Origin: Sedimenticola thiotaurini
GTDB taxonomy: Bacteria > Pseudomonadota > Gammaproteobacteria > Chromatiales > Chromatiaceae
Length of the DNA: 64,000 nucleotides
Direction: 5' to 3'
NCBI GenBank assembly: GCA_007713595.1
Contig: VMRY01000003.1
Span: 434,001-498,000 of the forward strand
Made by a program: the position numbers and the translations under genes. Positions 1 to 64,000 of this stretch are shown piece by piece. Position 1 is the stretch's first letter, and each line of letters begins with the position of its first letter. The notes under the pieces were generated by a model. The model did not search any database. It was given only the letters and a program-made list of their open reading frames with translations, and was not told where the DNA came from.

Positions 1-1
1 C

Positions 2-1120
2 GGCCATGGCACGGTAGAGACGGCCGTTGAGGCGACCCGGCTGGGTGCCTATGATTTTCTGGAGAAGCCACTCTCCCTCGCCAAGCTGCTGGTTACGGTT
101 GAACGGGCGCTGGAGGTGGATAAACTTCAGCAGGAGAATATCGGACTGCGCCGGCAGACCCAGCATGTGGTGGAGCCTACCGGAAAAAGCGCAGTGATAC
201 AGCGCCTGCGTGAACAGGTAAAGCGGATCGCACAGCATGATACCTGGGTGTTGATCACCGGTGAGCCAGGAACCGGGCGCGAGACCTTCGCCCGTTATCT
301 CCACTCCCAAAGTGTGCGCCGGGATCGTCCCTTTATTGATGTCGGTGTCTCCTCCATCTCCAAGGGCAACTCGGCCCGGGAGCTGTTTGGCAGTGAAGAG
401 GGCGGTCAGATCCATTACGGCGCACTGGAGCAGGCCCGAGGCGGTACACTGTTCCTTGATGAGGTCGCCGATATGGATATCGAGGCACAGTCACAGCTGC
501 TGGGTGCGTTGGATGGCGGCTCTTTCATGCGGGTGGGTGGCTCTGAGCCGGTACATATTGATGTGCGCATCATTGCAGCGACCCAGCGGAATCTTGAGGA
601 TGAAGTGCAGGCGGGTAATTTTCGTGAGGATCTGTTCTATCATCTGAATGTTGTTCCGCTGAATATCCCACCGCTGCGCGAGCATCGGGAGGATGTTCCA
701 GAACTACTCAACTATTATGTGGACAGTTATGTGGCGCATGAAAAACTGCCCTATCGGCGGTTTGATATGCGGGCACAGAACTATCTCCGCAATCACAGTT
801 GGCATGGCAATGTTCGTGAGCTGAAGAACTTGGTTCAGCGGCTGCTGATTCTCGGGGCTGGTGACGATATTACCCAGGATGAGGTGGAGGCGGCGCTTGG
901 AAGTGTCGGGTTGGCGCTGGATAGTGGGGCCCGTTTCCCGGTCTCCTTTGATCAGCCACTGCGCCAGGCCAGAGAGGCATTCGAAAAGGCCTATCTGGTG
1001 TACCAGTTGGAGAAGCATGCAGGAAATGTCAGCCAGATCGCAGTGGAGTCAGGGATGGAACGGACGCATCTTTATCGTAAATTGAAATCGCTAGGCATTG
1101 ATGTGAAGGACAAACGGTAG
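2..1120 (+). CDS. ntrX: NtrX-type response regulator, 5' end cut off by the window
   Basis: The frame is open from base 2, so the internal GTG at 116 is not the start. The first 45 codons are the end of a receiver domain (AYDFLEKPLS is typical of NtrX). An AAA+ domain follows, then a Fis-type helix-turn-helix at the C terminus (HAGNVSQIAVESGM). NtrX is the DNA-binding partner of the membrane kinase NtrY, and ntrX-trkA-trkH is a common order in gammaproteobacteria. The sigma54-contact loop GAFTGA is absent: the region after ELFGSEEG reads QIHYGALEQA. The Walker A motif is GEPGTGRET, with Arg in place of the usual Lys. It therefore probably does not drive sigma54 open-complex formation. Family call is confident; loss of activator function is inference. 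Confidence 0.9.
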   Translation, partial: GHGTVETAVEATRLGAYDFLEKPLSLAKLLVTVERALEVDKLQQENIGLRRQTQHVVEPTGKSAVIQRLREQVKRIAQHDTWVLITGEPGTGRETFARYLHSQSVRRDRPFIDVGVSSISKGNSARELFGSEEGGQIHYGALEQARGGTLFLDEVADMDIEAQSQLLGALDGGSFMRVGGSEPVHIDVRIIAATQRNLEDEVQAGNFREDLFYHLNVVPLNIPPLREHREDVPELLNYYVDSYVAHEKLPYRRFDMRAQNYLRNHSWHGNVRELKNLVQRLLILGAGDDITQDEVEAALGSVGLALDSGARFPVSFDQPLRQAREAFEKAYLVYQLEKHAGNVSQIAVESGMERTHLYRKLKSLGIDVKDKR

Positions 1121-1204
1121 TAAGTTCGCGGCTTTGAGCCGCACAGCCCTATCCGGATAGGGCTGATGATCGAATCAACCCGGAAAGCGACAGATTATAA
1201 AAAA

Positions 1205-2578
1205 ATGAAAATTATTATCTTAGGTGCCGGGCAGGTAGGGACATCAGTCGCCAATAATCTCGCCTCTGAAGCCAATGATATAACAGTGGTGGATCAGGAT
1301 GCCGATCTGCTACGGGATCTTCAGGATCGCCTTGATCTGGGCACTGTGCAGGGGCACGCTGCCCACCCGGAGGTTCTGATGCGGGCCGGCGCGGAAGACG
1401 CTGATATGATTCTCGCGGTTACCAATAGTGATGAGACCAATATGGTGGCCTGTCAGGTTGCCTACAGCCTGTTTCGCACTCCTACTAAGATCGCACGCGT
1501 ACGTGCCCTCGGTTTTACCAAGTATCCCCAACTGTTTTCGCCAGAAGCGATGCCGATTGATGTACTGATCAGTCCTGAGCAGTTGGTGACTGACTATATT
1601 ATGCGCTTGATTGAGAACCCAGGGGCACTTCAGGTGCTGGACTTTGCCGGGGGGCGGGTGCGGCTGGTGGCTGTACGGGCCTATTATGGCGGACCACTGG
1701 TGGGTAATGAGCTGCGTACACTTTATGACCACATGCCCAATATCGAGGCACGTGTAGCAGCAGTCTATCGTCAGGGTCGTGCCATTCAGCCGGAAGGGAA
1801 TACCATTATCGAGGCGGATGATGAGGTGTTCTTTATCGCTGCCAAAGAGAACATCCGGGCAGTAATGAGTGAGCTGCGGCGTCTTGATAAGCCGTTCAAG
1901 CGGCTGATCTTTGCTGGCGGCGGTAATATCGGTATGCGCCTGGCCCATGCCCTGGAGCGGGATTATCAGGTCAAGTTGATTGAGCGCGATCGTGATCGTG
2001 CGCAGAAGGTGGCTGAAGAGCTCCCCAAGACCATCGTCCTGCATGGTGATGTGGCGGATGAAGATCTGCTGATGGAGGAGAATATTGAGGGTACGGATGT
2101 ATTCTGTGCTGTCACTAATGATGATGAGGCGAATATTCTCTCCGCCATGTTGGCCAAGCGATTGGGTGCGCGCAAGGTGATGGCGCTGATTAACCGTGCA
2201 GCCTATGTTGACATGGTACAGAGCGGGCCGATTGATATCGCAATCTCGCCTCAGCAAGCCACTATCGGCAGTCTGCTAACCCATGTCAGGCGCGGTGATG
2301 TGGTGATGGTGCATTCGCTACGGCGAGGTGCCGCTGAGGCAATTGAAGCCGTCGCCCATGGTGACCCCAGCTCTTCCAAGGTGGTGGGTCGTGCCATTGA
2401 CGATATCAAACTGCCGAAAGGGACCAATATCGGGGCCATTGTGCGAGGTGATACGGTGCTGATTGCCCATCATGACACGGTGATCGAGTCAGAGGATCAC
2501 GTCATTCTATTTCTGGTGGACAAACGGCAGATCCCGGATGTGGAGCGCCTGTTCCAGGTCGGAATCACATTTTTATAA
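1205..2578 (+). CDS. trkA: Trk potassium uptake regulatory subunit TrkA
   Basis: This 457-residue cytoplasmic NAD(H)-binding protein gates the TrkH potassium channel. It has two RCK units, each opening with a Rossmann glycine motif (ILGAGQVG at the N terminus and FAGGGNIG near residue 235) and each followed by a TrkA-C domain. The length matches E. coli TrkA (458). I chose the ATG at 1205 because [12 protein letters not shown] is the canonical N terminus; an upstream in-frame ATG at 1166 would add 13 unlikely residues. It lies about 85 bases after ntrX and 60 before trkH, so the three are probably co-transcribed. Confidence 0.95.
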
Positions 2579-2638
2579 GAGGCAATAACCTCGGCGGGAT
2601 GATGAAGCGCATCATGGTAGCTTGGGTGGCTGGGCAAT

Positions 2639-4090
2639 ATGCAATTTAGTGCCATACAACGCATTCTTGGAATTCTACTGATGGTGTTCAGTGTCACTAT
2701 GCTGCCACCATTGATCGTCTCTATCTGGTACGGAGACGGTGCCTACTCCTCCTTTTTGATCGCCTTTATTATCATCCTGATGGTGGGGGCCATCTCCTGG
2801 GTCATGGTATCGGATCAGCGTCGTGAACTCCGGTTGCGGGATGGATTCATGGTGGTGGTGATGTTCTGGACCGTGCTGGGAATCAGCGGCTCACTCCCCT
2901 TTACCCTCTCAGTAGATCCGCACATGTCACTGACCGATGCGGTGTTTGAGTCGATCTCCGGGCTGACTACTACTGGCTCCACAGTGATCATCGGACTTGA
3001 TGAGTTACCCCCTTCGATACTGTTCTATCGGCAGCAGCTCCAGTGGCTGGGCGGCATGGGTATCATTGTACTGGCGGTCGCGGTGCTGCCGATGCTTGGT
3101 ATCGGTGGTATGCAGCTCTATCGTGCAGAGACGCCAGGCCCGATGAAGGACTCCAAGCTGACGCCCCGCATCACCGAGACGGCAAAGGCACTCTGGTACA
3201 TTTATCTGGGCCTGACCATCGCCTGCAGTCTTGCCTACTGGGCCGCTGGAATGTCGCTGTTTGATGCTATTGGTCATTCGTTCTCCACTATCGCTATCGG
3301 TGGCTTCTCAACCCATGATGCCAGCATCGGCTTTTTTGACAGCACGGTGATCGAGATGATCGCTGTGCTGTTTTTGCTTTTATCAGGCGTTAATTTTGCC
3401 CTGCATTTCGTTGCCATCAGCCGCCGCAGTGTGAAGGTATATCTGCTTGATACCGAGTTCCGTTTTTATCTCTCGGTGCTGCTCTTTGTGGCGGTGATCG
3501 TGTCGGTGGTGCTCTACACATCGGGCACTTACGGTGATTGGGATGAGGCGTTTACCAAGGGGCTGTTTCAGGCTGTATCGATTGGTACAACAGCAGGATT
3601 CACCACGGCAGATTACTCTCTCTGGCCGGGATTTGTTGCTATCGTGCTACTATTTACCAGCTTTATCGGGGGTTGCGCCGGTTCCACAGGTGGCGGTATC
3701 AAGGTGATACGGTTTCTGCTTTTGATCAAGCAGGGGCTACGGGAGATCACCCGTCTGATCCATCCCAGCGCTCAGATACCGATTCGTGTGGGACGCAAGA
3801 CCATTACCCCACGCGTGGTGGAAGCGGTCTGGGGCTTCTTCGCCCTCTATGTGGCCAGCTTTACCTTCATGTATCTTGCCCTCGCCCTGACCGGCCTGGA
3901 TTTGATGACCTCCTTCTCGGCCGTGGCTGCTTCCATTAATAATCTGGGCCCAGGGCTTGCCTCAGTAGGCACAAATTATGCGGGTTTGAATGATCCGGCA
4001 AAATGGATACTCTGTTTCGCAATGTTATTGGGACGACTGGAGATCTTTACGCTGCTGGTATTGTTGTCTCCGGCTTACTGGCGTAAGTAG
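2639..4090 (+). CDS. trkH: Trk potassium uptake channel subunit TrkH
   Basis: This 483-residue inner-membrane protein has the same length as E. coli TrkH. The selectivity-filter segments of the four pore repeats are visible, for example SGLTTTGST, IAIGGFSTHD, TTAGFTTADY and NNLGPGLASVG. It forms the low-affinity K+ uptake system with TrkA, encoded just upstream. The C terminus ends in the typical LEIFTLLVLLSPAYWRK. The next gene, glcD, starts 2 bases after its stop, so read-through transcription is likely although the functions are unrelated. Confidence 0.95.
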   Translation: MQFSAIQRILGILLMVFSVTMLPPLIVSIWYGDGAYSSFLIAFIIILMVGAISWVMVSDQRRELRLRDGFMVVVMFWTVLGISGSLPFTLSVDPHMSLTDAVFESISGLTTTGSTVIIGLDELPPSILFYRQQLQWLGGMGIIVLAVAVLPMLGIGGMQLYRAETPGPMKDSKLTPRITETAKALWYIYLGLTIACSLAYWAAGMSLFDAIGHSFSTIAIGGFSTHDASIGFFDSTVIEMIAVLFLLLSGVNFALHFVAISRRSVKVYLLDTEFRFYLSVLLFVAVIVSVVLYTSGTYGDWDEAFTKGLFQAVSIGTTAGFTTADYSLWPGFVAIVLLFTSFIGGCAGSTGGGIKVIRFLLLIKQGLREITRLIHPSAQIPIRVGRKTITPRVVEAVWGFFALYVASFTFMYLALALTGLDLMTSFSAVAASINNLGPGLASVGTNYAGLNDPAKWILCFAMLLGRLEIFTLLVLLSPAYWRK

Positions 4091-4092
4091 TC

Positions 4093-5571
4093 ATGAATAT
4101 GAGTGATCAATCCAAGGTGCTGGACAGGTCCGCGCTAATTAAAGAGCTGTCTACGTTTCTCCGTGAGACGCAGATCATCCATGAGCAGGAGGCGTTACGC
4201 CCCTACGAGTGCGATGGCCTTTCGGCCTATCGGCAGATGCCTTTGCTGGTGGTACTGCCGGCGAACAGTGAGCAGGTTCAGCAAGTGATGCAGTGCTGCC
4301 ATCAGCGCGATGTCCCCGTTGTGGCACGTGGTGCTGCCACCGGTCTGTCAGGTGGTGCGCTACCGTTGGCCAATGGCGTGTTGATGAGCCTTGCAAAGCT
4401 TAACCGCATTCTGGAGATTGATCCCCTTAACCGAACTGCCCGGGTGCAGCCGGGGGTACGCAACCTGGCTATCTCACAGGCCGTGGAGGCTCAGGGCTTC
4501 TATTATGCCCCAGACCCCTCTTCACAGATCGCCTGCACCATCGGTGGCAACGTAGCGGAGAATTCTGGTGGTGTGCACTGCCTGAAGTATGGGCTGACGG
4601 TACACAATGTGCTGGAGTTGAAAGTGGTGATGGCCTCGGGTGAGCTGGTGACCATCGGAGGTGCCGCTCTGGATGCCCCCGGTTATGACCTGCTGGCCCT
4701 GATGATTGGCTCGGAAGGGATGTTAGGGATCGTGGTCGAGGTACTGGTTAAGCTACTGCCGACCCCCCAGCGTGCCCAAGTCTTGCTGGCGGCATTCGAT
4801 GATGTCAGTAAGGCGGCCAATGCGGTCGGCGATGTGATTGCTGCCGGTGTTATCCCTGCAGGTCTGGAGATGATGGATGGCCTGGCCATTCGTGCCGCCG
4901 AGGATTTTGTCCATGCGGGCTATCCGGTGGATGCAGAGGCGATGCTGCTGTGCGAACTGGATGGTGCCAATGACGAAGTCTCGGCCCAGCTTGCCAAAGT
5001 GCGACAGCAGCTGCTTGATTCCGGTGCGACTGAAGTGCGCACGGCAAAGGATGAAGCGGAGCGCGCCCTGTTCTGGAAGGGGCGCAAATCGGCCTTTCCA
5101 GCCGTGGGGCGTATCTCACCCGATTACTACTGCATGGATGGCACGGTTCCGCGCAAGCGTTTAGCGGAGGTGTTGCTGGAGACCGCCCGCCTCTCTGAGC
5201 ATTTTCAACTGCCCGTGGCGAATGTGTTTCACGCGGGAGATGGTAACCTCCACCCCCTGATCCTCTATGATGCAAACAAACCCGGTGAGTTGAAGCGTGC
5301 GGAAGATCTGGGTGCAGCTATCCTGGAGCTCTGCGTCAAGGTGGGTGGCACTATAACGGGTGAGCACGGCGTAGGGCATGAGAAGATCCACCAGATGTGT
5401 GTACAGTTCACTGCGGGTGAACTGACCCAGTTTCATGCGGTTAAGCGCGCATTCGATCCCAAAGGTCTACTGAATCCTGGCAAGGCGATCCCACAGCCAA
5501 AACGCTGTTCTGAATACAAGGCATTGGGCTCTGAAACCCTGACTGCCCCCAGTGCTCGCGGGAGTATGTAG
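4093..5571 (+). CDS. glcD: Glycolate oxidase, FAD-linked subunit GlcD
   Basis: This 492-residue subunit oxidises glycolate to glyoxylate with FAD as a three-part GlcDEF complex. The N-terminal FAD-binding (PCMH) fold carries GAATGLSGGALPLANGVL, and the C-terminal FAD-linked oxidase domain carries NVFHAGDGNLHPLI and GEHGVGHEK, both hallmarks of the family. Its stop is 4 bases before the glcE start, and glcF follows directly. In an autotroph with a Calvin cycle the complex would recover 2-phosphoglycolate carbon made by RuBisCO oxygenation; that role is inference because no RuBisCO is in the window. Confidence 0.93.
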   Translation: MNMSDQSKVLDRSALIKELSTFLRETQIIHEQEALRPYECDGLSAYRQMPLLVVLPANSEQVQQVMQCCHQRDVPVVARGAATGLSGGALPLANGVLMSLAKLNRILEIDPLNRTARVQPGVRNLAISQAVEAQGFYYAPDPSSQIACTIGGNVAENSGGVHCLKYGLTVHNVLELKVVMASGELVTIGGAALDAPGYDLLALMIGSEGMLGIVVEVLVKLLPTPQRAQVLLAAFDDVSKAANAVGDVIAAGVIPAGLEMMDGLAIRAAEDFVHAGYPVDAEAMLLCELDGANDEVSAQLAKVRQQLLDSGATEVRTAKDEAERALFWKGRKSAFPAVGRISPDYYCMDGTVPRKRLAEVLLETARLSEHFQLPVANVFHAGDGNLHPLILYDANKPGELKRAEDLGAAILELCVKVGGTITGEHGVGHEKIHQMCVQFTAGELTQFHAVKRAFDPKGLLNPGKAIPQPKRCSEYKALGSETLTAPSARGSM

Positions 5572-5575
5572 TGCA

Positions 5576-6655
5576 ATGGAGATGAAGAGCACAGATATTA
5601 GCTTGCAGCTGGAACAGGTGATAGCTGAGGCCGCAGAGGTTGAGCAGTCACTGCAATTTACTGGATCTGGAAGTAAGAGATTTATTGGTCGTCAGCCAAT
5701 CGGCAAGCCGCTGGACGTAACTGCACATCAGGGTGTTATCAATTACGAACCCCGTGAATTGGTTATTACGGTCCGATCCGGTACGCCACTCTCCGCACTG
5801 GAGTCGTTGCTCGCATCAGAGGGCCAGATGCTGCCGTTTGAACCACCGCACTACGGTCCCGCGGCCACGCTGGGTGGCACCATCGCCTGTGGTATGTCAG
5901 GTCCGAGACGCCCCTATGTCGGTTCTGCCAGGGATTTTGTCCTGGGGACGACGCTGATCAATGGCCTTGGTCGGCGCCTCCGCTTTGGCGGGGAGGTGAT
6001 GAAAAACGTGGCGGGTTACGATGTTTCCCGTTTGATGGTCGGTGCCATGGGAACCCTCGGTCTGTTGCTGGATGTCAGTATGAAGGTGTTGCCGTTACCG
6101 GAGCGGGAATGCACCCTGGTGCAGGAGCTGACAGAAGCCAAGGCGATTACACGGATGAATCAGCTGGCTGGCCTGGCGTTGCCACTCTCGGCTGCCAGTT
6201 ATGATGGACTCAAGCTTTACTTGCGACTCTCTGGTTCGGAGCAGGGTGTGGCAGCAGCCCGCAGTGAGCTGGGTGGTGAAACGCTGGAAGAAGACGCGCT
6301 CTTCTGGCAGAAAATACGTGAGCAGCAGTACTCCTTCTTTAAAACAGATAAGCCTCTGTGGCGGCTTTCAATTGCGGCAGGCACCCCCCCGCTTGATCTG
6401 CCGGGCAAACAGCTGATCGACTGGGGAGGTGCATTGCGCTGGATTGTTATGGATGAGGTCGATGAGGCAGCCGCAACACTCCAACAGGTTGCCAAAGCGA
6501 ACAGCGGTCATGCGCAGTTGTTCAGAGGTGGTGATCGAGCCGGCCGTGTGGCGCAACCGCTTTCTGATGGTCTGATGTTGATCCATAAGCAGTTAAAACA
6601 GGCCTTTGATCCCAAGGGTATTCTCAATCTGGGCCGACTCTATCAGGAATTCTGA
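5576..6655 (+). CDS. glcE: Glycolate oxidase, FAD-binding subunit GlcE
   Basis: This 359-residue paralogue of the GlcD N-terminal half has the FAD-binding signature PAATLGGTIACGMSGPRRP and ends with AFDPKGILNLGRLY. It is needed with GlcD and GlcF for glycolate oxidation. I start it at ATG 5576, preceded by GGGAG; an in-frame upstream start at 5552 would overlap glcD and looks unlikely. Its stop overlaps the glcF start in TGATG, so translation of the two is coupled. Confidence 0.9.
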   Translation: MEMKSTDISLQLEQVIAEAAEVEQSLQFTGSGSKRFIGRQPIGKPLDVTAHQGVINYEPRELVITVRSGTPLSALESLLASEGQMLPFEPPHYGPAATLGGTIACGMSGPRRPYVGSARDFVLGTTLINGLGRRLRFGGEVMKNVAGYDVSRLMVGAMGTLGLLLDVSMKVLPLPERECTLVQELTEAKAITRMNQLAGLALPLSAASYDGLKLYLRLSGSEQGVAAARSELGGETLEEDALFWQKIREQQYSFFKTDKPLWRLSIAAGTPPLDLPGKQLIDWGGALRWIVMDEVDEAAATLQQVAKANSGHAQLFRGGDRAGRVAQPLSDGLMLIHKQLKQAFDPKGILNLGRLYQEF

Positions 6656-7884
6656 TGCAAACGACCTTGTTGCCATCTTTTCTGGATACACCGGTAGGCG
6701 AGGAAGCAGACGCTATCCTCCGCAGCTGTGTCCACTGCGGCTTCTGTACCGCAACCTGCCCCACCTATCAACTGTTGGGTGATGAGCTGGATAGCCCGAG
6801 GGGGCGCATCTACCTGATCAAGCAGGTACTGGAAGGAGAGCCCGTCACTCAGCGAACCCAGCGTCACCTGGATCGTTGCCTGACCTGCCGCTCCTGTGAG
6901 ACCACCTGTCCCTCCGGCGTGAACTATTCACGTCTGCTGGATATTGGCCGGGTTGTTGTTGAGAGTAAAGTCAGACGCCAACCGCTGGCCGGTTTAATGC
7001 GCTGGGGATTGCGCCAGGTGCTGCCGTACCCCAAACGGTTCAAGATACTGCTTGGCCTGGCCCGACTCATAAGACCCCTGTTGCCGGCCAAGATGAAACA
7101 GAAATTGCCACCGGCTACGCTTGCACTGCCCCGACCAGCGACAAACCATGCCCGCATCATGTTGGTATTAGAGGGGTGTGCCCAGTCGGTTACCACGCCC
7201 AACACCAATGCGGCTGCTGCACAAGTTCTCGACCGGCTGGGTATCTCCCTGGTCTCGCCGATAGAGCAGGGCTGTTGCGGTGCCGTGAGTCAGCATCTTT
7301 CCGCAGAGCAAGAGGCAGCGGGTTTCATGCGGCGTAATATTGATGCCTGGTGGCCACATATTCAGGCAGGTGCCGAGGCCATACTGGTGACTGCCAGCGG
7401 CTGCGGCACGCAAGTGAAAGAGTACGGACATCTACTACAACATGACCCGCGGTATGCGGAGAAGGCTGCAAAAGTTTCCGCTTTGGCAAAGGATCTCTGC
7501 GAGGTGTTGGAAAAAGAGTCGCTGGAAGGATTGTTCTCAGCAAAGGGCGGGCAGCGAATTGCCTATCATTCGCCCTGTTCACTGCAACATGGCCAGCAGT
7601 TGGCGGGACGGGTAGAGTCGATCCTGACCCGTTTGGGCTTTGATCTCACTGCTGTGCCGGATGGTCACCTCTGTTGTGGCTCCGCAGGTACCTACTCGAT
7701 ACTGCAGCCGGAGCTTTCTCAGCTACTGCTCAAGAACAAACTGGCGGCCTTGGAGAGTGATAATCCTGAGCAGATTGTCACGGCCAATGTAGGTTGTCAG
7801 TTACATCTGGGAAGTTGCGCCAACCGCCCGGTCCGACACTGGATTGAACTGGTCGCGGACGCACTGGTGATTACGGCAGATTAA
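6655..7884 (+). CDS. glcF: Glycolate oxidase, iron-sulfur subunit GlcF
   Basis: This 409-residue electron-transfer subunit of GlcDEF has two 4Fe-4S motifs near the N terminus (CVHCGFCTATCPT and CLTCRSCETTCPSG). Two CCG (cysteine-rich) domains follow, with QGCCGAVS and HLCCGSAGTYS, which resemble HdrB and GlpC. It passes electrons from the flavin subunits to the quinone pool. The stop overlaps by 3 bases the stop of the convergent receiver gene at 7881. Confidence 0.93.
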   Translation: MQTTLLPSFLDTPVGEEADAILRSCVHCGFCTATCPTYQLLGDELDSPRGRIYLIKQVLEGEPVTQRTQRHLDRCLTCRSCETTCPSGVNYSRLLDIGRVVVESKVRRQPLAGLMRWGLRQVLPYPKRFKILLGLARLIRPLLPAKMKQKLPPATLALPRPATNHARIMLVLEGCAQSVTTPNTNAAAAQVLDRLGISLVSPIEQGCCGAVSQHLSAEQEAAGFMRRNIDAWWPHIQAGAEAILVTASGCGTQVKEYGHLLQHDPRYAEKAAKVSALAKDLCEVLEKESLEGLFSAKGGQRIAYHSPCSLQHGQQLAGRVESILTRLGFDLTAVPDGHLCCGSAGTYSILQPELSQLLLKNKLAALESDNPEQIVTANVGCQLHLGSCANRPVRHWIELVADALVITAD

Positions 7885-8249
7885 TTTGGGACCGGCTTGC
7901 CGAGGCTCTGAAACAGACCATGTAGCTTTTTTGCAGTAACCGGCTTTGGTTCAAAGCGACACAAAGCGGGGTCAATTGACTCGCCATTTGTCCGCCCGCT
8001 ACAGATCACAATCTGCAGATCGGGATACATCGCTCGCAGCTGCACAGTCAACTCGGTTCCACAGCCATCCGGCAGATTGTAGTCCAGCAGGGCCAGATCA
8101 AGCGGCACTCGCCCGGCGGCCGCCAGAGCGGTGCTGCAACAATCGACAGAAGTCACCCGATACCCCAGATCTTCGAATTCCCAGGTCAACATCTGCCGCA
8201 GCGAGCGGTTATCCTCGACAATCAGCAGATGTTTGGGTTGGCTCTTCAC
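7881..8249 (-). CDS. Single-domain response regulator (receiver only)
   Basis: This 122-residue protein consists only of a CheY-like receiver. The acidic pocket (E12, D13), the phospho-acceptor D56 in LALLDYNLPDG, a Ser/Thr-like switch region (ICSGRT) and the conserved Lys in FEPKPVT are all present, so it should be phosphorylatable. It has no output domain. It begins 1 base after the stop of the ECF sigma gene and is surely in the same operon. A role in modulating that sigma factor or an unseen partner kinase is inference. Confidence 0.85.
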   Translation of the reverse strand: MKSQPKHLLIVEDNRSLRQMLTWEFEDLGYRVTSVDCCSTALAAAGRVPLDLALLDYNLPDGCGTELTVQLRAMYPDLQIVICSGRTNGESIDPALCRFEPKPVTAKKLHGLFQSLGKPVPN

Positions 8250-8250
8250 C

Positions 8251-8790
8251 TTAGGCGACCAGGGCTTCTTTCAGCTTGTTACGGGCCCGAAACAGGCGGG
8301 TGCCGACGCCAGCCGAGCTGATCCCAAGATGAATGGCAATCTCCTTCTGGGAGTAGCCGCCAATCACTTGCTGCACCAGGGGTTCGCGATACTCTTCAGG
8401 CAGATCCTCAATGGCCCGACGCAGTACAAAGGCCTCGGTAGAGGTGTCGTAGTAGTTGTCTCTGGACTCCAGTGTCTCGAGAGGAATATCCGACTCCTGC
8501 AGCTGTTTGCGCTCGAAACGACGGGCGTTTTCACGACGCAGAATGGTGAACAACCAGCCCTTGGCCGCCTTGGGGTTCTGCAACCGGTGCAGTGATTTCC
8601 AGGCGCGAAACAGTGTTTCCTGCACCAGATCTTCTGCGGTGTGCTTGTCGCCGGCGAGCCAGTGTGCATAACGCTGTAGATCTTTTGAGTAACACTCAAC
8701 CAGTTCGTTAAAGAGGTTGTTATTATTAGAAGGTGACGCCTCAACAGTGGTCTGTTCGTTCCAAGTTTGTACAAGGGCTAGGTTGCTCAT
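8251..8790 (-). CDS. ECF-type sigma-70 family RNA polymerase sigma factor
   Basis: This 179-residue protein has region 2 (GDKHTAEDLVQETLFRAWKS, the core-binding and -10 region) at about 48-115 and region 4 (DLPEEYREPLVQQVIGGYSQKEIAIHLG, the -35 helix-turn-helix) at about 130-178. It lacks regions 1 and 3, as ECF factors do. The ATG is preceded by AGGAAGAAG. No anti-sigma factor gene lies next to it; the only partner is the receiver protein co-transcribed downstream. A near-consensus sigma54 promoter (8844-8859) lies 54 bases upstream, so one alternative sigma factor may control another. Confidence 0.88.
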   Translation of the reverse strand: MSNLALVQTWNEQTTVEASPSNNNNLFNELVECYSKDLQRYAHWLAGDKHTAEDLVQETLFRAWKSLHRLQNPKAAKGWLFTILRRENARRFERKQLQESDIPLETLESRDNYYDTSTEAFVLRRAIEDLPEEYREPLVQQVIGGYSQKEIAIHLGISSAGVGTRLFRARNKLKEALVA

Positions 8791-8843
8791 GCTCTTCTTC
8801 CTTACTTTCTGATTCGATAATTGATTTGCTTACCGAGAGTAAG

Positions 8844-8859
8844 AGCAGATGCCGTGCCA
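8844..8859 (-). promoter_or_regulatory. Candidate sigma54 (-24/-12) promoter for the ECF sigma-receiver operon
   Basis: Read on the minus strand the site is TGGCACGGCATCTGCT. It matches the sigma54 consensus TGGCACG-N4-TTGCW at all positions of the -24 block and all but one of the -12 block. GG and GC are separated by exactly 10 bases. Transcription would start near 8833, about 40 bases ahead of the ECF sigma ATG. Tandem repeats that could bind an activator sit 56-80 bases upstream, and an NtrC-family activator is encoded by the next upstream gene. Confidence 0.7.
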
Positions 8860-8914
8860 AGTTTGTATCTACTTGATTATCATATAAATAGTGCGATTAT
8901 AGGCGAGCTATTAT

Positions 8915-8940
8915 GTAACGAAACGTTGTAACGAAATGTT
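8915..8940. repeat. Tandem 13-bp repeat, possible activator binding sites
   Basis: Two adjacent copies, GTAACGAAACGTT and GTAACGAAATGTT, differ at one base. Each contains the dyad AACG-AAA-CGTT (one mismatch in the second copy), and a third AACGTT occurs at 8948-8953. They lie upstream of the candidate sigma54 promoter at 8844-8859, where bacterial enhancer-binding proteins normally bind. The assignment as binding sites is inference. Confidence 0.5.
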
Positions 8941-9164
8941 AAGCATAACGTTCTGTTGGAGTCTCTTTTGGATTCCTGATTACCTACCATCTACAGCCAT
9001 GGCATTACAGAAACAAGATGAGATACTCGATTGTTCAGGTACAGCAGCTGTTGCGACTTTCATACCACCGGGCAACGGAATAACCCCGGGGATCAGCGTC
9101 GCAATTGTCTGAGCGTGGCTTTTGGCTGAATTTCGTGGGTAATCCAGGTCTGGATGTGAGTGGG

Positions 9165-10529
9165 CTACGGTAGGGTGAGATCGTACTTTTTGATTTTGCG
9201 GTCAAGTGCGGGGCGTGAGATGGCGAGAATTTCGCAGCTCTTGCCTTTGTGGCCGTGGGTGTAATCAAGCACCCGCTGTATATGTTCCGCCTCTACCTGA
9301 TCCAGGGTGCGGACTACCAACCCGTTATCGGCCCCGGAGGATGGCGATTCGGCTCTGCCAGGGGTAGGCTGCTTGAACAGCAACAGATCGGGGGTGAGTA
9401 CGTTCCCCCGGGTATGCACCATGGCTTGGGTCAGCAGGTTTTCCAGTTCACGGACATTACCCGGCCATCGGTAGCCCTTCAGCGCGGCCAGGGTTGCATC
9501 GGTCAGCTGGGCGGCTGGTTTATGGATCTTGCGGGCAATCCGGCTGATTAATGCCTCGGCCAACAGAGGGATATCCTCCAGGCGGTCACGCAACGGCGGG
9601 AGGTGGATAGAGACCACCTTGAGCCGATAGGCGAGATCCTCGCGGAAGCGCCCTTCTGCCGCCTCTTTAAACAGGTCCCGGTTTGTGGCTGCGATGATAC
9701 GGGCATTGGTCTTGATCTGTTGACTGCCGCCGACCCGCTCCAGGGTCTGCTCTTGCAGCACACGCAACAATTTTGCTTGCAGTGGTGCAGCCAGTTCACC
9801 AATCTCATCCAGAAACAGGGAGCCGTCCTGGGCCAATTCGAACTTGCCCTGCTTGCGATCAGTTGCCCCGGTGAAGGCCCCCTTTTCATGACCGAACAGT
9901 TCACTCTCCAGCAAGGTGTCGACAATCGCCGCACAGTTGATAGCGACGAAAGGACCGGTCACCCCGGAGTGATTATGGACCAGCCGCGCCACCACCTCTT
10001 TGCCGGTGCCAGACTCCCCGGTAATCAGCACTGTGGCGTTACTGCCGGCGCTGAGGGCGATCTCCTTGCTGACCTTGAGCATGGATTCGCCGCGCCCAAT
10101 CAGCTCCTGATGCGCCTTGGGTTCCAGATCATCCGGCTTGAGGGCTTTTACTTCCCGGGAGAGGCGCTGGTTCTCCAGCACCCGATCGACCACATGTTGT
10201 AACTCGCTGATCTTGATAGGCTTGTGAATGAAGTCGGCAGCACCCAGTTTGATCGCCTCTATGGCGAGCTCCAGATCATGCTGACCGGTCATCATAATCA
10301 CGGTCTGGTCGAGCGATTCGTCGCTGATGCGTTTTAGCAGATCAATGCCTTTGCCATCGGGCAGCTGCTGATCCAGCAACAGGAGGTTGTAGGCCGATTG
10401 CTTCAGTTTTTCCAGGCCCTGGTCACAGCGGTTAACCCCTTCCACCAGAAAGCCCTGCTCCTCAAAGTGGAGTTGGAGCATCTGGTTCAGGCTGTCGTCA
10501 TCTTCAATAATCAGTAGACGGTTGGTCAT
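9165..10529 (-). CDS. Sigma54-dependent response regulator (NtrC/AtoC type)
   Basis: This 454-residue protein has a receiver domain (phospho-acceptor D53 in LLLLDQQLPDG), a full AAA+ domain and a Fis-type HTH at the C terminus. The AAA+ domain carries Walker A GESGTGKE, the sigma54-contact loop GAFTGA near residue 216, and Walker B GSLFLDEIGEL. Unlike NtrX at the left edge, this one is a complete activator of sigma54 promoters. I chose the ATG at 10529 because AGGAGG lies 12 bases upstream and MTNRLLIIEDDD is a normal receiver start; an upstream GTG/ATG would add 15 odd residues. No partner kinase is adjacent. The sigma54 promoter downstream at 8844-8859 is a natural candidate target. Confidence 0.9.
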   Translation of the reverse strand: MTNRLLIIEDDDSLNQMLQLHFEEQGFLVEGVNRCDQGLEKLKQSAYNLLLLDQQLPDGKGIDLLKRISDESLDQTVIMMTGQHDLELAIEAIKLGAADFIHKPIKISELQHVVDRVLENQRLSREVKALKPDDLEPKAHQELIGRGESMLKVSKEIALSAGSNATVLITGESGTGKEVVARLVHNHSGVTGPFVAINCAAIVDTLLESELFGHEKGAFTGATDRKQGKFELAQDGSLFLDEIGELAAPLQAKLLRVLQEQTLERVGGSQQIKTNARIIAATNRDLFKEAAEGRFREDLAYRLKVVSIHLPPLRDRLEDIPLLAEALISRIARKIHKPAAQLTDATLAALKGYRWPGNVRELENLLTQAMVHTRGNVLTPDLLLFKQPTPGRAESPSSGADNGLVVRTLDQVEAEHIQRVLDYTHGHKGKSCEILAISRPALDRKIKKYDLTLP

Positions 10530-10630
10530 AGCAGCTTCGAGCCTCCTGGGCCTTAGCATAACGCAATTCAGCACAAGGACAGATCTGTTTTCCTCTTTCT
10601 GATAGTGCCCTGGTGTTGGGTGATTACTCT

Positions 10631-11071
10631 CTAGGTTACGGGAAGCAGGGTGTTCAAGGTCATCAGCAGGAGTGCATAGCGCAATGCCTTGCCTAAGGCG
10701 ATGAACAGGAGAGCCGGTATCAGGCGAATACCAGCCCAGCCAGCAGCAAGGCAGAGTGGATCACCGATCACTGGAAGCCAGGAGAGGAGCAGGACCGGGC
10801 TACCAAATTGGCTGAGCCGCTGCATAGCTTTTTGATGGGCAGGTTTGATCAGCTGTCGAGCGGGATAGCGTCTCTGTATCCACCAGCCCAGCAGCCAGTT
10901 GGTTAATCCGCCCAATGTGTTGCCGACTGTAGCAATGATCCAGAGTAGCTCAATCGACCCAAAGCCCTTATGGGCAGCATAGATCAGGGTTGCCTCGGAA
11001 CCGCCAGGGAGCAGGGTGGAGGCGAGGAAGCTACTGGAAAAGAGTAGCCAGAGGCCGGACAGGTCAGTCAC
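10631..11071 (-). CDS. YqaA family small inner-membrane protein (SNARE-associated/DedA-like)
   Basis: This 146-residue protein has about four hydrophobic segments and the YqaA-type core STLLPGGSEATLIY, GNTLGGLTNWLLGWW and WLPVIGDPLCLAAGWAG. The family is related to DedA membrane proteins; its transport substrate is not established. It starts at a GTG (11071). The DUF423 gene ends 10 bases upstream, so the two are probably co-transcribed. Confidence 0.85.
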   Translation of the reverse strand: MTDLSGLWLLFSSSFLASTLLPGGSEATLIYAAHKGFGSIELLWIIATVGNTLGGLTNWLLGWWIQRRYPARQLIKPAHQKAMQRLSQFGSPVLLLSWLPVIGDPLCLAAGWAGIRLIPALLFIALGKALRYALLLMTLNTLLPVT

Positions 11072-11081
11072 GAGGGAGCCG

Positions 11082-11480
11082 CTAGATGGTTGTGTCGCGT
11101 TTGATCAGGCCCACAATCAGACTGAACCAGCCCGCCAGCAGGCATGTCCCGCCCAGTGGTGTAATCGCCCCTAGTGATTTGAATCCGCTGATAGCCATCA
11201 GATAGAGGCTGCCGGAAAAGAGGAGTGTCCCCAAAAGCATCAGCCAGCCGCTGCGTCTGATCCAGCGTGAAGCGGGCAGATGCAGCAGTAGCAGGCCGAT
11301 TACCAGTACGGAAATGGTGTGCAGAGCCTGGTATTGAATGCCTGTCTGGTAGGCGGCCATCAGCTCTGCCGGTATCCGCTCGCGCAGGGCATGGGCACCA
11401 AATGCACCCAGTGCCACCGTCAGGAAACCGCTGATCGCGGCAGCAACTAGCAGACTTTTTGTTTCAGCGAGTGGTTTCAG
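11082..11480 (-). CDS. DUF423 (YgdD-like) membrane protein, probable CTG start
   Basis: The family signature VALGAFGAHALRE is followed by three further hydrophobic segments. The only common start codon in frame is a GTG at 11417, but that would remove most of the first membrane helix (SLLVAAISGFLT). The frame stays open upstream, and a CTG at 11480 overlaps the stop of the preceding gene as CTGA, with GGGG about 9 bases before it. Starting there gives 132 residues, the usual length for the family (E. coli YgdD is about 131). The CTG start is inference; the family call is firm. Confidence 0.82.
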   Translation of the reverse strand: MKPLAETKSLLVAAAISGFLTVALGAFGAHALRERIPAELMAAYQTGIQYQALHTISVLVIGLLLLHLPASRWIRRSGWLMLLGTLLFSGSLYLMAISGFKSLGAITPLGGTCLLAGWFSLIVGLIKRDTTI

Positions 11481-12031
11481 TGCAGTCGCCCCTGTTCCAG
11501 GGCCTCTAAAATGCCAAGAACAAGCTGACGCGTCTGTTCGTTCATCCCCTTGCAGAGAGTGTCTGGATCGCGCTCTCCGTTAATCAGGGGGCGAATGATG
11601 GCGGCCAGTCTGGCCATCGGACCACCGGCTCGCTGCATCTGCTCCGCCATTTCGGCGGTCAGGGTGAGCGCCTCGACATTACCACTGGCCGCCGCCTGGA
11701 TCATGCTGGCCAGGCCGGGTGCGGCGAGGGCGGGTTCTGGCTTCTGCTTAGGATCTGGCAGGGTGGAGGGATCTTGCAGGCCGCGCATAATCGCCTCGGC
11801 AATCACCTGATCCTCTTCGTCCAGTCCGCGGATCAGGCCCAGGTCTCGTTGTCCCGCGATAATTTTTCGAACCACCCGTACCAGTGTCTGCCAGCCGGCC
11901 GCCTCAGCTTGGCGTAATGTGGTATTCAGTGCCTCACGGGAGGCGGGGTTTTGTGATAACTGCACCACCTGGCAGATGAACGGGGCGTGCATGGTAATAA
12001 TCTGTTGATGTCGGGTAGGGAGATTCTTCAT
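11477..12031 (-). CDS. Hypothetical protein with an internal helical repeat
   Basis: I do not recognise this 184-residue protein. It has no signal peptide or membrane segment. Two stretches resemble each other: around 60-95 (IIAGQRDLGLIRGLDEEDQ) and around 145-180 (LINGERDPDTLCKGMNEQT). They are separated by a Pro/Ala-rich linker (DPKQKPEPALAAPG), so it looks like a duplicated helical domain. I use the ATG at 12031; a GTG three codons earlier is possible. Its stop overlaps the candidate CTG start of the DUF423 gene. Confidence 0.7.
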   Translation of the reverse strand: MKNLPTRHQQIITMHAPFICQVVQLSQNPASREALNTTLRQAEAAGWQTLVRVVRKIIAGQRDLGLIRGLDEEDQVIAEAIMRGLQDPSTLPDPKQKPEPALAAPGLASMIQAAASGNVEALTLTAEMAEQMQRAGGPMARLAAIIRPLINGERDPDTLCKGMNEQTRQLVLGILEALEQGRLH

Positions 12032-12453
12032 ATGAAACACAGTCTTGGCGTATTGATTACCACCTTAACTGAGTGCTGGTGTCATGAAAAGGGGGAGAAT
12101 GAAAAGGGCGTCCATCAGTTTCTTATCAAGCCAATAAACAGGACTTATGCAACGCCCAAAACTATTGTTTGGCACTTTCATTAGCAAATCTTTATGTTGT
12201 CCTTCCTGATTTCTGGAATGCACCGTTATGCAGGTCAGGTTTGCAGCCTACTATCTGGCGCGACCTGTCTGAATATCCAGGTATAAATCATTAAGTTAAG
12301 TGTTTGATGATCTAACTGCAACTCATCACTCACCTCAAGGAACGAGACGAATTTGAGATTCTTCCCGGTATTTTCCGGGTATCGACTCGAGAAAGCGCTA
12401 CCTGAAATGGGTAGTGATTTTAACACTGCAGTGAAACTAGGAGAAAAAGTACC
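12032..12453 (+). promoter_or_regulatory. Leader/promoter region of aprBA with two small stem-loops
   Basis: There is no gene in these 422 bases. Just upstream of aprB two hairpins can form: CCCGG/CCGGG with a 6-base loop (12364-12379) and CTACC/GGTAG with a 7-base loop (12398-12414). The aprB ribosome binding site, AGGAG, follows at about 12439. The hairpins may affect stability or translation of a highly expressed transcript; that is inference. I could not pick a -35/-10 pair with confidence. Confidence 0.45.
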
Positions 12454-12921
12454 ATGCCTACATTTGTGCGTACTGATAAATGTGATGGCTGCAAGGGTCA
12501 AGATAAGACCGCTTGTATGTACATCTGCCCACATAACCTGATGAAGCTTGATATGGACGGCTCTTTGACCGGTCATGCCATGAAATCATTCAACCAGGAA
12601 CCAGATCAGTGCTGGGAGTGTTACTCCTGCATCAAGATCTGCCCACAGCAGGCTATTGAAGCCCGTCCGTATGCTGACATCGTCCCACTGGGCGCATCTG
12701 TTCAGCCACTGCGTGGTACTGATTCCATCATGTGGACCATCAAGTTCCGTAACGGCACCATGAAACGCTTCAAGTTCCCTATCCGTACCACCCCAGAAGG
12801 CTCTATCGATCCTTACGGTGGCAAGCCAGAAGCTGATATTTCCAAGATCGCTGAGGCCGGTTTCTTCGTACAGTGCAACGGTTTCCGTGCTGGCGATCCT
12901 AGCGAGCTGATCAAGAAATAA
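12454..12921 (+). CDS. aprB: Adenylylsulfate (APS) reductase beta subunit
   Basis: This 155-residue cytoplasmic iron-sulfur subunit pairs with AprA. It carries two 4Fe-4S motifs, CDGCKGQDKTACMYICPH near the N terminus and CWECYSCIKICP near residue 50, then the beta-strand tail that wraps AprA. In sulfur oxidisers AprBA runs in reverse, converting sulfite plus AMP to APS and releasing two electrons. A strong AGGAG lies 10 bases before the ATG. Codon use is very biased (Arg almost always CGT), as expected for an abundant enzyme. aprA follows after 55 bases. Confidence 0.97.
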   Translation: MPTFVRTDKCDGCKGQDKTACMYICPHNLMKLDMDGSLTGHAMKSFNQEPDQCWECYSCIKICPQQAIEARPYADIVPLGASVQPLRGTDSIMWTIKFRNGTMKRFKFPIRTTPEGSIDPYGGKPEADISKIAEAGFFVQCNGFRAGDPSELIKK

Positions 12922-12976
12922 AACGCGGCGTTGCCGAAAGTTTTCGTAAAGAATTTAGTATAAAGAGGAAATTCAA

Positions 12977-14974
12977 ATGGCTGGTGAATTCGGAAATCCA
13001 GAAGTCATCGAGGAAGAGGTAGACATCCTCATAATCGGTGGTGGTATGGGCGCCTGCGGTGCTGCTTACGAGCTGGGCCCATGGGTAGACGCTGCCAAGA
13101 AAGAAGGCGTAGACATTAAAGTTAAGCTGGTCGACAAGGCCGCTATGGATCGTTCAGGTGCTGTTGCGCAGGGTCTCTCTGCTATTAACACCTACATCGG
13201 TTCAGAGCAGGATCCTGCCGACTACGCGCGTATGGTCTCTAACGATCTGATGGGTATCACCCGTGACGATTTGACCTACGATCTGGGCCGTCACGTTGAC
13301 GAGTCTGTACATCTGTTCGAAGAGTGGGGTCTCCCCATCTGGAAGACAGACGAGAACGGTGAGCGTTTCGACGGCTCCAAGGGTATGACCCCGCTGAAAG
13401 ACGGTGGTAAGCCTGTACGTTCCGGTAAATGGCAGATCATGATCAACGGCGAATCCTACAAGTGGATCGTTGCTGAAGCGGCAAAGAAAGCCCTGGGTAT
13501 CGAGAATATCCAAGAGCGTGTCTTCATCGTTAAGCTGGTTAATGATAAGAAAGACAAGAACCGCGTTGCTGGTGCTGTCGGTTTCTCTGTCCGTGAACAC
13601 AAACTGTTCGTATACAAGTTCAAAGCCTGTCTGCTGGTTGCCGGTGGTTGTGTAAACATCTTCCGCCCACGTTCAGTAGGTGAAGGTCAGGGTCGTGCCT
13701 GGTATCCAGTATGGAATGCCGGTTCTACCTACTCCATGGCTGCAGAGGCTGGCGCTGAGCTGACTCTCATGGAAAACCGCTTCGTACCGACCCGTTTCAA
13801 AGATGGTTACGGTCCTGTTGGTGCATGGTTCCTGCTGTTCAAATCAAAGGCTACCAATGCCTTTGGTGAAGTGTACATGGATCGCAATAAGGAGATGCTG
13901 GACGACTATCCTCCTTATGGCCAGGCGGCAGTTCCTGCTTCCTGTCTGCGTAATCACCTGATGCTGAAAGAGATGAAGGAAGGTCGTGGTCCTATCTGGA
14001 TGGACACTGTTACCGCTCTCGCCAACCTGCGTGAGACCCTGACTCCTCGTGAAGTTAAGCATCTCGAAGCAGAGGCCTGGGAAGACTTCCTGGATATGTG
14101 TATCGGTCAGTGTGGTATCTGGGCAGGTGAAAACGTTGAGCCAGAGAAGAAAAACTCTGAGCTGATGCCAACCGAACCTTATCTGCTGGGCTCACACTCT
14201 GGCTGCTGCGGCATCTGGGTTTCTGGTCCTGAAGATGTAGGTGCGCCTACTGATGAAACCATGACCGACGTACCTGCTCATCTGCCAAAAGGCTGGAACT
14301 GGGGCTACCGTGGTATGACCACCGTACAGGGTCTGTTCACCGCTGCTGATGGTGTAGGCGCTTCTGGTCACAAGTTCTCATCTGGTTCACACGCTGAAGG
14401 CCGTATGTGTGCCAAGTCCATGGTCAAATTCGTTATGGACAACCAGGGTCACACCCCTGAGTTGGACACCAGCGTTGAAGATCTGGTTACCGAGATCTAC
14501 CGTCCAGTCCGTACCTTCCTGGAGTTCAAGGACTACAGCACCGCGATCGATGTTAATCCTAACTACATCACCCCGCGTATGCTGCAGTTCCGTCTGCAGA
14601 AGATCATGGATGAGTATGTTGCCGGTGTTGCTACCTACTACACCACCAACGAGCACATGCTGGCGCTTGCTGAAGAGAAGCTTGGCTATCTGAAGGAAGA
14701 CTCCCTGAAGATGCGTGCAAAAGATCTGCACGAACTGCTTCGCGCCTGGGAGAACTACCATCGCATCCTGACTGCTGAAGCACACATGAAGCACATTCAA
14801 TTCCGTCAAGAGTCTCGTTATCCTGGTTTCTACTACCGCATGGATAAGAACTTTGTTGATGAAGAGAACTGGAAGTGCTTCGTGAACTCCATCTATGACA
14901 AAGAGACCAAGCAGTGGACATGCTTCAAGCGTGCCCACGTTGATCTGGTCGACAAAGCTAAGCTGTTCAAATAA
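12977..14974 (+). CDS. aprA: Adenylylsulfate (APS) reductase alpha subunit
   Basis: This 665-residue FAD-containing catalytic subunit is of full family length. The N-terminal dinucleotide motif is DILIIGGGMGACGAAYEL. The substrate-site region includes MDRSGAVAQGLSAINTYIG and the FRPRSVGEGQGRAWYP segment typical of AprA. GAGGAAA precedes the ATG. With AprB it oxidises sulfite to APS. The likely electron acceptor is the qmoAB-hdrCB product encoded at 32.5-37.6 kb. Codon bias is strong, as in aprB. Confidence 0.97.
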   Translation: MAGEFGNPEVIEEEVDILIIGGGMGACGAAYELGPWVDAAKKEGVDIKVKLVDKAAMDRSGAVAQGLSAINTYIGSEQDPADYARMVSNDLMGITRDDLTYDLGRHVDESVHLFEEWGLPIWKTDENGERFDGSKGMTPLKDGGKPVRSGKWQIMINGESYKWIVAEAAKKALGIENIQERVFIVKLVNDKKDKNRVAGAVGFSVREHKLFVYKFKACLLVAGGCVNIFRPRSVGEGQGRAWYPVWNAGSTYSMAAEAGAELTLMENRFVPTRFKDGYGPVGAWFLLFKSKATNAFGEVYMDRNKEMLDDYPPYGQAAVPASCLRNHLMLKEMKEGRGPIWMDTVTALANLRETLTPREVKHLEAEAWEDFLDMCIGQCGIWAGENVEPEKKNSELMPTEPYLLGSHSGCCGIWVSGPEDVGAPTDETMTDVPAHLPKGWNWGYRGMTTVQGLFTAADGVGASGHKFSSGSHAEGRMCAKSMVKFVMDNQGHTPELDTSVEDLVTEIYRPVRTFLEFKDYSTAIDVNPNYITPRMLQFRLQKIMDEYVAGVATYYTTNEHMLALAEEKLGYLKEDSLKMRAKDLHELLRAWENYHRILTAEAHMKHIQFRQESRYPGFYYRMDKNFVDEENWKCFVNSIYDKETKQWTCFKRAHVDLVDKAKLFK

Positions 14975-15002
14975 GTCTATTTGACAGCCTGATGGCTTAG
15001 GA

Positions 15003-15034
15003 AGTCCGGGTGTCGCAAGGCATCCGGACTTTTT
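15003..15034 (+). terminator. Rho-independent terminator after aprBA
   Basis: The 10-bp stem AGTCCGGGTG/CATCCGGACT has one G-T pair and an 8-base loop. A run of five Ts follows. It lies 28 bases after the aprA stop. Confidence 0.9.
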
Positions 15035-15173
15035 CATTTAGTGTGAAATACCCAGGGTAGGGTAGAAATAGTTTATTATTGTAAGGAGAAATCAGGACGC
15101 GCAGGCTGAAATGATCTGAAAGCCGGCGGATTTCTTGTCCCGTTAGATTCAAACCGTGCTATCCGAGGCTCCC

Positions 15174-16061
15174 ATGAGCGAAAAATTCGATACTCCCTTT
15201 CAAAGTAATATTGTACCTACCATCCTGGAACTGGGTTCAACCCTTAAATTCCGCTGTTATAAAGGTATCTCCTGCTTCAATGCCTGCTGCAAGAATGCCG
15301 ATATCACCCTGACACCCTATGACATTATCCGGCTGAAACAGCGTCTGGGTAAAAGCAGTGCAGAGCTGTTGAAAGAGCACACCGTGCCCTTCCAGATGGA
15401 CCAGGATGGCCTGCCAGGTGTAAAACTGCGCACCACCGATGAAGGTGCCTGCCTGTTCATGAACGAGGAAGGCTGCAGCGTCTATGAAGACCGCCCGACG
15501 GCCTGTCGTTACTACCCACTGGGTAACATGATCCGCCTGGATACCGGCTCGAAAGAAGCGCATGTGGATTACGTGCTGATCAAAGAAGATCACTGCAAGG
15601 GGCATGAAGAAGAGCGTGAACTGACTGTGCATGAATACCTCGTAGAGCAGGAGACGGCACAGTACGACGAGATGAACAAAGAGTGGCAACAACTGATGCT
15701 GATGAAGCGCTCCGGCGGCCCCAGCGTCGGAAAACCACCAGAGGCCACCCTGCAGATGTACTTCATGTGCGCGTTTGATATGGATCGCTTCCGTCGATTT
15801 GTCCTCAGTGACAACTTCAAGGCCACCTATGATCTCGAAGAGTCAACCTACGAAGTATTGGCCAAAGAAGATATCTCACTGATGCAGTTCGGCAATCGCC
15901 TGATGAAACAGGTATTCTTTGGCCTGCGCACTATCCCGGAAAAGAACGGCATCTGGGAAAAACGTGTCGATGAACGCCAAGAGGTGTGGGATGCCCGTCG
16001 CCAGGCCGAGATCCAACGCCAACAGCAGGCCGAAGATGAGCGGTATAGTGGGGATGATTGA
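15174..16061 (+). CDS. YkgJ family cysteine-cluster protein (putative metal/Fe-S binding)
   Basis: This 295-residue protein has the YkgJ cysteine pattern in its first half: CYKGISCFNACC, then CLFMNEEGCSVYEDRPTACRYYPLG. The family is thought to bind zinc or an iron-sulfur centre, but the function is not established. The second half (from about residue 180) is not part of the core domain. It ends in a charged, Gln-rich tail. I use the ATG at 15174, with GAGG before it, in preference to an upstream start at 15156. It follows the aprBA terminator, so it has its own promoter. Two decayed copies of its 3' part occur at about 16950-17125 and 27395-27730. Confidence 0.85.
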   Translation: MSEKFDTPFQSNIVPTILELGSTLKFRCYKGISCFNACCKNADITLTPYDIIRLKQRLGKSSAELLKEHTVPFQMDQDGLPGVKLRTTDEGACLFMNEEGCSVYEDRPTACRYYPLGNMIRLDTGSKEAHVDYVLIKEDHCKGHEEERELTVHEYLVEQETAQYDEMNKEWQQLMLMKRSGGPSVGKPPEATLQMYFMCAFDMDRFRRFVLSDNFKATYDLEESTYEVLAKEDISLMQFGNRLMKQVFFGLRTIPEKNGIWEKRVDERQEVWDARRQAEIQRQQQAEDERYSGDD

Positions 16062-16098
16062 TCGGTCAGAGATTTTGCAGTCTTAATTATTAAAGCAT

Positions 16099-16133
16099 AA
16101 AAAAACGGCCACTTTGTTGAAGGCCGTTTTTTT
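16099..16133. terminator. Bidirectional terminator between the YkgJ gene and the first PEP-CTERM gene
   Basis: The stem CGGCC/GGCCG is extended by an A-run on the left and a T-run on the right (seven each) around an 11-base loop. It can work on both strands, and the two flanking genes converge on it. Confidence 0.88.
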
Positions 16134-16155
16134 ATGTATGTCTCAGGGCTTAGGT

Positions 16156-16737
16156 CTATGCGACTTTGCGGCCTTGAACCAGACGAAAACCTAGCAGGCC
16201 TGCACATAGGATGGCGAGTGTGCCGGGCTCTGGCACAGATGCACGTGCACTGCGTACAAAGAAGCCGGGATTGATATCGCTGGCTACAGTCTGATTAAGA
16301 TGGAAGTCATCGCAGCAATCGGTGTGCGCTGCAAACTCGGAAGGCCCGAAGGCACCGCCATTCAGCCACACAAACGGTCCGTGTGTAATGCTGTTGAGGC
16401 CATAACCGAGCGAAGCCATCATTGCATCGGCCTGACTGCTTGTGAAGTCGGTATCGCTATGATTGGAGCCATTCCATGCTGGTAGTGCCACCCCAGTAAC
16501 ATTCGACATCAAGGTAATGAATTGATCAGCCGTGGCAAGCGTCCAGTTGAAGCCTGCATGGGTAATGCCCCCAAGCGCACTCGCATAATCTGATGTAGTG
16601 GTGTATTCCGGGATATGAAGAAATTCAAGCCCTTGGGCGGTATCGGTAGTGGTTGTTGCGCCTACGATGATCGCTGCGTTGACGTTGAGGCAAAGCATCA
16701 TGCCAACAAATGCTAAAACGGTGGTTATTTTTTTCAT
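16156..16737 (-). CDS. PEP-CTERM sorting-signal protein (secreted/surface)
   Basis: This 193-residue protein has an N-terminal signal peptide (KKITTVLAFVGMMLCLNVNA) and a C-terminal PEP-CTERM signal: VPEPGTLAILCAGLLGFR, then a basic end. Such proteins are cut and anchored or exported by an exosortase, usually with exopolysaccharide. No exosortase is in the window. The middle part has no known enzyme motif. AAGGAAGAG precedes the ATG at 16737; a GTG one codon earlier is possible. A candidate sigma54 promoter lies at 16783-16798. Confidence 0.88.
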   Translation of the reverse strand: MKKITTVLAFVGMMLCLNVNAAIIVGATTTTDTAQGLEFLHIPEYTTTSDYASALGGITHAGFNWTLATADQFITLMSNVTGVALPAWNGSNHSDTDFTSSQADAMMASLGYGLNSITHGPFVWLNGGAFGPSEFAAHTDCCDDFHLNQTVASDINPGFFVRSARASVPEPGTLAILCAGLLGFRLVQGRKVA

Positions 16738-16782
16738 CACTCTTCCTTACAGTATGTTTTTGTTTATGCAACTTGATTGAAA

Positions 16783-16798
16783 AGCAAAAAATGTTCCG
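16783..16798 (-). promoter_or_regulatory. Candidate sigma54 promoter of the first PEP-CTERM gene
   Basis: On the minus strand the site is CGGAACATTTTTTGCT. It matches GG-N10-GC spacing, the AC of the -24 block and the full TTGC of the -12 block. The start would fall near 16772, about 35 bases before the ATG. PEP-CTERM genes are known to be frequently sigma54-dependent through PrsK/PrsR, which supports the call. Confidence 0.6.
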
Positions 16799-16949
16799 CT
16801 ATTCATAATATATTGTTTTAAAAGGAATTATAGTGGTTTTGCATGTGGCAATTTATGGTTGCTGTAAAAAATCCTGACATATATTTAGAGATGAAGAGAG
16901 TAGTAGTTCCCGATAAATAGAAGAACTTATGGCTTTCTTGCTTTGTGTT

Positions 16950-17125
16950 CTCCAAAGCTACCTTCGGCGTACTGGCCAAGGGAGACTAATCACTGATTGA
17001 GTTTTGCAATTACTTATAAAGCAGGTCTTCTTCGGCCTTCGTACTATCTCCTAAAAGAATTGGAGTTGGGAGAAGCGTGCCGATGAACAACAAAAGATGT
17101 GAGATGTGCGCCGCCATGCAGAGTT
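16950..17125 (+). pseudogene. Decayed 3' fragment of the YkgJ-family gene (copy A)
   Basis: The bases run parallel to the intact gene at about 15840-16025. Shared blocks include GTACTGGCCAAGGGAGAC against GTATTGGCCAAAGAAGAT, CAGGTCTTCTTCGGCCTTCG against CAGGTATTCTTTGGCCTGCG, and CGATGAACAACAAAAG against CGATGAACGCCAAGAG. Stops interrupt it, and it has no start or cysteine domain. The left boundary is approximate. Confidence 0.75.
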
Positions 17126-17294
17126 ATTATGTTGGTAGTAAACCGACGGTGATTGTTATTGCGGAGCTTGAGTTAGGGCGAGTCTTATAACGTACAATAC
17201 GCGGGATACAATTTTTGTGCCCTCTCGGATGAAACGAGATTGACCGAGAGATTGAGCATGGATGTCCCGATATCGGTGATCAGTTGTAAAACTT

Positions 17295-17321
17295 AAAAAA
17301 GCCCATCGAGGGCCTTTTTTT
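17295..17321. terminator. Terminator-like hairpin downstream of the YkgJ fragment
   Basis: A short GC stem (GCCC/GGGC with a bulge) is flanked by six As on the left and seven Ts on the right. No intact gene ends here, so it may be the relic terminator of a lost gene. Confidence 0.55.
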
Positions 17322-17481
17322 GTAAATCGCCATATATAACTAAGGCGGGTAGTGTAGTTATTGATGAGCATCTTTTGTCAGACTTTTTTTACAATATAAA
17401 TTAAAATACTAAAACCGGACGGTATAAGTCATGTTATTATTAATATATAAAACAATCAGTTGAGAGGTTTTGCTGTGAATT

Positions 17482-17497
17482 CGGCACTGTTTTTGCG
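17482..17497 (+). promoter_or_regulatory. Candidate sigma54 promoter of the second PEP-CTERM gene
   Basis: The site CGGCACTGTTTTTGCG keeps GGCAC of the -24 block, TTGC of the -12 block and the exact GG-N10-GC spacing. Transcription would begin near 17508, about 40 bases before the coding region at 17550. Confidence 0.7.
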
Positions 17498-17549
17498 CTG
17501 CACTTTTCGGCTAAACAGAAAACCAATTAACGAAGAGCGAGAATAGCTG

Positions 17550-18224
17550 ATTAGGGAAAAAATTCTAAAGACACTTTTTATTTTGAGTGGACTGGCTTTG
17601 TATTCTTCAAGCAGCATTGTGAATGCAGGTGCTATTCTAAGCGCAACAAGTGGTACGATAAATAGTGGAGGGCCAGGTTTCGGGACACTAACAGAAACAT
17701 TTGATCAATCTGGCCTGTCTGTAGGATACACGAGTGGTGTTACTGATTTTGATGCCTATATTGCATTAGGCCCCACACACACGGATACTTTTGGCGGCTT
17801 CGAATGGTTTAGTAACTCTGGAACATCGAGCGCTAGCGTTACTTATGATCTGGGTGGCATCTTTAGTATTGATGCGTTGGCGTTGTGGAATGAAGAATCA
17901 TCCGGTATTGGCTCACTTGATTTACTCACATCTACCGACGGAGTTACCTTTACATCATTAGTAAGTGGCCTTTTGCCCACAGACCATTTTGCAGGTGCTT
18001 ATTCCGCTGATGTATTCAATTTCTCTGCAGTGAACGCACAATACATTCAATTTGATATGTCTGGTTGCCCACAGCCTAATGTTGGCAGTTTTTCTGCTTG
18101 TTCGATTGGCGAGGTGGCTTTTCGTGAGGCTGGTGCCGCTCAGGTTCCGGTGCCGGGCACTATCGTGCTTTTGGGCCTGGGGATTGCAGGCCTGGGATCT
18201 ATCCGAAGAAAAAGAACTAACTAG
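17550..18224 (+). CDS. PEP-CTERM sorting-signal protein, start codon unclear
   Basis: The C terminus has VPVPGTIVLLGLGIAGLGSI followed by RRKRTN, a PEP-CTERM signal. The central part (about 30-185) is beta-rich, with SASVTYDLGGIFSIDALALWNEES and TSTDGVTFTSLVSG, like discoidin-type carbohydrate-binding folds. The first ordinary start in frame is a TTG at 17583, but that cuts the signal peptide in half. Reading upstream gives REKILKTLFILSGLALYSSS, a normal signal peptide, beginning at ATT (17550) or CTG (17547) directly after a stop. Either a rare start is used or the original ATG has mutated. Length is about 224 residues from 17550. Confidence 0.78.
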   Translation: MREKILKTLFILSGLALYSSSSIVNAGAILSATSGTINSGGPGFGTLTETFDQSGLSVGYTSGVTDFDAYIALGPTHTDTFGGFEWFSNSGTSSASVTYDLGGIFSIDALALWNEESSGIGSLDLLTSTDGVTFTSLVSGLLPTDHFAGAYSADVFNFSAVNAQYIQFDMSGCPQPNVGSFSACSIGEVAFREAGAAQVPVPGTIVLLGLGIAGLGSIRRKRTN

Positions 18225-18233
18225 TTCCATAAT

Positions 18234-18262
18234 GTTAAAACCCCGACGAGCGGGGTTTTAAC
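18234..18262 (+). terminator. Terminator after the second PEP-CTERM gene
   Basis: A perfect 12-bp stem (GTTAAAACCCCG and its complement) with a 5-base loop includes a TTTT run on the descending arm. It begins 10 bases after the stop. Confidence 0.85.
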
Positions 18263-18812
18263 ATTTATCTAGTAAATCCTTGGCTGATCGTTCACAGCTA
18301 ATCTAGAGACTGAACTGCAACATATATGTTAGCAATTATCATTTCAAAAATAGCAATATTGTGTGCTATCACATGATGTTAGATCAACTGACCATCAACG
18401 CTGCAATACCATAGGGATGATGGCTTTTTTCTAATAACCCTCTATAATCCTTCAAAGAAAATACGATACATAAATTGAAGTCAACGTAACCAAGAATCGT
18501 TGTTGATTTTAAATCTTCCGGGGTCACCCTGCCAATTGTGATGTCGGAAAAGCTTGTCAGCCTAATAACAATAAAGCGTACAGTCTGTCTTTTCCAAGGC
18601 CCTACCCCCGCCTTTAACTGCTCAAAGCATACTTATATCTGCCATCTGTCATTGCAGATAATAGCGCCATTTCTGATGACGCCTGCTGTCTCTATTTGTG
18701 CAAAATTATGCTTTTTTAGCAACGCTAGTTTCTCGTCGTTACATACCGTTTAACCACGAGACGGATACTGAGTAATCAAAAATTATTACAGAAGCAATAG
18801 GGAGATTGTTTG
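18263..18812. other. AT-rich intergenic gap
   Basis: I see no supportable gene here. A frame at 18538-18753 has poor composition and no ribosome binding site. The promoter for the downstream leader ORF and c-di-GMP gene should lie in this gap, but no convincing -35/-10 pair stood out. Confidence 0.5.
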
Positions 18813-18905
18813 ATGAAACCAGTGCACTATCCGACACCGCCGAATTGGATGGCATTTAATCAAACTGGTAGAGCGGGCGTTGTTCCTGATTTATTTATGG
18901 ACTGA
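18813..18905 (+). CDS. Small ORF (30 aa) ahead of the GGDEF-EAL gene, possible leader peptide
   Basis: An ATG at 18813 is preceded by AGGGAG at 8 bases and opens a 30-codon frame starting MKPVHYPTPPNWMAFNQTGR. Its stop is 3 bases before the ATG of the c-di-GMP gene. That downstream ATG has no ribosome binding site of its own, so translation of the big gene may depend on this small one. The peptide is not recognised; expression is not proven. Confidence 0.5.
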   Translation: MKPVHYPTPPNWMAFNQTGRAGVVPDLFMD

Positions 18906-18908
18906 ATT

Positions 18909-21900
18909 ATGGACCTATCAAGCGCACGGAACAGATCACCAATGAATACTGGAACACCTGAAAGGCCCGTTAGGAAAGGTATCCAAAATCTTCATGGTAT
19001 TATCTATAAGATCCGTATTCGACAGTTGTTGTTACTGATCTTTGGCCTGCTGAGTCTTATTGCGATTGCGGCAATTAGCTGGAACGCCGTGGGTGTATAC
19101 CAACAATACATCCACGCTGAAAATATGGCCGGTTCCAATGTCGTTGGTGAGCAGTCACTGGCGTTAAATGTTTATCTGGCACGTGAGCGGGGTTTAACCG
19201 CAGCACTGTTAGCTAACAGAGGCATCTATGACGACAGAAACAGACAGCACTTAAACCATCTCCGTCAAAAAAGTGATGAATCACTGCGTCTGCTATTTCA
19301 GAAAATAAGTCAATTTCCTCGACTCCCCACCATCAGTCTAGTCCATAAACATGTCACCGCTGTTCAACAAAGGTTGGAACAGATCCGCTTGCAGGCAGAC
19401 CACTCTCTTGATAAGGAAGGTGTGAAATTTGATTATACCGTCTGGATTAAAGCGATAACGGGCTGTATTGAAGAGGTTGCAACAGCCAATCGAATTGTCT
19501 CGACCCCTGTCGATAAAATCGATCATGCCGTACTTTATGGAACCACTGTTAAAGAGGCATTTTTTAACCTGAGTGAAAATGCGGGACGCGAACGTGCATT
19601 AATCAGTGCAGTTATTGCCCAGCATCGTCCTTTTAATGCAGAAGAGTACGATTTGCTGCGTATTTATAAGCATACCCGGGATGTGATTGGAAAGCAGATG
19701 GATGATATGCTGGGTTTTTTCCCGGACACAGCTGAAATCCTTGCAGCTCAGGAAAATCTTCAGCACACATATAAAAAAAATTACCAGGCTCTGTTATCCG
19801 CTGTTATGCAGAGCAGCCGTAATGGACTGGCATATCCGGTCACTGCCAGAGAGTGGTTTGACCGATCAACCGAAGCGGTAGATGCGATTATAAATCTATC
19901 CGGTGCTATTGATTCGCATATAAATGATGACATAGAGCTCATCAAATCACATTCCCGGAATACTGTAACAGCCCTCTTTTTTACTGTTCTACTTGTGATG
20001 ATGATTTTCACCATTGCGTTTGCTATCACCTTCCAGCGCATTATCATGCCGTTAAGAGAATTGGAGTGGTCCGCCAATACCATTGCCAGAGGTGATTTTT
20101 CCGTACCCGTACAGATCTTTTCAAAAGATGAATTTGCCGATGTCGCCAAGGCCTTCGAGGTCATGCGTGATTATTTATTAAATGATCGGGAGCGGCGTCA
20201 GAAGGCAGAGGATCAGTTGCGCAAGCTCTCGACTGCGATTGAGCAGAGCACCAGTTCTATTATTATCACCGATATTCATGGTGTAACCGAATATGTTAAT
20301 CCCCAGTTCTATCAGACTACCGGCTATACACCGGAAGAAGTGATTGGGCATAAATTCAATTTAAGGGGTACAGACAAAAAAATATTACCCAGTCATGACG
20401 ATCTGTTTCGTACTATTAGAAATGGTCATGTCTGGCAGGGTGAACTGCTGAATAAAAAGAAAAATGGTGATCTGCGCTGGGATCTTGTTTCCGTTTCACC
20501 GGTACGAAACCGCGAAGGAAAGATTGCGCACTTTATTTGTATTCAACATGACATTACTGAGCGAAAGGCTCTCGAAAAACGTCTTGATTACATGGCTTAC
20601 CATGATGAGCTTACTGGCCTGCCTAATCGAACGCTACTTATAGACCGCTTTGAACAGCACTGTGTTACAGCGAAAAGATTAAACGAAAAAGTCTTCTTGC
20701 TAATGCTGGATCTTGATCGATTTAAATTGATTAATGACTCACTGGGTCACCGAATAGGTGATCGATTGTTAGTAGAAGTGGCTAATCGTCTGAAACAGAC
20801 GGCTCGTGGCAGTGATACGGTTGCCCGTTACGGCGGTGATGAATTTGTTATCCTGGCCAGCGGTTTTAGTGATAAGGACATGCCCATTGATCTCTCCAAG
20901 CGTCTGTTATCGGCCATTGAACAGACACTGGCGATTGAAAGTTATCAGTTACATGTCTCTGCCAGTATCGGTATCACTCTCTGGCCGGATGATGGGGATG
21001 ACATGGATACACTGCTACGACAGGCAGATACAGCAATGTACCATGCAAAGAGTCTGGGACGCGGTCAATTTCAATTCTTTACCCGTGAATTGAACCAGCA
21101 GGTTACCCAACGTCTACGGCTGGAAAACGATTTACGGGACGCCATTGAAAATCAAGAATTTGAGATTTACTATCAACCACAGGTGAGTCTTAAAAGCGGG
21201 AAAATAGTTGGTGCTGAAGCACTGATTCGCTGGAATCATCCCGAGCTTGGGCTGGTCTCACCCGATCAGTTTATAGCCACGGCTGAAGATACCAATCTTA
21301 TTATTCCGATTGGTGAATGGGTGATACGCTCCGCCCTGAAACAGGCGATTGAATGGAAAAAATTAGGGCATACGACACTCTCTATGGCGGTAAATGTGTC
21401 GACCCGACAACTCGATGACGCCAGTTTCATTTCCCAGCTTATCTCATCGCTGGAAACATTCGGGCTTGAAGCAGAGTATCTGGAGATTGAAATCACCGAG
21501 AGTTCGGTGATGAGTCAGCCGGAAAAAATGCTCTATGTGCTGAACTCGATAAAAAGTCTCGGTATCAAACTGGCATTAGATGACTTTGGCACCGGTTACT
21601 CCAGTCTCTCCTACTTGCGCCGTTTTCCCTTCGACAAGCTCAAGATTGATCGCTCTTTTATCAAGGATATTGCCAGTAAACCGGAAGATGCCGCCATCAT
21701 TCGCACCATTGGTGAAATAGCCCATAATCTGAATATGACGGTCACCGGCGAAGGCGTAGAGACCGACATACAGGCCACTTATATGCGTCATTGCGGCTGT
21801 GATGAGATCCAGGGATATTTGATCAGCCGTCCGATTCCGGCGGCTCAATTTGAGCTTCTGCTGCGGCAATCGGCAACCTACCTGCCTCGTATTGCTGATG

Positions 21901-21944
21901 AGTCTGAACCTTCATCAACTCTTCATGCCGAGCTGGATTCTTGA
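18909..21944 (+). CDS. Membrane c-di-GMP cyclase/phosphodiesterase: NIT-like sensor, HAMP, PAS, GGDEF, EAL
   Basis: This is a 1011-residue sensor-enzyme. It has a membrane span at about 37-60 and a periplasmic helical region of about 280 residues that resembles nitrate-sensing (NIT) domains (ARERGLTAALLA, ENAGRERALISAVIA). Then follow a second span at about 355-378, HAMP, PAS (about 445-560), GGDEF and EAL. The cyclase motif GGDEF (642-646) and its inhibitory I-site RGSD (633-636) are intact. The EAL triad (770-772) and DDFGTGYSS loop are also intact, so both c-di-GMP synthesis and breakdown are possible. The ATG at 18909 directly follows the leader ORF. The signal sensed is inference from domain resemblance. 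Confidence 0.92.
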   Translation: MDLSSARNRSPMNTGTPERPVRKGIQNLHGIIYKIRIRQLLLLIFGLLSLIAIAAISWNAVGVYQQYIHAENMAGSNVVGEQSLALNVYLARERGLTAALLANRGIYDDRNRQHLNHLRQKSDESLRLLFQKISQFPRLPTISLVHKHVTAVQQRLEQIRLQADHSLDKEGVKFDYTVWIKAITGCIEEVATANRIVSTPVDKIDHAVLYGTTVKEAFFNLSENAGRERALISAVIAQHRPFNAEEYDLLRIYKHTRDVIGKQMDDMLGFFPDTAEILAAQENLQHTYKKNYQALLSAVMQSSRNGLAYPVTAREWFDRSTEAVDAIINLSGAIDSHINDDIELIKSHSRNTVTALFFTVLLVMMIFTIAFAITFQRIIMPLRELEWSANTIARGDFSVPVQIFSKDEFADVAKAFEVMRDYLLNDRERRQKAEDQLRKLSTAIEQSTSSIIITDIHGVTEYVNPQFYQTTGYTPEEVIGHKFNLRGTDKKILPSHDDLFRTIRNGHVWQGELLNKKKNGDLRWDLVSVSPVRNREGKIAHFICIQHDITERKALEKRLDYMAYHDELTGLPNRTLLIDRFEQHCVTAKRLNEKVFLLMLDLDRFKLINDSLGHRIGDRLLVEVANRLKQTARGSDTVARYGGDEFVILASGFSDKDMPIDLSKRLLSAIEQTLAIESYQLHVSASIGITLWPDDGDDMDTLLRQADTAMYHAKSLGRGQFQFFTRELNQQVTQRLRLENDLRDAIENQEFEIYYQPQVSLKSGKIVGAEALIRWNHPELGLVSPDQFIATAEDTNLIIPIGEWVIRSALKQAIEWKKLGHTTLSMAVNVSTRQLDDASFISQLISSLETFGLEAEYLEIEITESSVMSQPEKMLYVLNSIKSLGIKLALDDFGTGYSSLSYLRRFPFDKLKIDRSFIKDIASKPEDAAIIRTIGEIAHNLNMTVTGEGVETDIQATYMRHCGCDEIQGYLISRPIPAAQFELLLRQSATYLPRIADESEPSSTLHAELDS

Positions 21945-21972
21945 GATGAGCAGTACATCCCGTATCCCGGTA

Positions 21973-21994
21973 ATCCAGAGTGGTGATTCTGGAT
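21973..21994 (+). terminator. Weak hairpin after the GGDEF-EAL gene
   Basis: ATCCAGA and TCTGGAT are separated by 8 bases, 29 bases after the stop. There is no T-run, so termination strength is doubtful. Confidence 0.3.
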
Positions 21995-22106
21995 ATTGAG
22001 AGATCGCCACTTCTGAGGCATCGCCGGCTTTATACGCCTCTGTAAATCTTCGCTTCATATCCTCCAGGCGGCTTAATGCAACCCTTTCAGATGCAAGCTG
22101 TCTATT

Positions 22107-22136
22107 TTGACAGCTTTTAAAAGCAGTGCTTATAAT
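22107..22136 (+). promoter_or_regulatory. Consensus sigma70 promoter of the marR-emrAB operon
   Basis: TTGACA (22107-22112) and TATAAT (22131-22136) are both perfect, separated by 18 bases. The -10 box sits at the centre of the palindrome at 22121-22147. The -35 box lies in a second inverted repeat (AAGCTGTC/GACAGCTT, 22095-22116). Confidence 0.85.
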
Positions 22137-22147
22137 AAGCACTGCTT
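22121..22147. promoter_or_regulatory. Perfect palindromic operator over the emr promoter
   Basis: Arms AAGCAGTGCTTA and TAAGCACTGCTT are perfect complements with a 3-base centre (27 bp in all). It covers the -10 box and the likely start of the transcript. It is the obvious site for the MarR-type repressor encoded 19 bases downstream, giving autoregulation; binding itself is inference. Confidence 0.8.
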
Positions 22148-22165
22148 ACTAATTATTGAACAGTG

Positions 22166-22594
22166 ATGAATATGCAACAAGAGAGTCTCGGTTTTCTTCT
22201 GGCCGATGCATCCCGCTTGATGAGACGTGCGTTCCAGCGGCAGCTCGACGGCAGTTGCCTTACCCTGGCACAGGCTCGGGCCCTTATCCATGTTTCGCGA
22301 CATGAAGGGGTCCGCCAGATCGATTTGGCAGAACTGCTTGAGGTCCAACCGATTACCTTGGCTCGACTGATTGACCAACTGGCGGAGAACGGATTGGTGG
22401 AGCGGCGCCCAGATCCTACAGATCGACGTGCATACCAGATCTTTCTGACGTCCAAGGCCACGCCACATCTGGCCGAGATCAAACGGGTCGCCAAGGCAAT
22501 ACGTGAAGATGTCCTTTGCGACTTGACAGCATCCGAGACGACACGCTTCCTCATGACACTGAGCCATCTACGCGACAAGCTTGCCGCTTATTAA
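22166..22594 (+). CDS. MarR family transcriptional repressor (EmrR-like)
   Basis: This protein of about 142 residues has a winged helix-turn-helix (IDLAELLEVQPITLARLIDQ) and the wing signature RRPDPTDRRAYQIFLT, a MarR hallmark. These regulators release DNA when they bind small aromatic or drug-like ligands. It heads the operon with emrA and emrB, the E. coli emrRAB layout. Start choice is uncertain: GTG 22163, ATG 22166 and ATG 22172 are all in frame and none has a clear ribosome binding site. The leader is only about 20 bases. Confidence 0.9.
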   Translation: MNMQQESLGFLLADASRLMRRAFQRQLDGSCLTLAQARALIHVSRHEGVRQIDLAELLEVQPITLARLIDQLAENGLVERRPDPTDRRAYQIFLTSKATPHLAEIKRVAKAIREDVLCDLTASETTRFLMTLSHLRDKLAAY

Positions 22595-22633
22595 GACGTC
22601 GGATCATCCTATTTTCCTCGGAGTTTTCGTTGT

Positions 22634-23713
22634 ATGAACACCGCGCCAAACACTCAGGTACCGACCAGCGATCAAACAGTGTCGTCGCAGAACCGTGCGG
22701 TGAAGCGGCTGTTTCTGTTGATCGTGCTACCTACGATTACGGCAGTGATTGGCAGCGTTATATACCTTAAGGCAGGACGCTTTGTAGAGACCGACAATGC
22801 CTATGTCAAGGCGGACAAGGTACAGATCAGCACCGAAGTGTCCGGCATCATCGACAGTGTGACCGTTGCCGAGAACCAGCGGGTGACCAAGGGGCAGCTG
22901 CTGTTTCAACTCGACTCGGCACCCTTTCAGGTATCAGTCGCAAAGGTCGAGGCAAAACTGGCCCAAGTGCGTACCGATATTGCCGCGCTTAAGGCCACGT
23001 ATCGTGAAAAGCGGGCTGAGATAGCTCTGGCACAGACCCGATACGACTTTTCATTGAAGGAGCAACAGCGCCAGCGCGATCTGTTGGCCAAAAACTTCAT
23101 ATCCACTTCCAAATATGATGATGCGAAGCAGAATGCCGACCTCGCTGCTTTACAGGTCGTTGCGGTTCAACAGGATCTGAAACGGATCACCGCCACCCTG
23201 GGCGGCAGTATTGATGCCCCTATAGAACAGCATCCGAATTATCTGGCAGCCCAGGCCGAACTCGAACAGGCTAAACTGGATCTGGCACGCACTGCGGTCC
23301 ACGCTCCCCAGACCGGGGTTGTCAGTATGCCGCCCAAGACGGGACAGTATATTACCGCAGGAAAGACGGCGATGGCTCTGGTGGTCAACGGTAATCTCTG
23401 GATTGAGGCAAATTTTACCGAGACCGACCTCACGTATGTCCATCCAGGACAGACTGTCACTGTCCATATAGACACCTATCCTGACCATGCCTGGAAGGGG
23501 GTGGTCGATAGCCTCAGTCCTGCCACCAGTGCCGAATTCGCACTGATCCCAGCACAGAATGCTACCGGTAACTGGGTGAAAATCGCCCAACGGGTACCGG
23601 TACGCATCAAGCTTGATCAGACGCCCGATGATCCTGAGTTGCGGGCAGGTCTGAGCGCCGTCACCGAGATCGATACTGGTCATAAGCGCAGTTTGTTTGG
23701 CATTACACTCTGA
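22634..23713 (+). CDS. emrA: EmrA-type membrane fusion protein (HlyD family)
   Basis: This 359-residue periplasmic adaptor has an N-terminal membrane anchor at about 24-44 and a biotinyl-lipoyl-like half (ETDNAYVKADKVQISTEVSG). A coiled-coil hairpin lies at about 95-175, and the barrel half (VHAPQTGVVSMPPKTGQYI) follows. It links an inner-membrane EmrB-type pump to an outer-membrane TolC-like channel, which is not encoded here. CGGAG precedes the ATG. emrB starts 10 bases after its stop. Confidence 0.92.
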   Translation: MNTAPNTQVPTSDQTVSSQNRAVKRLFLLIVLPTITAVIGSVIYLKAGRFVETDNAYVKADKVQISTEVSGIIDSVTVAENQRVTKGQLLFQLDSAPFQVSVAKVEAKLAQVRTDIAALKATYREKRAEIALAQTRYDFSLKEQQRQRDLLAKNFISTSKYDDAKQNADLAALQVVAVQQDLKRITATLGGSIDAPIEQHPNYLAAQAELEQAKLDLARTAVHAPQTGVVSMPPKTGQYITAGKTAMALVVNGNLWIEANFTETDLTYVHPGQTVTVHIDTYPDHAWKGVVDSLSPATSAEFALIPAQNATGNWVKIAQRVPVRIKLDQTPDDPELRAGLSAVTEIDTGHKRSLFGITL

Positions 23714-23723
23714 GAACCGATCC

Positions 23724-25256
23724 ATGCCGGGTGCCAGCAACAGCATAACGGAGGAGACAACCCGTCGGGGGTTTATCACCCTGTCTGTGATGCTGGCGAC
23801 TATCATGCAGGCGCTGGATACCACTATTGCCAATGTCGCGCTCCCCCATATGCAAGGCGCAATGAGTGCGACCCAGGACCAGATTGCCTGGGTACTCACC
23901 TCCTATATCGTGGCGGCTGCTATCTTCATGCCACTGACCGGATTTCTCGCCGCCCGACTGGGCCGCAAGCGTCTTTTTCTCTGGTCGGTGGTCGGTTTTA
24001 CCGTGGCCTCAATGCTCTGTGGGGCCGCTCAAAATCTGAGCCAGATTGTGTTATTCCGGCTGATTCAGGGTGTTTTTGGCGCCAGCCTAGTGCCACTCTC
24101 ACAATCGGTGCTACTTGATACCTACCCGACTAAACAGCATGGATCAGCCATGGCCATGTGGGGTGTCGGGGTGATGCTCGGACCGATTCTCGGTCCCTCG
24201 CTCGGCGGTCTTCTGACTGAATACTATAGCTGGCGCTGGGTGTTCTATATCAACCTGCCGTTTGGTCTGCTGGCCTGGTTCGGTCTGATGGCCTTCGTCC
24301 ATGAAACCCCCATCATCCGCACGCGGCGTTTTGATTTGAGTGGTTTTATCATGCTCAGTATCAGTATTGGTGCCCTGCAGATGATGCTTGACCGTGGCCA
24401 ATCCCTCGACTGGTTCGCCAATCCGGAGGTGTTGATTGAGGCGATCCTCTCGGGACTCGCCCTCTACCTGTTTATCGTCCATATCTTCACCAAGGATCAC
24501 CCCTTTATCGAGCCGGGGCTATTCAAAGACCGCAACTTCAGTGTGGGGCTGATATTTATCTTCATTGTCGGCATTATTCTGCTCGCCACCATGGCCCTGC
24601 TACCGCCGTTTATGCAGCATCTGATGGGCTATCCGGTAATCAATGTAGGTTATGTACTGGCACCCCGCGGGGTCGGCACCATGATCGCTATGCTGACAGT
24701 GGGAAAGCTGTCCGGTAAGGTAGATCCGCGTTACAAGATTTTCCTCGGCTTGATTCTCACTACATTTTCGCTCTGGGAGATGACCTTCTTCACCACGGAC
24801 ACCGCTGCCTCTGAGATCGTCCGCACTGGTATCGTCCAGGGGCTTGGACTTGGCTTTCTCTTTGTCCCGCTCTCCACCATCACCTTCTCGACACTGGCGA
24901 GTCACTACCGCAATGAGGGAACGGCACTGTTCAGCCTATTACGGAACCTCGGCAGCAGTATAGGAATCTCCGTGGTGATTACCTATCTGGCCCAAAGGAC
25001 ACAGGCGAACCATGCCGCCTTCGCCGATTACATCAACCCGTACAGCTTCGCCCTGCAGCAGGGGGTAGACTCGGGGATCTACGATCTCACCTCTGCACAG
25101 GGATTGGCGCTGATCAATAGTCAGGTAAGTCACCAGGCGGCAACACTCGCCTATCTGCAGGATTTCCGTCTGATGATGTGGATTACACTGGCGGCCATTC
25201 CGCTGGTACTCCTGTTACGGAAACCGGCAACGACCAGATCGTCGAAAACGGGTTAG
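23724..25256 (+). CDS. emrB: EmrB/QacA family multidrug efflux pump (DHA2, 14-span MFS)
   Basis: This 510-residue major-facilitator protein is close to E. coli EmrB (512). Motif MQALDTTIANVALPHMQG lies in span 1, and GRKRLFLWSVVGFTVASMLCG is the loop 2-3 signature. WGVGVMLGPILGPSLGG is the drug/H+ antiporter motif C. It should export hydrophobic compounds in exchange for protons through EmrA. I use the ATG at 23724; an earlier in-frame start at 23697 would overlap emrA. Confidence 0.93.
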   Translation: MPGASNSITEETTRRGFITLSVMLATIMQALDTTIANVALPHMQGAMSATQDQIAWVLTSYIVAAAIFMPLTGFLAARLGRKRLFLWSVVGFTVASMLCGAAQNLSQIVLFRLIQGVFGASLVPLSQSVLLDTYPTKQHGSAMAMWGVGVMLGPILGPSLGGLLTEYYSWRWVFYINLPFGLLAWFGLMAFVHETPIIRTRRFDLSGFIMLSISIGALQMMLDRGQSLDWFANPEVLIEAILSGLALYLFIVHIFTKDHPFIEPGLFKDRNFSVGLIFIFIVGIILLATMALLPPFMQHLMGYPVINVGYVLAPRGVGTMIAMLTVGKLSGKVDPRYKIFLGLILTTFSLWEMTFFTTDTAASEIVRTGIVQGLGLGFLFVPLSTITFSTLASHYRNEGTALFSLLRNLGSSIGISVVITYLAQRTQANHAAFADYINPYSFALQQGVDSGIYDLTSAQGLALINSQVSHQAATLAYLQDFRLMMWITLAAIPLVLLLRKPATTRSSKTG

Positions 25257-25483
25257 CCGCCGTTCTCCAGAGCCGATGGTGGTTAAATAGAGATATCCAC
25301 GGTATATCTGTAGCGGTCATGCGGAATTTTTCTACCATCACGGGACAACGCCGTTTGTTTCTTTATTCTCTATGACTGTATTTCTCCAGGGGGGAGGCTA
25401 TATGCCAACATAGCAACCCCTTTTATTGCAGTGGCTTTACCTGGTTTTTAGTACTCTGAATTCGATGCTTGTTGTTTCAATAA
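25257..25483. other. Spacer after emrB
   Basis: No gene and no clear terminator were seen between the emrB stop and the end of the broken PEP-CTERM-like gene. Confidence 0.4.
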
Positions 25484-25790
25484 TTAGGAGATGCGGCCGT
25501 CAAGCCGCCAGATAAATTTCTGCGATTCACACTTCGTCGCTACATTTTTTTGATAAATGACATATTTACCCATGGCTGGCCTAAGAAGCGTGTTTGGTTC
25601 TGGGTCATTAGCTGCTTCAGGCAACCAACGTACAGCGAAAAAGCTTGTGTCGGCAAGACTGCCAGATGGATCAATAGCCAGTGATGCATCACTATCCGAT
25701 GGTGTTCCGTCATAGCCGTCTGGGAAGAATGATATTGCCTGAACTCCATTGTCAGCTAAGTTACCAGAACCGTTGCTTATAACAGCGCGG
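25484..25790 (-). pseudogene. 3' part of a secreted, PEP-CTERM-like protein gene cut by IS30
   Basis: A minus-strand frame runs open from the IS edge to a TAA at 25484. It includes GSGNLADNGVQAISFFPDGY and NDPEPNTLL, which looks like a damaged PEP-CTERM motif followed by unrelated polar residues. The 5' part lies on the other side of the element (26854-27137). With the IS removed, the two halves join in the same orientation. Confidence 0.65.
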
Positions 25791-25810
25791 ATTCAATTCG
25801 CTAGTGCAAC
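25791..25810. repeat. Left terminal inverted repeat of the IS30 element
   Basis: The repeat is ATTCAATTCGCTAGTGCAAC. It agrees with the complement of the right end at 17 of 20 positions. The transposase stop codon (25793-25795) lies inside it. Confidence 0.8.
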
Positions 25811-26758
25811 GGGTGGATTGAATCCTAAAAATACCTGATTAGGTGTTTTAATGCCAAGGCATTTTCTTGGTTGATTGTTGAGTTTGATCATGGCCTGGTT
25901 GATTTCCTTTTGGGTTATGGTTGTGAAATCCCTGTTCTTTGGGAAGTATTGTCGAATGAGCCCATTGGTGTTTTCGTTCAAGCCGCGTTCCCATGAAGCA
26001 TAGGGATGAGCAAAGTAAAATTTGGCGTTGAGTTTGTTTGCAATGTTTTTGTGATCCGCAAACTCTTTTCCATTGTCTGAAGTCAGGATAAGAACCTGAT
26101 CAGATAGGGGTGACAAGAGCTTAATGATAGCTTTAGAAACGCATTGAGCAGTTTTACGTTCGACCTTTTGAATGAGGGTGTAGCGCGACTTGCGTTCAGT
26201 TAATGAGACGATGGCCTGCTTATGTCCTTTGCCAATGATGGTGTCGAGTTCCCAGTCACCGATACGGGAACGCAGATCGACTACTGTAGGTCGTTCATCA
26301 ATGCTGACACGGTCAATTAGCTGGCCACGCCGATTATAGCTGCCATAGCGCTTACGACGTTGTTTCTGGCAGCGCAGGTGTTGATACAAATCACCGCCCT
26401 CGGTTTTATCCTGGAGAACATACTGGTAGATCCATTCATGACTGATAGAGACATCAATCTCAGCTTTAAACCACAGGCTGATCTGTTCAGGGCTCCAGTC
26501 CTGCCGGAGCAGTCTTGTGACATTGTGCCAGACCGTGTGACAGATACGTGGTTGAACCTTGGCTTGCCTACGTTCTTCTGTCAGTCGTTGGGCCTGCTTA
26601 GGCCGATAGCCACGAAGGCCTGTGTTACGGCGGATCTCTCGGCTGACTGTCGATTTATGGCGATCCAATATCATGGCTATCTCAGATTGTGTATGTCCTG
26701 CTTTCAACAGGGCGTAAATTTGGTATCGTTCTTCCTGGGTAAGCTGTTTGTATCTCAT
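25793..26758 (-). CDS. IS30 family transposase
   Basis: This 321-residue transposase has the IS30 N-terminal HTH (LTQEERYQIYALLKAGHTQS, then HKSTVSREIRRN). The DDE integrase core is complete: D in GDWELDTIIGKG, D in LTSDNGKEF, E in ERGLNENTNGLIRQYFPK. The frame is undamaged, so it should be active. Confidence 0.95.
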   Translation of the reverse strand: MRYKQLTQEERYQIYALLKAGHTQSEIAMILDRHKSTVSREIRRNTGLRGYRPKQAQRLTEERRQAKVQPRICHTVWHNVTRLLRQDWSPEQISLWFKAEIDVSISHEWIYQYVLQDKTEGGDLYQHLRCQKQRRKRYGSYNRRGQLIDRVSIDERPTVVDLRSRIGDWELDTIIGKGHKQAIVSLTERKSRYTLIQKVERKTAQCVSKAIIKLLSPLSDQVLILTSDNGKEFADHKNIANKLNAKFYFAHPYASWERGLNENTNGLIRQYFPKNRDFTTITQKEINQAMIKLNNQPRKCLGIKTPNQVFLGFNPPVALAN

Positions 26759-26833
26759 TGTGCTCCTCTAACTTTGGTCGGTGAGAGAAAGCTCAATAAT
26801 ACAGCAGCTTACCCTCTGACCAACTCGTTAAGA

Positions 26834-26853
26834 GTTGCACTTACAAATTGAAT
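26834..26853. repeat. Right terminal inverted repeat of the IS30 element
   Basis: The plus-strand repeat is GTTGCACTTACAAATTGAAT, the imperfect complement of the left end. Its outer edge gives the right boundary of the element. Confidence 0.8.
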
Positions 26854-27137
26854 TCACGCAGGAAATATGCCTGAAGAATCCATAATTGTGCTGCCACCCG
26901 TCATGACATCAGTCAGTTCAGTGTGTAGGTTTCACCTAATACGGTCAACATCAAGTCGGTGACAGCTGTGTTTGATAGAAATTTAGACGCGGAACTATCT
27001 AAACTAGTGTCATCAAACTGCACATAGCCTGATACACCAGCCACACTCGTAGCATTAAAGTTAATCAGTGTGGTTTGAGCTTGGCCCACTGAGAGTAGAA
27101 ACCCACAGACAGCGAGTATTAGATTACGGAAAGGCAT
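26854..27137 (-). pseudogene. 5' part of the PEP-CTERM-like gene cut by IS30
   Basis: The frame starts at ATG 27137 with a signal peptide (MPFRNLILAVCGFLLSVGQA) and a beta-rich start (INFNATSVAGVSGYVQFDD). It stops at 26913 after GETYTLN. A one-base shift restores a frame TELTDVMTGGSTIMDSSG that runs up to the IS edge and continues in the 3' part at 25484-25790. So the gene has both a frameshift and an insertion. The family call rests on overall resemblance. Confidence 0.65.
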
Positions 27138-27394
27138 GATTATTGTCTCCAACAGGTTAGGGCAATTAATTACTGCAGTTGGGCACTTTGTGAGATCGTA
27201 TTCAGTTGAAATGCTTACTTCTATATATATTGGATACAAGGAATATTTGATATCAAAGACTCAACAGTGGGAGCAACAAAAAATATATTACTTGTAATAC
27301 TGTAGCTTAGGTCGAAGAAGAGATATGAATACAGCTAGTCCTGTAAAGAAAGCTTACAAATATCAAAGTAAAAATTACTCTTTTGTGTGTCATA

Positions 27395-27730
27395 GGATTT
27401 CCCCCTGAGGCAACCTTGCAGATATACTTCATATGTGCGTTTGATATGGATCGCTTCCGCCGTTTTGTCCTCAGTGACAACTTCAAGGCCACCTATGATC
27501 TTGAAGAGTCGATCTACGAAGTGTTGGTCAACGAAGATATCTCACTGAAGCAGTTCGGCAATCGCTTTATGAAATAGGTCTACTTTGGCTTGCGTACTAT
27601 CCCGGAAAAGAACGGCATCTGGGAGATGCGAATCGATGAGCGCTAAGAGGTGCGGAATGCTCGTCGCCAAGCCGAGATCCACCGCAAGCAGTAGGCGGAG
27701 GGTCAATGCTACAGTGGTGACAACGACTGA
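27395..27730 (+). pseudogene. Decayed 3' fragment of the YkgJ-family gene (copy B)
   Basis: The translation PPEATLQIYFICAFDMDRFR matches the intact protein almost residue for residue, and the match runs on to the end of the gene. The frame is unbroken except for three stops (27575, 27644, 27692), each a Gln codon of the intact gene changed by C to T. The cysteine-cluster half is missing. Confidence 0.88.
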
Positions 27731-28069
27731 ACTGCAGCCGTGATATTGGTAACTGTAGGGCAGGCTCCGTGTCTGCCCTGATTCTGCATAATTTGATCAT
27801 CGTGTAACCAATCCAGCTAGTTTCCGAGCAGACATAAAGATGGCGCTCTATCAATCGCCATTTCTATTTACGCGCCACACCTCACGTTCTCACGTAGCCA
27901 AAAAAGCACAAAATATGCTGTCCCTATCTAACTGGGATACTTGTATATACTGCATTCAGAAGAAAAATACTGCGGGAATACTCTTTTTTATGGTAAAGTT
28001 TTTCGTAATTAAAGGGCTTTGACCTTCCCTGGATTGATTGCTTCTTTTATAAATATGAAAGGGGGTGTA
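27731..28069. other. Gap before the lipoprotein gene
   Basis: A hairpin GGGCAG/CTGCCC with a 9-base loop lies at 27758-27778 without a T-run, 28 bases after the YkgJ copy. It may be a relic terminator. The rest is AT-rich and holds no gene. Confidence 0.4.
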
Positions 28070-29032
28070 ATGCGCTATTTAGCATTGGTGTTGATATCGA
28101 TTTTTTCATTGGGGTTTGGTGGATGCGCAAGTATTACTTCATCGGAGATGCAATCGATTGCCATTTCAAGTATAGCAAACACAGGAGAGCAGGTAACGGC
28201 GGCAAAATGCTCACTAATTAATGATAAGGGAAAATGGAGTATAGAAACACCAACAGTAGTATCAATACATAAATCTTCACAAGATCTATTGGTTGATTGT
28301 GAAAAGGAAGGATCTGACAAGGGCTTTGTTCGAGCAGTTTCAAGTGCTTCTGCTGGAATGTATGGGAATATCATATTTGGCGGCATTGTTGGAGCTGTTA
28401 TTGATCACAGTAAAGGTAGCGGATATGAGTATCCATCTAATATTGCCGTCATCATGGGTTCGCAAAATGTTGTCTACGTGAATGACCAGAAAATTATACT
28501 GCCAGTTACTAGCGATAAAAGTGCATATAAATCTAATGCCATTTCAAATGACAGTGAAAATGCAGTAAGTTTGACTATAACTGAGAGGGTAGAAATATCT
28601 TGTACGCGATGTTTAGATAATCAGTCTTGCCCTTTTGCGGATAACAAGGATGGGACTGTTACTGATAAAAGAAATAATCGAGTCTGGATGCGCTGTAGTT
28701 ATGGGCAACAGTGGAACGGTCGGACCTGTGTCGGTGAAGCAGAGCAAGTTTCTGTTATGCGTGCAAAGACAATCGGGAAGCAATTACAGATTGGTGATAA
28801 ATTTGGATGGCGAATTCCACAGAAGTCAGAAATGAGTAATCTCATATCGAGTACTTGTTTGCCTATGGTAAATGCTGAAGTTTTTCCCAATACGCCAATG
28901 GGTGAATATGTTTCATTCGATGCAACACAGTCCGATTGGCATGCTCACTACTTTAATCTGAAAAATGGCGATAGCTATAATGCGTCCCATGGTGGAAATG
29001 CTAAATCTTACATTAGGTTCGTGAGTAATTGA
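28070..29032 (+). CDS. Lipoprotein with C-terminal DUF1566-like domain
   Basis: This 320-residue protein starts MRYLALVLISIFSLGFGGCA, a lipoprotein signal with the lipobox Cys at 20. The C-terminal third (DNKDGTVTDKRNNRVWMRCS, then GWRIPQKSEMSNLI) is a DUF1566/Lcl-type domain, found in surface proteins and in host-interaction factors of Legionella. AGGGGG precedes the ATG at 28070; an upstream start at 28019 would bury the signal. AT-rich base use and the position between an IS and unrelated genes suggest acquisition. Function is unknown. Confidence 0.8.
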   Translation: MRYLALVLISIFSLGFGGCASITSSEMQSIAISSIANTGEQVTAAKCSLINDKGKWSIETPTVVSIHKSSQDLLVDCEKEGSDKGFVRAVSSASAGMYGNIIFGGIVGAVIDHSKGSGYEYPSNIAVIMGSQNVVYVNDQKIILPVTSDKSAYKSNAISNDSENAVSLTITERVEISCTRCLDNQSCPFADNKDGTVTDKRNNRVWMRCSYGQQWNGRTCVGEAEQVSVMRAKTIGKQLQIGDKFGWRIPQKSEMSNLISSTCLPMVNAEVFPNTPMGEYVSFDATQSDWHAHYFNLKNGDSYNASHGGNAKSYIRFVSN

Positions 29033-29199
29033 TCTTGGATTCTGATCAATGGGGTTTCGATTGATAACAGATTAAAGGTGTAGTCTGATAGGCTGGTCGC
29101 GTCTTACATGCCCACGCCGCTTTTGATGAAAGTAGGTAAGAAAAAGCAGAACAGATCGGTTTTATCTGAAATTTCAGGTGGAGCAGGGCTGCTTAATCG

Positions 29200-29601
29200 C
29201 TACATTACCCCAGCAAGCCACTCCCCCAGTTTCATGTCGACCACCAGAATGTGCTCAGTCAGCCAGTGCTCCAGATACTCAAAGTCCGTCTCACTCATTT
29301 TTCCGCCATCCTGCAGATACTTCTGCTGAAATGCGGCGGCGCTCTTGATCAGTTCCCGGTGTTCGGCTCTGTGTCCAGTGAATTTCGGGTAATTGTATTT
29401 CAGCATCAGGCGTTCTTCGTGCTTGAAGTGCCAGACTGTGCAGGCGATCAGCTCCTCAAGTACGGCCTCCCGGTACTCTGGCGATTCACTATCAACCACG
29501 GAATGCCTGAAGACGTTAAACAACTCCACCAGCCGCCGATGATCCTCGTCTATCTCATCGACTGCGACACTCAGCGTTTTGTCCCAAATCAGTTCTTTCA
29601 T
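29200..29601 (-). CDS. Bacteriohemerythrin
   Basis: This 133-residue four-helix di-iron oxygen-binding protein has all seven iron ligands: H21, H58, E62, H77, H81, H117 and D122. GGGAG precedes the ATG. Likely roles are O2 storage or sensing for a microaerophile. The gene stands alone. Confidence 0.95.
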   Translation of the reverse strand: MKELIWDKTLSVAVDEIDEDHRRLVELFNVFRHSVVDSESPEYREAVLEELIACTVWHFKHEERLMLKYNYPKFTGHRAEHRELIKSAAAFQQKYLQDGGKMSETDFEYLEHWLTEHILVVDMKLGEWLAGVM

Positions 29602-30083
29602 GGCAGTCTCCCTGATCGGGTAGGTATTAACGGAACAGTTGTAACTATATTACCCTTCAAGCTTACTGGAAGAAAGGTCATGTGAATTTCTGTGATTTTA
29701 ACTCCAACTGCATGTTAGGCAGGCAAAGCCTGATGATGGTATGTTGCTATCAATCATGACAGGACACTAGAGAAACATAGCCAGTCTTATTGCCAAACTT
29801 CAGTGAAAATGGATTCAGCGTGCACTTTGGTATACTGATGGTCTTGAATTAAGGGGCCTTTTCAATGGTCAGATATCATTATCTGACATTGCCTCTAGTT
29901 GGCATTATAGTGATGCCTTTATCTATTTGAGGTGAAGCAGGTAAGATTATCCTGTGGCATCTGTTATTAGACTCTAATCGCCCGGGTCTAAAAGATGGAC
30001 TCATTTTCTATTCATTTATATCTGTGATTGGTTTTCGCCATTCTCCTAAGCCTTCACATACTTGATCAAGGAAAAAACTGTTT
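29602..30083. other. Divergent promoter gap, bacteriohemerythrin/OsmC
   Basis: The genes on each side point away from this 482-base gap, so promoters for both must lie here. I found no clear boxes and no small gene. Confidence 0.4.
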
Positions 30084-30533
30084 ATGTCTGAACATAAAAT
30101 TGATCTTGACTGGAAGGGTGCCCCTCCCTCTTCTGACCAAACCACTTACAACCGTAACCATACGGTTTCCTTCAGCGATACTGTTCAGGTTACGGTATCT
30201 TCAGCGCCGGAATATAAGGGTGACCCTAATTGTGCAGACCCGGAAAAATTGCTGACCAGCGCTTTGGCCAGTTGTCATATGCTGACATTCCTTGCTATTG
30301 CCGATCTCAAGGGTTTCAAAGTAGAGAGTTATAAAGACCAGGCCGCGGGTTTTCTGGAGAAGGGTGAAAGCGGTCGGCCGCATATAACTCGCATCGAACT
30401 GCATCCGAGTATTGTATTTGCCGGAGAAGAAAAACCAGATGCGGCCACCCTTAAGCGAATGCATGCCAGTGCTCACAAGAATTGTTTTATCGCCAATTCA
30501 ATCAAAGCTAAGGTTGATGTGCTCGATACTTAA
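30084..30533 (+). CDS. OsmC family protein (peroxide/thiol stress)
   Basis: This 149-residue protein has the OsmC layout, with the first redox Cys in SALASCHMLTFLAIA and the second in AHKNCFIANSIKA. The family reduces organic hydroperoxides or handles thiol-reactive compounds. AAGGAA precedes the ATG. Confidence 0.88.
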   Translation: MSEHKIDLDWKGAPPSSDQTTYNRNHTVSFSDTVQVTVSSAPEYKGDPNCADPEKLLTSALASCHMLTFLAIADLKGFKVESYKDQAAGFLEKGESGRPHITRIELHPSIVFAGEEKPDAATLKRMHASAHKNCFIANSIKAKVDVLDT

Positions 30534-30561
30534 CGAGGTTGCAGCGGCAGAGAAAAAGGCA

Positions 30562-30583
30562 TACCCATCCTGCAGGATGGGGT
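30562..30583. terminator. Hairpin between converging OsmC and PLDc_N genes
   Basis: CCCATCC/GGATGGG with a 4-base loop, extended by TA/TA with a bulge. It is a strong stem without a clear T-run. Confidence 0.45.
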
Positions 30584-30610
30584 AGGCAAGGGGTTAAACG
30601 AGTAAAAGTA

Positions 30611-30799
30611 TTAAAGCTTGAGCCTTTTATCTCCTGGCCCCAAAAGGAACCACAAAATAAGCCCAAGCAGAGGAAGAATCAGAACAACCACAATCCACAA
30701 TATTTTCAGGCCGGTTGATTCACTGCTTTGAGCAATTTTTATAATGGCAAAAATATCTGCAATTAAAAGGATAAGGCCAAGTATGCCATTGACTTCCAT
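30611..30799 (-). CDS. PLDc_N domain small membrane protein
   Basis: This 62-residue protein is two membrane helices joined by a short loop (KIAQSSESTGLKILWIVVVL), ending LGLILWFLLGPG. It is the N-terminal module of cardiolipin synthases found on its own; such proteins have no known activity. AAGGAG precedes the ATG. Confidence 0.82.
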   Translation of the reverse strand: MEVNGILGLILLIADIFAIIKIAQSSESTGLKILWIVVVLILPLLGLILWFLLGPGDKRLKL

Positions 30800-30897
30800 G
30801 AGTATCTCCTTGTTCCGTTTTGCATGTGTTCAGTATAAAAGAGTTTATCGTTAATCGTGGGGATAGTGAACGGAGTACACTCTTTGTTGACAATTCT

Positions 30898-31665
30898 TTA
30901 CATCGGATTGAGTCGCAGAAAAGGCAGGTATCCCGGGCCTCCCAGCTGACGAACTTCCTGGCGTATATCCTGGGCTCTTCCGCGGACGTAGTCGCTTGGC
31001 GACGCAGCATACATCCGTTTGGGGTTTGGCAGTACCGCCGCCAGTAATGAACTCTCATACAATGTAAGACGATTAGCCGACTTACTGAACAGATGTTGAG
31101 CTGCAGCTTCTGCGCCGTATACGCCCGGTGCAAATTCGGCTACGTTCAGATAGACTTCAAGGATACGACGCTTAGACCAGAGGCTTTCGATAAGTAGTGT
31201 CAGGTAGGCTTCGACCCCTTTGCGCAGATAACTTCGTCCTCCCCACAGATACAAATTCTTCGCAACCTGCTGGCTAATAGTGCTGGCACCACGTGTTCGT
31301 TTACCCTTGGATGACAAGGCGTCAAGAATAGAATCCATGTCAAATCCGTAGTGTTCGGGGAACTTTTGATCCTCGGAGGCAACAATAGCGATGGCCAATT
31401 GTGGAGATATTTGTGCGAGTGGAACCCAGCGATAGTCTATTGCGTTATCCGTTTGCCAGATTTCTGCCAACATAAAAGCACTGGTGGGGGGCGCAATCCA
31501 TCGCCATGGCAGTACTAACAGTACACTCACAATTACCGCGCTTATCATGCTAAAGATGATCAAGCGCTTAAATCGAAGTAACCACTTGGATTTTGGCTTT
31601 TGAGCTATTTTTTTCGGTAACTTAGCTATATTGGTATCACTAACAAGAAGGTTAAATTGATCCAA
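30898..31665 (-). CDS. mtgA: Monofunctional peptidoglycan glycosyltransferase
   Basis: This 255-residue protein has one N-terminal membrane span (about 33-55) and a GT51 domain in the periplasm. The catalytic-Glu motif ASEDQKFPEHYGFD, RGASTISQQVAKNLYLW and KRRILEVYLNVAEF are intact. It polymerises lipid II into glycan strands and has no transpeptidase domain. It stands alone. Confidence 0.93.
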   Translation of the reverse strand: MDQFNLLVSDTNIAKLPKKIAQKPKSKWLLRFKRLIIFSMISAVIVSVLLVLPWRWIAPPTSAFMLAEIWQTDNAIDYRWVPLAQISPQLAIAIVASEDQKFPEHYGFDMDSILDALSSKGKRTRGASTISQQVAKNLYLWGGRSYLRKGVEAYLTLLIESLWSKRRILEVYLNVAEFAPGVYGAEAAAQHLFSKSANRLTLYESSLLAAVLPNPKRMYAASPSDYVRGRAQDIRQEVRQLGGPGYLPFLRLNPM

Positions 31666-32153
31666 AACACAGTGGGACGTCAGGGATCGGTAATTTTCTC
31701 AGGTTTCAATGTGCGAACTCATCACGAACCAAAGGCACGGCTTACAGCACTATTATAGTGCAATATGACTATCGGTGACTGCCACTGACGGTGCCCTGGC
31801 ATTCTCCCTGTGGCGTTTCAATAGAGCGTCATCAGGCCTGCTTCGGGATGGGCCTCATGTCGAAAGCAGCGATTTTATTCGACCTAAAAAAGAAAGGACT
31901 TTCATGTTTATCTCTTTTTACCTGCAATATCTTCCAAATATTTGGTACAAATGAGCTCCCCACCCAGTGCCACATTGGTCCCGCACAGCTCTCGAATCAA
32001 CCTGCGAAACTAGGCGTGCACAACAAATGAAGTGATGGGCGGCGCGAACACTTAACACTGGTATTGGTGTCTATATCTATTTAGCTAGTTACGCTATGTT
32101 GTACTGTCTAACCAGCTAATTACGGCTGACCTTATTGATCATGAGGATCAAGT
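31666..32153. other. Gap between mtgA and the DUF1330 gene
   Basis: This 488-base divergent promoter region shows nothing I can assign. A frame at 31791-32030 has no ribosome binding site and no family resemblance. Confidence 0.4.
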
Positions 32154-32444
32154 ATGAGCGCGTACCTTATTGTCGATACAAAAATCAATAATCCAGAAGT
32201 GTATGAAGAGTATAAAAAACTGGCCAAGCCTATTGCTGAAAAGTTTGGTGGTGTCTATCGGGCAAGAGGAGGAGAGATGGATGTGCGAGAGACAGATTTA
32301 TGGACGCCAACCCGCGTGGTCATAATCGAATTTCCCGATATGAAAAGCGCGCAGGCCTTCGTTGATTCTGAAGAGTATGCGCCGGTAAAGCCGATGCGCT
32401 TGGATAATGCGGAGTGTACTCTATTAATTTTAGAGGGCTGTTAG
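32154..32444 (+). CDS. DUF1330 family protein
   Basis: This 96-residue ferredoxin-like dimeric alpha-beta barrel protein has the family pattern SAYLIVDTKINNPEVYEEYK near the N terminus, YRARGGEMDV in the middle and VVIIEFPDMKSAQAFVDSEEY. No reaction is established for the family. GAGG precedes the ATG. Confidence 0.88.
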   Translation: MSAYLIVDTKINNPEVYEEYKKLAKPIAEKFGGVYRARGGEMDVRETDLWTPTRVVIIEFPDMKSAQAFVDSEEYAPVKPMRLDNAECTLLILEGC

Positions 32445-32466
32445 CTTTTGGTGGTTTTCTACCCGA

Positions 32467-32502
32467 CAAAAAAATGGCCCTCAAAAGAGGGCCAGGTTTT
32501 TA
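32467..32502. terminator. Bidirectional terminator between DUF1330 and hdrB
   Basis: The 8-bp stem TGGCCCTC/GAGGGCCA has an AAAA loop, an A-run on the left and a T-rich right side. It can end both the DUF1330 transcript and the qmo-hdr operon. Confidence 0.88.
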
Positions 32503-32530
32503 TTATTATGTTTATTGCTTTTAGTGGAAA

Positions 32531-33430
32531 CTATTTGCCTGCAATATCTTCCAGCGACTTGGCGCGGATGATCTGACCATCCAGGGCTGAGTCTTTGCCA
32601 TTGCGGCCAAAGGCGACACTCATGAGCTGGCTGTAGTAAACCACCGGCATGTTGAACTTGCTGCCGAAGCGGGCATTGATCTGATCCTGGTAGATCTCCA
32701 CGTTGGCCTGACACAGTGGGCAGGGGGTGGCGATCAGATCGGCGCCGTGATCGTAGGCGGCCTCGATGATGCCGTGGATCATCTCCTGGGATTTCTCAGG
32801 CTCTGAGAAGGCCAAGGCACCACCACAACACTGCACCTTTTTCTCATAGGTTGGGATGGACTCTGCGCCTACACTGTCGATCAGGTGATCGAGGTAGACG
32901 GGATTCTCAAACGACTCCTCAGCGATACCGAAGGGACGGTTGGTCTGACAGCCGACGTAGCTGGCAATCTTCAGGCCTTCCAGTGGTTTTTGAACCTTGG
33001 CCTGGATAGCTTCAAAGCCGATATCTTCAATCAGTACCTCAACCATGTGTCGAACAGGCGTCTGGTTGTTCAGCTTCAGGTTGGCTTCGTTGAGTGCCGT
33101 GTTGGCATCGCGGAACATGTTCTGATCTTCATGCAGGCGCTCTTTGGCTTCCCGCGTGGAGAGCCAGCAGGCGGCGCAGGTCGCGACAATGTCCTGTCCG
33201 GGGTTGTGCTGCTCAGAGAGCGCTATATTGCGCGCTGAGAGTGTCAGACGTGGCAGTTCGCCGCCGCCGCCATAGCCAATGGATGCGCCACAGCAGTTCC
33301 AGTCCGGTATCTCGTTGAGCGTGATATCCAGCTCTTCGCACATGGTCTGGGTGGCGCGCATCATGTTTGATGAGGAGGCCCCTGTTTGTGAGGAGCATCC
33401 TGGGTAGAATGAGACTTCTTTCTTAGCCAT
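32531..33430 (-). CDS. hdrB: HdrB-like subunit of the Qmo-Hdr complex
   Basis: This 299-residue protein has two CCG domains (WNCCGASIGYGGG and VQCCGGALAF), which bind the non-cubane 4Fe-4S clusters of heterodisulfide reductase HdrB. Here it is the last gene of qmoA-qmoB-hdrC-hdrB. With HdrC it replaces QmoC, the membrane subunit that passes electrons to quinone. The natural acceptor is unknown. It is soluble, with no membrane spans. Confidence 0.9.
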   Translation of the reverse strand: MAKKEVSFYPGCSSQTGASSSNMMRATQTMCEELDITLNEIPDWNCCGASIGYGGGGELPRLTLSARNIALSEQHNPGQDIVATCAACWLSTREAKERLHEDQNMFRDANTALNEANLKLNNQTPVRHMVEVLIEDIGFEAIQAKVQKPLEGLKIASYVGCQTNRPFGIAEESFENPVYLDHLIDSVGAESIPTYEKKVQCCGGALAFSEPEKSQEMIHGIIEAAYDHGADLIATPCPLCQANVEIYQDQINARFGSKFNMPVVYYSQLMSVAFGRNGKDSALDGQIIRAKSLEDIAGK

Positions 33431-33446
33431 TTTGGTATGTCCTCAG

Positions 33447-34070
33447 TTAGCTGTTGCCCTGGATTTTGGCATCTTCAATTTCCTGGGCTTTCTTGATCAT
33501 CTTCTGCAGACCGCTGGTGTCTTTGATACTGTGTCCACCAAAGAGCTCCATTGCGCTCATGCGCTTCGCCTTCATCATGTTCTGTCCCAGCGTCTTATTG
33601 GCCATGGCGTTTTTGATGCCCTGTCCAAAGCCGTCTTTGAAGTACATGGAGAGGCCCAACTTCAACTCATTGACCCGGCCTTTCTTCATCAGGTTGTCCC
33701 AGAAGATCTGTGCAAACTGCTGAGTGGGCTGATTCTTGGGCGACAGACCCAGACGTTTGGCGTAGTGCGCCAAGCCGTGCATGATGTGGGTGATCGGTAG
33801 TCCACGGGGACAACGTGCAATACAGTTATAGCAGGAGGTACACATCCACATGGCGTCGGATGAGAGAACCGCCTCACGCTTGCCTGCACGAATCATCATG
33901 AACAGTTTCTGAGGGGTGTGTTCCCAAGCGTTGCCCAGTGGGCATGAGCCGGCGCAGACGCCGCACTGCATACACATCTTGACCCACTCGCCCTCTTCAA
34001 CGTTTGCTTCAACTTCTTTGAGGAAGCTGCTGCGGTACCTTTCGGTCATTGCGGTATTTAAATCGCTCAT
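33447..34070 (-). CDS. hdrC: HdrC-like iron-sulfur subunit of the Qmo-Hdr complex
   Basis: This 207-residue soluble protein has two 4Fe-4S motifs (CMQCGVCAGSCPLG and CTSCYNCIARCPRG), as in HdrC. It lacks the cytochrome b-like membrane domain that is fused to this module in QmoC. It relays electrons between QmoAB and HdrB. qmoB ends 12 bases upstream and hdrB starts 16 bases downstream. Confidence 0.9.
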   Translation of the reverse strand: MSDLNTAMTERYRSSFLKEVEANVEEGEWVKMCMQCGVCAGSCPLGNAWEHTPQKLFMMIRAGKREAVLSSDAMWMCTSCYNCIARCPRGLPITHIMHGLAHYAKRLGLSPKNQPTQQFAQIFWDNLMKKGRVNELKLGLSMYFKDGFGQGIKNAMANKTLGQNMMKAKRMSAMELFGGHSIKDTSGLQKMIKKAQEIEDAKIQGNS

Positions 34071-34082
34071 AATCCGTATCCC

Positions 34083-36332
34083 TTAGAACTTGAATGGGCT
34101 CAGGCCGATCTTCTCAACCGTCTCAGCCATATCATTGATCAGTTTGGGTGCGCGCTCTACATCAGTAATTGCGACCTCATAGACCACAACGCGTTCCGGC
34201 TCGAGGTTGAGCGAGGAGAGCGTGTCGCCTACCTTGCCCATACGCTCATGCGCCATCGCAGAACCACGTACGAAGTGGCACTGATAGTCGTCACCTTTCG
34301 CACAGCCCATCAAGACAATGCCATCATAACCGTTGTTCAGGGAGTCAGTGATCCAGGAGAGACTGACAGAACCGAGACAACGTACTGGAATCACACGTGC
34401 CCAGGGATTGATCTCAACCCCGTTCATGGCCGCCTGGTCCAGTGCTGGGTAGGCGTCATTTTCGCAGGCCAGTACCAGTATGCGTGGCTTCTCGTCAAAC
34501 TCCTCTGGAACTTCGACGTTCTTGATCTGCTGATTTACGGTCTCAACCGAGTAGTTCTCAAACGAGATTACGCGTACCGGGCAGGCACCCATACAGGTTC
34601 CGCAGCGCCGGCAGCGGGACTCGTTGAACATCGGGTAGCCCTTCTCGTCCTCGTTGATTGCGCCGAAGGGGCACTCTACCGTACAGCGCTTACACTGGGT
34701 GCAACCATCCATACGGAATTTCGGGAACGAGAGATCCCCGGCGCGGGGGTGTGCCGCCATGCCCTTGCCGGCATTCTCGGCGGCCTGAATGGCCTTCATG
34801 GCTGCGCCGGCGGCATCGTCTTGCGCCTGACGCATATCCATCGGGCGACGCAGAGGGCCAGCAGCATAGATGCCGGTACGACGCGTCTCATAGGGGAAGC
34901 AGATGAAGTGCGAGTCGGTAAAGCCGTTCTTCAGGTGTGGCAGATCCGTACCCTGACGGTAATCCAGGTTCAGGATGGAATCTACAGTGACGGTGGGGGC
35001 CTTAACCTCGACCTCCTCCGTATTGTCAGCGTCTTCGTCAATGACCATCGGGACGGCATAGGGATCGGGTCCGGAGTTGGGCATCATGCCCACATCCAGT
35101 ACTACCAGATCGGCCTGCATGCTGGTCTCTTCATCCAGGATTAGATCCTTGAATTTTACTTCCAGGCTGTCACCTGGTACGACCTCAGTCACCTCGCCTT
35201 TGGAGAAAGTGACCATCTTCTCCTGGCCGGCGCGGTAGAAATCTTCACCCGCCGCACCTGGGGTACGCAGGTTGTTGAACAGGATGGTGGTATCACAATC
35301 GCCATTCTGCGCTTTGAAATACATGGCCTGCTTGATGGCAATCAGATCGCCAATACCAGAGTGGTAAGAGAGCTGTCCCTCTTCGGTTGAGCTTTGACCC
35401 ACGTTCTGTACGAAGGCGACAGCTTTGACCTCTTTGCCATCTGATGGACGCTTGATCGGACCGCCATTAGATGCCTTGACCAACTTTTCCAGCTCACCGT
35501 TGGTGATGATGTCTGGGCTGTTGCTATAGGCATATTGCTTCAGATCGGAAGGATCATACAGATTGAAACCGGTGGCCTGGATGATGGCGCCAAAGGTTTC
35601 AGTCACAACTGCGCCTGATTCAGTGGCGATATCAACACTGAAGCGACCCGGTGCACCGGCGGTCTTGGCGACTGTGCTGTTCAAATGAACAGTGATCAGA
35701 TTGTTGGCTTCTATGGCCGCAATCATTTCGGCTACGCTGGTATCCTGCGGCTCACTGTAGGGCGAGCGGGTAGGGATAGACTTGGTGTAGTCGGCGGCCT
35801 GGCCACCCAAGCGGCCTGTTTTCTCGATGATGTGGGCTGGATAACCGGCAGCAGCGGCTTCAATAGCCGCTGTCATGCCGGTGATACCCCCGCCCACAAC
35901 CATAATGGTCTTGTTCAGCTCTTGCTCACCCGATGAGGCGGGCTTGGACATAGAGCGCAGTTCGGCACAGGCCATACGCACATAATCGTCGGCCATCTCC
36001 TGGGTGGTCTCCTGATGCTCATCGGCATCCGGGCGGACCCAGATGACACCCTCGCGCAGATTGGCGCGAGTCAGGGCGACATCGGTAAAGTTGAATGCCT
36101 CGACCTTGGCGCGACGGGAGCAGGCGGCGATCATCACATGGGTAACGGCATCATTGGCGATGTCGTCACGGATCATCTGTACGCCTTCGCTGTTGCAGAG
36201 CATTTCATGCTGCTTGCAGGACTGCATTTTACCCTCGCGGGTGGCAATCATCTCCAGTTGGCTCGAATCCAGTCGGTCTCCGATACCACAGCCAGTACAG
36301 ATATAACCGGCAAATTTCTTTTCGTCAGACAC
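34083..36332 (-). CDS. qmoB: QmoB: HdrA-like flavoprotein fused to an MvhD-like domain
   Basis: This 749-residue protein has an N-terminal cysteine segment (ICTGCGIGDRLD) and an FAD-binding fold (MVVGGGITGMTAAIEAAAAG). Two ferredoxin motifs follow (CTQCKRCTVECPFG and CRRCGTCMGACPVR). The C-terminal 2Fe-2S MvhD-like domain has VPVRCLGSVS and LMGCAKGDDYQCHF. QmoB exchanges electrons with AprBA in the sulfate-reducer system; in an oxidiser the flow is reversed. It starts at GTG with GGAGG before it, 4 bases after qmoA. Confidence 0.93.
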   Translation of the reverse strand: MSDEKKFAGYICTGCGIGDRLDSSQLEMIATREGKMQSCKQHEMLCNSEGVQMIRDDIANDAVTHVMIAACSRRAKVEAFNFTDVALTRANLREGVIWVRPDADEHQETTQEMADDYVRMACAELRSMSKPASSGEQELNKTIMVVGGGITGMTAAIEAAAAGYPAHIIEKTGRLGGQAADYTKSIPTRSPYSEPQDTSVAEMIAAIEANNLITVHLNSTVAKTAGAPGRFSVDIATESGAVVTETFGAIIQATGFNLYDPSDLKQYAYSNSPDIITNGELEKLVKASNGGPIKRPSDGKEVKAVAFVQNVGQSSTEEGQLSYHSGIGDLIAIKQAMYFKAQNGDCDTTILFNNLRTPGAAGEDFYRAGQEKMVTFSKGEVTEVVPGDSLEVKFKDLILDEETSMQADLVVLDVGMMPNSGPDPYAVPMVIDEDADNTEEVEVKAPTVTVDSILNLDYRQGTDLPHLKNGFTDSHFICFPYETRRTGIYAAGPLRRPMDMRQAQDDAAGAAMKAIQAAENAGKGMAAHPRAGDLSFPKFRMDGCTQCKRCTVECPFGAINEDEKGYPMFNESRCRRCGTCMGACPVRVISFENYSVETVNQQIKNVEVPEEFDEKPRILVLACENDAYPALDQAAMNGVEINPWARVIPVRCLGSVSLSWITDSLNNGYDGIVLMGCAKGDDYQCHFVRGSAMAHERMGKVGDTLSSLNLEPERVVVYEVAITDVERAPKLINDMAETVEKIGLSPFKF

Positions 36333-36336
36333 GTTG

Positions 36337-37620
36337 TTAACCCTCCGTTCCGGCGACGCGGTTGACTACCTGAATAGCGCGCAGTGCGGCGCCCGTGGCT
36401 TGCTGAACTGCACGATTGACATCCAGCGCATCAGAGGAGCAGCCGGCAGCAAAGATGCCGCCATTCTCACTGGCAGGCTCAATAAAGCCCTCCTCATTGA
36501 TGACGATGTCGACCGGGAAGCTCGCCTTGTCAACGCTGGGTTGCATGCCTACGGCGAGTACCACCAGGTCATGCTCGTTTTCGTAGCGGTGATAGCCCTC
36601 AGTATCGACGCCCTTCAGTACCGGGTTGCCGTTCTCTCTGTTCTCGACGATAGAGGCGACCTTGGACTTGATGAACGAGACATTGGGATTTTCACGCACG
36701 GTCTGATAGAACTCTTCAAACCGGTCAATCGCGCGGATATCAATATAGTAGATCGTGGACTTACCTTCATCCCCCAGCGCTTCCTGAACATAATGGGTCT
36801 GTTTCAGGGTGGCCATGCAGCAGATGCGTGAACAGTGCAGCAGGTGGTTCTTGTCACGGGAACCGGCGCATTGAATAAAGGCGATATTTTTCGCAGGTGA
36901 TCCATCGGCGCGGAGAATTTTTCCACCCGTCGGTCCGTTGGGATCAGCCATACGCTCGAATTCAACATTGGTGATGACATTACTGAAGCGGTCATAACCG
37001 TAGGGTTGAATCTTGTTGGCGTCATAGGGCTGCCATCCGGTAGCCCAGACCACCGCGCCTGCCTTAAAGCTGACGGTCTCTTCCTGCATATCCAGATCCA
37101 CGGCATTTACCTTACAGGCCGCCTTGGCCTTTTCAGCGTCGTCAGTGCCGAGGATGGCAGGATCAATGACATACTGCTGGGGATGGGCCATGCGGTGGGG
37201 CAGATAAGCACCCTTGCGTTTGCCCATGCCATAGTTGTACTCATCGTCGAATTCAGCGGTCACGGCCTTGCCGCAGTCGCCACAACCAGTGCAGTTATCG
37301 TTGACATAACGCGGGCTGAGCTTGACGCTGGCGGTATAGTTACCCGCTTCGCCCTGAATATCGGTAACCTCTGCCATGGTCAGGATGGTCAGGTTCGGGT
37401 TCATCTTGGCCCGACGCTGATTGATCTCCAGCCCACAGGTGGGATAGCAAAGCTTGGGAAAATATTTATACAGCTGGGTGACGCGGCCACCAACGTAAGG
37501 ACGTTTTTCAACCAGAACGACCTGTTTTCCGGTTTCTGCGGCTTCCAGGGCAGCGGTTAGTCCGCTGATACCGCCACCGACTACCAGAATGGTCTGATTG
37601 GTTGCAATTACTTCCGTCAT
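36337..37620 (-). CDS. qmoA: QmoA: HdrA-like flavoprotein subunit
   Basis: This 427-residue FAD protein is related to HdrA (ILVVGGGISGLTAALEAAE; CTGCGDCGKAV as its cysteine cluster). I chose the ATG at 37620, with GGAGG 7 bases upstream, in place of a start 10 codons earlier. It is the first gene of the qmoAB-hdrCB operon, which lies 18 kb from aprBA; in many genomes they are adjacent. Confidence 0.93.
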   Translation of the reverse strand: MTEVIATNQTILVVGGGISGLTAALEAAETGKQVVLVEKRPYVGGRVTQLYKYFPKLCYPTCGLEINQRRAKMNPNLTILTMAEVTDIQGEAGNYTASVKLSPRYVNDNCTGCGDCGKAVTAEFDDEYNYGMGKRKGAYLPHRMAHPQQYVIDPAILGTDDAEKAKAACKVNAVDLDMQEETVSFKAGAVVWATGWQPYDANKIQPYGYDRFSNVITNVEFERMADPNGPTGGKILRADGSPAKNIAFIQCAGSRDKNHLLHCSRICCMATLKQTHYVQEALGDEGKSTIYYIDIRAIDRFEEFYQTVRENPNVSFIKSKVASIVENRENGNPVLKGVDTEGYHRYENEHDLVVLAVGMQPSVDKASFPVDIVINEEGFIEPASENGGIFAAGCSSDALDVNRAVQQATGAALRAIQVVNRVAGTEG

Positions 37621-38071
37621 GGATTTTCCTCCGTTGCGGAAAAGGTTCATTCGAAAAGCTGGGCTGAAAATAGCTCCGAAGCAGGCTGTTCAGCCGCCAT
37701 ACCGGGCACGCAAAAACCCATAATTTAGAATTTGGTAAGATACTCTTAATGAGCCGTTCCTACCAGATCAATCGGGGACTATATCGATCGAAATTTCCAA
37801 TGACACCATAGGCGTGATGTATGAAGAGATAATGGCCTAGTAATTAGTAATAAAAAGCGCTGCCATATACTTTGGGGCTATACTTGTAATTAGGGTAGAT
37901 TGAATATTAACGCGTCAACAATTGGGCTGATTTAAGTGCAACCAGACCTCGACGTTTTACCGCATAGCAGATTAAATACCGGGTGAGTTGTGCCTAATGG
38001 GTCTTCGTAACCTTAAGCTAGCTCCGATTGAGTACTCTAAGAGAGTAAAATAAAAACCAGGGAGAGAACCC
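37621..38071. other. Divergent promoter gap, qmoA and PilZ-like gene
   Basis: No gene is visible in these 451 bases. Promoters for the qmo-hdr operon and for the rightward gene should be here. I examined a weak sigma54-like match at about 37690 and rejected it. Confidence 0.4.
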
Positions 38072-39925
38072 GTGAAAGAAGTCAGTAATCCCTATCTCCT
38101 TCCACACCGAGCACCCCTTAGTAGTGGTGATGATACCTTTGAGCCAAAGCGCTTCAAGCGTCTGGTGGAAGAGTTGCCTGTGGGTAATGTGGGCCAGGTG
38201 ACGCAGACACTGTTAAAACTCATCAAACAGATGAATGCCGCCAGTATCCCGGTTGCCAGTCGGGTTAGTAACATGGAGCAACTCCTTGAGCCGCTGCTCT
38301 TTACCCTCAGTATCCTGAATAAGGGCTTTGCCAGGGAGCATCTGCCACTCTCGCCGCGGGTCGTGATGATATCGGAATTACATGAAGAGCTCTGTGTGCT
38401 TTGTGTGCAGGCCTACAAAGTAATATTGGATCAGTATCACAACGAATCGCTGGCGGGACATCTGCTGCACAAATCGAATCGTGCCATGGCGCTGCATAGA
38501 GTGCTCTATTTTCTCGGACAGAACCTATTGCAGTGTTATCTTCTCTATCGACCGGCGCCTCAGCACATCTGGCATGAGATTCATGGTATCCACCGCTATG
38601 CAGTGGACCAGAAGCTCTCCGATCGGGCAGTAGACAATGAAGGCGAAAACAGAGCCCGGCAGTCATCGGTCAATGACATGTATAAACGGTTGTTACTGCT
38701 TTCGCTGTCTGGTCCTTATCGTCTTATGCAGGGGGAAGTGCAACGCGTCTACCTGGCGCTGATGCGCTGGGCACCGAGGGCACATTTGTTTGATCTTGGT
38801 AAGAGCAATGGTGATGCGGGTCAGTACATTGTGGATATCGGGGCTGATGAGCCGCCCCGTGTAAGAGGTGCTGAACGTGATCATCAGGTTCTGAAAGGCT
38901 GGGTATTGGAAACCGGTGAGCTTGCAGTTCACTTGGCGGATGAGTTGGAAGCGAGTGAAGTCCCGCATGGCGTCATGCGACCACAGGTTACTCCTGACAA
39001 GATCGCCCCAGACTTGCTGGCGCGATTGATGTTGACCTGGGGTATAGGTTCACAACGTGTTTCTGATCGGGATGACACACCAGGAGAGTTGTCCCTGGTG
39101 TGTGGATTGGAGGCCATCTATGCCTTTGTTGGGGGTGAGCAGATTCCAGGATTTTCCACAAAGCCGGGCGCTTTTAATGGAGTCTCTGCTCCAGAAAAAA
39201 CGGTGAAAAAAACCACAGGTGTCCCGCGGGCGCTATTAGAGCCAGATGAGCGAGTGATTGATGATGATCCTGAATTGGAGAACATCAGGAAATGGATTAC
39301 CCAGAGCAATCAATCGGTAGTTATTGAACCGGTAGAACAAGAGCCGCCAGCAAGTAGCCCCGAGCCTGCTGAAGATGAATTGGTTGGAATTGAATTGCCA
39401 GTGCCTCGAAGTTGTCTGATTTATAACGAGAGTGTCAATGGCTATCACCTCGGCTGGACGGGTGGCGGTGATGAACAGATTACGGTTGGTGAACTGGTCG
39501 CCGTGTCGGGACAGGGTGGGCATGACGCAGGGCTATTACGCTTGGGGGTAATTCGGTGGATGCGAGCGGAGCACCCAGATGTCATCGATTTTGGTGTGGA
39601 GCTCTTCCCTGGTGATATTACTCCAGTGATCTTTTCTCGAAAGTGGGGGCGTTCGAAGCTGCCGGCCTATTGGCCAGGGCTTTTGCAGCAGCGACCAAAT
39701 GAAGATCCGACAATTATCACAGCACCGTTTTACTCCGAAGAGAATGAAAAGACCTGGCTGACGGTGGATGGCGAGAAAAGGAAGGTATTCCTGACCCGGG
39801 TTATTGAAGCGACTGCCTCCTTTATTCAACTCTATTATCAGGATCAGACAGCCGCAGTAGAGCAGGCCGCATCGCAGACGGAATTTAGTGAGAAAGATTT
39901 TGATCAGCTCTGGACCAGTCTATGA
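38072..39925 (+). CDS. Large cytoplasmic protein with C-terminal PilZ-like fold
   Basis: This 617-residue protein has no signal or membrane span. Residues 1-430 are mostly helical and unrecognised, with a Pro/Glu-rich linker at 415-440. From V444 on, the pattern PRSCLIYNESVNGYHLGW and a beta-rich run resemble a PilZ barrel. N452-E-S454-V-N-G457 stands in for the usual DxSxxG c-di-GMP motif, and the RxxxR arm is not clear. It might bind c-di-GMP or be a degenerate PilZ. GGGAGAG precedes the GTG start. A link with the GGDEF-EAL protein at 18.9 kb is speculative. Confidence 0.65.
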   Translation: MKEVSNPYLLPHRAPLSSGDDTFEPKRFKRLVEELPVGNVGQVTQTLLKLIKQMNAASIPVASRVSNMEQLLEPLLFTLSILNKGFAREHLPLSPRVVMISELHEELCVLCVQAYKVILDQYHNESLAGHLLHKSNRAMALHRVLYFLGQNLLQCYLLYRPAPQHIWHEIHGIHRYAVDQKLSDRAVDNEGENRARQSSVNDMYKRLLLLSLSGPYRLMQGEVQRVYLALMRWAPRAHLFDLGKSNGDAGQYIVDIGADEPPRVRGAERDHQVLKGWVLETGELAVHLADELEASEVPHGVMRPQVTPDKIAPDLLARLMLTWGIGSQRVSDRDDTPGELSLVCGLEAIYAFVGGEQIPGFSTKPGAFNGVSAPEKTVKKTTGVPRALLEPDERVIDDDPELENIRKWITQSNQSVVIEPVEQEPPASSPEPAEDELVGIELPVPRSCLIYNESVNGYHLGWTGGGDEQITVGELVAVSGQGGHDAGLLRLGVIRWMRAEHPDVIDFGVELFPGDITPVIFSRKWGRSKLPAYWPGLLQQRPNEDPTIITAPFYSEENEKTWLTVDGEKRKVFLTRVIEATASFIQLYYQDQTAAVEQAASQTEFSEKDFDQLWTSL

Positions 39926-40053
39926 TGATTCTCTGGTTGATGCCGAACGAGTGTGCTAAGACCGCGGCTAGGCTGTATGGAATTGAACTCGGGGCAACTG
40001 GCCGATGTCATCATTAAATAGCAGATGTTAACTGCCGGCTATTTGAGGGTGCG

Positions 40054-40578
40054 ATGAATCGGGAGCAGAGTGTTGATGCCAGGGGTGTCGGAAGATGGAT
40101 GATGATCATCTCCTGGGTGTTGTTGCTTGCGTTACTCTCCTATCTGTTTAATGGAGTACTGGAGCATCAGAATAACCCCAATTCCTCACCAGAGACATCG
40201 ACCAATGCGAGTGGAACAGCGGAAGTTATCCTGGTAAGAAACCGCGCCGGGCATTACGTGGCGAATGGACGTATCAATGGACATGAGGTGCTGTTTCTGC
40301 TGGATACCGGCGCAACGGATGTGGCGTTGTCGCTTGAGTTGGCTGAAAAGCTGGAGTTGCCACGTGGTGCGCAAATGATTAGCCAAACGGCGAACGGCGC
40401 AGTGATCTCCTGGCAGACACGACTGTCTGAAGTGAGCTTGGGTGATATAGCCCTCAGCAATGTCAGTGCCAGTGTCTTGCCTTCGATTTCAGGCAATGAA
40501 GTGCTTTTGGGGATGAGTTTTTTAAAACGACTGGAGCTGATTCAACGAGGCGACCAGCTAACGCTAAGAAAACTTTGA
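40054..40578 (+). CDS. Membrane-anchored retropepsin-like aspartic protease
   Basis: This 174-residue protein has one N-terminal membrane span (about 12-32) and a clan AA single-domain protease in the periplasm. The catalytic motif is FLLDTGATDVALS, and LLGMSFLKRLEL is the second hallmark. Its substrate is not known. The gene is alone and follows the PilZ-like gene by 128 bases. Confidence 0.88.
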   Translation: MNREQSVDARGVGRWMMIISWVLLLALLSYLFNGVLEHQNNPNSSPETSTNASGTAEVILVRNRAGHYVANGRINGHEVLFLLDTGATDVALSLELAEKLELPRGAQMISQTANGAVISWQTRLSEVSLGDIALSNVSASVLPSISGNEVLLGMSFLKRLELIQRGDQLTLRKL

Positions 40579-40611
40579 TAGGGGAGATGTGTTGGTATTT
40601 TGATAGGAGTT

Positions 40612-40638
40612 AGGTGGCCTGAGAAGACTCAAGCCACC
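40612..40638. terminator. Stem-loop between the protease and HU genes
   Basis: GGTGGC and GCCACC pair, with an inner TGAG/CTCA stem across one mismatch. The genes converge here. There is no T-run on either side, so it is only terminator-like. Confidence 0.4.
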
Positions 40639-40648
40639 CCTGTTGATA

Positions 40649-41134
40649 TTAGGCAACAGTATCTTTTAACGCTTTCAGCGCGGTGACCTTTACCACGGTC
40701 GTTGCTCTTTTAGCGGCGATCTTGATCGCTTCGCCAGTGGCTGGGTTGCGACCCATGCGAGCTTTGCGTGCAGGCTTGACCACACGACGAACCTTTACGC
40801 CAGTCTCTGGTATAGCAAATTCACCAGATCCACGACGCATCATGTGACCCTTTACCAAGCCGCCCAGTGCTGTAAATACATCAGCGACTTGCTTCCTGGT
40901 CAGGCCGGTATCTTCGGCAATGGATTGGAGTATTTGGGTTTTGGTCTGTTTGGTGGTGATTGCCTTTGCTGTTGCAGGTGCAGCAGCTTTTTTTGCTGGT
41001 GCCTTTTTCTTGGCAGGTGCCTTCTTAGCAACAGCTTTTTTAGCCACAACCTTCTTCTTCGTGGCTACCTTCTTTTTTGCTACGGGTGCTTTTTTCGCAG
41101 CAGGTTTTTTTGCGGCTTTTTTCTTGACGGCCAT
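40649..41134 (-). CDS. HU-family DNA-binding protein with Lys/Ala-rich histone H1-like N terminus
   Basis: This protein has 161 residues. Residues 1-55 are repeats of Lys, Ala and Pro (KKAPAKKAA type) like histone H1 or AlgP tails. Residues 60-161 are a full HU/IHF fold (LTRKQVADVFTALGGLVKGH, then GRNPATGEAIKIAAKR). It should bind DNA without strong sequence preference and compact it through the tail. TAGGAG precedes the ATG. Repeat-type coding DNA in the tail may vary in length between strains. Confidence 0.9.
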   Translation of the reverse strand: MAVKKKAAKKPAAKKAPVAKKKVATKKKVVAKKAVAKKAPAKKKAPAKKAAAPATAKAITTKQTKTQILQSIAEDTGLTRKQVADVFTALGGLVKGHMMRRGSGEFAIPETGVKVRRVVKPARKARMGRNPATGEAIKIAAKRATTVVKVTALKALKDTVA

Positions 41135-41395
41135 GGAAAACTCCTAAGTTAGACCTGAAGTGTGCGCGCTAAACATAGCATAGATTTAAAGTTTTCCAAG
41201 TACTTATGACATGAAATCGCAGAAAAACCGGGCTTTTTCACATTTCTTCGGATTTTTACCTCCTGAAAAGCGTCTTTTCCCAATGAATAGCGGGCTGAGA
41301 GTGATCTTTTCCTGGTCGTATGTGAAGCATGAGTGAGTGGGTGAGGTGATGGTTTTTGTATATATGCTTAACTGTTTTATCAGCGCTTTTATTGC

Positions 41396-42955
41396 TCAGA
41401 GTAAATAACAAATCCCCCCTCTTCGACTATCACCCGCGCCTGAAAGTTGTCCGTTCTTCTGACGCATGACAGAGTGAGCGCCGCCAAAGAAAATGCTTTT
41501 GTCTGACCAGGCGTTGAGCTGTGGGAATTGTGAACGAAGAGCCGTGATAACCGACTCAGCTGGACCGGGCTCAATATTCAGCAGGTCGTTTTCAAAATGC
41601 ATGCGGGGCTGCTCAACGGCTTTTTCAATGGTCATATCGAAGTCAATAAGATTAACCAGTACCTGCATGATTGCACTGCGTATCCTGTTCGACCCACCTG
41701 ATCCCGTGGCGATTACATCGCCTCTTTTAGAGATCATCAGGGAGGGTGACATCATGGATGCAATACGCCGATTTAGCGGCCATTGATGGAACCCGTGCGG
41801 GTTGATGTCCTCTTCACCCAACATGTTGTTCAGCATGATGCCGCAGCCGGGTAACACGTAGCCCGACCCTTCGCCATTTGAAATGGTCATGCTGGCCATA
41901 TTACCCCAACGATCTGCAGTACTGATCTGGGTGGTTCCCCTGGAGAATGTCTTGTGGTTGGACAGAATATCGCGGTAGCTGCTGAGAAACTCGTTATCGA
42001 GTATCTCCAGGTCAGCATCGAGGTTAGTGCTTGCGCCAATTGCCCTGGCGTTTCGCAGCTCATGGGTTAGCTTCATGGCATGTGCGATGCGTTGCAGATG
42101 ATCGCTGCTGTTGACAGCACAGGACCCAAGGTCTGCTGTTTCGAGCAGAGAGAGGGTGAAGGCAATGAGTATGCCCCCAACAGATGGAGGTGGATTTGTG
42201 AACAGGTAAGATTGCCGATAGTTGAGGGTCAGCGGTTTTCTTCGTTCAACTTTATAGGATTCAAGATCGAATGGTGACAGGCAGCCACCCTGATCGCGGC
42301 AGGTATCAGTCAGCAAACGACCCATTTCGCCCTGATAGAAGAGGGCTTCACCTTCATGGGAGAGGATCTCAAAGGCATCGGCCATTGCAGGGTTGGCGAT
42401 GATCTCATCCGGCAAGGCGATCGTACCGGGCTGTTGCAAACTTTCGTGTAGACGTAGTGCTTCAGGGCTGGATTTGATTATAGGAGATACCAGATCAGCA
42501 ATATGGTGTTGAAAGCGGTTAATCCTGACGCCGTTCCGAGCTGCTTCACAGGCGGGTTGTATGATCTCCTTGAGTGGTAGTTTGCAGAGGTCCTGGTGAA
42601 TATGGAAGGCGCCCTTTATCACCCCCGGGGTGGCGATTGAGCCCATACCAATATGGAACTCCTGCTGTACCGTGCCAAAGTCCGCGACAATCGGGTAGAA
42701 ATCTACATCTTCTTCAGGCGGCCTATGGTGTGGGGTCTGCACAAAAAAATCGTACAGTTTGGGTTTTTCTCCCTTGGATTGCGCCATCAGGAACCCCCCA
42801 CCGCCCAAGGATGCGAGTACCGGCTCGGCTACACAGCTGGCAAAAAGGGCCGCCAGAGCGGCATCAAATGCATTACCTCCAGCGCGGAGGATCTCCCGGG
42901 CAGCATTGGCGGTCACCTCGTGGCCTGCTGCCACGACCCCTTCAGACTGTTTCAT
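41396..42955 (-). CDS. Gamma-glutamyltransferase family protein (Ntn hydrolase)
   Basis: This 519-residue protein is a GGT-like autoprocessing enzyme. The nucleophile Thr would be T341 in SRGTTQIS, followed by WGNMASMTISN and GSGGSNRIRSAIMQ of the small subunit. No signal peptide is seen, whereas E. coli GGT is periplasmic, so it may act on glutathione or gamma-glutamyl compounds in the cytoplasm. The substrate is not certain. Confidence 0.88.
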   Translation of the reverse strand: MKQSEGVVAAGHEVTANAAREILRAGGNAFDAALAALFASCVAEPVLASLGGGGFLMAQSKGEKPKLYDFFVQTPHHRPPEEDVDFYPIVADFGTVQQEFHIGMGSIATPGVIKGAFHIHQDLCKLPLKEIIQPACEAARNGVRINRFQHHIADLVSPIIKSSPEALRLHESLQQPGTIALPDEIIANPAMADAFEILSHEGEALFYQGEMGRLLTDTCRDQGGCLSPFDLESYKVERRKPLTLNYRQSYLFTNPPPSVGGILIAFTLSLLETADLGSCAVNSSDHLQRIAHAMKLTHELRNARAIGASTNLDADLEILDNEFLSSYRDILSNHKTFSRGTTQISTADRWGNMASMTISNGEGSGYVLPGCGIMLNNMLGEEDINPHGFHQWPLNRRIASMMSPSLMISKRGDVIATGSGGSNRIRSAIMQVLVNLIDFDMTIEKAVEQPRMHFENDLLNIEPGPAESVITALRSQFPQLNAWSDKSIFFGGAHSVMRQKNGQLSGAGDSRRGGICYLL

Positions 42956-43078
42956 AATGCATGTTCTCAGCGTGATTCTGTGGCATCAGTTCAAGTATTG
43001 GTCTAGGAATGCCGATAAACTTCTTATTATCTAAAGATAAACATAAGTATTTTATTCTTCTGTCAACTATCAGTATGT

Positions 43079-43101
43079 CATAAATTTCCGGGAAATTTAT
43101 G
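43079..43101. promoter_or_regulatory. Perfect 23-bp palindrome upstream of the 1697-residue protein gene
   Basis: Arms CATAAATTTCC and GGAAATTTATG are perfect complements around one central G. A second inverted repeat, TGTCG/CGACA, follows at 43109-43125, then a sigma54-like element at 43142. The palindrome is about 40-60 bases upstream of that element and may bind its activator; this is inference. Confidence 0.6.
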
Positions 43102-43141
43102 CTCACTTTGTCGGATGTGGCGACAGGTTTGATATATGCTT

Positions 43142-43157
43142 TGGGATATCTCTTGCG
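43142..43157 (+). promoter_or_regulatory. Candidate sigma54 promoter for the 1697-residue protein
   Basis: TGGGATATCTCTTGCG has GG-N10-GC spacing, TGG and A of the -24 block and a full TTGC of the -12 block. The start would be near 43168, giving a leader of about 120 bases. It is weaker than the sites at 8844 and 17482. Confidence 0.45.
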
Positions 43158-43289
43158 GACCCTGCAGGTGCTGATATGGAACTAGAGCCAGCAGGGCAGG
43201 AAAGCTTGTCTGTTTTGACGTGGTGTTCAAAAGGACAATCGAGGGTAATCAAACGGACTTGCCGGGTTAGGTGAAGAGGGAGTTGGTGT

Positions 43290-46200
43290 ATGGCCGTAGT
43301 ACCCAAACAGAATGGGTTGGATATCCTGCGGAAGCTGGTTCCGCTTAATACGCTTACAGAGGAGACTCTGGCTGAGCTGATGGATACTGTTGAGTTTGAA
43401 AAAGTATCCAAAGGTGCTTTTATATTCCGGGAGGGGGATTCTAGTCCGGAACGGATCTATCTGTTATCGGGCAAGGTCGCATTGCTGGAGGCCGGCAAAG
43501 AGATCGATACCGTGGCCGCTGGCACAAACATGGCGCGCTACCCTGTGGCGCATCATATTCCCCGTAGATACAGCGTACAGGCCAAAACCCGAGCGGAAGT
43601 CGTACGTATTGGCAATCGATTGCTGAGTGATCTGCTCTCTCGTGGTGGAAATGCCCTCTACCAGGTGGAGGAGTTAAATACGGAATCAGAAGATGACTGG
43701 ATGAGCCAGTTGTTGCAGTCACCCATCTTTCAGCGTATCCCTGCGGCCAATATTCAGAACATCATGATGCGTATGGAGGAGATGCCTGTCTCTTCCGGCG
43801 AGATAGTGATACGACAAGGTGATGAGGGAGACTTTTTCTATCTCATCAATCGGGGGCAGTGTGCAATTACCAAAGAGCAGGAAGATGGTGAGATAGCGGA
43901 GATCGCGCGCCTCGGTCCGGGTGATTCGGTGGGCGAGGAGTCACTGCTCTCCGGTCAGAAACGGGGTAGCACTGTCAGCATGTTGACTGATGGCGTTCTG
44001 TTTCGTTTGGGCAAAAAAGATTTTATCGAATATATCAAACTACCCCTGGCTAATGCGATTGGCTACGAAGCGGCGCTGGATAAAGTTTCAAAAGGCGCTG
44101 TATGGTTGGATGTGCGCTCGGCACTGGAATATGAGCGGTCACATATTCCTCAGAGTATCAATATCCCTTTCAATGATCTTCGCTCAAAAGTTTCCGAGCT
44201 CGATTCAAACAAGACATACGTGGTCTATTGCCAAGATGGGTTAGTCAGCTCAACAGCCATCTACCTGTTGATGGAGCGTGATCTGGATGGCTTTGTTCTG
44301 GAACGTGGCCTTGAATCAGTGCCAGATGAAATCGTTAATAAAGAGCGGACACAGGATGGTGCTCAGATCATCAATTTCAGACCTGACCTGGATGACTCAG
44401 CTACCACACAAATTGATAGCAGCACCGCACCTGATGATGAAGCGAGCCTGCTAAGAGAGCGTCTACACAAGACCGAGGCCCAGGCTCAAGAGCAGTTACA
44501 GCGCGCCAGAAAAATGAAGCTGATGCTGGAGAAGCTGAAAGGACGTTTGGCTGAAGCGGAAGAGGAGGGTGGCAAAGAGAGCAAAGAGCGCCAACGCCTG
44601 GCGGGAGAGATAGAGAGCCTGCAGCATCGGTTACGTGAGCGTGACGAGGCACATGGCGCTTTGAAACAGAAGCAGTCAGCTGTAAATGAACAGTTGAGTG
44701 ATTTGAAGGCGGAGCGGGATCAGTTGCAGGACGAGCTGACCAAGATGTGCCAACAGGTTGGCAAGCTTGAGAAACGTCTTGAGGCGAAACAGCAAGAGGA
44801 AGAGGCGCTTAAAAGTCTGCAGTCTGAGAGCCAGCAGAAAGCGCAGGCACTGATAGAGCTGAAGAGTGAGCTTGATACAGAGAGATCGAACCGCCTTCAA
44901 TCAGATGAACAGAATAAATCATTACAGCTGGCGCTGGAGGAAACCAGAGCTGAGATCAACAAACTCAATAATGAACTGCAAACCCGCGACACATCAATAG
45001 AGCAACTAGAACAAAAGCAGCAATCAGTGGAAGCAGCCCAGACTGAACTGGAGACAGAGCGCACTTCGCTACAGAATGAAGGGCAGAAGTTACAGAGTGA
45101 ACTTGATCAGGCGCGGGCTGAGATCGATAGATTAACCGGTGAACTCGCAACACAAGTCCAAGCGATCCAGGCGCTCGATGGTCAACAGCATACATTGGCG
45201 GAAACCCAGTTGGAACTTGATCGGCTCAATAGAGAGCTGCAAGCGCGCGATGAATCGCTACAACAGTTACAGCAGAATCAACAATTGCTGGATGCTAATC
45301 AGAGTGAGGTGGCTGCATTAGAAACCGCACGCGCCGCACTTGAGACTGAGCATACGGCACTCAAGTCTGAACTCGAACTGGCCCAGACAGAAATCAAGCA
45401 GCTGACAGTCGAGATAACAGACCATACAGAGGCGAACCAGAAACAGAAGTCCGAGCTGGAGCGTTTGGAGCGTGAGCTGAAAGAGGCGCAGAATTCCGTT
45501 ATCAGTTTACAGGCAGAGCAATCCCAGGCGGGAGAGAGCGAGCTGTCATTAAAGGCCTCTCTGGAGACGGCAGAGAGTCGTATTGCTGAACTTGAATCAG
45601 AGATCTCCAATCGAGAAAGTGATGAGAACGAGCGAGCCGAAAAACTGACTCTCCTGGAAAAGCAACAACTGCTCCTGAATTCAGAAATTGATCAACTGCG
45701 TGGTGAACTGGAGGGCGCCTCTGCCCAGGTTGCCGCGCTTGAGTCTGAGCGAAATGAAGCTGAAAAACTGTTTCAACAAAATAAGACAGAGCTTGAGTCA
45801 ACACTTAAACAATCACTTTATGAGGCGGTCGAAGGGCGTACGCATGCTGAGAATGAGTTGCGGAACATCACCGATGAGCGGGATCGACTGACCGCAGAGC
45901 TGTCCGTGCTCAAGACTCATCATGAACAGTTATTGCGTCAGGCCGATGAGCATCAGCAGGCATTAGCGGAACTGGAAGGAGAGAAGGCGACTGCTGGCAG
46001 TGAGGTGCTGTTGTCGAGTCAGGTGGAACAGGCCAGGTTGGCTGAAGCACTGGATAAGGCCAGCGCAGAGTTGACTGGATTACAGGCGTCAATAGAAGAG
46101 AAAGACCAGACATTGGCGGAGCTCTCCAAGACCCTGAATGAAAAACAACAAGAGGGAGAACAAGCCAGCACAAGATTACTTGATGCTGAAAATGAGCTCA

Positions 46201-48383
46201 AAACGTTGCAGGCTGCAAGTAAAGAGCTGAATGAAAATTTACTCAATCTGCAAGCAGAAAAGGAGCGTATAGAAACGGAATTTGAAGCTGGCCAGCAGGT
46301 GATTGTTGATCTTCAGTCGAGATTAGCCGCAGCAGAATCACAAGAACTGCAAGAGTCCGCAGAGTTATCCAGCTTGCGCGCAGAGCTTGAAGAGATGGCA
46401 GCCGCCAAGGCCGCTGCTGAGGAAGCTGTTGCGCTGGCTCAAAGCCGCAGCGCAAAAGGCAGTGGCGTTAATGCTGACGTGAAGGTCTTGCAGGCAGAGC
46501 TGGCGACACTGAATGATGCCCTGGATGAAGCGGATCATTCATATGAACAGTTGAATAAGGAGAAGCTGGCGCTTGAAGGGGAGCTGAGTCGCTTACAAGC
46601 AGATGCCTCTAATGTGGTTGAAGCGAGTCATAAAGAGGCGGCAGAGCAGGAGGTGACCAGGCTGACGGCGGAGCTGGAGCGCTTGCAAGAACAGCTCTCC
46701 AGTAATGAATCGTCCAGTGAGAAAATTGCGGCACTGGAATCAGAGTTGGCGTTGGTTCGTGAGCGGACAGAAATCGACCTCGGACAGATGCGCAGTGCCT
46801 TGGGAGCCGCAGAAAAGGGCGAAGGAGGAGTTCAGCCCGTTGTAACTTCTGCAGAACTTGATACCTTGCGCGCAGAGTTGGACGAAGCACGCATGTCGCT
46901 CAAGGAGTTGGAGTTAAGCAGTTCAGCCGATGCAGCCGAGAGCGAGGTCTTGCGTCAGGATATCGATAAACTGACACGCTCACTGGATGAGCGGAGTGCG
47001 GAACTTGAGAAGGCCCGCAAACAGAGCCTGCTACTTGAGGAGAAGACCGAAGAGCGCAACAGTGAGATTGATCGACTTAAGCTGGCACTTGAGGCAGCGC
47101 AAGTCGATGCAGATGAAGCGCAGTTCAAAAAAGATGAGGCGCTTGAAGCCAGGAAGCAGGTGGAAGAGGCGCTGTATAAGCTGCAGAAACAGGTTGAGAG
47201 TGAACGACCCAGAGACGATCTTCTGGATAAGCGCGTTGCAAGCAATGATGCGGCCTTTTCCATCCCACAGCAGGGGGGGCGCAAGAGTGCATTCTCTGCA
47301 CTGCTGATAGGTGCTGTTTTGGCGTTTGCAGGAGCAGAGGCACTCTCTATTCTCTCCGGAAAAGGGGAGATCGTCAGTGGCTTCATGGATGGGCAAGATG
47401 CCGCCGTCTTGAGAGAATCAGCTGCGCCGGCTGAGTCATCGCGGGAGCTGGTGCCGACTCCTGTTATTGATACGCCTGCACCCAGCCCGAGTCAGATTGC
47501 AATAACCAAGACACCATCCGCTGAAACAGTGACTGAGCGGGCTGAGCCTGAGGTTTTAACAAAGCCGATCATCACTCCACCGCCTCCAGTTGTAACGCGC
47601 AGGGAACCCGTGGTTGCCAAGGCGCCGCCAAAACCGAAGGAGCCGGAAACCGGCAGTCCGATTCAAGATAGACTTTTTGATGGGGGTAGCGGACCAGAGA
47701 TGCTGTATGTTCGGGGCGGAACATTTGAGATGGGCAGCCGGATCAATCATCTGTCCAGTGAAGAGTTGCCTGTGCATGAAGTCAGGCTGGGCAGTTACAG
47801 TATAGGTAAATACGAAGTGACTTTCCGGGAGTATGAGCTGTTTGCCGCTGCAACAGGACGGCCTCTACCGGATGATCTGGGTTGGGGCCAAGGGCCGCGA
47901 CCGGTTATTAATGTAAGCTGGAATGATGCAAAAGCCTATACAGTCTGGCTCTCTGAACAGACGGGAAAACGTTATCGACTACCCACCGAGGCTGAATGGG
48001 AATATGCTGCCGCTTCGGGTACGGATACACCGTACTGGTGGGGTTTTGATCTGGGCAGTGAAAATGCCAACTGCTTCAATTGCGGCAGCCAATGGGATGG
48101 TGTTTCCACAGCACCAGTTGGAAGGTTTGAGTCCAATGCTTACGGTTTGCATAACACGGCAGGCAATGTCATGGAGTGGGTGGAAGATTGCTATCACAAC
48201 TCATATGAAGGTGCGCCAACGGATGGTTCAAGCTGGCAAGAGCTCGGTTGTAGTGAACGTGTAATACGTGGAGGAGCTTTTAATAAACCCGGTGAGAGTC
48301 TGCGGGTGACAAAACGAGGCCGGTATGACGCGGATGCCAAGTTGTTTGTACTTGGTTTCAGGGTTGCGCGGGATGTTCGGTAA
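43290..48383 (+). CDS. Giant multidomain protein: CNB-CNB-rhodanese-coiled coil-membrane span-FGE-sulfatase fold
   Basis: This 1697-residue protein has two cyclic-nucleotide-binding folds, at about 12-120 and 143-255. The second keeps a phosphate-binding cassette, VGEESLLSGQKRGSTV; the first does not. A rhodanese domain (about 265-350) has its Cys at 314 in YCQDGLVS. A heptad-rich coiled coil runs from about 385 to 1325. One membrane span lies at about 1334-1353, then a Pro-rich linker. From 1471 there is an FGE-sulfatase (SUMF1-like) fold (TFEMGSRINHLSSEE, YRLPTEAEWEYAA, GNVMEWVEDCY). The Cys pair used by true formylglycine-generating enzymes is missing (RGGAFNKPGESLRVTKRG), so that fold is probably not an FGE. 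Predicted topology: sensor and coiled coil in the cytoplasm, FGE-like domain in the periplasm. GGGAG precedes the ATG. I know no named family with this order. Confidence 0.88.
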   Translation: MAVVPKQNGLDILRKLVPLNTLTEETLAELMDTVEFEKVSKGAFIFREGDSSPERIYLLSGKVALLEAGKEIDTVAAGTNMARYPVAHHIPRRYSVQAKTRAEVVRIGNRLLSDLLSRGGNALYQVEELNTESEDDWMSQLLQSPIFQRIPAANIQNIMMRMEEMPVSSGEIVIRQGDEGDFFYLINRGQCAITKEQEDGEIAEIARLGPGDSVGEESLLSGQKRGSTVSMLTDGVLFRLGKKDFIEYIKLPLANAIGYEAALDKVSKGAVWLDVRSALEYERSHIPQSINIPFNDLRSKVSELDSNKTYVVYCQDGLVSSTAIYLLMERDLDGFVLERGLESVPDEIVNKERTQDGAQIINFRPDLDDSATTQIDSSTAPDDEASLLRERLHKTEAQAQEQLQRARKMKLMLEKLKGRLAEAEEEGGKESKERQRLAGEIESLQHRLRERDEAHGALKQKQSAVNEQLSDLKAERDQLQDELTKMCQQVGKLEKRLEAKQQEEEALKSLQSESQQKAQALIELKSELDTERSNRLQSDEQNKSLQLALEETRAEINKLNNELQTRDTSIEQLEQKQQSVEAAQTELETERTSLQNEGQKLQSELDQARAEIDRLTGELATQVQAIQALDGQQHTLAETQLELDRLNRELQARDESLQQLQQNQQLLDANQSEVAALETARAALETEHTALKSELELAQTEIKQLTVEITDHTEANQKQKSELERLERELKEAQNSVISLQAEQSQAGESELSLKASLETAESRIAELESEISNRESDENERAEKLTLLEKQQLLLNSEIDQLRGELEGASAQVAALESERNEAEKLFQQNKTELESTLKQSLYEAVEGRTHAENELRNITDERDRLTAELSVLKTHHEQLLRQADEHQQALAELEGEKATAGSEVLLSSQVEQARLAEALDKASAELTGLQASIEEKDQTLAELSKTLNEKQQEGEQASTRLLDAENELKTLQAASKELNENLLNLQAEKERIETEFEAGQQVIVDLQSRLAAAESQELQESAELSSLRAELEEMAAAKAAAEEAVALAQSRSAKGSGVNADVKVLQAELATLNDALDEADHSYEQLNKEKLALEGELSRLQADASNVVEASHKEAAEQEVTRLTAELERLQEQLSSNESSSEKIAALESELALVRERTEIDLGQMRSALGAAEKGEGGVQPVVTSAELDTLRAELDEARMSLKELELSSSADAAESEVLRQDIDKLTRSLDERSAELEKARKQSLLLEEKTEERNSEIDRLKLALEAAQVDADEAQFKKDEALEARKQVEEALYKLQKQVESERPRDDLLDKRVASNDAAFSIPQQGGRKSAFSALLIGAVLAFAGAEALSILSGKGEIVSGFMDGQDAAVLRESAAPAESSRELVPTPVIDTPAPSPSQIAITKTPSAETVTERAEPEVLTKPIITPPPPVVTRREPVVAKAPPKPKEPETGSPIQDRLFDGGSGPEMLYVRGGTFEMGSRINHLSSEELPVHEVRLGSYSIGKYEVTFREYELFAAATGRPLPDDLGWGQGPRPVINVSWNDAKAYTVWLSEQTGKRYRLPTEAEWEYAAASGTDTPYWWGFDLGSENANCFNCGSQWDGVSTAPVGRFESNAYGLHNTAGNVMEWVEDCYHNSYEGAPTDGSSWQELGCSERVIRGGAFNKPGESLRVTKRGRYDADAKLFVLGFRVARDVR

Positions 48384-48489
48384 ACATCTTGCAATAAACT
48401 GGCTAGATGCGAGCCGGGAGTAGTTTTAACAGTTGTAGGGAAGTGTTTATTCAGAAATCCCTAGCAGACAAAGTATCAGGCACAAAGTA

Positions 48490-48521
48490 AAGCCCCAGGT
48501 CGCTGCAGCAATCTGGGGCTT
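48490..48521 (+). terminator. Stem-loop after the 1697-residue protein gene
   Basis: The 9-bp stem AAGCCCCAG/CTGGGGCTT has a 14-base loop. The tail is TCTTG, not a clean T-run. It also faces the end of the small minus-strand gene at 48548. Confidence 0.6.
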
Positions 48522-48547
48522 CTTGTACAGCCTGTTTCCAGTATGTG

Positions 48548-48754
48548 TTAATCAAAGAAACTATCGATAGGTTTCGTTGCGAGATCAGGTGTAAATCTGG
48601 CCGGCTTGCGCGTATGCACTAGTGGGATCTCTTGAAGTTGCAGGGAAGGGTACAACATATCCTGTGGTCCGTGATTGGGGACCGCTGATTGGTAGTTTTC
48701 GGAACTGCTCATTCCAAGCAGTGCACCACTCGCCATGTCGTATGTACGGATCAT
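48548..48754 (-). CDS. Small hypothetical protein (68 aa)
   Basis: I do not recognise this protein. It begins MIRTYDMASGALLGMSSSEN, has no membrane span, and ends in the acidic-aromatic KPIDSFFD. A strong AGGGGGG lies upstream of the ATG at 48754, which supports real translation. An in-frame start 13 codons earlier is less likely. Confidence 0.6.
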   Translation of the reverse strand: MIRTYDMASGALLGMSSSENYQSAVPNHGPQDMLYPSLQLQEIPLVHTRKPARFTPDLATKPIDSFFD

Positions 48755-48982
48755 CTTGCACCCCCCTTTAGCCGGTGGATTAATCGACCTCATATTATTT
48801 AGCGGTCATCCTTGGCATATCTTTAATAACATTTTCATTGCGCAATATTTTCAACAGCTGACCTGGGAAGATAACTATTCAGGATAACAGGCCCTAATAT
48901 ATCCTATTGAAATTCATCATCTATACTCTCAGTTGTTAGGCTTTTGAACTTTATTGGCAGGTTTATAAACAGCAGGAATGAA

Positions 48983-49264
48983 ATGAAAAAACAACAAGAA
49001 CCGGGAGAATTGTCAGCCAGAGGTACAGGTCGTGCGCGTATGTTGGTTGCGGCAATACTGGGTGCCCTGCTACTCAATCCACCGTTGCTGGAGATTTTTT
49101 CAGTTGACCCTTCAGCACGTCTGTTTGGCTGGCCATTAATACTCTTTTACATAAATCTGACCTGGATTCTCCTGATTGTCATGGTGTTTCTTCCGAGGCT
49201 AGCTGTTTTGTTTAAACCTCTGGGATCTGCAGCTCAGCGGCTGCTGGGTAAAAGGTCTGACTGA
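48983..49264 (+). CDS. Small two-span membrane protein coupled to the CbrA-like kinase (CbrX-like)
   Basis: This 93-residue protein has two hydrophobic helices (MLVAAILGALLLNPPLLEIF and WPLILFYINLTWILLIVMVF) and a basic end. Its TGA overlaps the ATG of the kinase gene as TGATG, so translation is coupled. Position, size and coupling match CbrX, which precedes cbrA in Pseudomonas. Similarity in sequence could not be tested. AGGA precedes the ATG at 48983. Confidence 0.75.
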   Translation: MKKQQEPGELSARGTGRARMLVAAILGALLLNPPLLEIFSVDPSARLFGWPLILFYINLTWILLIVMVFLPRLAVLFKPLGSAAQRLLGKRSD

Positions 49265-52200
49265 TGCAGTTTGCCTGGTGGGTGTTCTTTATCTCTCTGG
49301 CCTATTTGGGGTTGCTGTTTCTGATAGCTCATTTTGCTGACAGGCGCGCAGCGCAGGGAAAAAGATTTGGCGCCAATCCTTATGTTTATTCGCTCTCTCT
49401 TGCTGTGTACTGCACCTCCTGGACATTTTATGGCAGTGTTGGGCGGGCAGCTACGGATGGTATCGGTTTTCTACCAATCTATCTTGGGCCGACCCTTCTG
49501 TTTATGGTGGCCCCCTTTCTGCTGAGAAAAATTCTCAAGATTGCGCAGGCACAACGTACAACATCCATTGCCGATTTCATCTCTTCCCGTTATGGAAAGA
49601 GCCAACTGCTTGCCGGACTGGTAACGGTGGTAGCTGTGATTGGGATCATGCCTTATATCGCCCTGCAACTGAAAGCGGTCTCTACCAGCTTCGATATTCT
49701 GAGCCGCTATCCCGTTATCGCGGCTACGGCTTCAGATCCTGTTGCGGTGCTTAGTGATAAGGCTTTTTACGTTACGATTCTTCTTGCCCTGTTCACTATT
49801 TTTTTTGGAACTCGCCGGTTGGATGCCTCTGAACACCATGAGGGTTTGATGGTGGCGATTGCATTTGAGTCATTGGTAAAACTGTTTGCGTTTATTGCAG
49901 TCGGTGTCTTTGTCACCTTCTTTATGTTTGACGGGTTAGAGTCGATCTTTGACCAGGTGACGGATAATGCGACACTGTCCGAGTTGATTTCAGGTCGTGC
50001 GCTTTTTGATAACGGTAGCTGGACGTTTCTAATGCTGTTGTCAGCGCTGGCCGCTTTCTGTCTTCCCAGGCAGTTTCAGGTTACCGTTGTAGAGAATACA
50101 CATCGCTCCCATCTGGACACGGCGATGTGGCTGTTTCCACTCTACCTTCTGTTGATCAATCTGTTTGTGCTTCCAATTGCCATTGCAGGTTTGGTGACTT
50201 TTCCTGGGGGCGGCATAAATGCAGATACCTTTGTTCTGACTTTGCCGATGTCAGCCGCACAACCGGCACTGGCATTGTTGGTTTATATTGGCGGACTCTC
50301 GGCGGCCAGTGGCATGGTGATTGTGGCAACTGTGGCACTCAGCACCATGGTCTGTAACGATCTGATTGTGCCGGTGATGATGCGCTACCGGTTGCTACAT
50401 TTTGGGCGTATGGAGTCCACAACTGCCACCGGAATGCTCAAGGCACTTAGACGCATCACGATCATCGCTATCCTGCTGCTCTCATACAGCTATTTTAAAA
50501 TTATCGGCGATTCCTATGCTTTAGTGACCATCGGATTGGTCTCTTTTGCTGCTGCAGCCCAGTTCGCACCGCTGATTATTGGTGGAATTTTCTGGAAAGG
50601 GGCTACATTAAAAGGGGCAATAGCCGGACTCAGTACGGGCTTTTTGGTGTGGGGGTACACACTGGTCTTGCCAGCCTTTGCCCAGTCAGGCTGGTTGCCG
50701 CTTTCGTTTATTGAGCAGGGCCCGTTTGGTTTAACCCTGTTAAAACCACAGGCGCTGTTTGGCGTTAGTTGGGATAGTCCGCTGTTACACAGCCTGTTCT
50801 GGAGCGCCTTCATTAATGTTGGTCTCTACCTCTCCGTATCCTTGTTTACCCGGCAAAATCTGATTGAGTGGACGCAGGCAAGGGCATTTGTTGATGTATT
50901 TGAACATAAAAATGAGTATGTCACGCGTCCCTGGGAAGGCCAGATAAGGATCGCCGATCTGGAGCGAACAGTGTTGCGCTTTGTTGACTCTGATCGGGCT
51001 ATGAGTCTGTTTGGTCGTTATCGTGATAGTAGTTTGTCAGGTTATTCGCCAGGTATGGATGCGCCTGCCGACCTGCTTACGGAAGTTGAGAAATTACTCT
51101 CCGGGGTTATCGGCTCGGCCTCGGCAAGAGTGCTGATCAATACCAGTCTGCGGCGTTCCAATATCAATCTGGACAATGTTCTGGATATTATCGATGAGGC
51201 CTCGTTGGCAGTTGAGGCCAGCCGTGAGGTATTGAAGTCGGTTATTGAAAATGTTGACCAGGGTATCTCCATGTATGACAAGGAGATGAATCTGGTTGCC
51301 TGGAACAGACGCTTTGTTGAAATAAATGATATACCCGAGTCGCTGCTACGGGCCGGTGTGACTTTGCGCGATCTCTGTCTGTATAACCTGGATAAGGGTG
51401 AGTATGGCGAGGTGGAGGATCGTGACGCGTTTATTGAACGCTATATTCATGACGCCTTTCAATTACAGCGCACAGTGTTCGAAAAGAAACGCCCGAATAA
51501 CACCATTATCGAGGTGCGCAGAACACCGCTGGCTACGGGGAGTGTGGTCACTACCTATACCGATATTACCCAATCCAAACAGGCCGAACTGGAACTGACC
51601 CGGCTGCGGAATTTATTGGGGAATATGATTGATTCCATGCCATCTGCACTCATTGGCATTGATGTCGATGGTCGGATAACGCATTGGAATCGTGAAGCGG
51701 AACGCATGAGTGGATTGCGTGCCGTGAATGCGATTGGTCAACTGTTATCCGAACTGTTTCCGCTGTTTCCTGATGTACTGCGTAAGATAGCGCGCTCAAT
51801 TCAGACACTCTCACCTGATCAGGCCAGCAATCTGCGCTGGGAAAATGACAAGGGCGAGGTGCGCTATATGGATGTGACCGTCTATCCGTTGCTGGGTGAA
51901 GGCGTGGAGGGTGCGGTGATTCGACTGGACGACGTGACTGAAACAGTACGCATGGAAGAGATGATGGTGCAATCGGAAAAGATGTTGTCGGTAGGTGGCT
52001 TGGCCGCAGGTATGGCGCATGAAATCAATAACCCGTTAGCGGGTATAGTGCAGAGTGTTCAGGTTATTAATACCCGGCTAGGACGCGAGATGGATAAAAA
52101 TCGTAAGGTGGCGGAAAGCTGTGGTACGTCGATTGATGCAGTGGCTGATTACATGGATAAGCGTGGCATAACGGCCCTGATGGAGATGGTTTCTGAATCC

Positions 52201-52776
52201 GGCAAACGGGCAGCAAAGATCGTCAGCAGCATGTTGAGTTTCAGTAGAAAAAGTGATCTCAAGTTTGAGTTGCGCGATCTGCGTTTGCTGTTGGATGAGA
52301 CAGTCGAGATTGCCTCGAATGATTACAGTCTGGAAAAGAATTATGATTTTCGCAAGCTCATCATTCATCGGGAATATCCGGATGAACTGCCGGATGCCTG
52401 GTGTGAAGGCGGGCAGATTCAGCAGGTGTTGCTCAACCTGTTAAAAAATGGAGCACAGGCGATGTTTGAAGCGGCGGCCGCAACACCACAGGAGGGGCGC
52501 AATGATGCCTTTATTTTGCGCATTTATGCGCGTGGTGAGTGGGTCTGCGTAGAGGTAGAGGATAATGGTCCGGGCATGAGCCCAGCGGTTCGGCGGCGCA
52601 TCTTTGAACCCTTTTTCACCACCAAGGAGGTGGGCTCTGGGACCGGACTGGGTCTCTCTGTCTCCTATTTCATCATTACCCAGAATCATCGTGGCAGTAT
52701 TGAAGTGAAGCCGGGCCAAAAGGGCGGCAGCTGTTTCGTTATCCGGCTTCCCACGGCTGCCCCGGAAACGGTTTAA
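49264..52776 (+). CDS. CbrA-like sensor histidine kinase fused to a sodium/solute symporter domain
   Basis: This 1170-residue protein is of CbrA type. Residues 1-510 are an SSS-family transporter with about 13 membrane spans (SLAVYCTSWTFYGSVGRAA is typical). A linker and two PAS domains at about 660-900 follow, then HisKA with phospho-acceptor H919 (MAHEINNPLAGI). The ATPase domain has NLLKNGAQAM, DNGPGMS and GTGLGLS. In Pseudomonas CbrA works with CbrB in carbon/nitrogen balance and histidine use. No CbrB gene is adjacent; the NtrC-type regulator at 9.2 kb is one possible partner. It might sense or move a substrate through the SSS part; inference. Confidence 0.92.
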   Translation: MQFAWWVFFISLAYLGLLFLIAHFADRRAAQGKRFGANPYVYSLSLAVYCTSWTFYGSVGRAATDGIGFLPIYLGPTLLFMVAPFLLRKILKIAQAQRTTSIADFISSRYGKSQLLAGLVTVVAVIGIMPYIALQLKAVSTSFDILSRYPVIAATASDPVAVLSDKAFYVTILLALFTIFFGTRRLDASEHHEGLMVAIAFESLVKLFAFIAVGVFVTFFMFDGLESIFDQVTDNATLSELISGRALFDNGSWTFLMLLSALAAFCLPRQFQVTVVENTHRSHLDTAMWLFPLYLLLINLFVLPIAIAGLVTFPGGGINADTFVLTLPMSAAQPALALLVYIGGLSAASGMVIVATVALSTMVCNDLIVPVMMRYRLLHFGRMESTTATGMLKALRRITIIAILLLSYSYFKIIGDSYALVTIGLVSFAAAAQFAPLIIGGIFWKGATLKGAIAGLSTGFLVWGYTLVLPAFAQSGWLPLSFIEQGPFGLTLLKPQALFGVSWDSPLLHSLFWSAFINVGLYLSVSLFTRQNLIEWTQARAFVDVFEHKNEYVTRPWEGQIRIADLERTVLRFVDSDRAMSLFGRYRDSSLSGYSPGMDAPADLLTEVEKLLSGVIGSASARVLINTSLRRSNINLDNVLDIIDEASLAVEASREVLKSVIENVDQGISMYDKEMNLVAWNRRFVEINDIPESLLRAGVTLRDLCLYNLDKGEYGEVEDRDAFIERYIHDAFQLQRTVFEKKRPNNTIIEVRRTPLATGSVVTTYTDITQSKQAELELTRLRNLLGNMIDSMPSALIGIDVDGRITHWNREAERMSGLRAVNAIGQLLSELFPLFPDVLRKIARSIQTLSPDQASNLRWENDKGEVRYMDVTVYPLLGEGVEGAVIRLDDVTETVRMEEMMVQSEKMLSVGGLAAGMAHEINNPLAGIVQSVQVINTRLGREMDKNRKVAESCGTSIDAVADYMDKRGITALMEMVSESGKRAAKIVSSMLSFSRKSDLKFELRDLRLLLDETVEIASNDYSLEKNYDFRKLIIHREYPDELPDAWCEGGQIQQVLLNLLKNGAQAMFEAAAATPQEGRNDAFILRIYARGEWVCVEVEDNGPGMSPAVRRRIFEPFFTTKEVGSGTGLGLSVSYFIITQNHRGSIEVKPGQKGGSCFVIRLPTAAPETV

Positions 52777-52898
52777 TACAGACGATTTAGCAAAAACCGT
52801 TCGAATGACTGGATTCTGCCTGGCTGGCTGTTGTATGGTCATCCCCGATATTTTGCATACAAACCTTCCCGCAAAGAGATAACTAACAGGAGGCTCCC

Positions 52899-53711
52899 GT
52901 GAGCTGGTGGGGAAAATTGGCCGGCGGAGCGTTCGGCTTTATGGTGGGTGGTCCCATCGGCGCCATACTGGGCGCGGTTCTGGGGCATAACTTGGACAAG
53001 GGGCTAAAAGGGCTAGGCAGTGATGAAAGGTTCGCCCCGGGCGATCAGGAGCGGGTGCAGACAGCCTTCTTTACAACCACCTTTACTGTCATGGGTGCCA
53101 TTGCCAAGGCGGATGGTCGAGTCTCTCCTGATGAGATTGCCCTGGCTAAGTCGGTTATGGCTGAAATGGATCTCAGCAGTGAGATGCGCCAGGCCGCCAT
53201 CAATCTGTTCAATCAGGGGAAATCTTCGGACTTTCCGCTGGATGAGGTGTTAGAGCAGTTCCGCACCGAGTGTCATCGGCGCAACACCCTGATCCAGATG
53301 TTCATCGAAATCCAGCTGCAGGCCGCCTATGCGGATGGCACGCTGGACAAGGCAGAGGAGCAGCTGCTGCTCCATATCTGCAGTCGCCTCGGGATACCGG
53401 AGTTTGCCTTCCGCCGACTGGAGAAGATGGTCCGTGCCGAACGCCATTTTAGTGGTCAGGCAGGTGGTGGGCGTCGTGCGGATAGCCGCCCTTCCGGCCC
53501 GACCCTGACCGATGCCTATGCGATTTTGAATGTTTCATCAAAAGCGAGTGATGCCGAGGTGAAGAAGTCTTATCGTCGGCTGCTCAGTCAGCATCACCCG
53601 GATAAACTGGTTTCGAAAGGTCTGCCGGAAGAGATGATGAAGATGGCGGCACAGAAGACCCATGAGATACGCCAGGCCTATGAAAAGGTCAAAGAGGCGC
53701 GGGGTATTTAG
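52899..53711 (+). CDS. djlA: DjlA-type co-chaperone: glycine-zipper span, TerB domain, J domain
   Basis: This 270-residue protein has an N-terminal Gly-rich membrane segment (GAFGFMVGGPIGAILGAVLG) and a TerB-like domain (about 55-170, MGAIAKADGRVSPDEIALAK). A C-terminal J domain (about 205-270) has the HPD motif in SQHHPDKLVSKG. It recruits and stimulates DnaK at the inner membrane. It starts at GTG with AGGAGG before it. Confidence 0.93.
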   Translation: MSWWGKLAGGAFGFMVGGPIGAILGAVLGHNLDKGLKGLGSDERFAPGDQERVQTAFFTTTFTVMGAIAKADGRVSPDEIALAKSVMAEMDLSSEMRQAAINLFNQGKSSDFPLDEVLEQFRTECHRRNTLIQMFIEIQLQAAYADGTLDKAEEQLLLHICSRLGIPEFAFRRLEKMVRAERHFSGQAGGGRRADSRPSGPTLTDAYAILNVSSKASDAEVKKSYRRLLSQHHPDKLVSKGLPEEMMKMAAQKTHEIRQAYEKVKEARGI

Positions 53712-53731
53712 TGCCAGAGATCCTAGGTCGT

Positions 53732-54166
53732 TCAGTAGTCGGCATAGACCTGGCTGTTACCCTTTTTATCAAAGGTCAGCACTTGATAGTGATCTTTTCG
53801 GCCCCCCTCCATGCCGGGAGATCCCATTGGCATGCCAGGTACAGTGAGTCCACTAACAGCGGGTTTCTCTTGTAGCAGTCGTTTAATCTCATTCGCCGGT
53901 ACATGGCCTTCAATTACATAACCAGAGACCTCTGCTGTGTGGCAGGAGGTGTGTTCCGGTTGGACTCCTAGCGACTGCTTAACCTGCTGCATTTTTGTTG
54001 TGTTATGGGCGGTGACTTCAAAGCCGTTCTGCTTCAGGTGTTTAATCCAGGCGCTGCAGCAGCCACAGGTGGGTGATTTGTAGACGGTAATGCGTTCGCC
54101 AGCGAAGGTGTGTGTACTGTTCAGTGTGAAAAGAGTCGCCGTAATCAAGCGCAGGATTTGTTTCAT
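53732..54166 (-). CDS. DUF411 periplasmic metal-binding protein
   Basis: This 144-residue protein has a signal peptide (MKQILRLITATLFTLNSTHTFA). The family core is VYKSPTCGCCSAWIKHLKQN, with HTSCHTAEVSGYVIEGHVP and the Met-rich VPGMPMGSPGME. It is related to copper- or metal-linked CopG-type proteins; the Cys and Met pattern suggests Cu binding. I use ATG 54166 rather than a TTG three codons earlier. Confidence 0.88.
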   Translation of the reverse strand: MKQILRLITATLFTLNSTHTFAGERITVYKSPTCGCCSAWIKHLKQNGFEVTAHNTTKMQQVKQSLGVQPEHTSCHTAEVSGYVIEGHVPANEIKRLLQEKPAVSGLTVPGMPMGSPGMEGGRKDHYQVLTFDKKGNSQVYADY

Positions 54167-54199
54167 TATCTGCAAGCCTTATGTAAGTTGAGTCGCTGA

Positions 54200-55411
54200 C
54201 TATTTTACTTCTCTGTCTCTGACGCCCAGGAGATAAAGGATACCATCCAGCCCCAAGGTTGAGATCGAGTGCCGGGCGTTTTCACGAACCAGCGGTTTGG
54301 CGTGGAAGGCGACGCCCAGTCCAGCCAGGCTCAGCATGGGCAGATCGTTGGCGCCATCTCCTACGGCGATAACCTGTTCCAGGCTGATGCCCAGATCGCG
54401 GGCCATCTCCTGCATCAGTTCAGCCTTCTTGGCTCCATCCACAATCTCTCCTTTCACTTCGCCCGTTAGCTTTCCATCCTGAATATCAAGTGCATTGGCC
54501 GAGAAAAAATCGACCCCCAGTTTTTGCTGTAGGTGATTGGCAAAATAACTGAATCCGCCCGATAGGATGCCAACCTGATAGCCCAGGCGTTTGAGGTTGG
54601 AGATCAGTCTTTCCGCGCCTTCCGTAATAGGTAAGTTGTCGGCAATTCCTTTCAGTACCGATTCGTCCAGTCCCTTGAGCAGGGCCATACGCCGGCGAAA
54701 GCTCTCATTGAAATCTATCTCTCCACGCATTGCTGATTCCGTGATGGCGGAGACCGCTTCGCCGACGCCGGCTGCCTTGGCGAGTTCATCGATCACTTCC
54801 ACCTGAATCAAGGTGGAGTCCATATCAAAAACAATCAATCTGCGGTTGCGCCGATAGAGGTCATCGGCCTGGAAGGCGACATCCACCTCATCCCGGCTGC
54901 TGATCTCCAGCAGGTCCTGTCTCAGCAAGGTGATATCCTCAGTCGCACCCCGTACCGTGAATTCGACACAGGCGCGCTTGTGATTATTTGTGCTGCGCAG
55001 TGAGAAGCGTCCTGAGAGGCGTGTGATGCTGTCTATATTGAGGCCGTGCTGTGAGACCACCTGGGCCACATGGGCAATCGTTGATGCGGTCAACTTGCGC
55101 CCCAGCAGGGTAACGATATAGCGCTGTTTGCCCTGATGGCTGACCCAGCGCTCATACTCATCCTCATCAATAGGGGTGAAGTTGATCTGCAGGCCGAGTT
55201 GGTGTGCCTGGAACAACAGGTCTTTCACTACCGGACCTGACTGGGCCTGTGGGGGGATCTCCAGCAACATGCCAAGCGAGAGGTGGTCATGAATCACCGC
55301 TTGGCCCACATCCAGTATATTCACCTCATGATCCGCCAGTACTCCGGTCAGGGCAGCGGTCAGTCCAGGGTGATCTTTACCTGTAACATTGAGCAGGATG
55401 ATTTCACGCAT
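54200..55411 (-). CDS. serB: Phosphoserine phosphatase with ACT domains
   Basis: This 403-residue enzyme makes serine from phosphoserine. The first half has ACT-type regulatory folds (LLNVTGKDHPGLTAALTGVL). The HAD domain has the nucleophile motif FDMDSTLIQVEVIDELAK, LSGGFSYFA and AVGDGANDLPML. It is longer than E. coli SerB (322) because of the extra ACT region, as in many gammaproteobacteria. The ycgL gene ends 3 bases upstream, so they form an operon. Confidence 0.95.
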   Translation of the reverse strand: MREIILLNVTGKDHPGLTAALTGVLADHEVNILDVGQAVIHDHLSLGMLLEIPPQAQSGPVVKDLLFQAHQLGLQINFTPIDEDEYERWVSHQGKQRYIVTLLGRKLTASTIAHVAQVVSQHGLNIDSITRLSGRFSLRSTNNHKRACVEFTVRGATEDITLLRQDLLEISSRDEVDVAFQADDLYRRNRRLIVFDMDSTLIQVEVIDELAKAAGVGEAVSAITESAMRGEIDFNESFRRRMALLKGLDESVLKGIADNLPITEGAERLISNLKRLGYQVGILSGGFSYFANHLQQKLGVDFFSANALDIQDGKLTGEVKGEIVDGAKKAELMQEMARDLGISLEQVIAVGDGANDLPMLSLAGLGVAFHAKPLVRENARHSISTLGLDGILYLLGVRDREVK

Positions 55412-55414
55412 GGC

Positions 55415-55702
55415 CTAGATGGTCTCACCGTCGTTCATGTCCGGGATCAGGTTGGGTGGCATCTGCAAATGATAGCCGATGTTTTTCAGGTTGTTGATTA
55501 CCTTGCTGACATCCTCTCTGGCAAGATTGCGATCAGGATGCAGCTCCAGTTCCATGACCAGCAGGGGGGTGCCAAAGCGTTTCATCAGTGCATCAGGAAT
55601 GTCTTCAAAGTTTTCCTCTTTGGCATGATAGAGATACATCTCCTCTTTCTTGCTGCTGCGGTAGATCCAGCAGGGGGTTGTGGTGCTGTCAGTATCAGTC
55701 AT
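55415..55702 (-). CDS. YcgL domain protein
   Basis: This 95-residue protein shows the YcgL pattern: CWIYRSSKKEEMYLYH at the N terminus, IPDALMKRFGTPLLVMELEL and the end GYHLQMPP. The fold is known from structures but the function is not. It is translated just ahead of serB. Confidence 0.88.
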   Translation of the reverse strand: MTDTDSTTTPCWIYRSSKKEEMYLYHAKEENFEDIPDALMKRFGTPLLVMELELHPDRNLAREDVSKVINNLKNIGYHLQMPPNLIPDMNDGETI

Positions 55703-55733
55703 GGTGGGAGCAGGGCCGGCAAAAAGAGCTATT

Positions 55734-56000
55734 CTAACCTGATTTAGCTCTCTGCGCAGAGATCAGCCGGCGCTTATCGAGGGCGCTCAGCTGCTTCAGT
55801 TCCCATTCACGTCGACAGGCTGCTGAACGGGTATCGGCCGGTTCATGGTAAACCAGTTCAAGGGGCCTTCGTGCGCGGGTGTATTTAGCTCCCTTGGGGC
55901 TGTGATTATGTTCGTGAACGCGACGTTCAAGATCGGTGGTGATGCCGGTGTAGAGGGTGCTATCACTGCACTGCAGGATATAGACGTACCAGATTTGCAT
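55734..56000 (-). CDS. GIY-YIG nuclease superfamily protein (UPF0213-like)
   Basis: This 88-residue protein has the short GIY-YIG fold: WYVYILQCSDSTLYTGITTD with the GIT variant, then RRVHEHNHSPKGAKYTRARR and EWELKQLS with the catalytic Glu. DNA repair or recombination is suggested for the family but not shown. Confidence 0.9.
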   Translation of the reverse strand: MQIWYVYILQCSDSTLYTGITTDLERRVHEHNHSPKGAKYTRARRPLELVYHEPADTRSAACRREWELKQLSALDKRRLISAQRAKSG

Positions 56001-56047
56001 GCCAGAGTGTAAGCGACCCGGCCGCGAACGGCCAGGTCAGGTTCGGT

Positions 56048-57160
56048 CTAGAAGAAGTCTTCGTCCGAGATCGACATGGAGGCCTTGCCTTCCACATTAC
56101 CACTTTCAGCGAGGCGGATTTTCAAAGAGAGGTTGTTACGTGAGTCCGCATTGGCCAGCGCCTCTTCAAGGGTTATCTGTCCATCTTTGTAGAGTATGTA
56201 AAGGGCCTGGTCAAAGGTCTGCATGCCGCGCTCGGTACCCTGCTCCATCGCCTCCTTGACAGCATGGATGTCCCCTTTCTGGATCAGTTCCGCCACAAAC
56301 GTGGTCAGCAACATGATCTCTACCGCAGGCACGCGCTTGCCATCCTTGCTCTTGATGAGTCGCTGTGAGATCACTGACTTCAGGTTGAGGGAAAGATCCA
56401 TGTAAAGCTGGTGATGTGCTGAGTCGGGGAAGAAGTTGACGATACGATCCAGTGCCTGGTTGGCGTTATTGGCGTGCAGAGTGGAGAGACAAAGATGACC
56501 TGTCTCGGCATAAGCGATGGCATGCGACATGGTCTGCCGGTCACGAATCTCACCAATCAGGATCACATCCGGTGCCTCGCGCATGGCGTTTTTCAAGGCC
56601 ACCTCGTAGGAGAGGGTGTCCAGTCCCACCTCGCGCTGATCGACAACGGACTTTTTATGGGTATGCAGGAACTCCACGGGATCCTCGATGGTGAGGATGT
56701 GGCCTGTCGCATTCCGGTTTCTGTGGTCAATCATGGATGCCAGGGTAGTGGACTTACCCGAGCCGGTTGAACCTACCACCAGGATCAGGCCACGGGGCAT
56801 CATGATCAACTCTTTCAGTGACTGGGGCAGCTTTAACGCCTCGATACTGGGGATATCGCCCTTGATGTAGCGAATTACCATCGCTACATCGCCCCGTTGG
56901 CGGAATACGTTGACACGAAAACGACCCAGACCCTCAATCGAGACCGCCAGGTTGCACTCCATGGTGGCCTCAAACTCTTTCACCTGATCATCACTCATAA
57001 TCGAATAGGCGAGTTTACGAACGGCACCATGACCCATAGGTGTATCGCCAATGGGCATTGTGCGCCCTTCCGCCTTCAGGTTGGGGGGGGCACCTGTGCT
57101 GAAAAACAGGTCAGATCCGTTTTTCTGAACCATCAGCTTCAGGTAGGGGATGATCTCCAT
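56048..57160 (-). CDS. pilU: PilU-type pilus retraction ATPase
   Basis: This 370-residue cytoplasmic AAA ATPase has Walker A GSTGSGKSTTLASM, an Asp box in ILTIEDPVEF, Walker B DVILIGEIRD and a His box in ETGHLCLSTLHANN. The N terminus (KNGSDLFFSTGAPPNLKAEG) and the long C-terminal tail ending SDEDFF place it with PilU rather than PilT. It helps PilT retract type IV pili. No pilT is next to it in the window. Confidence 0.9.
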   Translation of the reverse strand: MEIIPYLKLMVQKNGSDLFFSTGAPPNLKAEGRTMPIGDTPMGHGAVRKLAYSIMSDDQVKEFEATMECNLAVSIEGLGRFRVNVFRQRGDVAMVIRYIKGDIPSIEALKLPQSLKELIMMPRGLILVVGSTGSGKSTTLASMIDHRNRNATGHILTIEDPVEFLHTHKKSVVDQREVGLDTLSYEVALKNAMREAPDVILIGEIRDRQTMSHAIAYAETGHLCLSTLHANNANQALDRIVNFFPDSAHHQLYMDLSLNLKSVISQRLIKSKDGKRVPAVEIMLLTTFVAELIQKGDIHAVKEAMEQGTERGMQTFDQALYILYKDGQITLEEALANADSRNNLSLKIRLAESGNVEGKASMSISDEDFF

Positions 57161-57364
57161 AATTTATTTCTCCGACTGGGCTGGCCCAATAATCATTCTT
57201 GTTCCATTATAGGCGGCAGATATCTCTGGGAATGAAGGGCAGGATTGAAAAGGAAGTGTGACACAGTTCACAGCTGGCTGTAGTGCCGATTTTCCCGACT
57301 ACTTTTCTGGGGCAATTTGGCTTCCATAGTTAACTTATAACGACATACTTAACAAGGAATCTTC

Positions 57365-58165
57365 ATGGGTGAACTGACACTCAGCCAGCTCTACTTTTAT
57401 CCCGTTAAATCACTACGCGGGCTGTCTCTTGAACGGGCACCGGTGGATGGGCGTGGTATTCATTTTGATCGACACTGGATGGTGGTTGATGACCAGGGGG
57501 ATTTTGTTACCCAGCGCCAGCATCCAAAAATGGCCTTGGTACGAACCGCCCTTACCCCGTCAGGTCTGCGCCTGTCGGCACCGGCGATGGCCGATCTGGA
57601 TATTGAGTTTGAGCCAAAAGAGAGCGAGCAGCAGACGGTTCAGGTGTGGGGTGATCACTGCCTGGCAGAGAGCGCGGGTGTTGCAGCCGCTGAGTGGCTC
57701 AGCCATTTTCTCGGCCTGAATTGCCGACTCTTCTTCATGCCAGAGTCGACCCGGCGTCCGGTTGATCCGGGTTATGCGGAGACGGATGACCAGGTTGGAT
57801 TTGCCGATGGATTTCCCTTCCTGCTCATCTCGGAGGCTTCACTGGCAGATCTGAACGGCCGACTGGAGCAGCCGTTGCCCATGCTGCGCTTCCGTCCCAA
57901 TCTGGTTGTATCGGGCTGCGAGCCCTATGCTGAGGACAGCTGGCGGCGTATCCGTATTGGCGATATCACTTTCCGGGTAGCCAAGCCCTGTTCACGTTGC
58001 GTGATTCCGACTATCAATCCAGAGACAGCCGAGAAGTCTGTTGAGCCGTTGCGTACGCTAAACAGCTATCGACGCGAGGGAAACAAAGTCTATTTTGGTC
58101 AGAACCTGTTGCATGACGGTGTTGGCGAATTACGTGTTGGCACGACGGTAGAGGTGTTGGAGTAA
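57365..58165 (+). CDS. MOSC domain protein (YcbX/mARC-like, molybdenum cofactor binding)
   Basis: This 266-residue protein has the N-terminal beta barrel (YFYPVKSLRGLSLERAPVDG) and a MOSC domain whose Cys ligand is in VAKPCSRCVIPTI. Such proteins reduce N-hydroxylated compounds with molybdenum cofactor. Compared with E. coli YcbX it lacks the C-terminal ferredoxin domain. It converges on rlmJ. Confidence 0.9.
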   Translation: MGELTLSQLYFYPVKSLRGLSLERAPVDGRGIHFDRHWMVVDDQGDFVTQRQHPKMALVRTALTPSGLRLSAPAMADLDIEFEPKESEQQTVQVWGDHCLAESAGVAAAEWLSHFLGLNCRLFFMPESTRRPVDPGYAETDDQVGFADGFPFLLISEASLADLNGRLEQPLPMLRFRPNLVVSGCEPYAEDSWRRIRIGDITFRVAKPCSRCVIPTINPETAEKSVEPLRTLNSYRREGNKVYFGQNLLHDGVGELRVGTTVEVLE

Positions 58166-58188
58166 CCCTCTGGCTGACTGCAGATTGG

Positions 58189-59016
58189 CTACTCTGGTAT
58201 CAGGTTCTGAATGGTGTGATGGCCTTCCTCAGGCGCAAACCACTGCTGGAGGCGGGGTAACAAAGCCGACAGTTCAGTTGCCAAAGTCCAGGGTGGATTG
58301 ATCGCAATGATTCCGCTGCCGGTCATGCCATGATCCGGTGTGTCGGGTGAGAGGCAGAGTTCAAATTGCCACACATCTTTAATCGGGCGCTGTCGCAGCT
58401 GTTTGATCATGTCAACGATCTGGGTCCGCTGTACAACCGGATACCAAAGCAGAAAGGTGGCGTTGGGCATGCGCTTGTGGCCTTCCCCCAGGGACGCTAC
58501 GGCCTGTTTGTACTCCTGCTTGACCTCAAATGAGGGGTCCATCAATACCAGTGCCCGTCCCTTGATAGCCGGGAGCAGCGACTTGAGTGCCAAGTGCCCA
58601 TTGCTCTGGGATACCTTGATTCTTCGGTCAGCCCCAGCCCACTGACTCAACCTTGGAAAATCGGTTGAATGGAGCTCAAAGAGGCGAAGCTGATCACGCG
58701 GACCTAAAAGATCAGCAGCGATCTGGGGCGATCCGGGATAGTGCCCATTTGATAGGTGCCGCTTGAGTATCTCTCCATAGGGGGCAAACTCAGAATCAAG
58801 CAGCTGCTCTTTGACTGCGCCAACGCCCCGTTCGAATTCGCCCGTCTTCTGGCTCATCGAGTTACCAATCGGATAGCGCCCAGTGCCCGCATGAGTGTCA
58901 ATGTAGAGTATCGGTGTTGGCTTCTGGGTCATGTAATGCAGGGTCTTTGCCAAGATCAGATGTTTTAGAACATCGGCAAAATTTCCGGCATGGAAGGCAT
59001 GTCTATAGCTGAGCAT
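58189..59016 (-). CDS. rlmJ: 23S rRNA adenine-N6 methyltransferase RlmJ
   Basis: This 275-residue protein opens MLSYRHAFHAGNFADVLKHL, the RlmJ hallmark. The methyl donor site is IDTHAGTGRY and the catalytic motif is LMDPSFEVK. It methylates A2030 of 23S rRNA in E. coli. Confidence 0.94.
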   Translation of the reverse strand: MLSYRHAFHAGNFADVLKHLILAKTLHYMTQKPTPILYIDTHAGTGRYPIGNSMSQKTGEFERGVGAVKEQLLDSEFAPYGEILKRHLSNGHYPGSPQIAADLLGPRDQLRLFELHSTDFPRLSQWAGADRRIKVSQSNGHLALKSLLPAIKGRALVLMDPSFEVKQEYKQAVASLGEGHKRMPNATFLLWYPVVQRTQIVDMIKQLRQRPIKDVWQFELCLSPDTPDHGMTGSGIIAINPPWTLATELSALLPRLQQWFAPEEGHHTIQNLIPE

Positions 59017-59087
59017 AGAAAAATCCAGGCAGAATCGATTATGTGGGTCTGTTGCAAAAGCTTTTGTGTCTGGCCTGAAAGCGAGAA

Positions 59088-59327
59088 TTAATCGTCGGCT
59101 TTTTTAACCCGGATTTTACTGCCTGCCAGGTCAAAGCCGTTGAGCATCTTCATGGCCGCTTTGGCCTCACCCGGCTTGGGCATGTTTATAAAGCCAAAGC
59201 CTTTGGATAGGCCGCTCTCCTTATCCATGATAATGGTACAGGACTGTATCGCCCCATAGGGCTCAAACAGGGCTTGCAGCTCCTCTTCCGAGGTTGTGCG
59301 TGGGAGGTTGCGGATCAGGAGTTTCAT
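59088..59327 (-). CDS. Small RRM RNA-binding protein
   Basis: This 79-residue protein is a single RNA-recognition motif with RNP2 (KLLIRNLP) and RNP1 (KGFGFINM) intact. Bacterial proteins of this type bind single-stranded RNA; their roles are mostly unclear. Confidence 0.9.
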   Translation of the reverse strand: MKLLIRNLPRTTSEEELQALFEPYGAIQSCTIIMDKESGLSKGFGFINMPKPGEAKAAMKMLNGFDLAGSKIRVKKADD

Positions 59328-59417
59328 GGAGTTACCGTATTGAAAGGGTGATTTCTGATTATACCTCTGACAGGGGTATGAGGAGGTATTTTTATTGGCG
59401 GGAGAGGGGGTGACGGG

Positions 59418-61337
59418 TTAGTAATCCTCACTAACCAATGCGGTTTCAGTCTGCTCCAGCTCCTCGCAGGCCATCAACCACTGCTCTTCAGTCTCGTTCA
59501 GCTCCTGGGTGATGCGGGTTTTGTCAGCCAACAGTCTCTTGAGCTGGGTCTTCTGGCTGGCGTCGTAGATAGCCGGATCGGCCAGGGCCGCTTCTAACTG
59601 GATGGACTGATGATTCAGTTCTTCGAGCATTTTCTCCAGTTGCTGCACCTCTTTGCGCAGTGGTTGCAGCTGTTTTCTGCGCTCGGCTTCCAGGCGTTTC
59701 TTATCTTTGCGGGCGGCGGCGCTGGTTTCTGGCTCACTGCTGTTGCGCTCTTTGCGCAGGTCGGCACTGCGGTTATCCGCCAGCCAACGGGGGTATTCGT
59801 CCAGATCGCCTTTAAACTCATCGACATTGCCGCCGTGCACCAACAGAAGTACATCAGTGGTGGTGCGTAGCAGATGCCGATCATGCGAGACCACCACCAT
59901 GGCCCCTTCAAAATCCTGCAGGGCCTGACTCAGTGCGTGGCGCATCTCCAGATCGAGGTGATTGGTGGGTTCATCGAGTAGCAGCAGGTTAGGCCGCTGG
60001 TAGACCAGCAGGGCCAGGACGAGACGGGCTTTTTCGCCACCCGAGAAGGGTGCCACCGGGCTCTCGGCACGCTCTCCGGCAAAGCCAAAGCCGCCAATGA
60101 AATCCCGCATCGACTGCTCAGTGGCTTTGGGGTCCAGTCGTAACAGATGGGCGAGGGCACTCTCCTGTGGATTCAGCTGATCCAGCTGATGCTGGGCAAA
60201 ATAGCCGATCTTAATGTCCTGTGCTGTTTCACGTTTCCCACCGCTGGGTGCGAGTTCGCCAGCCAGCAGTTTGATCAGGGTCGATTTGCCCGCCCCATTG
60301 GGGCCGAGCAGGCCGATTCGATCGCCGGGAGAAAGATTCATATTGACCCGGTTCAGAATCTGTTTCTCCGCATAACCGGCGGAGGACTCCAGCAGCTTGA
60401 GCAGCGGATTGGGTGTCTTGTCCGGTTTCTTGAAACTGAAATGGAACGGTGAATCGACATGGGCTGGAGCGATCAGCTCCATCCGCTCCAGGGCCTTGAG
60501 TCGACTCTGGGCCTGCCGTGCCTTGGTGGCCTGGGCGCGAAAACGGTCGACATAACTGCGGATATGGGCCACTTCCCGCTGCTGCTTCTCAAAGGCCGAT
60601 TGCTGATTGGCCAGTCGTTCTGCGCGTATCTTTTCAAACGCCGAGTAGTTCCCGGTGTAGAGGGTCATCCGCTCCTGTTCGATATGGGCGATATGGCTGG
60701 TAACGCTATCGAGAAAATCCCGGTCATGGGAGATCAGCAGCAGGGTGCCAGCATAACTCTTCAGCCACTCTTCCAGCCAGATGACGGCATCAAGATCCAG
60801 ATGGTTGGTCGGCTCGTCCAGCAGTAGCAGGTCGGAGCGACACATCAGGGCACGTGCCAGATTGAGTCGCATACGCCAGCCACCGGAGAAACTGTTCACC
60901 GGATGGTGTTCTTCGCCTGGCTTGAAGCCGAGTCCGTGTATCAGGCGGGCCGCACGGGATTGGGCGGTGTAGCCGCCGATAATATCCAGCCGGTTGTGCA
61001 ACTCAGCCACAAGCTCACCCTGGTGCGCAGCTTCTGCTTTGGCCAGTTGCTGCTCAATCTGGCGCAGTTCACTGTCTCCGTCGAGGACATAGTCCAGTGC
61101 CTTTCGCGGATCGGCGGGTGTCTCCTGGGCGACATGAGCAATCACCCAGTCCTTGGGGCAGTAGAAATCGCCGGCATCGGCATGTAGCTGATCACGGATC
61201 AGTGCGAACAGGCTGGATTTCCCTGTGCCGTTGGCACCGGTCACGCCAACCCGTTGTCCTGGATGGACAATAAAGGTGGCGTCGGTGAACAGGGCTTTAA
61301 TCCCTCGGCGCAGGCTGAGTTTATCGAATCGGAGCAT
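59418..61337 (-). CDS. ABC-F ribosome-associated ATPase, YheS-like
   Basis: This 639-residue protein has two ABC ATPase domains in one chain: Walker A GANGTGKSS and GPNGAGKST, signatures SGGWRM and SGGEKA. A linker full of Arg/Lys/Gln and a C-terminal coiled coil (about 555-630) complete it. It has no membrane spans. The length and C-terminal coil match YheS. ABC-F proteins act at the ribosomal E site to relieve stalls. Confidence 0.92.
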   Translation of the reverse strand: MLRFDKLSLRRGIKALFTDATFIVHPGQRVGVTGANGTGKSSLFALIRDQLHADAGDFYCPKDWVIAHVAQETPADPRKALDYVLDGDSELRQIEQQLAKAEAAHQGELVAELHNRLDIIGGYTAQSRAARLIHGLGFKPGEEHHPVNSFSGGWRMRLNLARALMCRSDLLLLDEPTNHLDLDAVIWLEEWLKSYAGTLLLISHDRDFLDSVTSHIAHIEQERMTLYTGNYSAFEKIRAERLANQQSAFEKQQREVAHIRSYVDRFRAQATKARQAQSRLKALERMELIAPAHVDSPFHFSFKKPDKTPNPLLKLLESSAGYAEKQILNRVNMNLSPGDRIGLLGPNGAGKSTLIKLLAGELAPSGGKRETAQDIKIGYFAQHQLDQLNPQESALAHLLRLDPKATEQSMRDFIGGFGFAGERAESPVAPFSGGEKARLVLALLVYQRPNLLLLDEPTNHLDLEMRHALSQALQDFEGAMVVVSHDRHLLRTTTDVLLLVHGGNVDEFKGDLDEYPRWLADNRSADLRKERNSSEPETSAAARKDKKRLEAERRKQLQPLRKEVQQLEKMLEELNHQSIQLEAALADPAIYDASQKTQLKRLLADKTRITQELNETEEQWLMACEELEQTETALVSEDY

Positions 61338-61409
61338 GGCGGCGGATTCTACCGCGTTATCTCTCCAAACGGGAGGGTGCGTTGCGTTTTCTCGCGCCGG
61401 GTAAATGGA

Positions 61410-61868
61410 TCAGGGGTTGCTGGGCATACTATCCTGCCGTGCAGCCAGGACGTCATAGCCCTTCAGTTGAAACTCTGCAATCTCAATTGAGCGGTCGTAG
61501 TGTTTGTTTAACTCTGCAATGGCTCCCTTCTCGCCTTTTTCCCAGGCGCGTTTTGCAAATGCCTCGGAGAGGGCGATGAACATGCGCTGGGTATGGTAAT
61601 GGGTTAGGTCATGATTGGGTTTGTGAGATTGCAGTCGATTGATTACCTGGAACTTCTGCAGCAGTTCGGCATGATAGGCGCGGTTATAAAAGAGATTGGC
61701 AATAGCCGTCTCACCGCAGTTTTCTGCCAGCTGACGCATCTGGCTGGGGGCATATTCGCTGCTGTGGGAGAACGGGTTATTGCAGTCATTATGACCGGCC
61801 ATGACGGAGCTGCTCATGATTGGCAGACCGCTCAGTACGACCAGAATCAATAGAATACGGTAACTCAT
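61410..61868 (-). CDS. Hypothetical periplasmic protein
   Basis: This 152-residue protein has a signal peptide (MSYRILLILVVLSGLPIMSS), two Cys (in HNDCNNPF and ENCGETA) that could form a disulfide, and a His-rich middle (SHKPNHDLTHYHTQR). I know no family for it. GAGG precedes the ATG at 61868. Confidence 0.65.
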   Translation of the reverse strand: MSYRILLILVVLSGLPIMSSSVMAGHNDCNNPFSHSSEYAPSQMRQLAENCGETAIANLFYNRAYHAELLQKFQVINRLQSHKPNHDLTHYHTQRMFIALSEAFAKRAWEKGEKGAIAELNKHYDRSIEIAEFQLKGYDVLAARQDSMPSNP

Positions 61869-61954
61869 ACGACACCTCACACCCGTTCTTTTTCAATGCC
61901 TTAGTTACCAGTGTAGACAGAATATTTCAGATTTGTGTAAACAAAGGTTACTGA

Positions 61955-63481
61955 CTAGTTAGGGAGCTGGTTTTGCCGGTCCAGGCTTCGGTAGCTGATG
62001 GCTTCTCCAATGTGGGTTGAGAGAATGGCCTCGGAGGCCTCCATATCGGCAATCGTGCGGGCCAGTCGTAAGATACGGTGGTAGGCGCGTGCGGAAAGGC
62101 TAAGCTGATCCATGGCACGTTCGATCAGGCTGCGCGACTGGGGCGTGAGGAGACAGCTCTGCTCCAAAAGGCGTCCGGTGAGCTGGCTGTTTGGGCAGCC
62201 ATTGCGTGACAGTTGTAACTGCCGGCTCCGCTCGACCCGCTGGCGCACCTGCTGACTCCCCTCGCTTTTGTTTGCTGGGCGGCTGAGTGCCTGTGTGGGG
62301 AGGCGGGGTACTTCGATGGTCATATCGATACGGTCCAGCAGCGGCCCGGAAATACGCCCCCGGTAGCGAGCAACCTGGTCGCCGGTGCAACGACAGTTTC
62401 GCCCGCTGGTATCACCGAGATGACCGCAGGGGCAGGGGTTCATGGCCGCGATCAGCTGAAAGCGTGCAGGAAACAGCTCCTGGCGGGCGGCGCGGGAAAT
62501 GGTGACCTGACCGCTCTCCAGCGGTTCACGCAGGACCTCCAGTACCTTGCGATCAAATTCCGGCAGCTCATCCAGAAACAGCACGCCGTTATGGGCCAGT
62601 GAGATCTCACCGGGTCGCGGGTTACTGCCACCTCCCACCAAGGCGACGCCAGAGGCGGTATGGTGGGGGGCGCGAAACGGTCGTTGTTGCCAGTCGGCAG
62701 TAGAGAATCCCAGATTGCTAATGGAGCGAATGGCGGCTGCTTCCAGTGACTCCTGTTCTGTCATGGAGGGGAGAATGCCTGGCAGGCGACTGGCCAGCAT
62801 CGACTTGCCCGTTCCAGGCGGTCCTATCATCAGCAGACTGTGATTCCCTGCCGCCGCAATCTCCAGGGCACGCTTGGCCCGTTCCTGCCCCATTACATCA
62901 GCGAGGTCAGGGTGGGTTTGCCGTGCGGTTGTCTCTGGAGTGCCGGTGAAGGGGGGGATTCCCTCTTCGCGGATCAGGTGTCGGCATACAGCCAGTAGAT
63001 GGTTTGCCGGGTGGATCGGGATGTCGTTCACCAGGGCGGCCTCTGCAGCACACTCTTCTGGCAGAATCACTCCTCGGCCGGCTTCGCGTGCGGCCAGCGC
63101 CACTGGAAGTACGCCTTTTACCGGGCGCAGTGCCCCGGACAGTGCCAGCTCCCCAATAAATTCGTGGCAGTTGAGGGCCTGGGCTGGAATCTGTCCTGAG
63201 GCCGCCAGGATGCCCAGGGCGATGGGGAGGTCAAAGCGTCCGCCCTCTTTAGGGAGATCAGCGGGTGCGAGATTAATCGTGATGCGGCGTGCCGGAAATT
63301 CGAATCCTGAGTTAATCAGTGCGCCCCGGACCCGGTCTTTGCTTTCTCGTACCGCCATCTCAGGCAGACCAACGATGGAGAGGGCCGGGAGGCCATTCGC
63401 CAGATGAACCTCAATGGTGACGAGGGGGGCGTTGATGCCGCTACGGGCACGGCTGTAAAGTGTTGCGAGAGACATGCTCAC
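61955..63481 (-). CDS. YifB/ComM family Mg-chelatase-like AAA+ ATPase
   Basis: This 508-residue protein has an N-terminal Lon-protease-like domain (ALGILAASGQIPAQAL region), a central AAA+ domain (GPPGTGKSMLASRL, NGVLFLDELPEF) and the C-terminal Mg-chelatase domain. ComM homologues help branch migration of incoming DNA in natural transformation. It is next to ubiK, a common pairing in gammaproteobacteria. Confidence 0.92.
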   Translation of the reverse strand: MSMSLATLYSRARSGINAPLVTIEVHLANGLPALSIVGLPEMAVRESKDRVRGALINSGFEFPARRITINLAPADLPKEGGRFDLPIALGILAASGQIPAQALNCHEFIGELALSGALRPVKGVLPVALAAREAGRGVILPEECAAEAALVNDIPIHPANHLLAVCRHLIREEGIPPFTGTPETTARQTHPDLADVMGQERAKRALEIAAAGNHSLLMIGPPGTGKSMLASRLPGILPSMTEQESLEAAAIRSISNLGFSTADWQQRPFRAPHHTASGVALVGGGSNPRPGEISLAHNGVLFLDELPEFDRKVLEVLREPLESGQVTISRAARQELFPARFQLIAAMNPCPCGHLGDTSGRNCRCTGDQVARYRGRISGPLLDRIDMTIEVPRLPTQALSRPANKSEGSQQVRQRVERSRQLQLSRNGCPNSQLTGRLLEQSCLLTPQSRSLIERAMDQLSLSARAYHRILRLARTIADMEASEAILSTHIGEAISYRSLDRQNQLPN

Positions 63482-63526
63482 CTTCCATGGTGTGTGTCTG
63501 GCCCATCATCAATGATCGGCTATCTA

Positions 63527-63550
63527 TTAGGGCCTGTTAACAGGCCCTAA
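63527..63550. terminator. Perfect 24-bp palindrome between ubiK and yifB
   Basis: TTAGGGCCTGTT is followed at once by its own complement. It starts 8 bases after the ubiK stop (minus strand), so it may end that transcript, although no T-run follows. A protein-binding site is the alternative. Confidence 0.5.
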
Positions 63551-63558
63551 CTGGGATT

Positions 63559-63813
63559 TCAGTCGTTCTGGTCGATCTTCTTTTCCAGTTCGGCAATCTG
63601 TCGTTCCACTGCCTCCAGTTTCTCACGCGTTCGGAGTAGAACAGCGCGCTGTATCTCAAACTCTTCCCGGGTCACCAGCTCCATGTGACTCAGGCCAGCC
63701 TCAAGGGCTGAGCGGAGATTTTTCTGCAGGTCTTCCTGCAACAGTTGAAGGCCGACCGGAACGCTACCGGCCACACGTTTGGCGAGATCGTCTAGAAGTT
63801 TGGAATCAATCAT
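63559..63813 (-). CDS. ubiK: Ubiquinone biosynthesis accessory factor UbiK
   Basis: This 84-residue protein (BMFP family) has an amphipathic N-terminal helix (LAKRVAGSVPVGLQLLQEDL) and a C-terminal coiled coil (AVLLRTREKLEAVERQIAEL). It pairs with UbiJ to help the UbiE-UbiI enzymes make ubiquinone under air. Confidence 0.92.
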   Translation of the reverse strand: MIDSKLLDDLAKRVAGSVPVGLQLLQEDLQKNLRSALEAGLSHMELVTREEFEIQRAVLLRTREKLEAVERQIAELEKKIDQND

Positions 63814-63892
63814 GCGCGCAAGATAACGGTGCCGGGGCTCCTTGTCCAGTCCTGCACAGAGTAATTCCCATAGGATTAGACTGGTATTTAAC

Positions 63893-63907
63893 GCACTAAT
63901 ATGGTGC
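63893..63907. promoter_or_regulatory. Candidate NtrC binding site 1
   Basis: GCACTAATATGGTGC fits the NtrC dyad GCAC-N7-GTGC. With the second site 14 bases further on, it suggests a nitrogen-regulated gene starting to the right of the window; glnK-amtB is the usual neighbour of ubiK-yifB in pseudomonads. Confidence 0.65.
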
Positions 63908-63921
63908 GACTCAAGTGTGAA

Positions 63922-63936
63922 GCATTCAAATGGTGC
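63922..63936. promoter_or_regulatory. Candidate NtrC binding site 2
   Basis: GCATTCAAATGGTGC keeps one full half-site (GGTGC) and a partial left half. It lies 29 bases centre to centre from site 1. No -24/-12 element was found in the last 60 bases, so the promoter would be just beyond the end. Confidence 0.5.
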
Positions 63937-64000
63937 GCCTATTCTGGTGCAAGCGCTGATACAAATAATCTAACCCATTGAATTTTAATTATTAAATAGT

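Follow-up and report, generated by a model that had tools for sequence, protein, structure and literature searches.

The window, a stretch of 64,000 nucleotides from Sedimenticola thiotaurini, contains a gene (positions 43290–48383, forward strand, as are all of its features given below) whose 1697-residue product carries in a single chain two cyclic nucleotide-binding (CNB) domains, a rhodanese domain, a long coiled coil, a transmembrane (TM) helix and an FGE-like domain. The protein belongs to a family that is widespread in Gammaproteobacteria and also occurs in split and FGE-less forms. By phylogeny, its FGE-like domain shares a clade with those of transmembrane PP2C phosphatases, a connection not made before. 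Neither point had been noticed in an earlier, sequence-only reading of this DNA. We propose, with a probability of roughly 45%, that the long protein is a single-pass inner-membrane signalling protein made up of a periplasmic sensor, a coiled-coil relay and a CNB2–rhodanese module with a PP2C-type output.

The reading frame starts with an ATG and has no internal stops. Pfam-A finds two cNMP_binding stretches (E = 3.6e-29), a Rhodanese domain (residues 264–342, E = 3.2e-13) and an FGE-sulfatase domain (residues 1468–1694, E = 7.7e-53) in it, which bears out the domain order that the sequence-only reading had proposed for one frame. Relatives were collected from 80 fetched regions, picked for holding matches, which together with the window yielded 51 proteins with FGE and 78 in which CNB2 is combined with rhodanese. 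All four domains are found in 43 chains, the window protein included, so the same order is recovered in 42 further chains, one of which is cut by a contig end. An assembly or frame artefact that fuses separate genes is practically out of the question: other genomes do have split gene pairs, but the same order occurs as a single open reading frame in dozens of assemblies, including the single-contig genomes G043, G148, G190 and G200, and the gene therefore contains no assembly join. Starts of open reading frames were assigned mechanically to the first ATG, GTG or TTG, which has probably given L228 a false N-terminal extension, and overlapping genes may be missed in GC-rich loci such as L068.

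In its own genome, the window gene is the only full-length match, and the nearest partial paralogues are a 349-residue CNB-CNB-rhodanese protein and two FGE proteins. Each of the eight further genomes searched from the genus has the long protein. The CNB-CNB-rhodanese module is found in 168 of 369 genomes of the class sample (E ≤ 1e-30) and in 17 of 299 genomes of the phylum sample (E ≤ 1e-20), five of which lie outside the class. The verified fused chain occurs in at least 28 genomes from 18 families of the class sample, a count from which G278 (FGE in an adjoining frame) and G237 are left out. In the open-licence PMC literature searched, no description was found either of the long-chain architecture, as the earlier claim of an order matching no described family had anticipated, or of the CNB-CNB-rhodanese proteins. 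The architecture is likewise absent from the accessible portions of PMC8346489, PMC12419801, PMC12604733, PMC2887360 and PMC7159879, the first of which deals, in its accessible portion, with cNMP domains and rhodaneses around encapsulins.

In three genomes (G060, G065 and G062), the chain is divided between neighbouring genes. Those of G060 and G065 are co-directional, lie 77 and 129 bp apart and encode CNB-rhodanese-coil followed by coil-TM-FGE; the pairs match residues 12–732 and 1140–1695, and 13–546 and 1210–1695, of the window protein, respectively. In 35 of the 78 N-terminal chains there is no FGE domain in the chain, seven of these 35 being cut by contig ends. Several loci (L230, L235, L237, L238 and L239) hold neighbouring or divergent pairs of CNB-CNB-rhodanese-coil genes without FGE, and a C-terminal stretch like RIK..A.AA......LL.ELA is common to the 11 complete chains printed from these loci and from L241 and L242.

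Matches to the N-terminal part, the coil and the TM helix were found in none of the 80 relatives kept out of 545 in a contig scan with FGE-domain patterns, and a scan of viral contigs found no relative. A plasmid or phage origin was rejected, as no record covered 80% of the query and the matches listed (15 of 460 and 10 of 26) concern the FGE domain only. Assignment to a defence system was also rejected: LmuB and JetC models of PADLOC match the coil (best E = 2.2e-7), and its only further matches lie in the CNB portion of the short paralogue. Conserved neighbours of the gene (an HU-like protein, a PfkB-type kinase, a Rieske protein and GGT) give no pointer to signalling or mechanism. The HU-like protein, which has a Lys/Ala-rich N-terminus (window positions 40649–41134), lies close to the gene in 28 loci. 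Positions 49264–52776 encode a 1170-residue histidine kinase with PAS domains, the first 660 residues of which have no Pfam match (seven loci of the genus), and positions 38072–39925 encode a 617-residue protein with no Pfam match that is conserved across 12 loci, counting the window.

The N-terminal module opens with CNB1 (positions 43290–43709, residues ~1–140), delineated by the second Pfam cNMP stretch and by alignments, and continues with CNB2 (positions 43710–44054, residues ~141–255). A competent CNB domain combines a phosphate-binding Gly-Glu with an Arg. CNB2 matches PF00027 and carries the full cassette G215-E216...R225, in which Gly215 and Glu216 are each found in 78/78 and Arg225 in 76/78 of the proteins with CNB2 and rhodanese. 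CNB1 retains the fold and Arg92 (78/78), but its Gly-Glu is missing both in the window protein and in the consensus. The strictly conserved pocket suggests that CNB2 binds a cyclic nucleotide. The earlier proposal that the cytoplasmic side could read such a ligand would hold for CNB2 only.

A PDB profile search with the N-terminal module gives a Toxoplasma PCR12 chain and regulatory domains of cGMP- and cAMP-dependent kinases as the best matches; a structural model of the module computed from a single sequence (pLDDT 35.5) was discarded. The module shares the tandem arrangement and the GE...R cassette with the PKG/PKA regulatory domains, but it has no kinase or known inhibitor site, its first pocket is degenerate and a rhodanese comes next. 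The short paralogue in the same genome (L003) is 39% identical over the N-terminal module and has the rhodanese loop CDSGQRS but, unlike the window protein, is without coil, TM helix and FGE; its neighbour resembles release factor 2 (by eye). Among 24 genomes with relatives, a class III cyclase is found in 19, a class I cyclase in 20 and either of the two in 23, while neither was found in G152, which has a fused chain. In G200 (C1:3072605-3075837), a short CNB-CNB-rhodanese gene has a class I adenylate cyclase gene on the opposite strand ~450 bp away; a gene with the look of an FHA domain plus a class III cyclase (L066:14778-15734, by eye) lies 2.6 kb from a CNB-rhodanese-coil gene.

The rhodanese domain (positions 44079–44315, residues 264–342) contains Cys314, as previously stated. 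This cysteine is present in 65 of the 78 proteins and lost in 13, and it is kept more often in FGE-fused chains (40/43) than in unfused ones (25/35, p = 0.015). The active-site loop of rhodaneses has the form CxxGxRS with an Arg. In the window protein, the loop reads CQDGLVS, i.e. the Cys is present and the usual Arg is absent. The Arg is found in 43 of the 78 proteins and is missing in 21 of the 43 fused chains, the window protein among them, which lends no support to the earlier idea of sulfane-sulfur sensing by this domain.

The FGE/PvdO-like domain at the C-terminus (positions 47691–48371, residues 1468–1694), predicted to be periplasmic, is delineated by Pfam, by its model and by its match to PvdO. 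The model has a mean pLDDT of 95.4, and its best solved match is PvdO (PDB id: 5hha; Z = 35.9, 1.5 Å, 238 aligned residues, 36% identity), ahead of the Treponema variable protein TvpA, FGEs (Z ~29–31) and PorK. The FGE-sulfatase fold (PF03781) named in the sequence-only reading is thus well supported, and the domain shares fold and family with FGE/SUMF1 and SUMF2. Unlike FGE/SUMF1, it is membrane-anchored in a long chain and has no catalytic Cys pair. The active-site Cys pair of FGE sits after an RGGSF motif. Of the 51 domains, one is cut; the other 50 all extend over residues 1663–1676 and have no Cys there, with the RGGSF-linked motif recognisable in part in the alignment. The loss of the catalytic pair had been correctly noted before. 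A variable protein of a diversity-generating retroelement was ruled out, as residues 1662–1694 are conserved within the genus (by eye). In the available part of PMC7159879, FGE-type C-type-lectin domains are described as effectors.

The domain has two other conserved Cys pairs, with Cys1595 found in 49/51 and Cys1598, Cys1634 and Cys1654 each in 50/51 of the sequences (one row is cut); the first pair forms a CxxC. In an alignment of 37 FGE-like domains, built on 36 of the 80 loci kept from the contig scan, the cysteines of each of the two pairs are either both present or both missing in 34, the behaviour expected of disulfides and in keeping with an oxidising compartment.

A search for coil-TM-FGE partners in 21 genomes, chosen mainly for their FGE-less or split chains, gave matches in 17; no partner was found in the other four (G014, G027, G041 and G411). 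All eight fetched matches from families other than that of the window are PP2C-TM-FGE proteins of 614–683 residues, and nine further FGE loci fetched alongside contain four more PP2C-TM-FGE proteins and five others (Pfam was run on four of the fetched proteins). A search with the PP2C part alone identifies PP2C-TM-FGE in 37 of the 369 class-sample genomes, called at E < 1e-66 and a frame of 600–735 residues, where the FGE end was checked in 24 and the other 13 were accepted by frame length. CNB-CNB-rhodanese is present in 37/37 of these genomes (baseline 168/369), PP2C-TM-FGE is present in none of the at least 28 genomes with a verified fused chain, and the 16 families with the former and the 18 with the latter have none in common, although the significance of both co-occurrence and exclusion is overstated because related genomes are counted as if independent. 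The loci of the PP2C-TM-FGE family (L247–L257, L259 and L264–L283; ~610–735 residues) have neighbourhoods that are mixed in look. Like the window protein, one member (L251, 638 residues) has its FGE domain past the TM helix and in the same clade; unlike the window protein, it carries a PP2C phosphatase in place of the cytoplasmic coil, rhodanese and CNB domains.

In a tree of 108 FGE-like domains, 41/42 fused, 7/8 unfused and 20/20 PP2C-linked domains fall into one clade (SH-aLRT 95), which holds none of the 38 other FGE-like domains, two from the genome of the window included. Left out of the tree are L064, which runs into a contig end, and L206_4, whose 196 residues fall below the limit of 200. 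The exceptions, L207 and L065, lie outside the clade; the tree stems from a quick search, and holding all 70 fused, unfused and PP2C-linked domains together improves on the likelihood of the free tree and is not rejected (p-AU = 0.907).

In two genomes of one family (L206 and L207), a PP2C domain is located within the long chain, between the rhodanese and the coil, and in one of these the FGE part occupies an adjoining frame. Since the FGE domain of L207 lies outside the clade, where it groups (87) with three Oceanospirillaceae FGE domains, L207 links the long protein to PP2C by architecture and not by descent. No PP2C motif was found in any other chain of the family, and Pfam finds no kinase or phosphatase domain in the window protein. 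Compared with the class of Ser/Thr receptors, the window protein therefore has the FGE clade and the TM position of PP2C-TM-FGE and lacks a kinase or phosphatase in the chain. Myxobacterial PP2C-cNMP proteins (Mxan4398, sce2855 and sce6950) are reported as a precedent for cyclic nucleotide-controlled PP2C; like L206 and L207 they combine a phosphatase and a cyclic nucleotide-binding domain in one chain, but their cNMP domain is C-terminal, and neither a rhodanese nor a long coil or an FGE domain is mentioned in the passage describing them (PMC2887360). Genes for PP2C and for protein kinases are present in 22/22 tested genomes and, as they are common in controls too (7/14 and 11/14), their presence is permissive only.

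Two of the three Oceanospirillaceae FGE domains that group with L207 are associated with kinases. Marinobacterium iners has a kinase-like and an FGE-like domain in one chain (L077:5309-7738), and an Osedax symbiont has a kinase-like and an FGE protein in two adjacent frames (L082:5761-7732). Like the long protein, the L077 protein (809 residues) combines a signalling domain with a hydrophobic segment, recognised by eye, and with an FGE-like domain that has the four Cys; it differs in that a kinase-like domain replaces CNB-rhodanese and the FGE domain lies outside the clade.

The similarity to PvdO raises the question of whether the FGE-like domain could be a periplasmic oxidoreductase tethered to a cytoplasmic regulatory module. 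PvdO, the closest solved structure, shares with it the fold, the lack of the FGE catalytic Cys pair, the cysteines aligned with Cys1634 and Cys1654 and the periplasmic location, and the conserved CxxC at 1595/1598 could be redox-active. According to the part of PMC6206403 available, PvdO is required for the last step of dihydropyoverdine oxidation, though the purified protein is inactive. However, PvdO is a 286-residue chain without CNB, rhodanese and coil, it has no CxxC in the alignment, and the window protein scores 147.5 bits against the PvdO equivalog NF051459, far under the 500 bits required. A sensing role would also agree better with the PP2C- and kinase-linked FGE domains. We consider an oxidoreductase improbable and favour a sensor domain.

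Some 950 residues, with high proportions of Glu, Leu, Ala and Gln, separate the rhodanese from the FGE-like domain. The coiled coil (positions 44427–47264, residues ~380–1325) has a hydrophobic repeat of 3.5 residues (z = 15.1 against shuffles), with Gly-rich breaks near residues 1057–1059 and 1165–1183, and the only prolines within residues 347–1340 are at 365, 381, 1183, 1307 and 1326. No heptad repeat was seen over residues 1175–1325, the last 150 before the membrane (z = 0.4), so this conserved juxtamembrane part is no plain heptad coil by this measure. A single TM helix follows (positions 47298–47354, residues ~1337–1355, hydropathy 2.14). By hydropathy, a TM helix lies between the rhodanese and FGE domains in 42/42 complete fused chains, and Lys and Arg residues are more numerous before it than after it in 32 of these, equal in nine and fewer in one. 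Together with the Cys pairs, these features agree with the earlier assignment of a cytoplasmic module, a membrane span and a periplasmic FGE-like domain, and we infer this topology for the family. Within the TM helix, most chains shown from the family to which the window belongs have a Glu, with a GKGE-type motif often coming next; this feature is missing in the four chains shown from other families (L055, L056, L060 and L066).

A coil of ~900 residues dominates the chain, and the protein might be a structural tether or scaffold, i.e. a membrane-anchored rod that holds the CNB and rhodanese domains and their partners off the membrane, with the nucleotide controlling assembly only. Furthermore, the FGE-less forms retain the coil (L057 and L073 end shortly past the TM helix, L051 and L063 have basic tails), and in family libraries the coil matches SMC, Rad50 and, for L220, crescentin, perhaps by composition only. 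Yet the distance from rhodanese to TM helix varies from 305 to 1299 residues across the 42 complete chains, so there is no fixed spacing, and a 130-nm coil acting as a fixed ruler, as might be read from the first estimate of its length, is unlikely. Strict conservation of CNB2 and the PP2C associations point to regulation instead. A mainly structural role is rather unlikely on this evidence.

The sequence-only reading had also suggested that the protein couples sulfur state to the envelope. SoxB is a protein of thiosulfate oxidation. It is found over the cut-off in 30 of 36 genomes with a fused chain and in 0 of 14 controls; the exceptions are G418, G211, G090, G052, G061 and G167, the last with a partial match. 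In the class sample, SoxB (E ≤ 1e-100) is present in 150 of 369 genomes: it occurs in 25 of the at least 28 genomes whose fused chain was verified and in 125 of the 341 others (Fisher p = 4e-8), and in 94 of the 168 genomes carrying the N-terminal module as compared with 56 of the 201 lacking it. PP2C-TM-FGE genomes show no enrichment (11/37). By family, SoxB (E = 1e-100 or better) is found in every verified fused-chain genome of 16 of the 18 families and in none of the remaining two, a tally that includes the partial match of G167. The earlier sulfur idea is thus backed by a statistical tie to sulfur oxidation, as a correlation only; the long protein may be relevant to sulfur metabolism. That ancestry or lifestyle accounts for the link, the protein itself being unrelated to sulfur, is a serious possibility, though we lean somewhat against it: six of the 36 fused-chain genomes are without SoxB over the cut-off and some members of the family have a degraded rhodanese loop, whereas the consistency across 16 families and the preferential retention of the rhodanese Cys in FGE-fused chains argue for a functional connection.

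In the signalling protein that we propose, the periplasmic FGE/PvdO-fold domain would act as a binding domain and not as a formylglycine-generating enzyme. Its state would be passed through the TM helix and the length-variable coiled coil to the cytoplasmic module, or be gated by that module, in which CNB2 would bind a cyclic nucleotide and the rhodanese might add an input of the sulfur, redox or phosphate type. The output would most likely meet Ser/Thr dephosphorylation, because the same FGE clade sits on PP2C elsewhere and PP2C lies inside the chain in one family; the protein may work with a PP2C phosphatase or replace it. A more specific version is a two-compartment receptor, in which the FGE-like domain would sense a compound of the Sox compartment, the rhodanese would report persulfide load, CNB2 would gate the response and the length-tolerant coil would steer a PP2C-type pathway; this version is doubtful.

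If the proposed signalling role is correct, the long protein would be a testable candidate for passing the state of the envelope or of sulfur metabolism to the cytoplasm in sulfur-oxidising Gammaproteobacteria. It would suggest that FGE-like domains without their former catalysis may act on the extracytoplasmic side as sensors for Ser/Thr phosphatases and kinases, and it would point to a way of signalling across the membrane that is so far undescribed.
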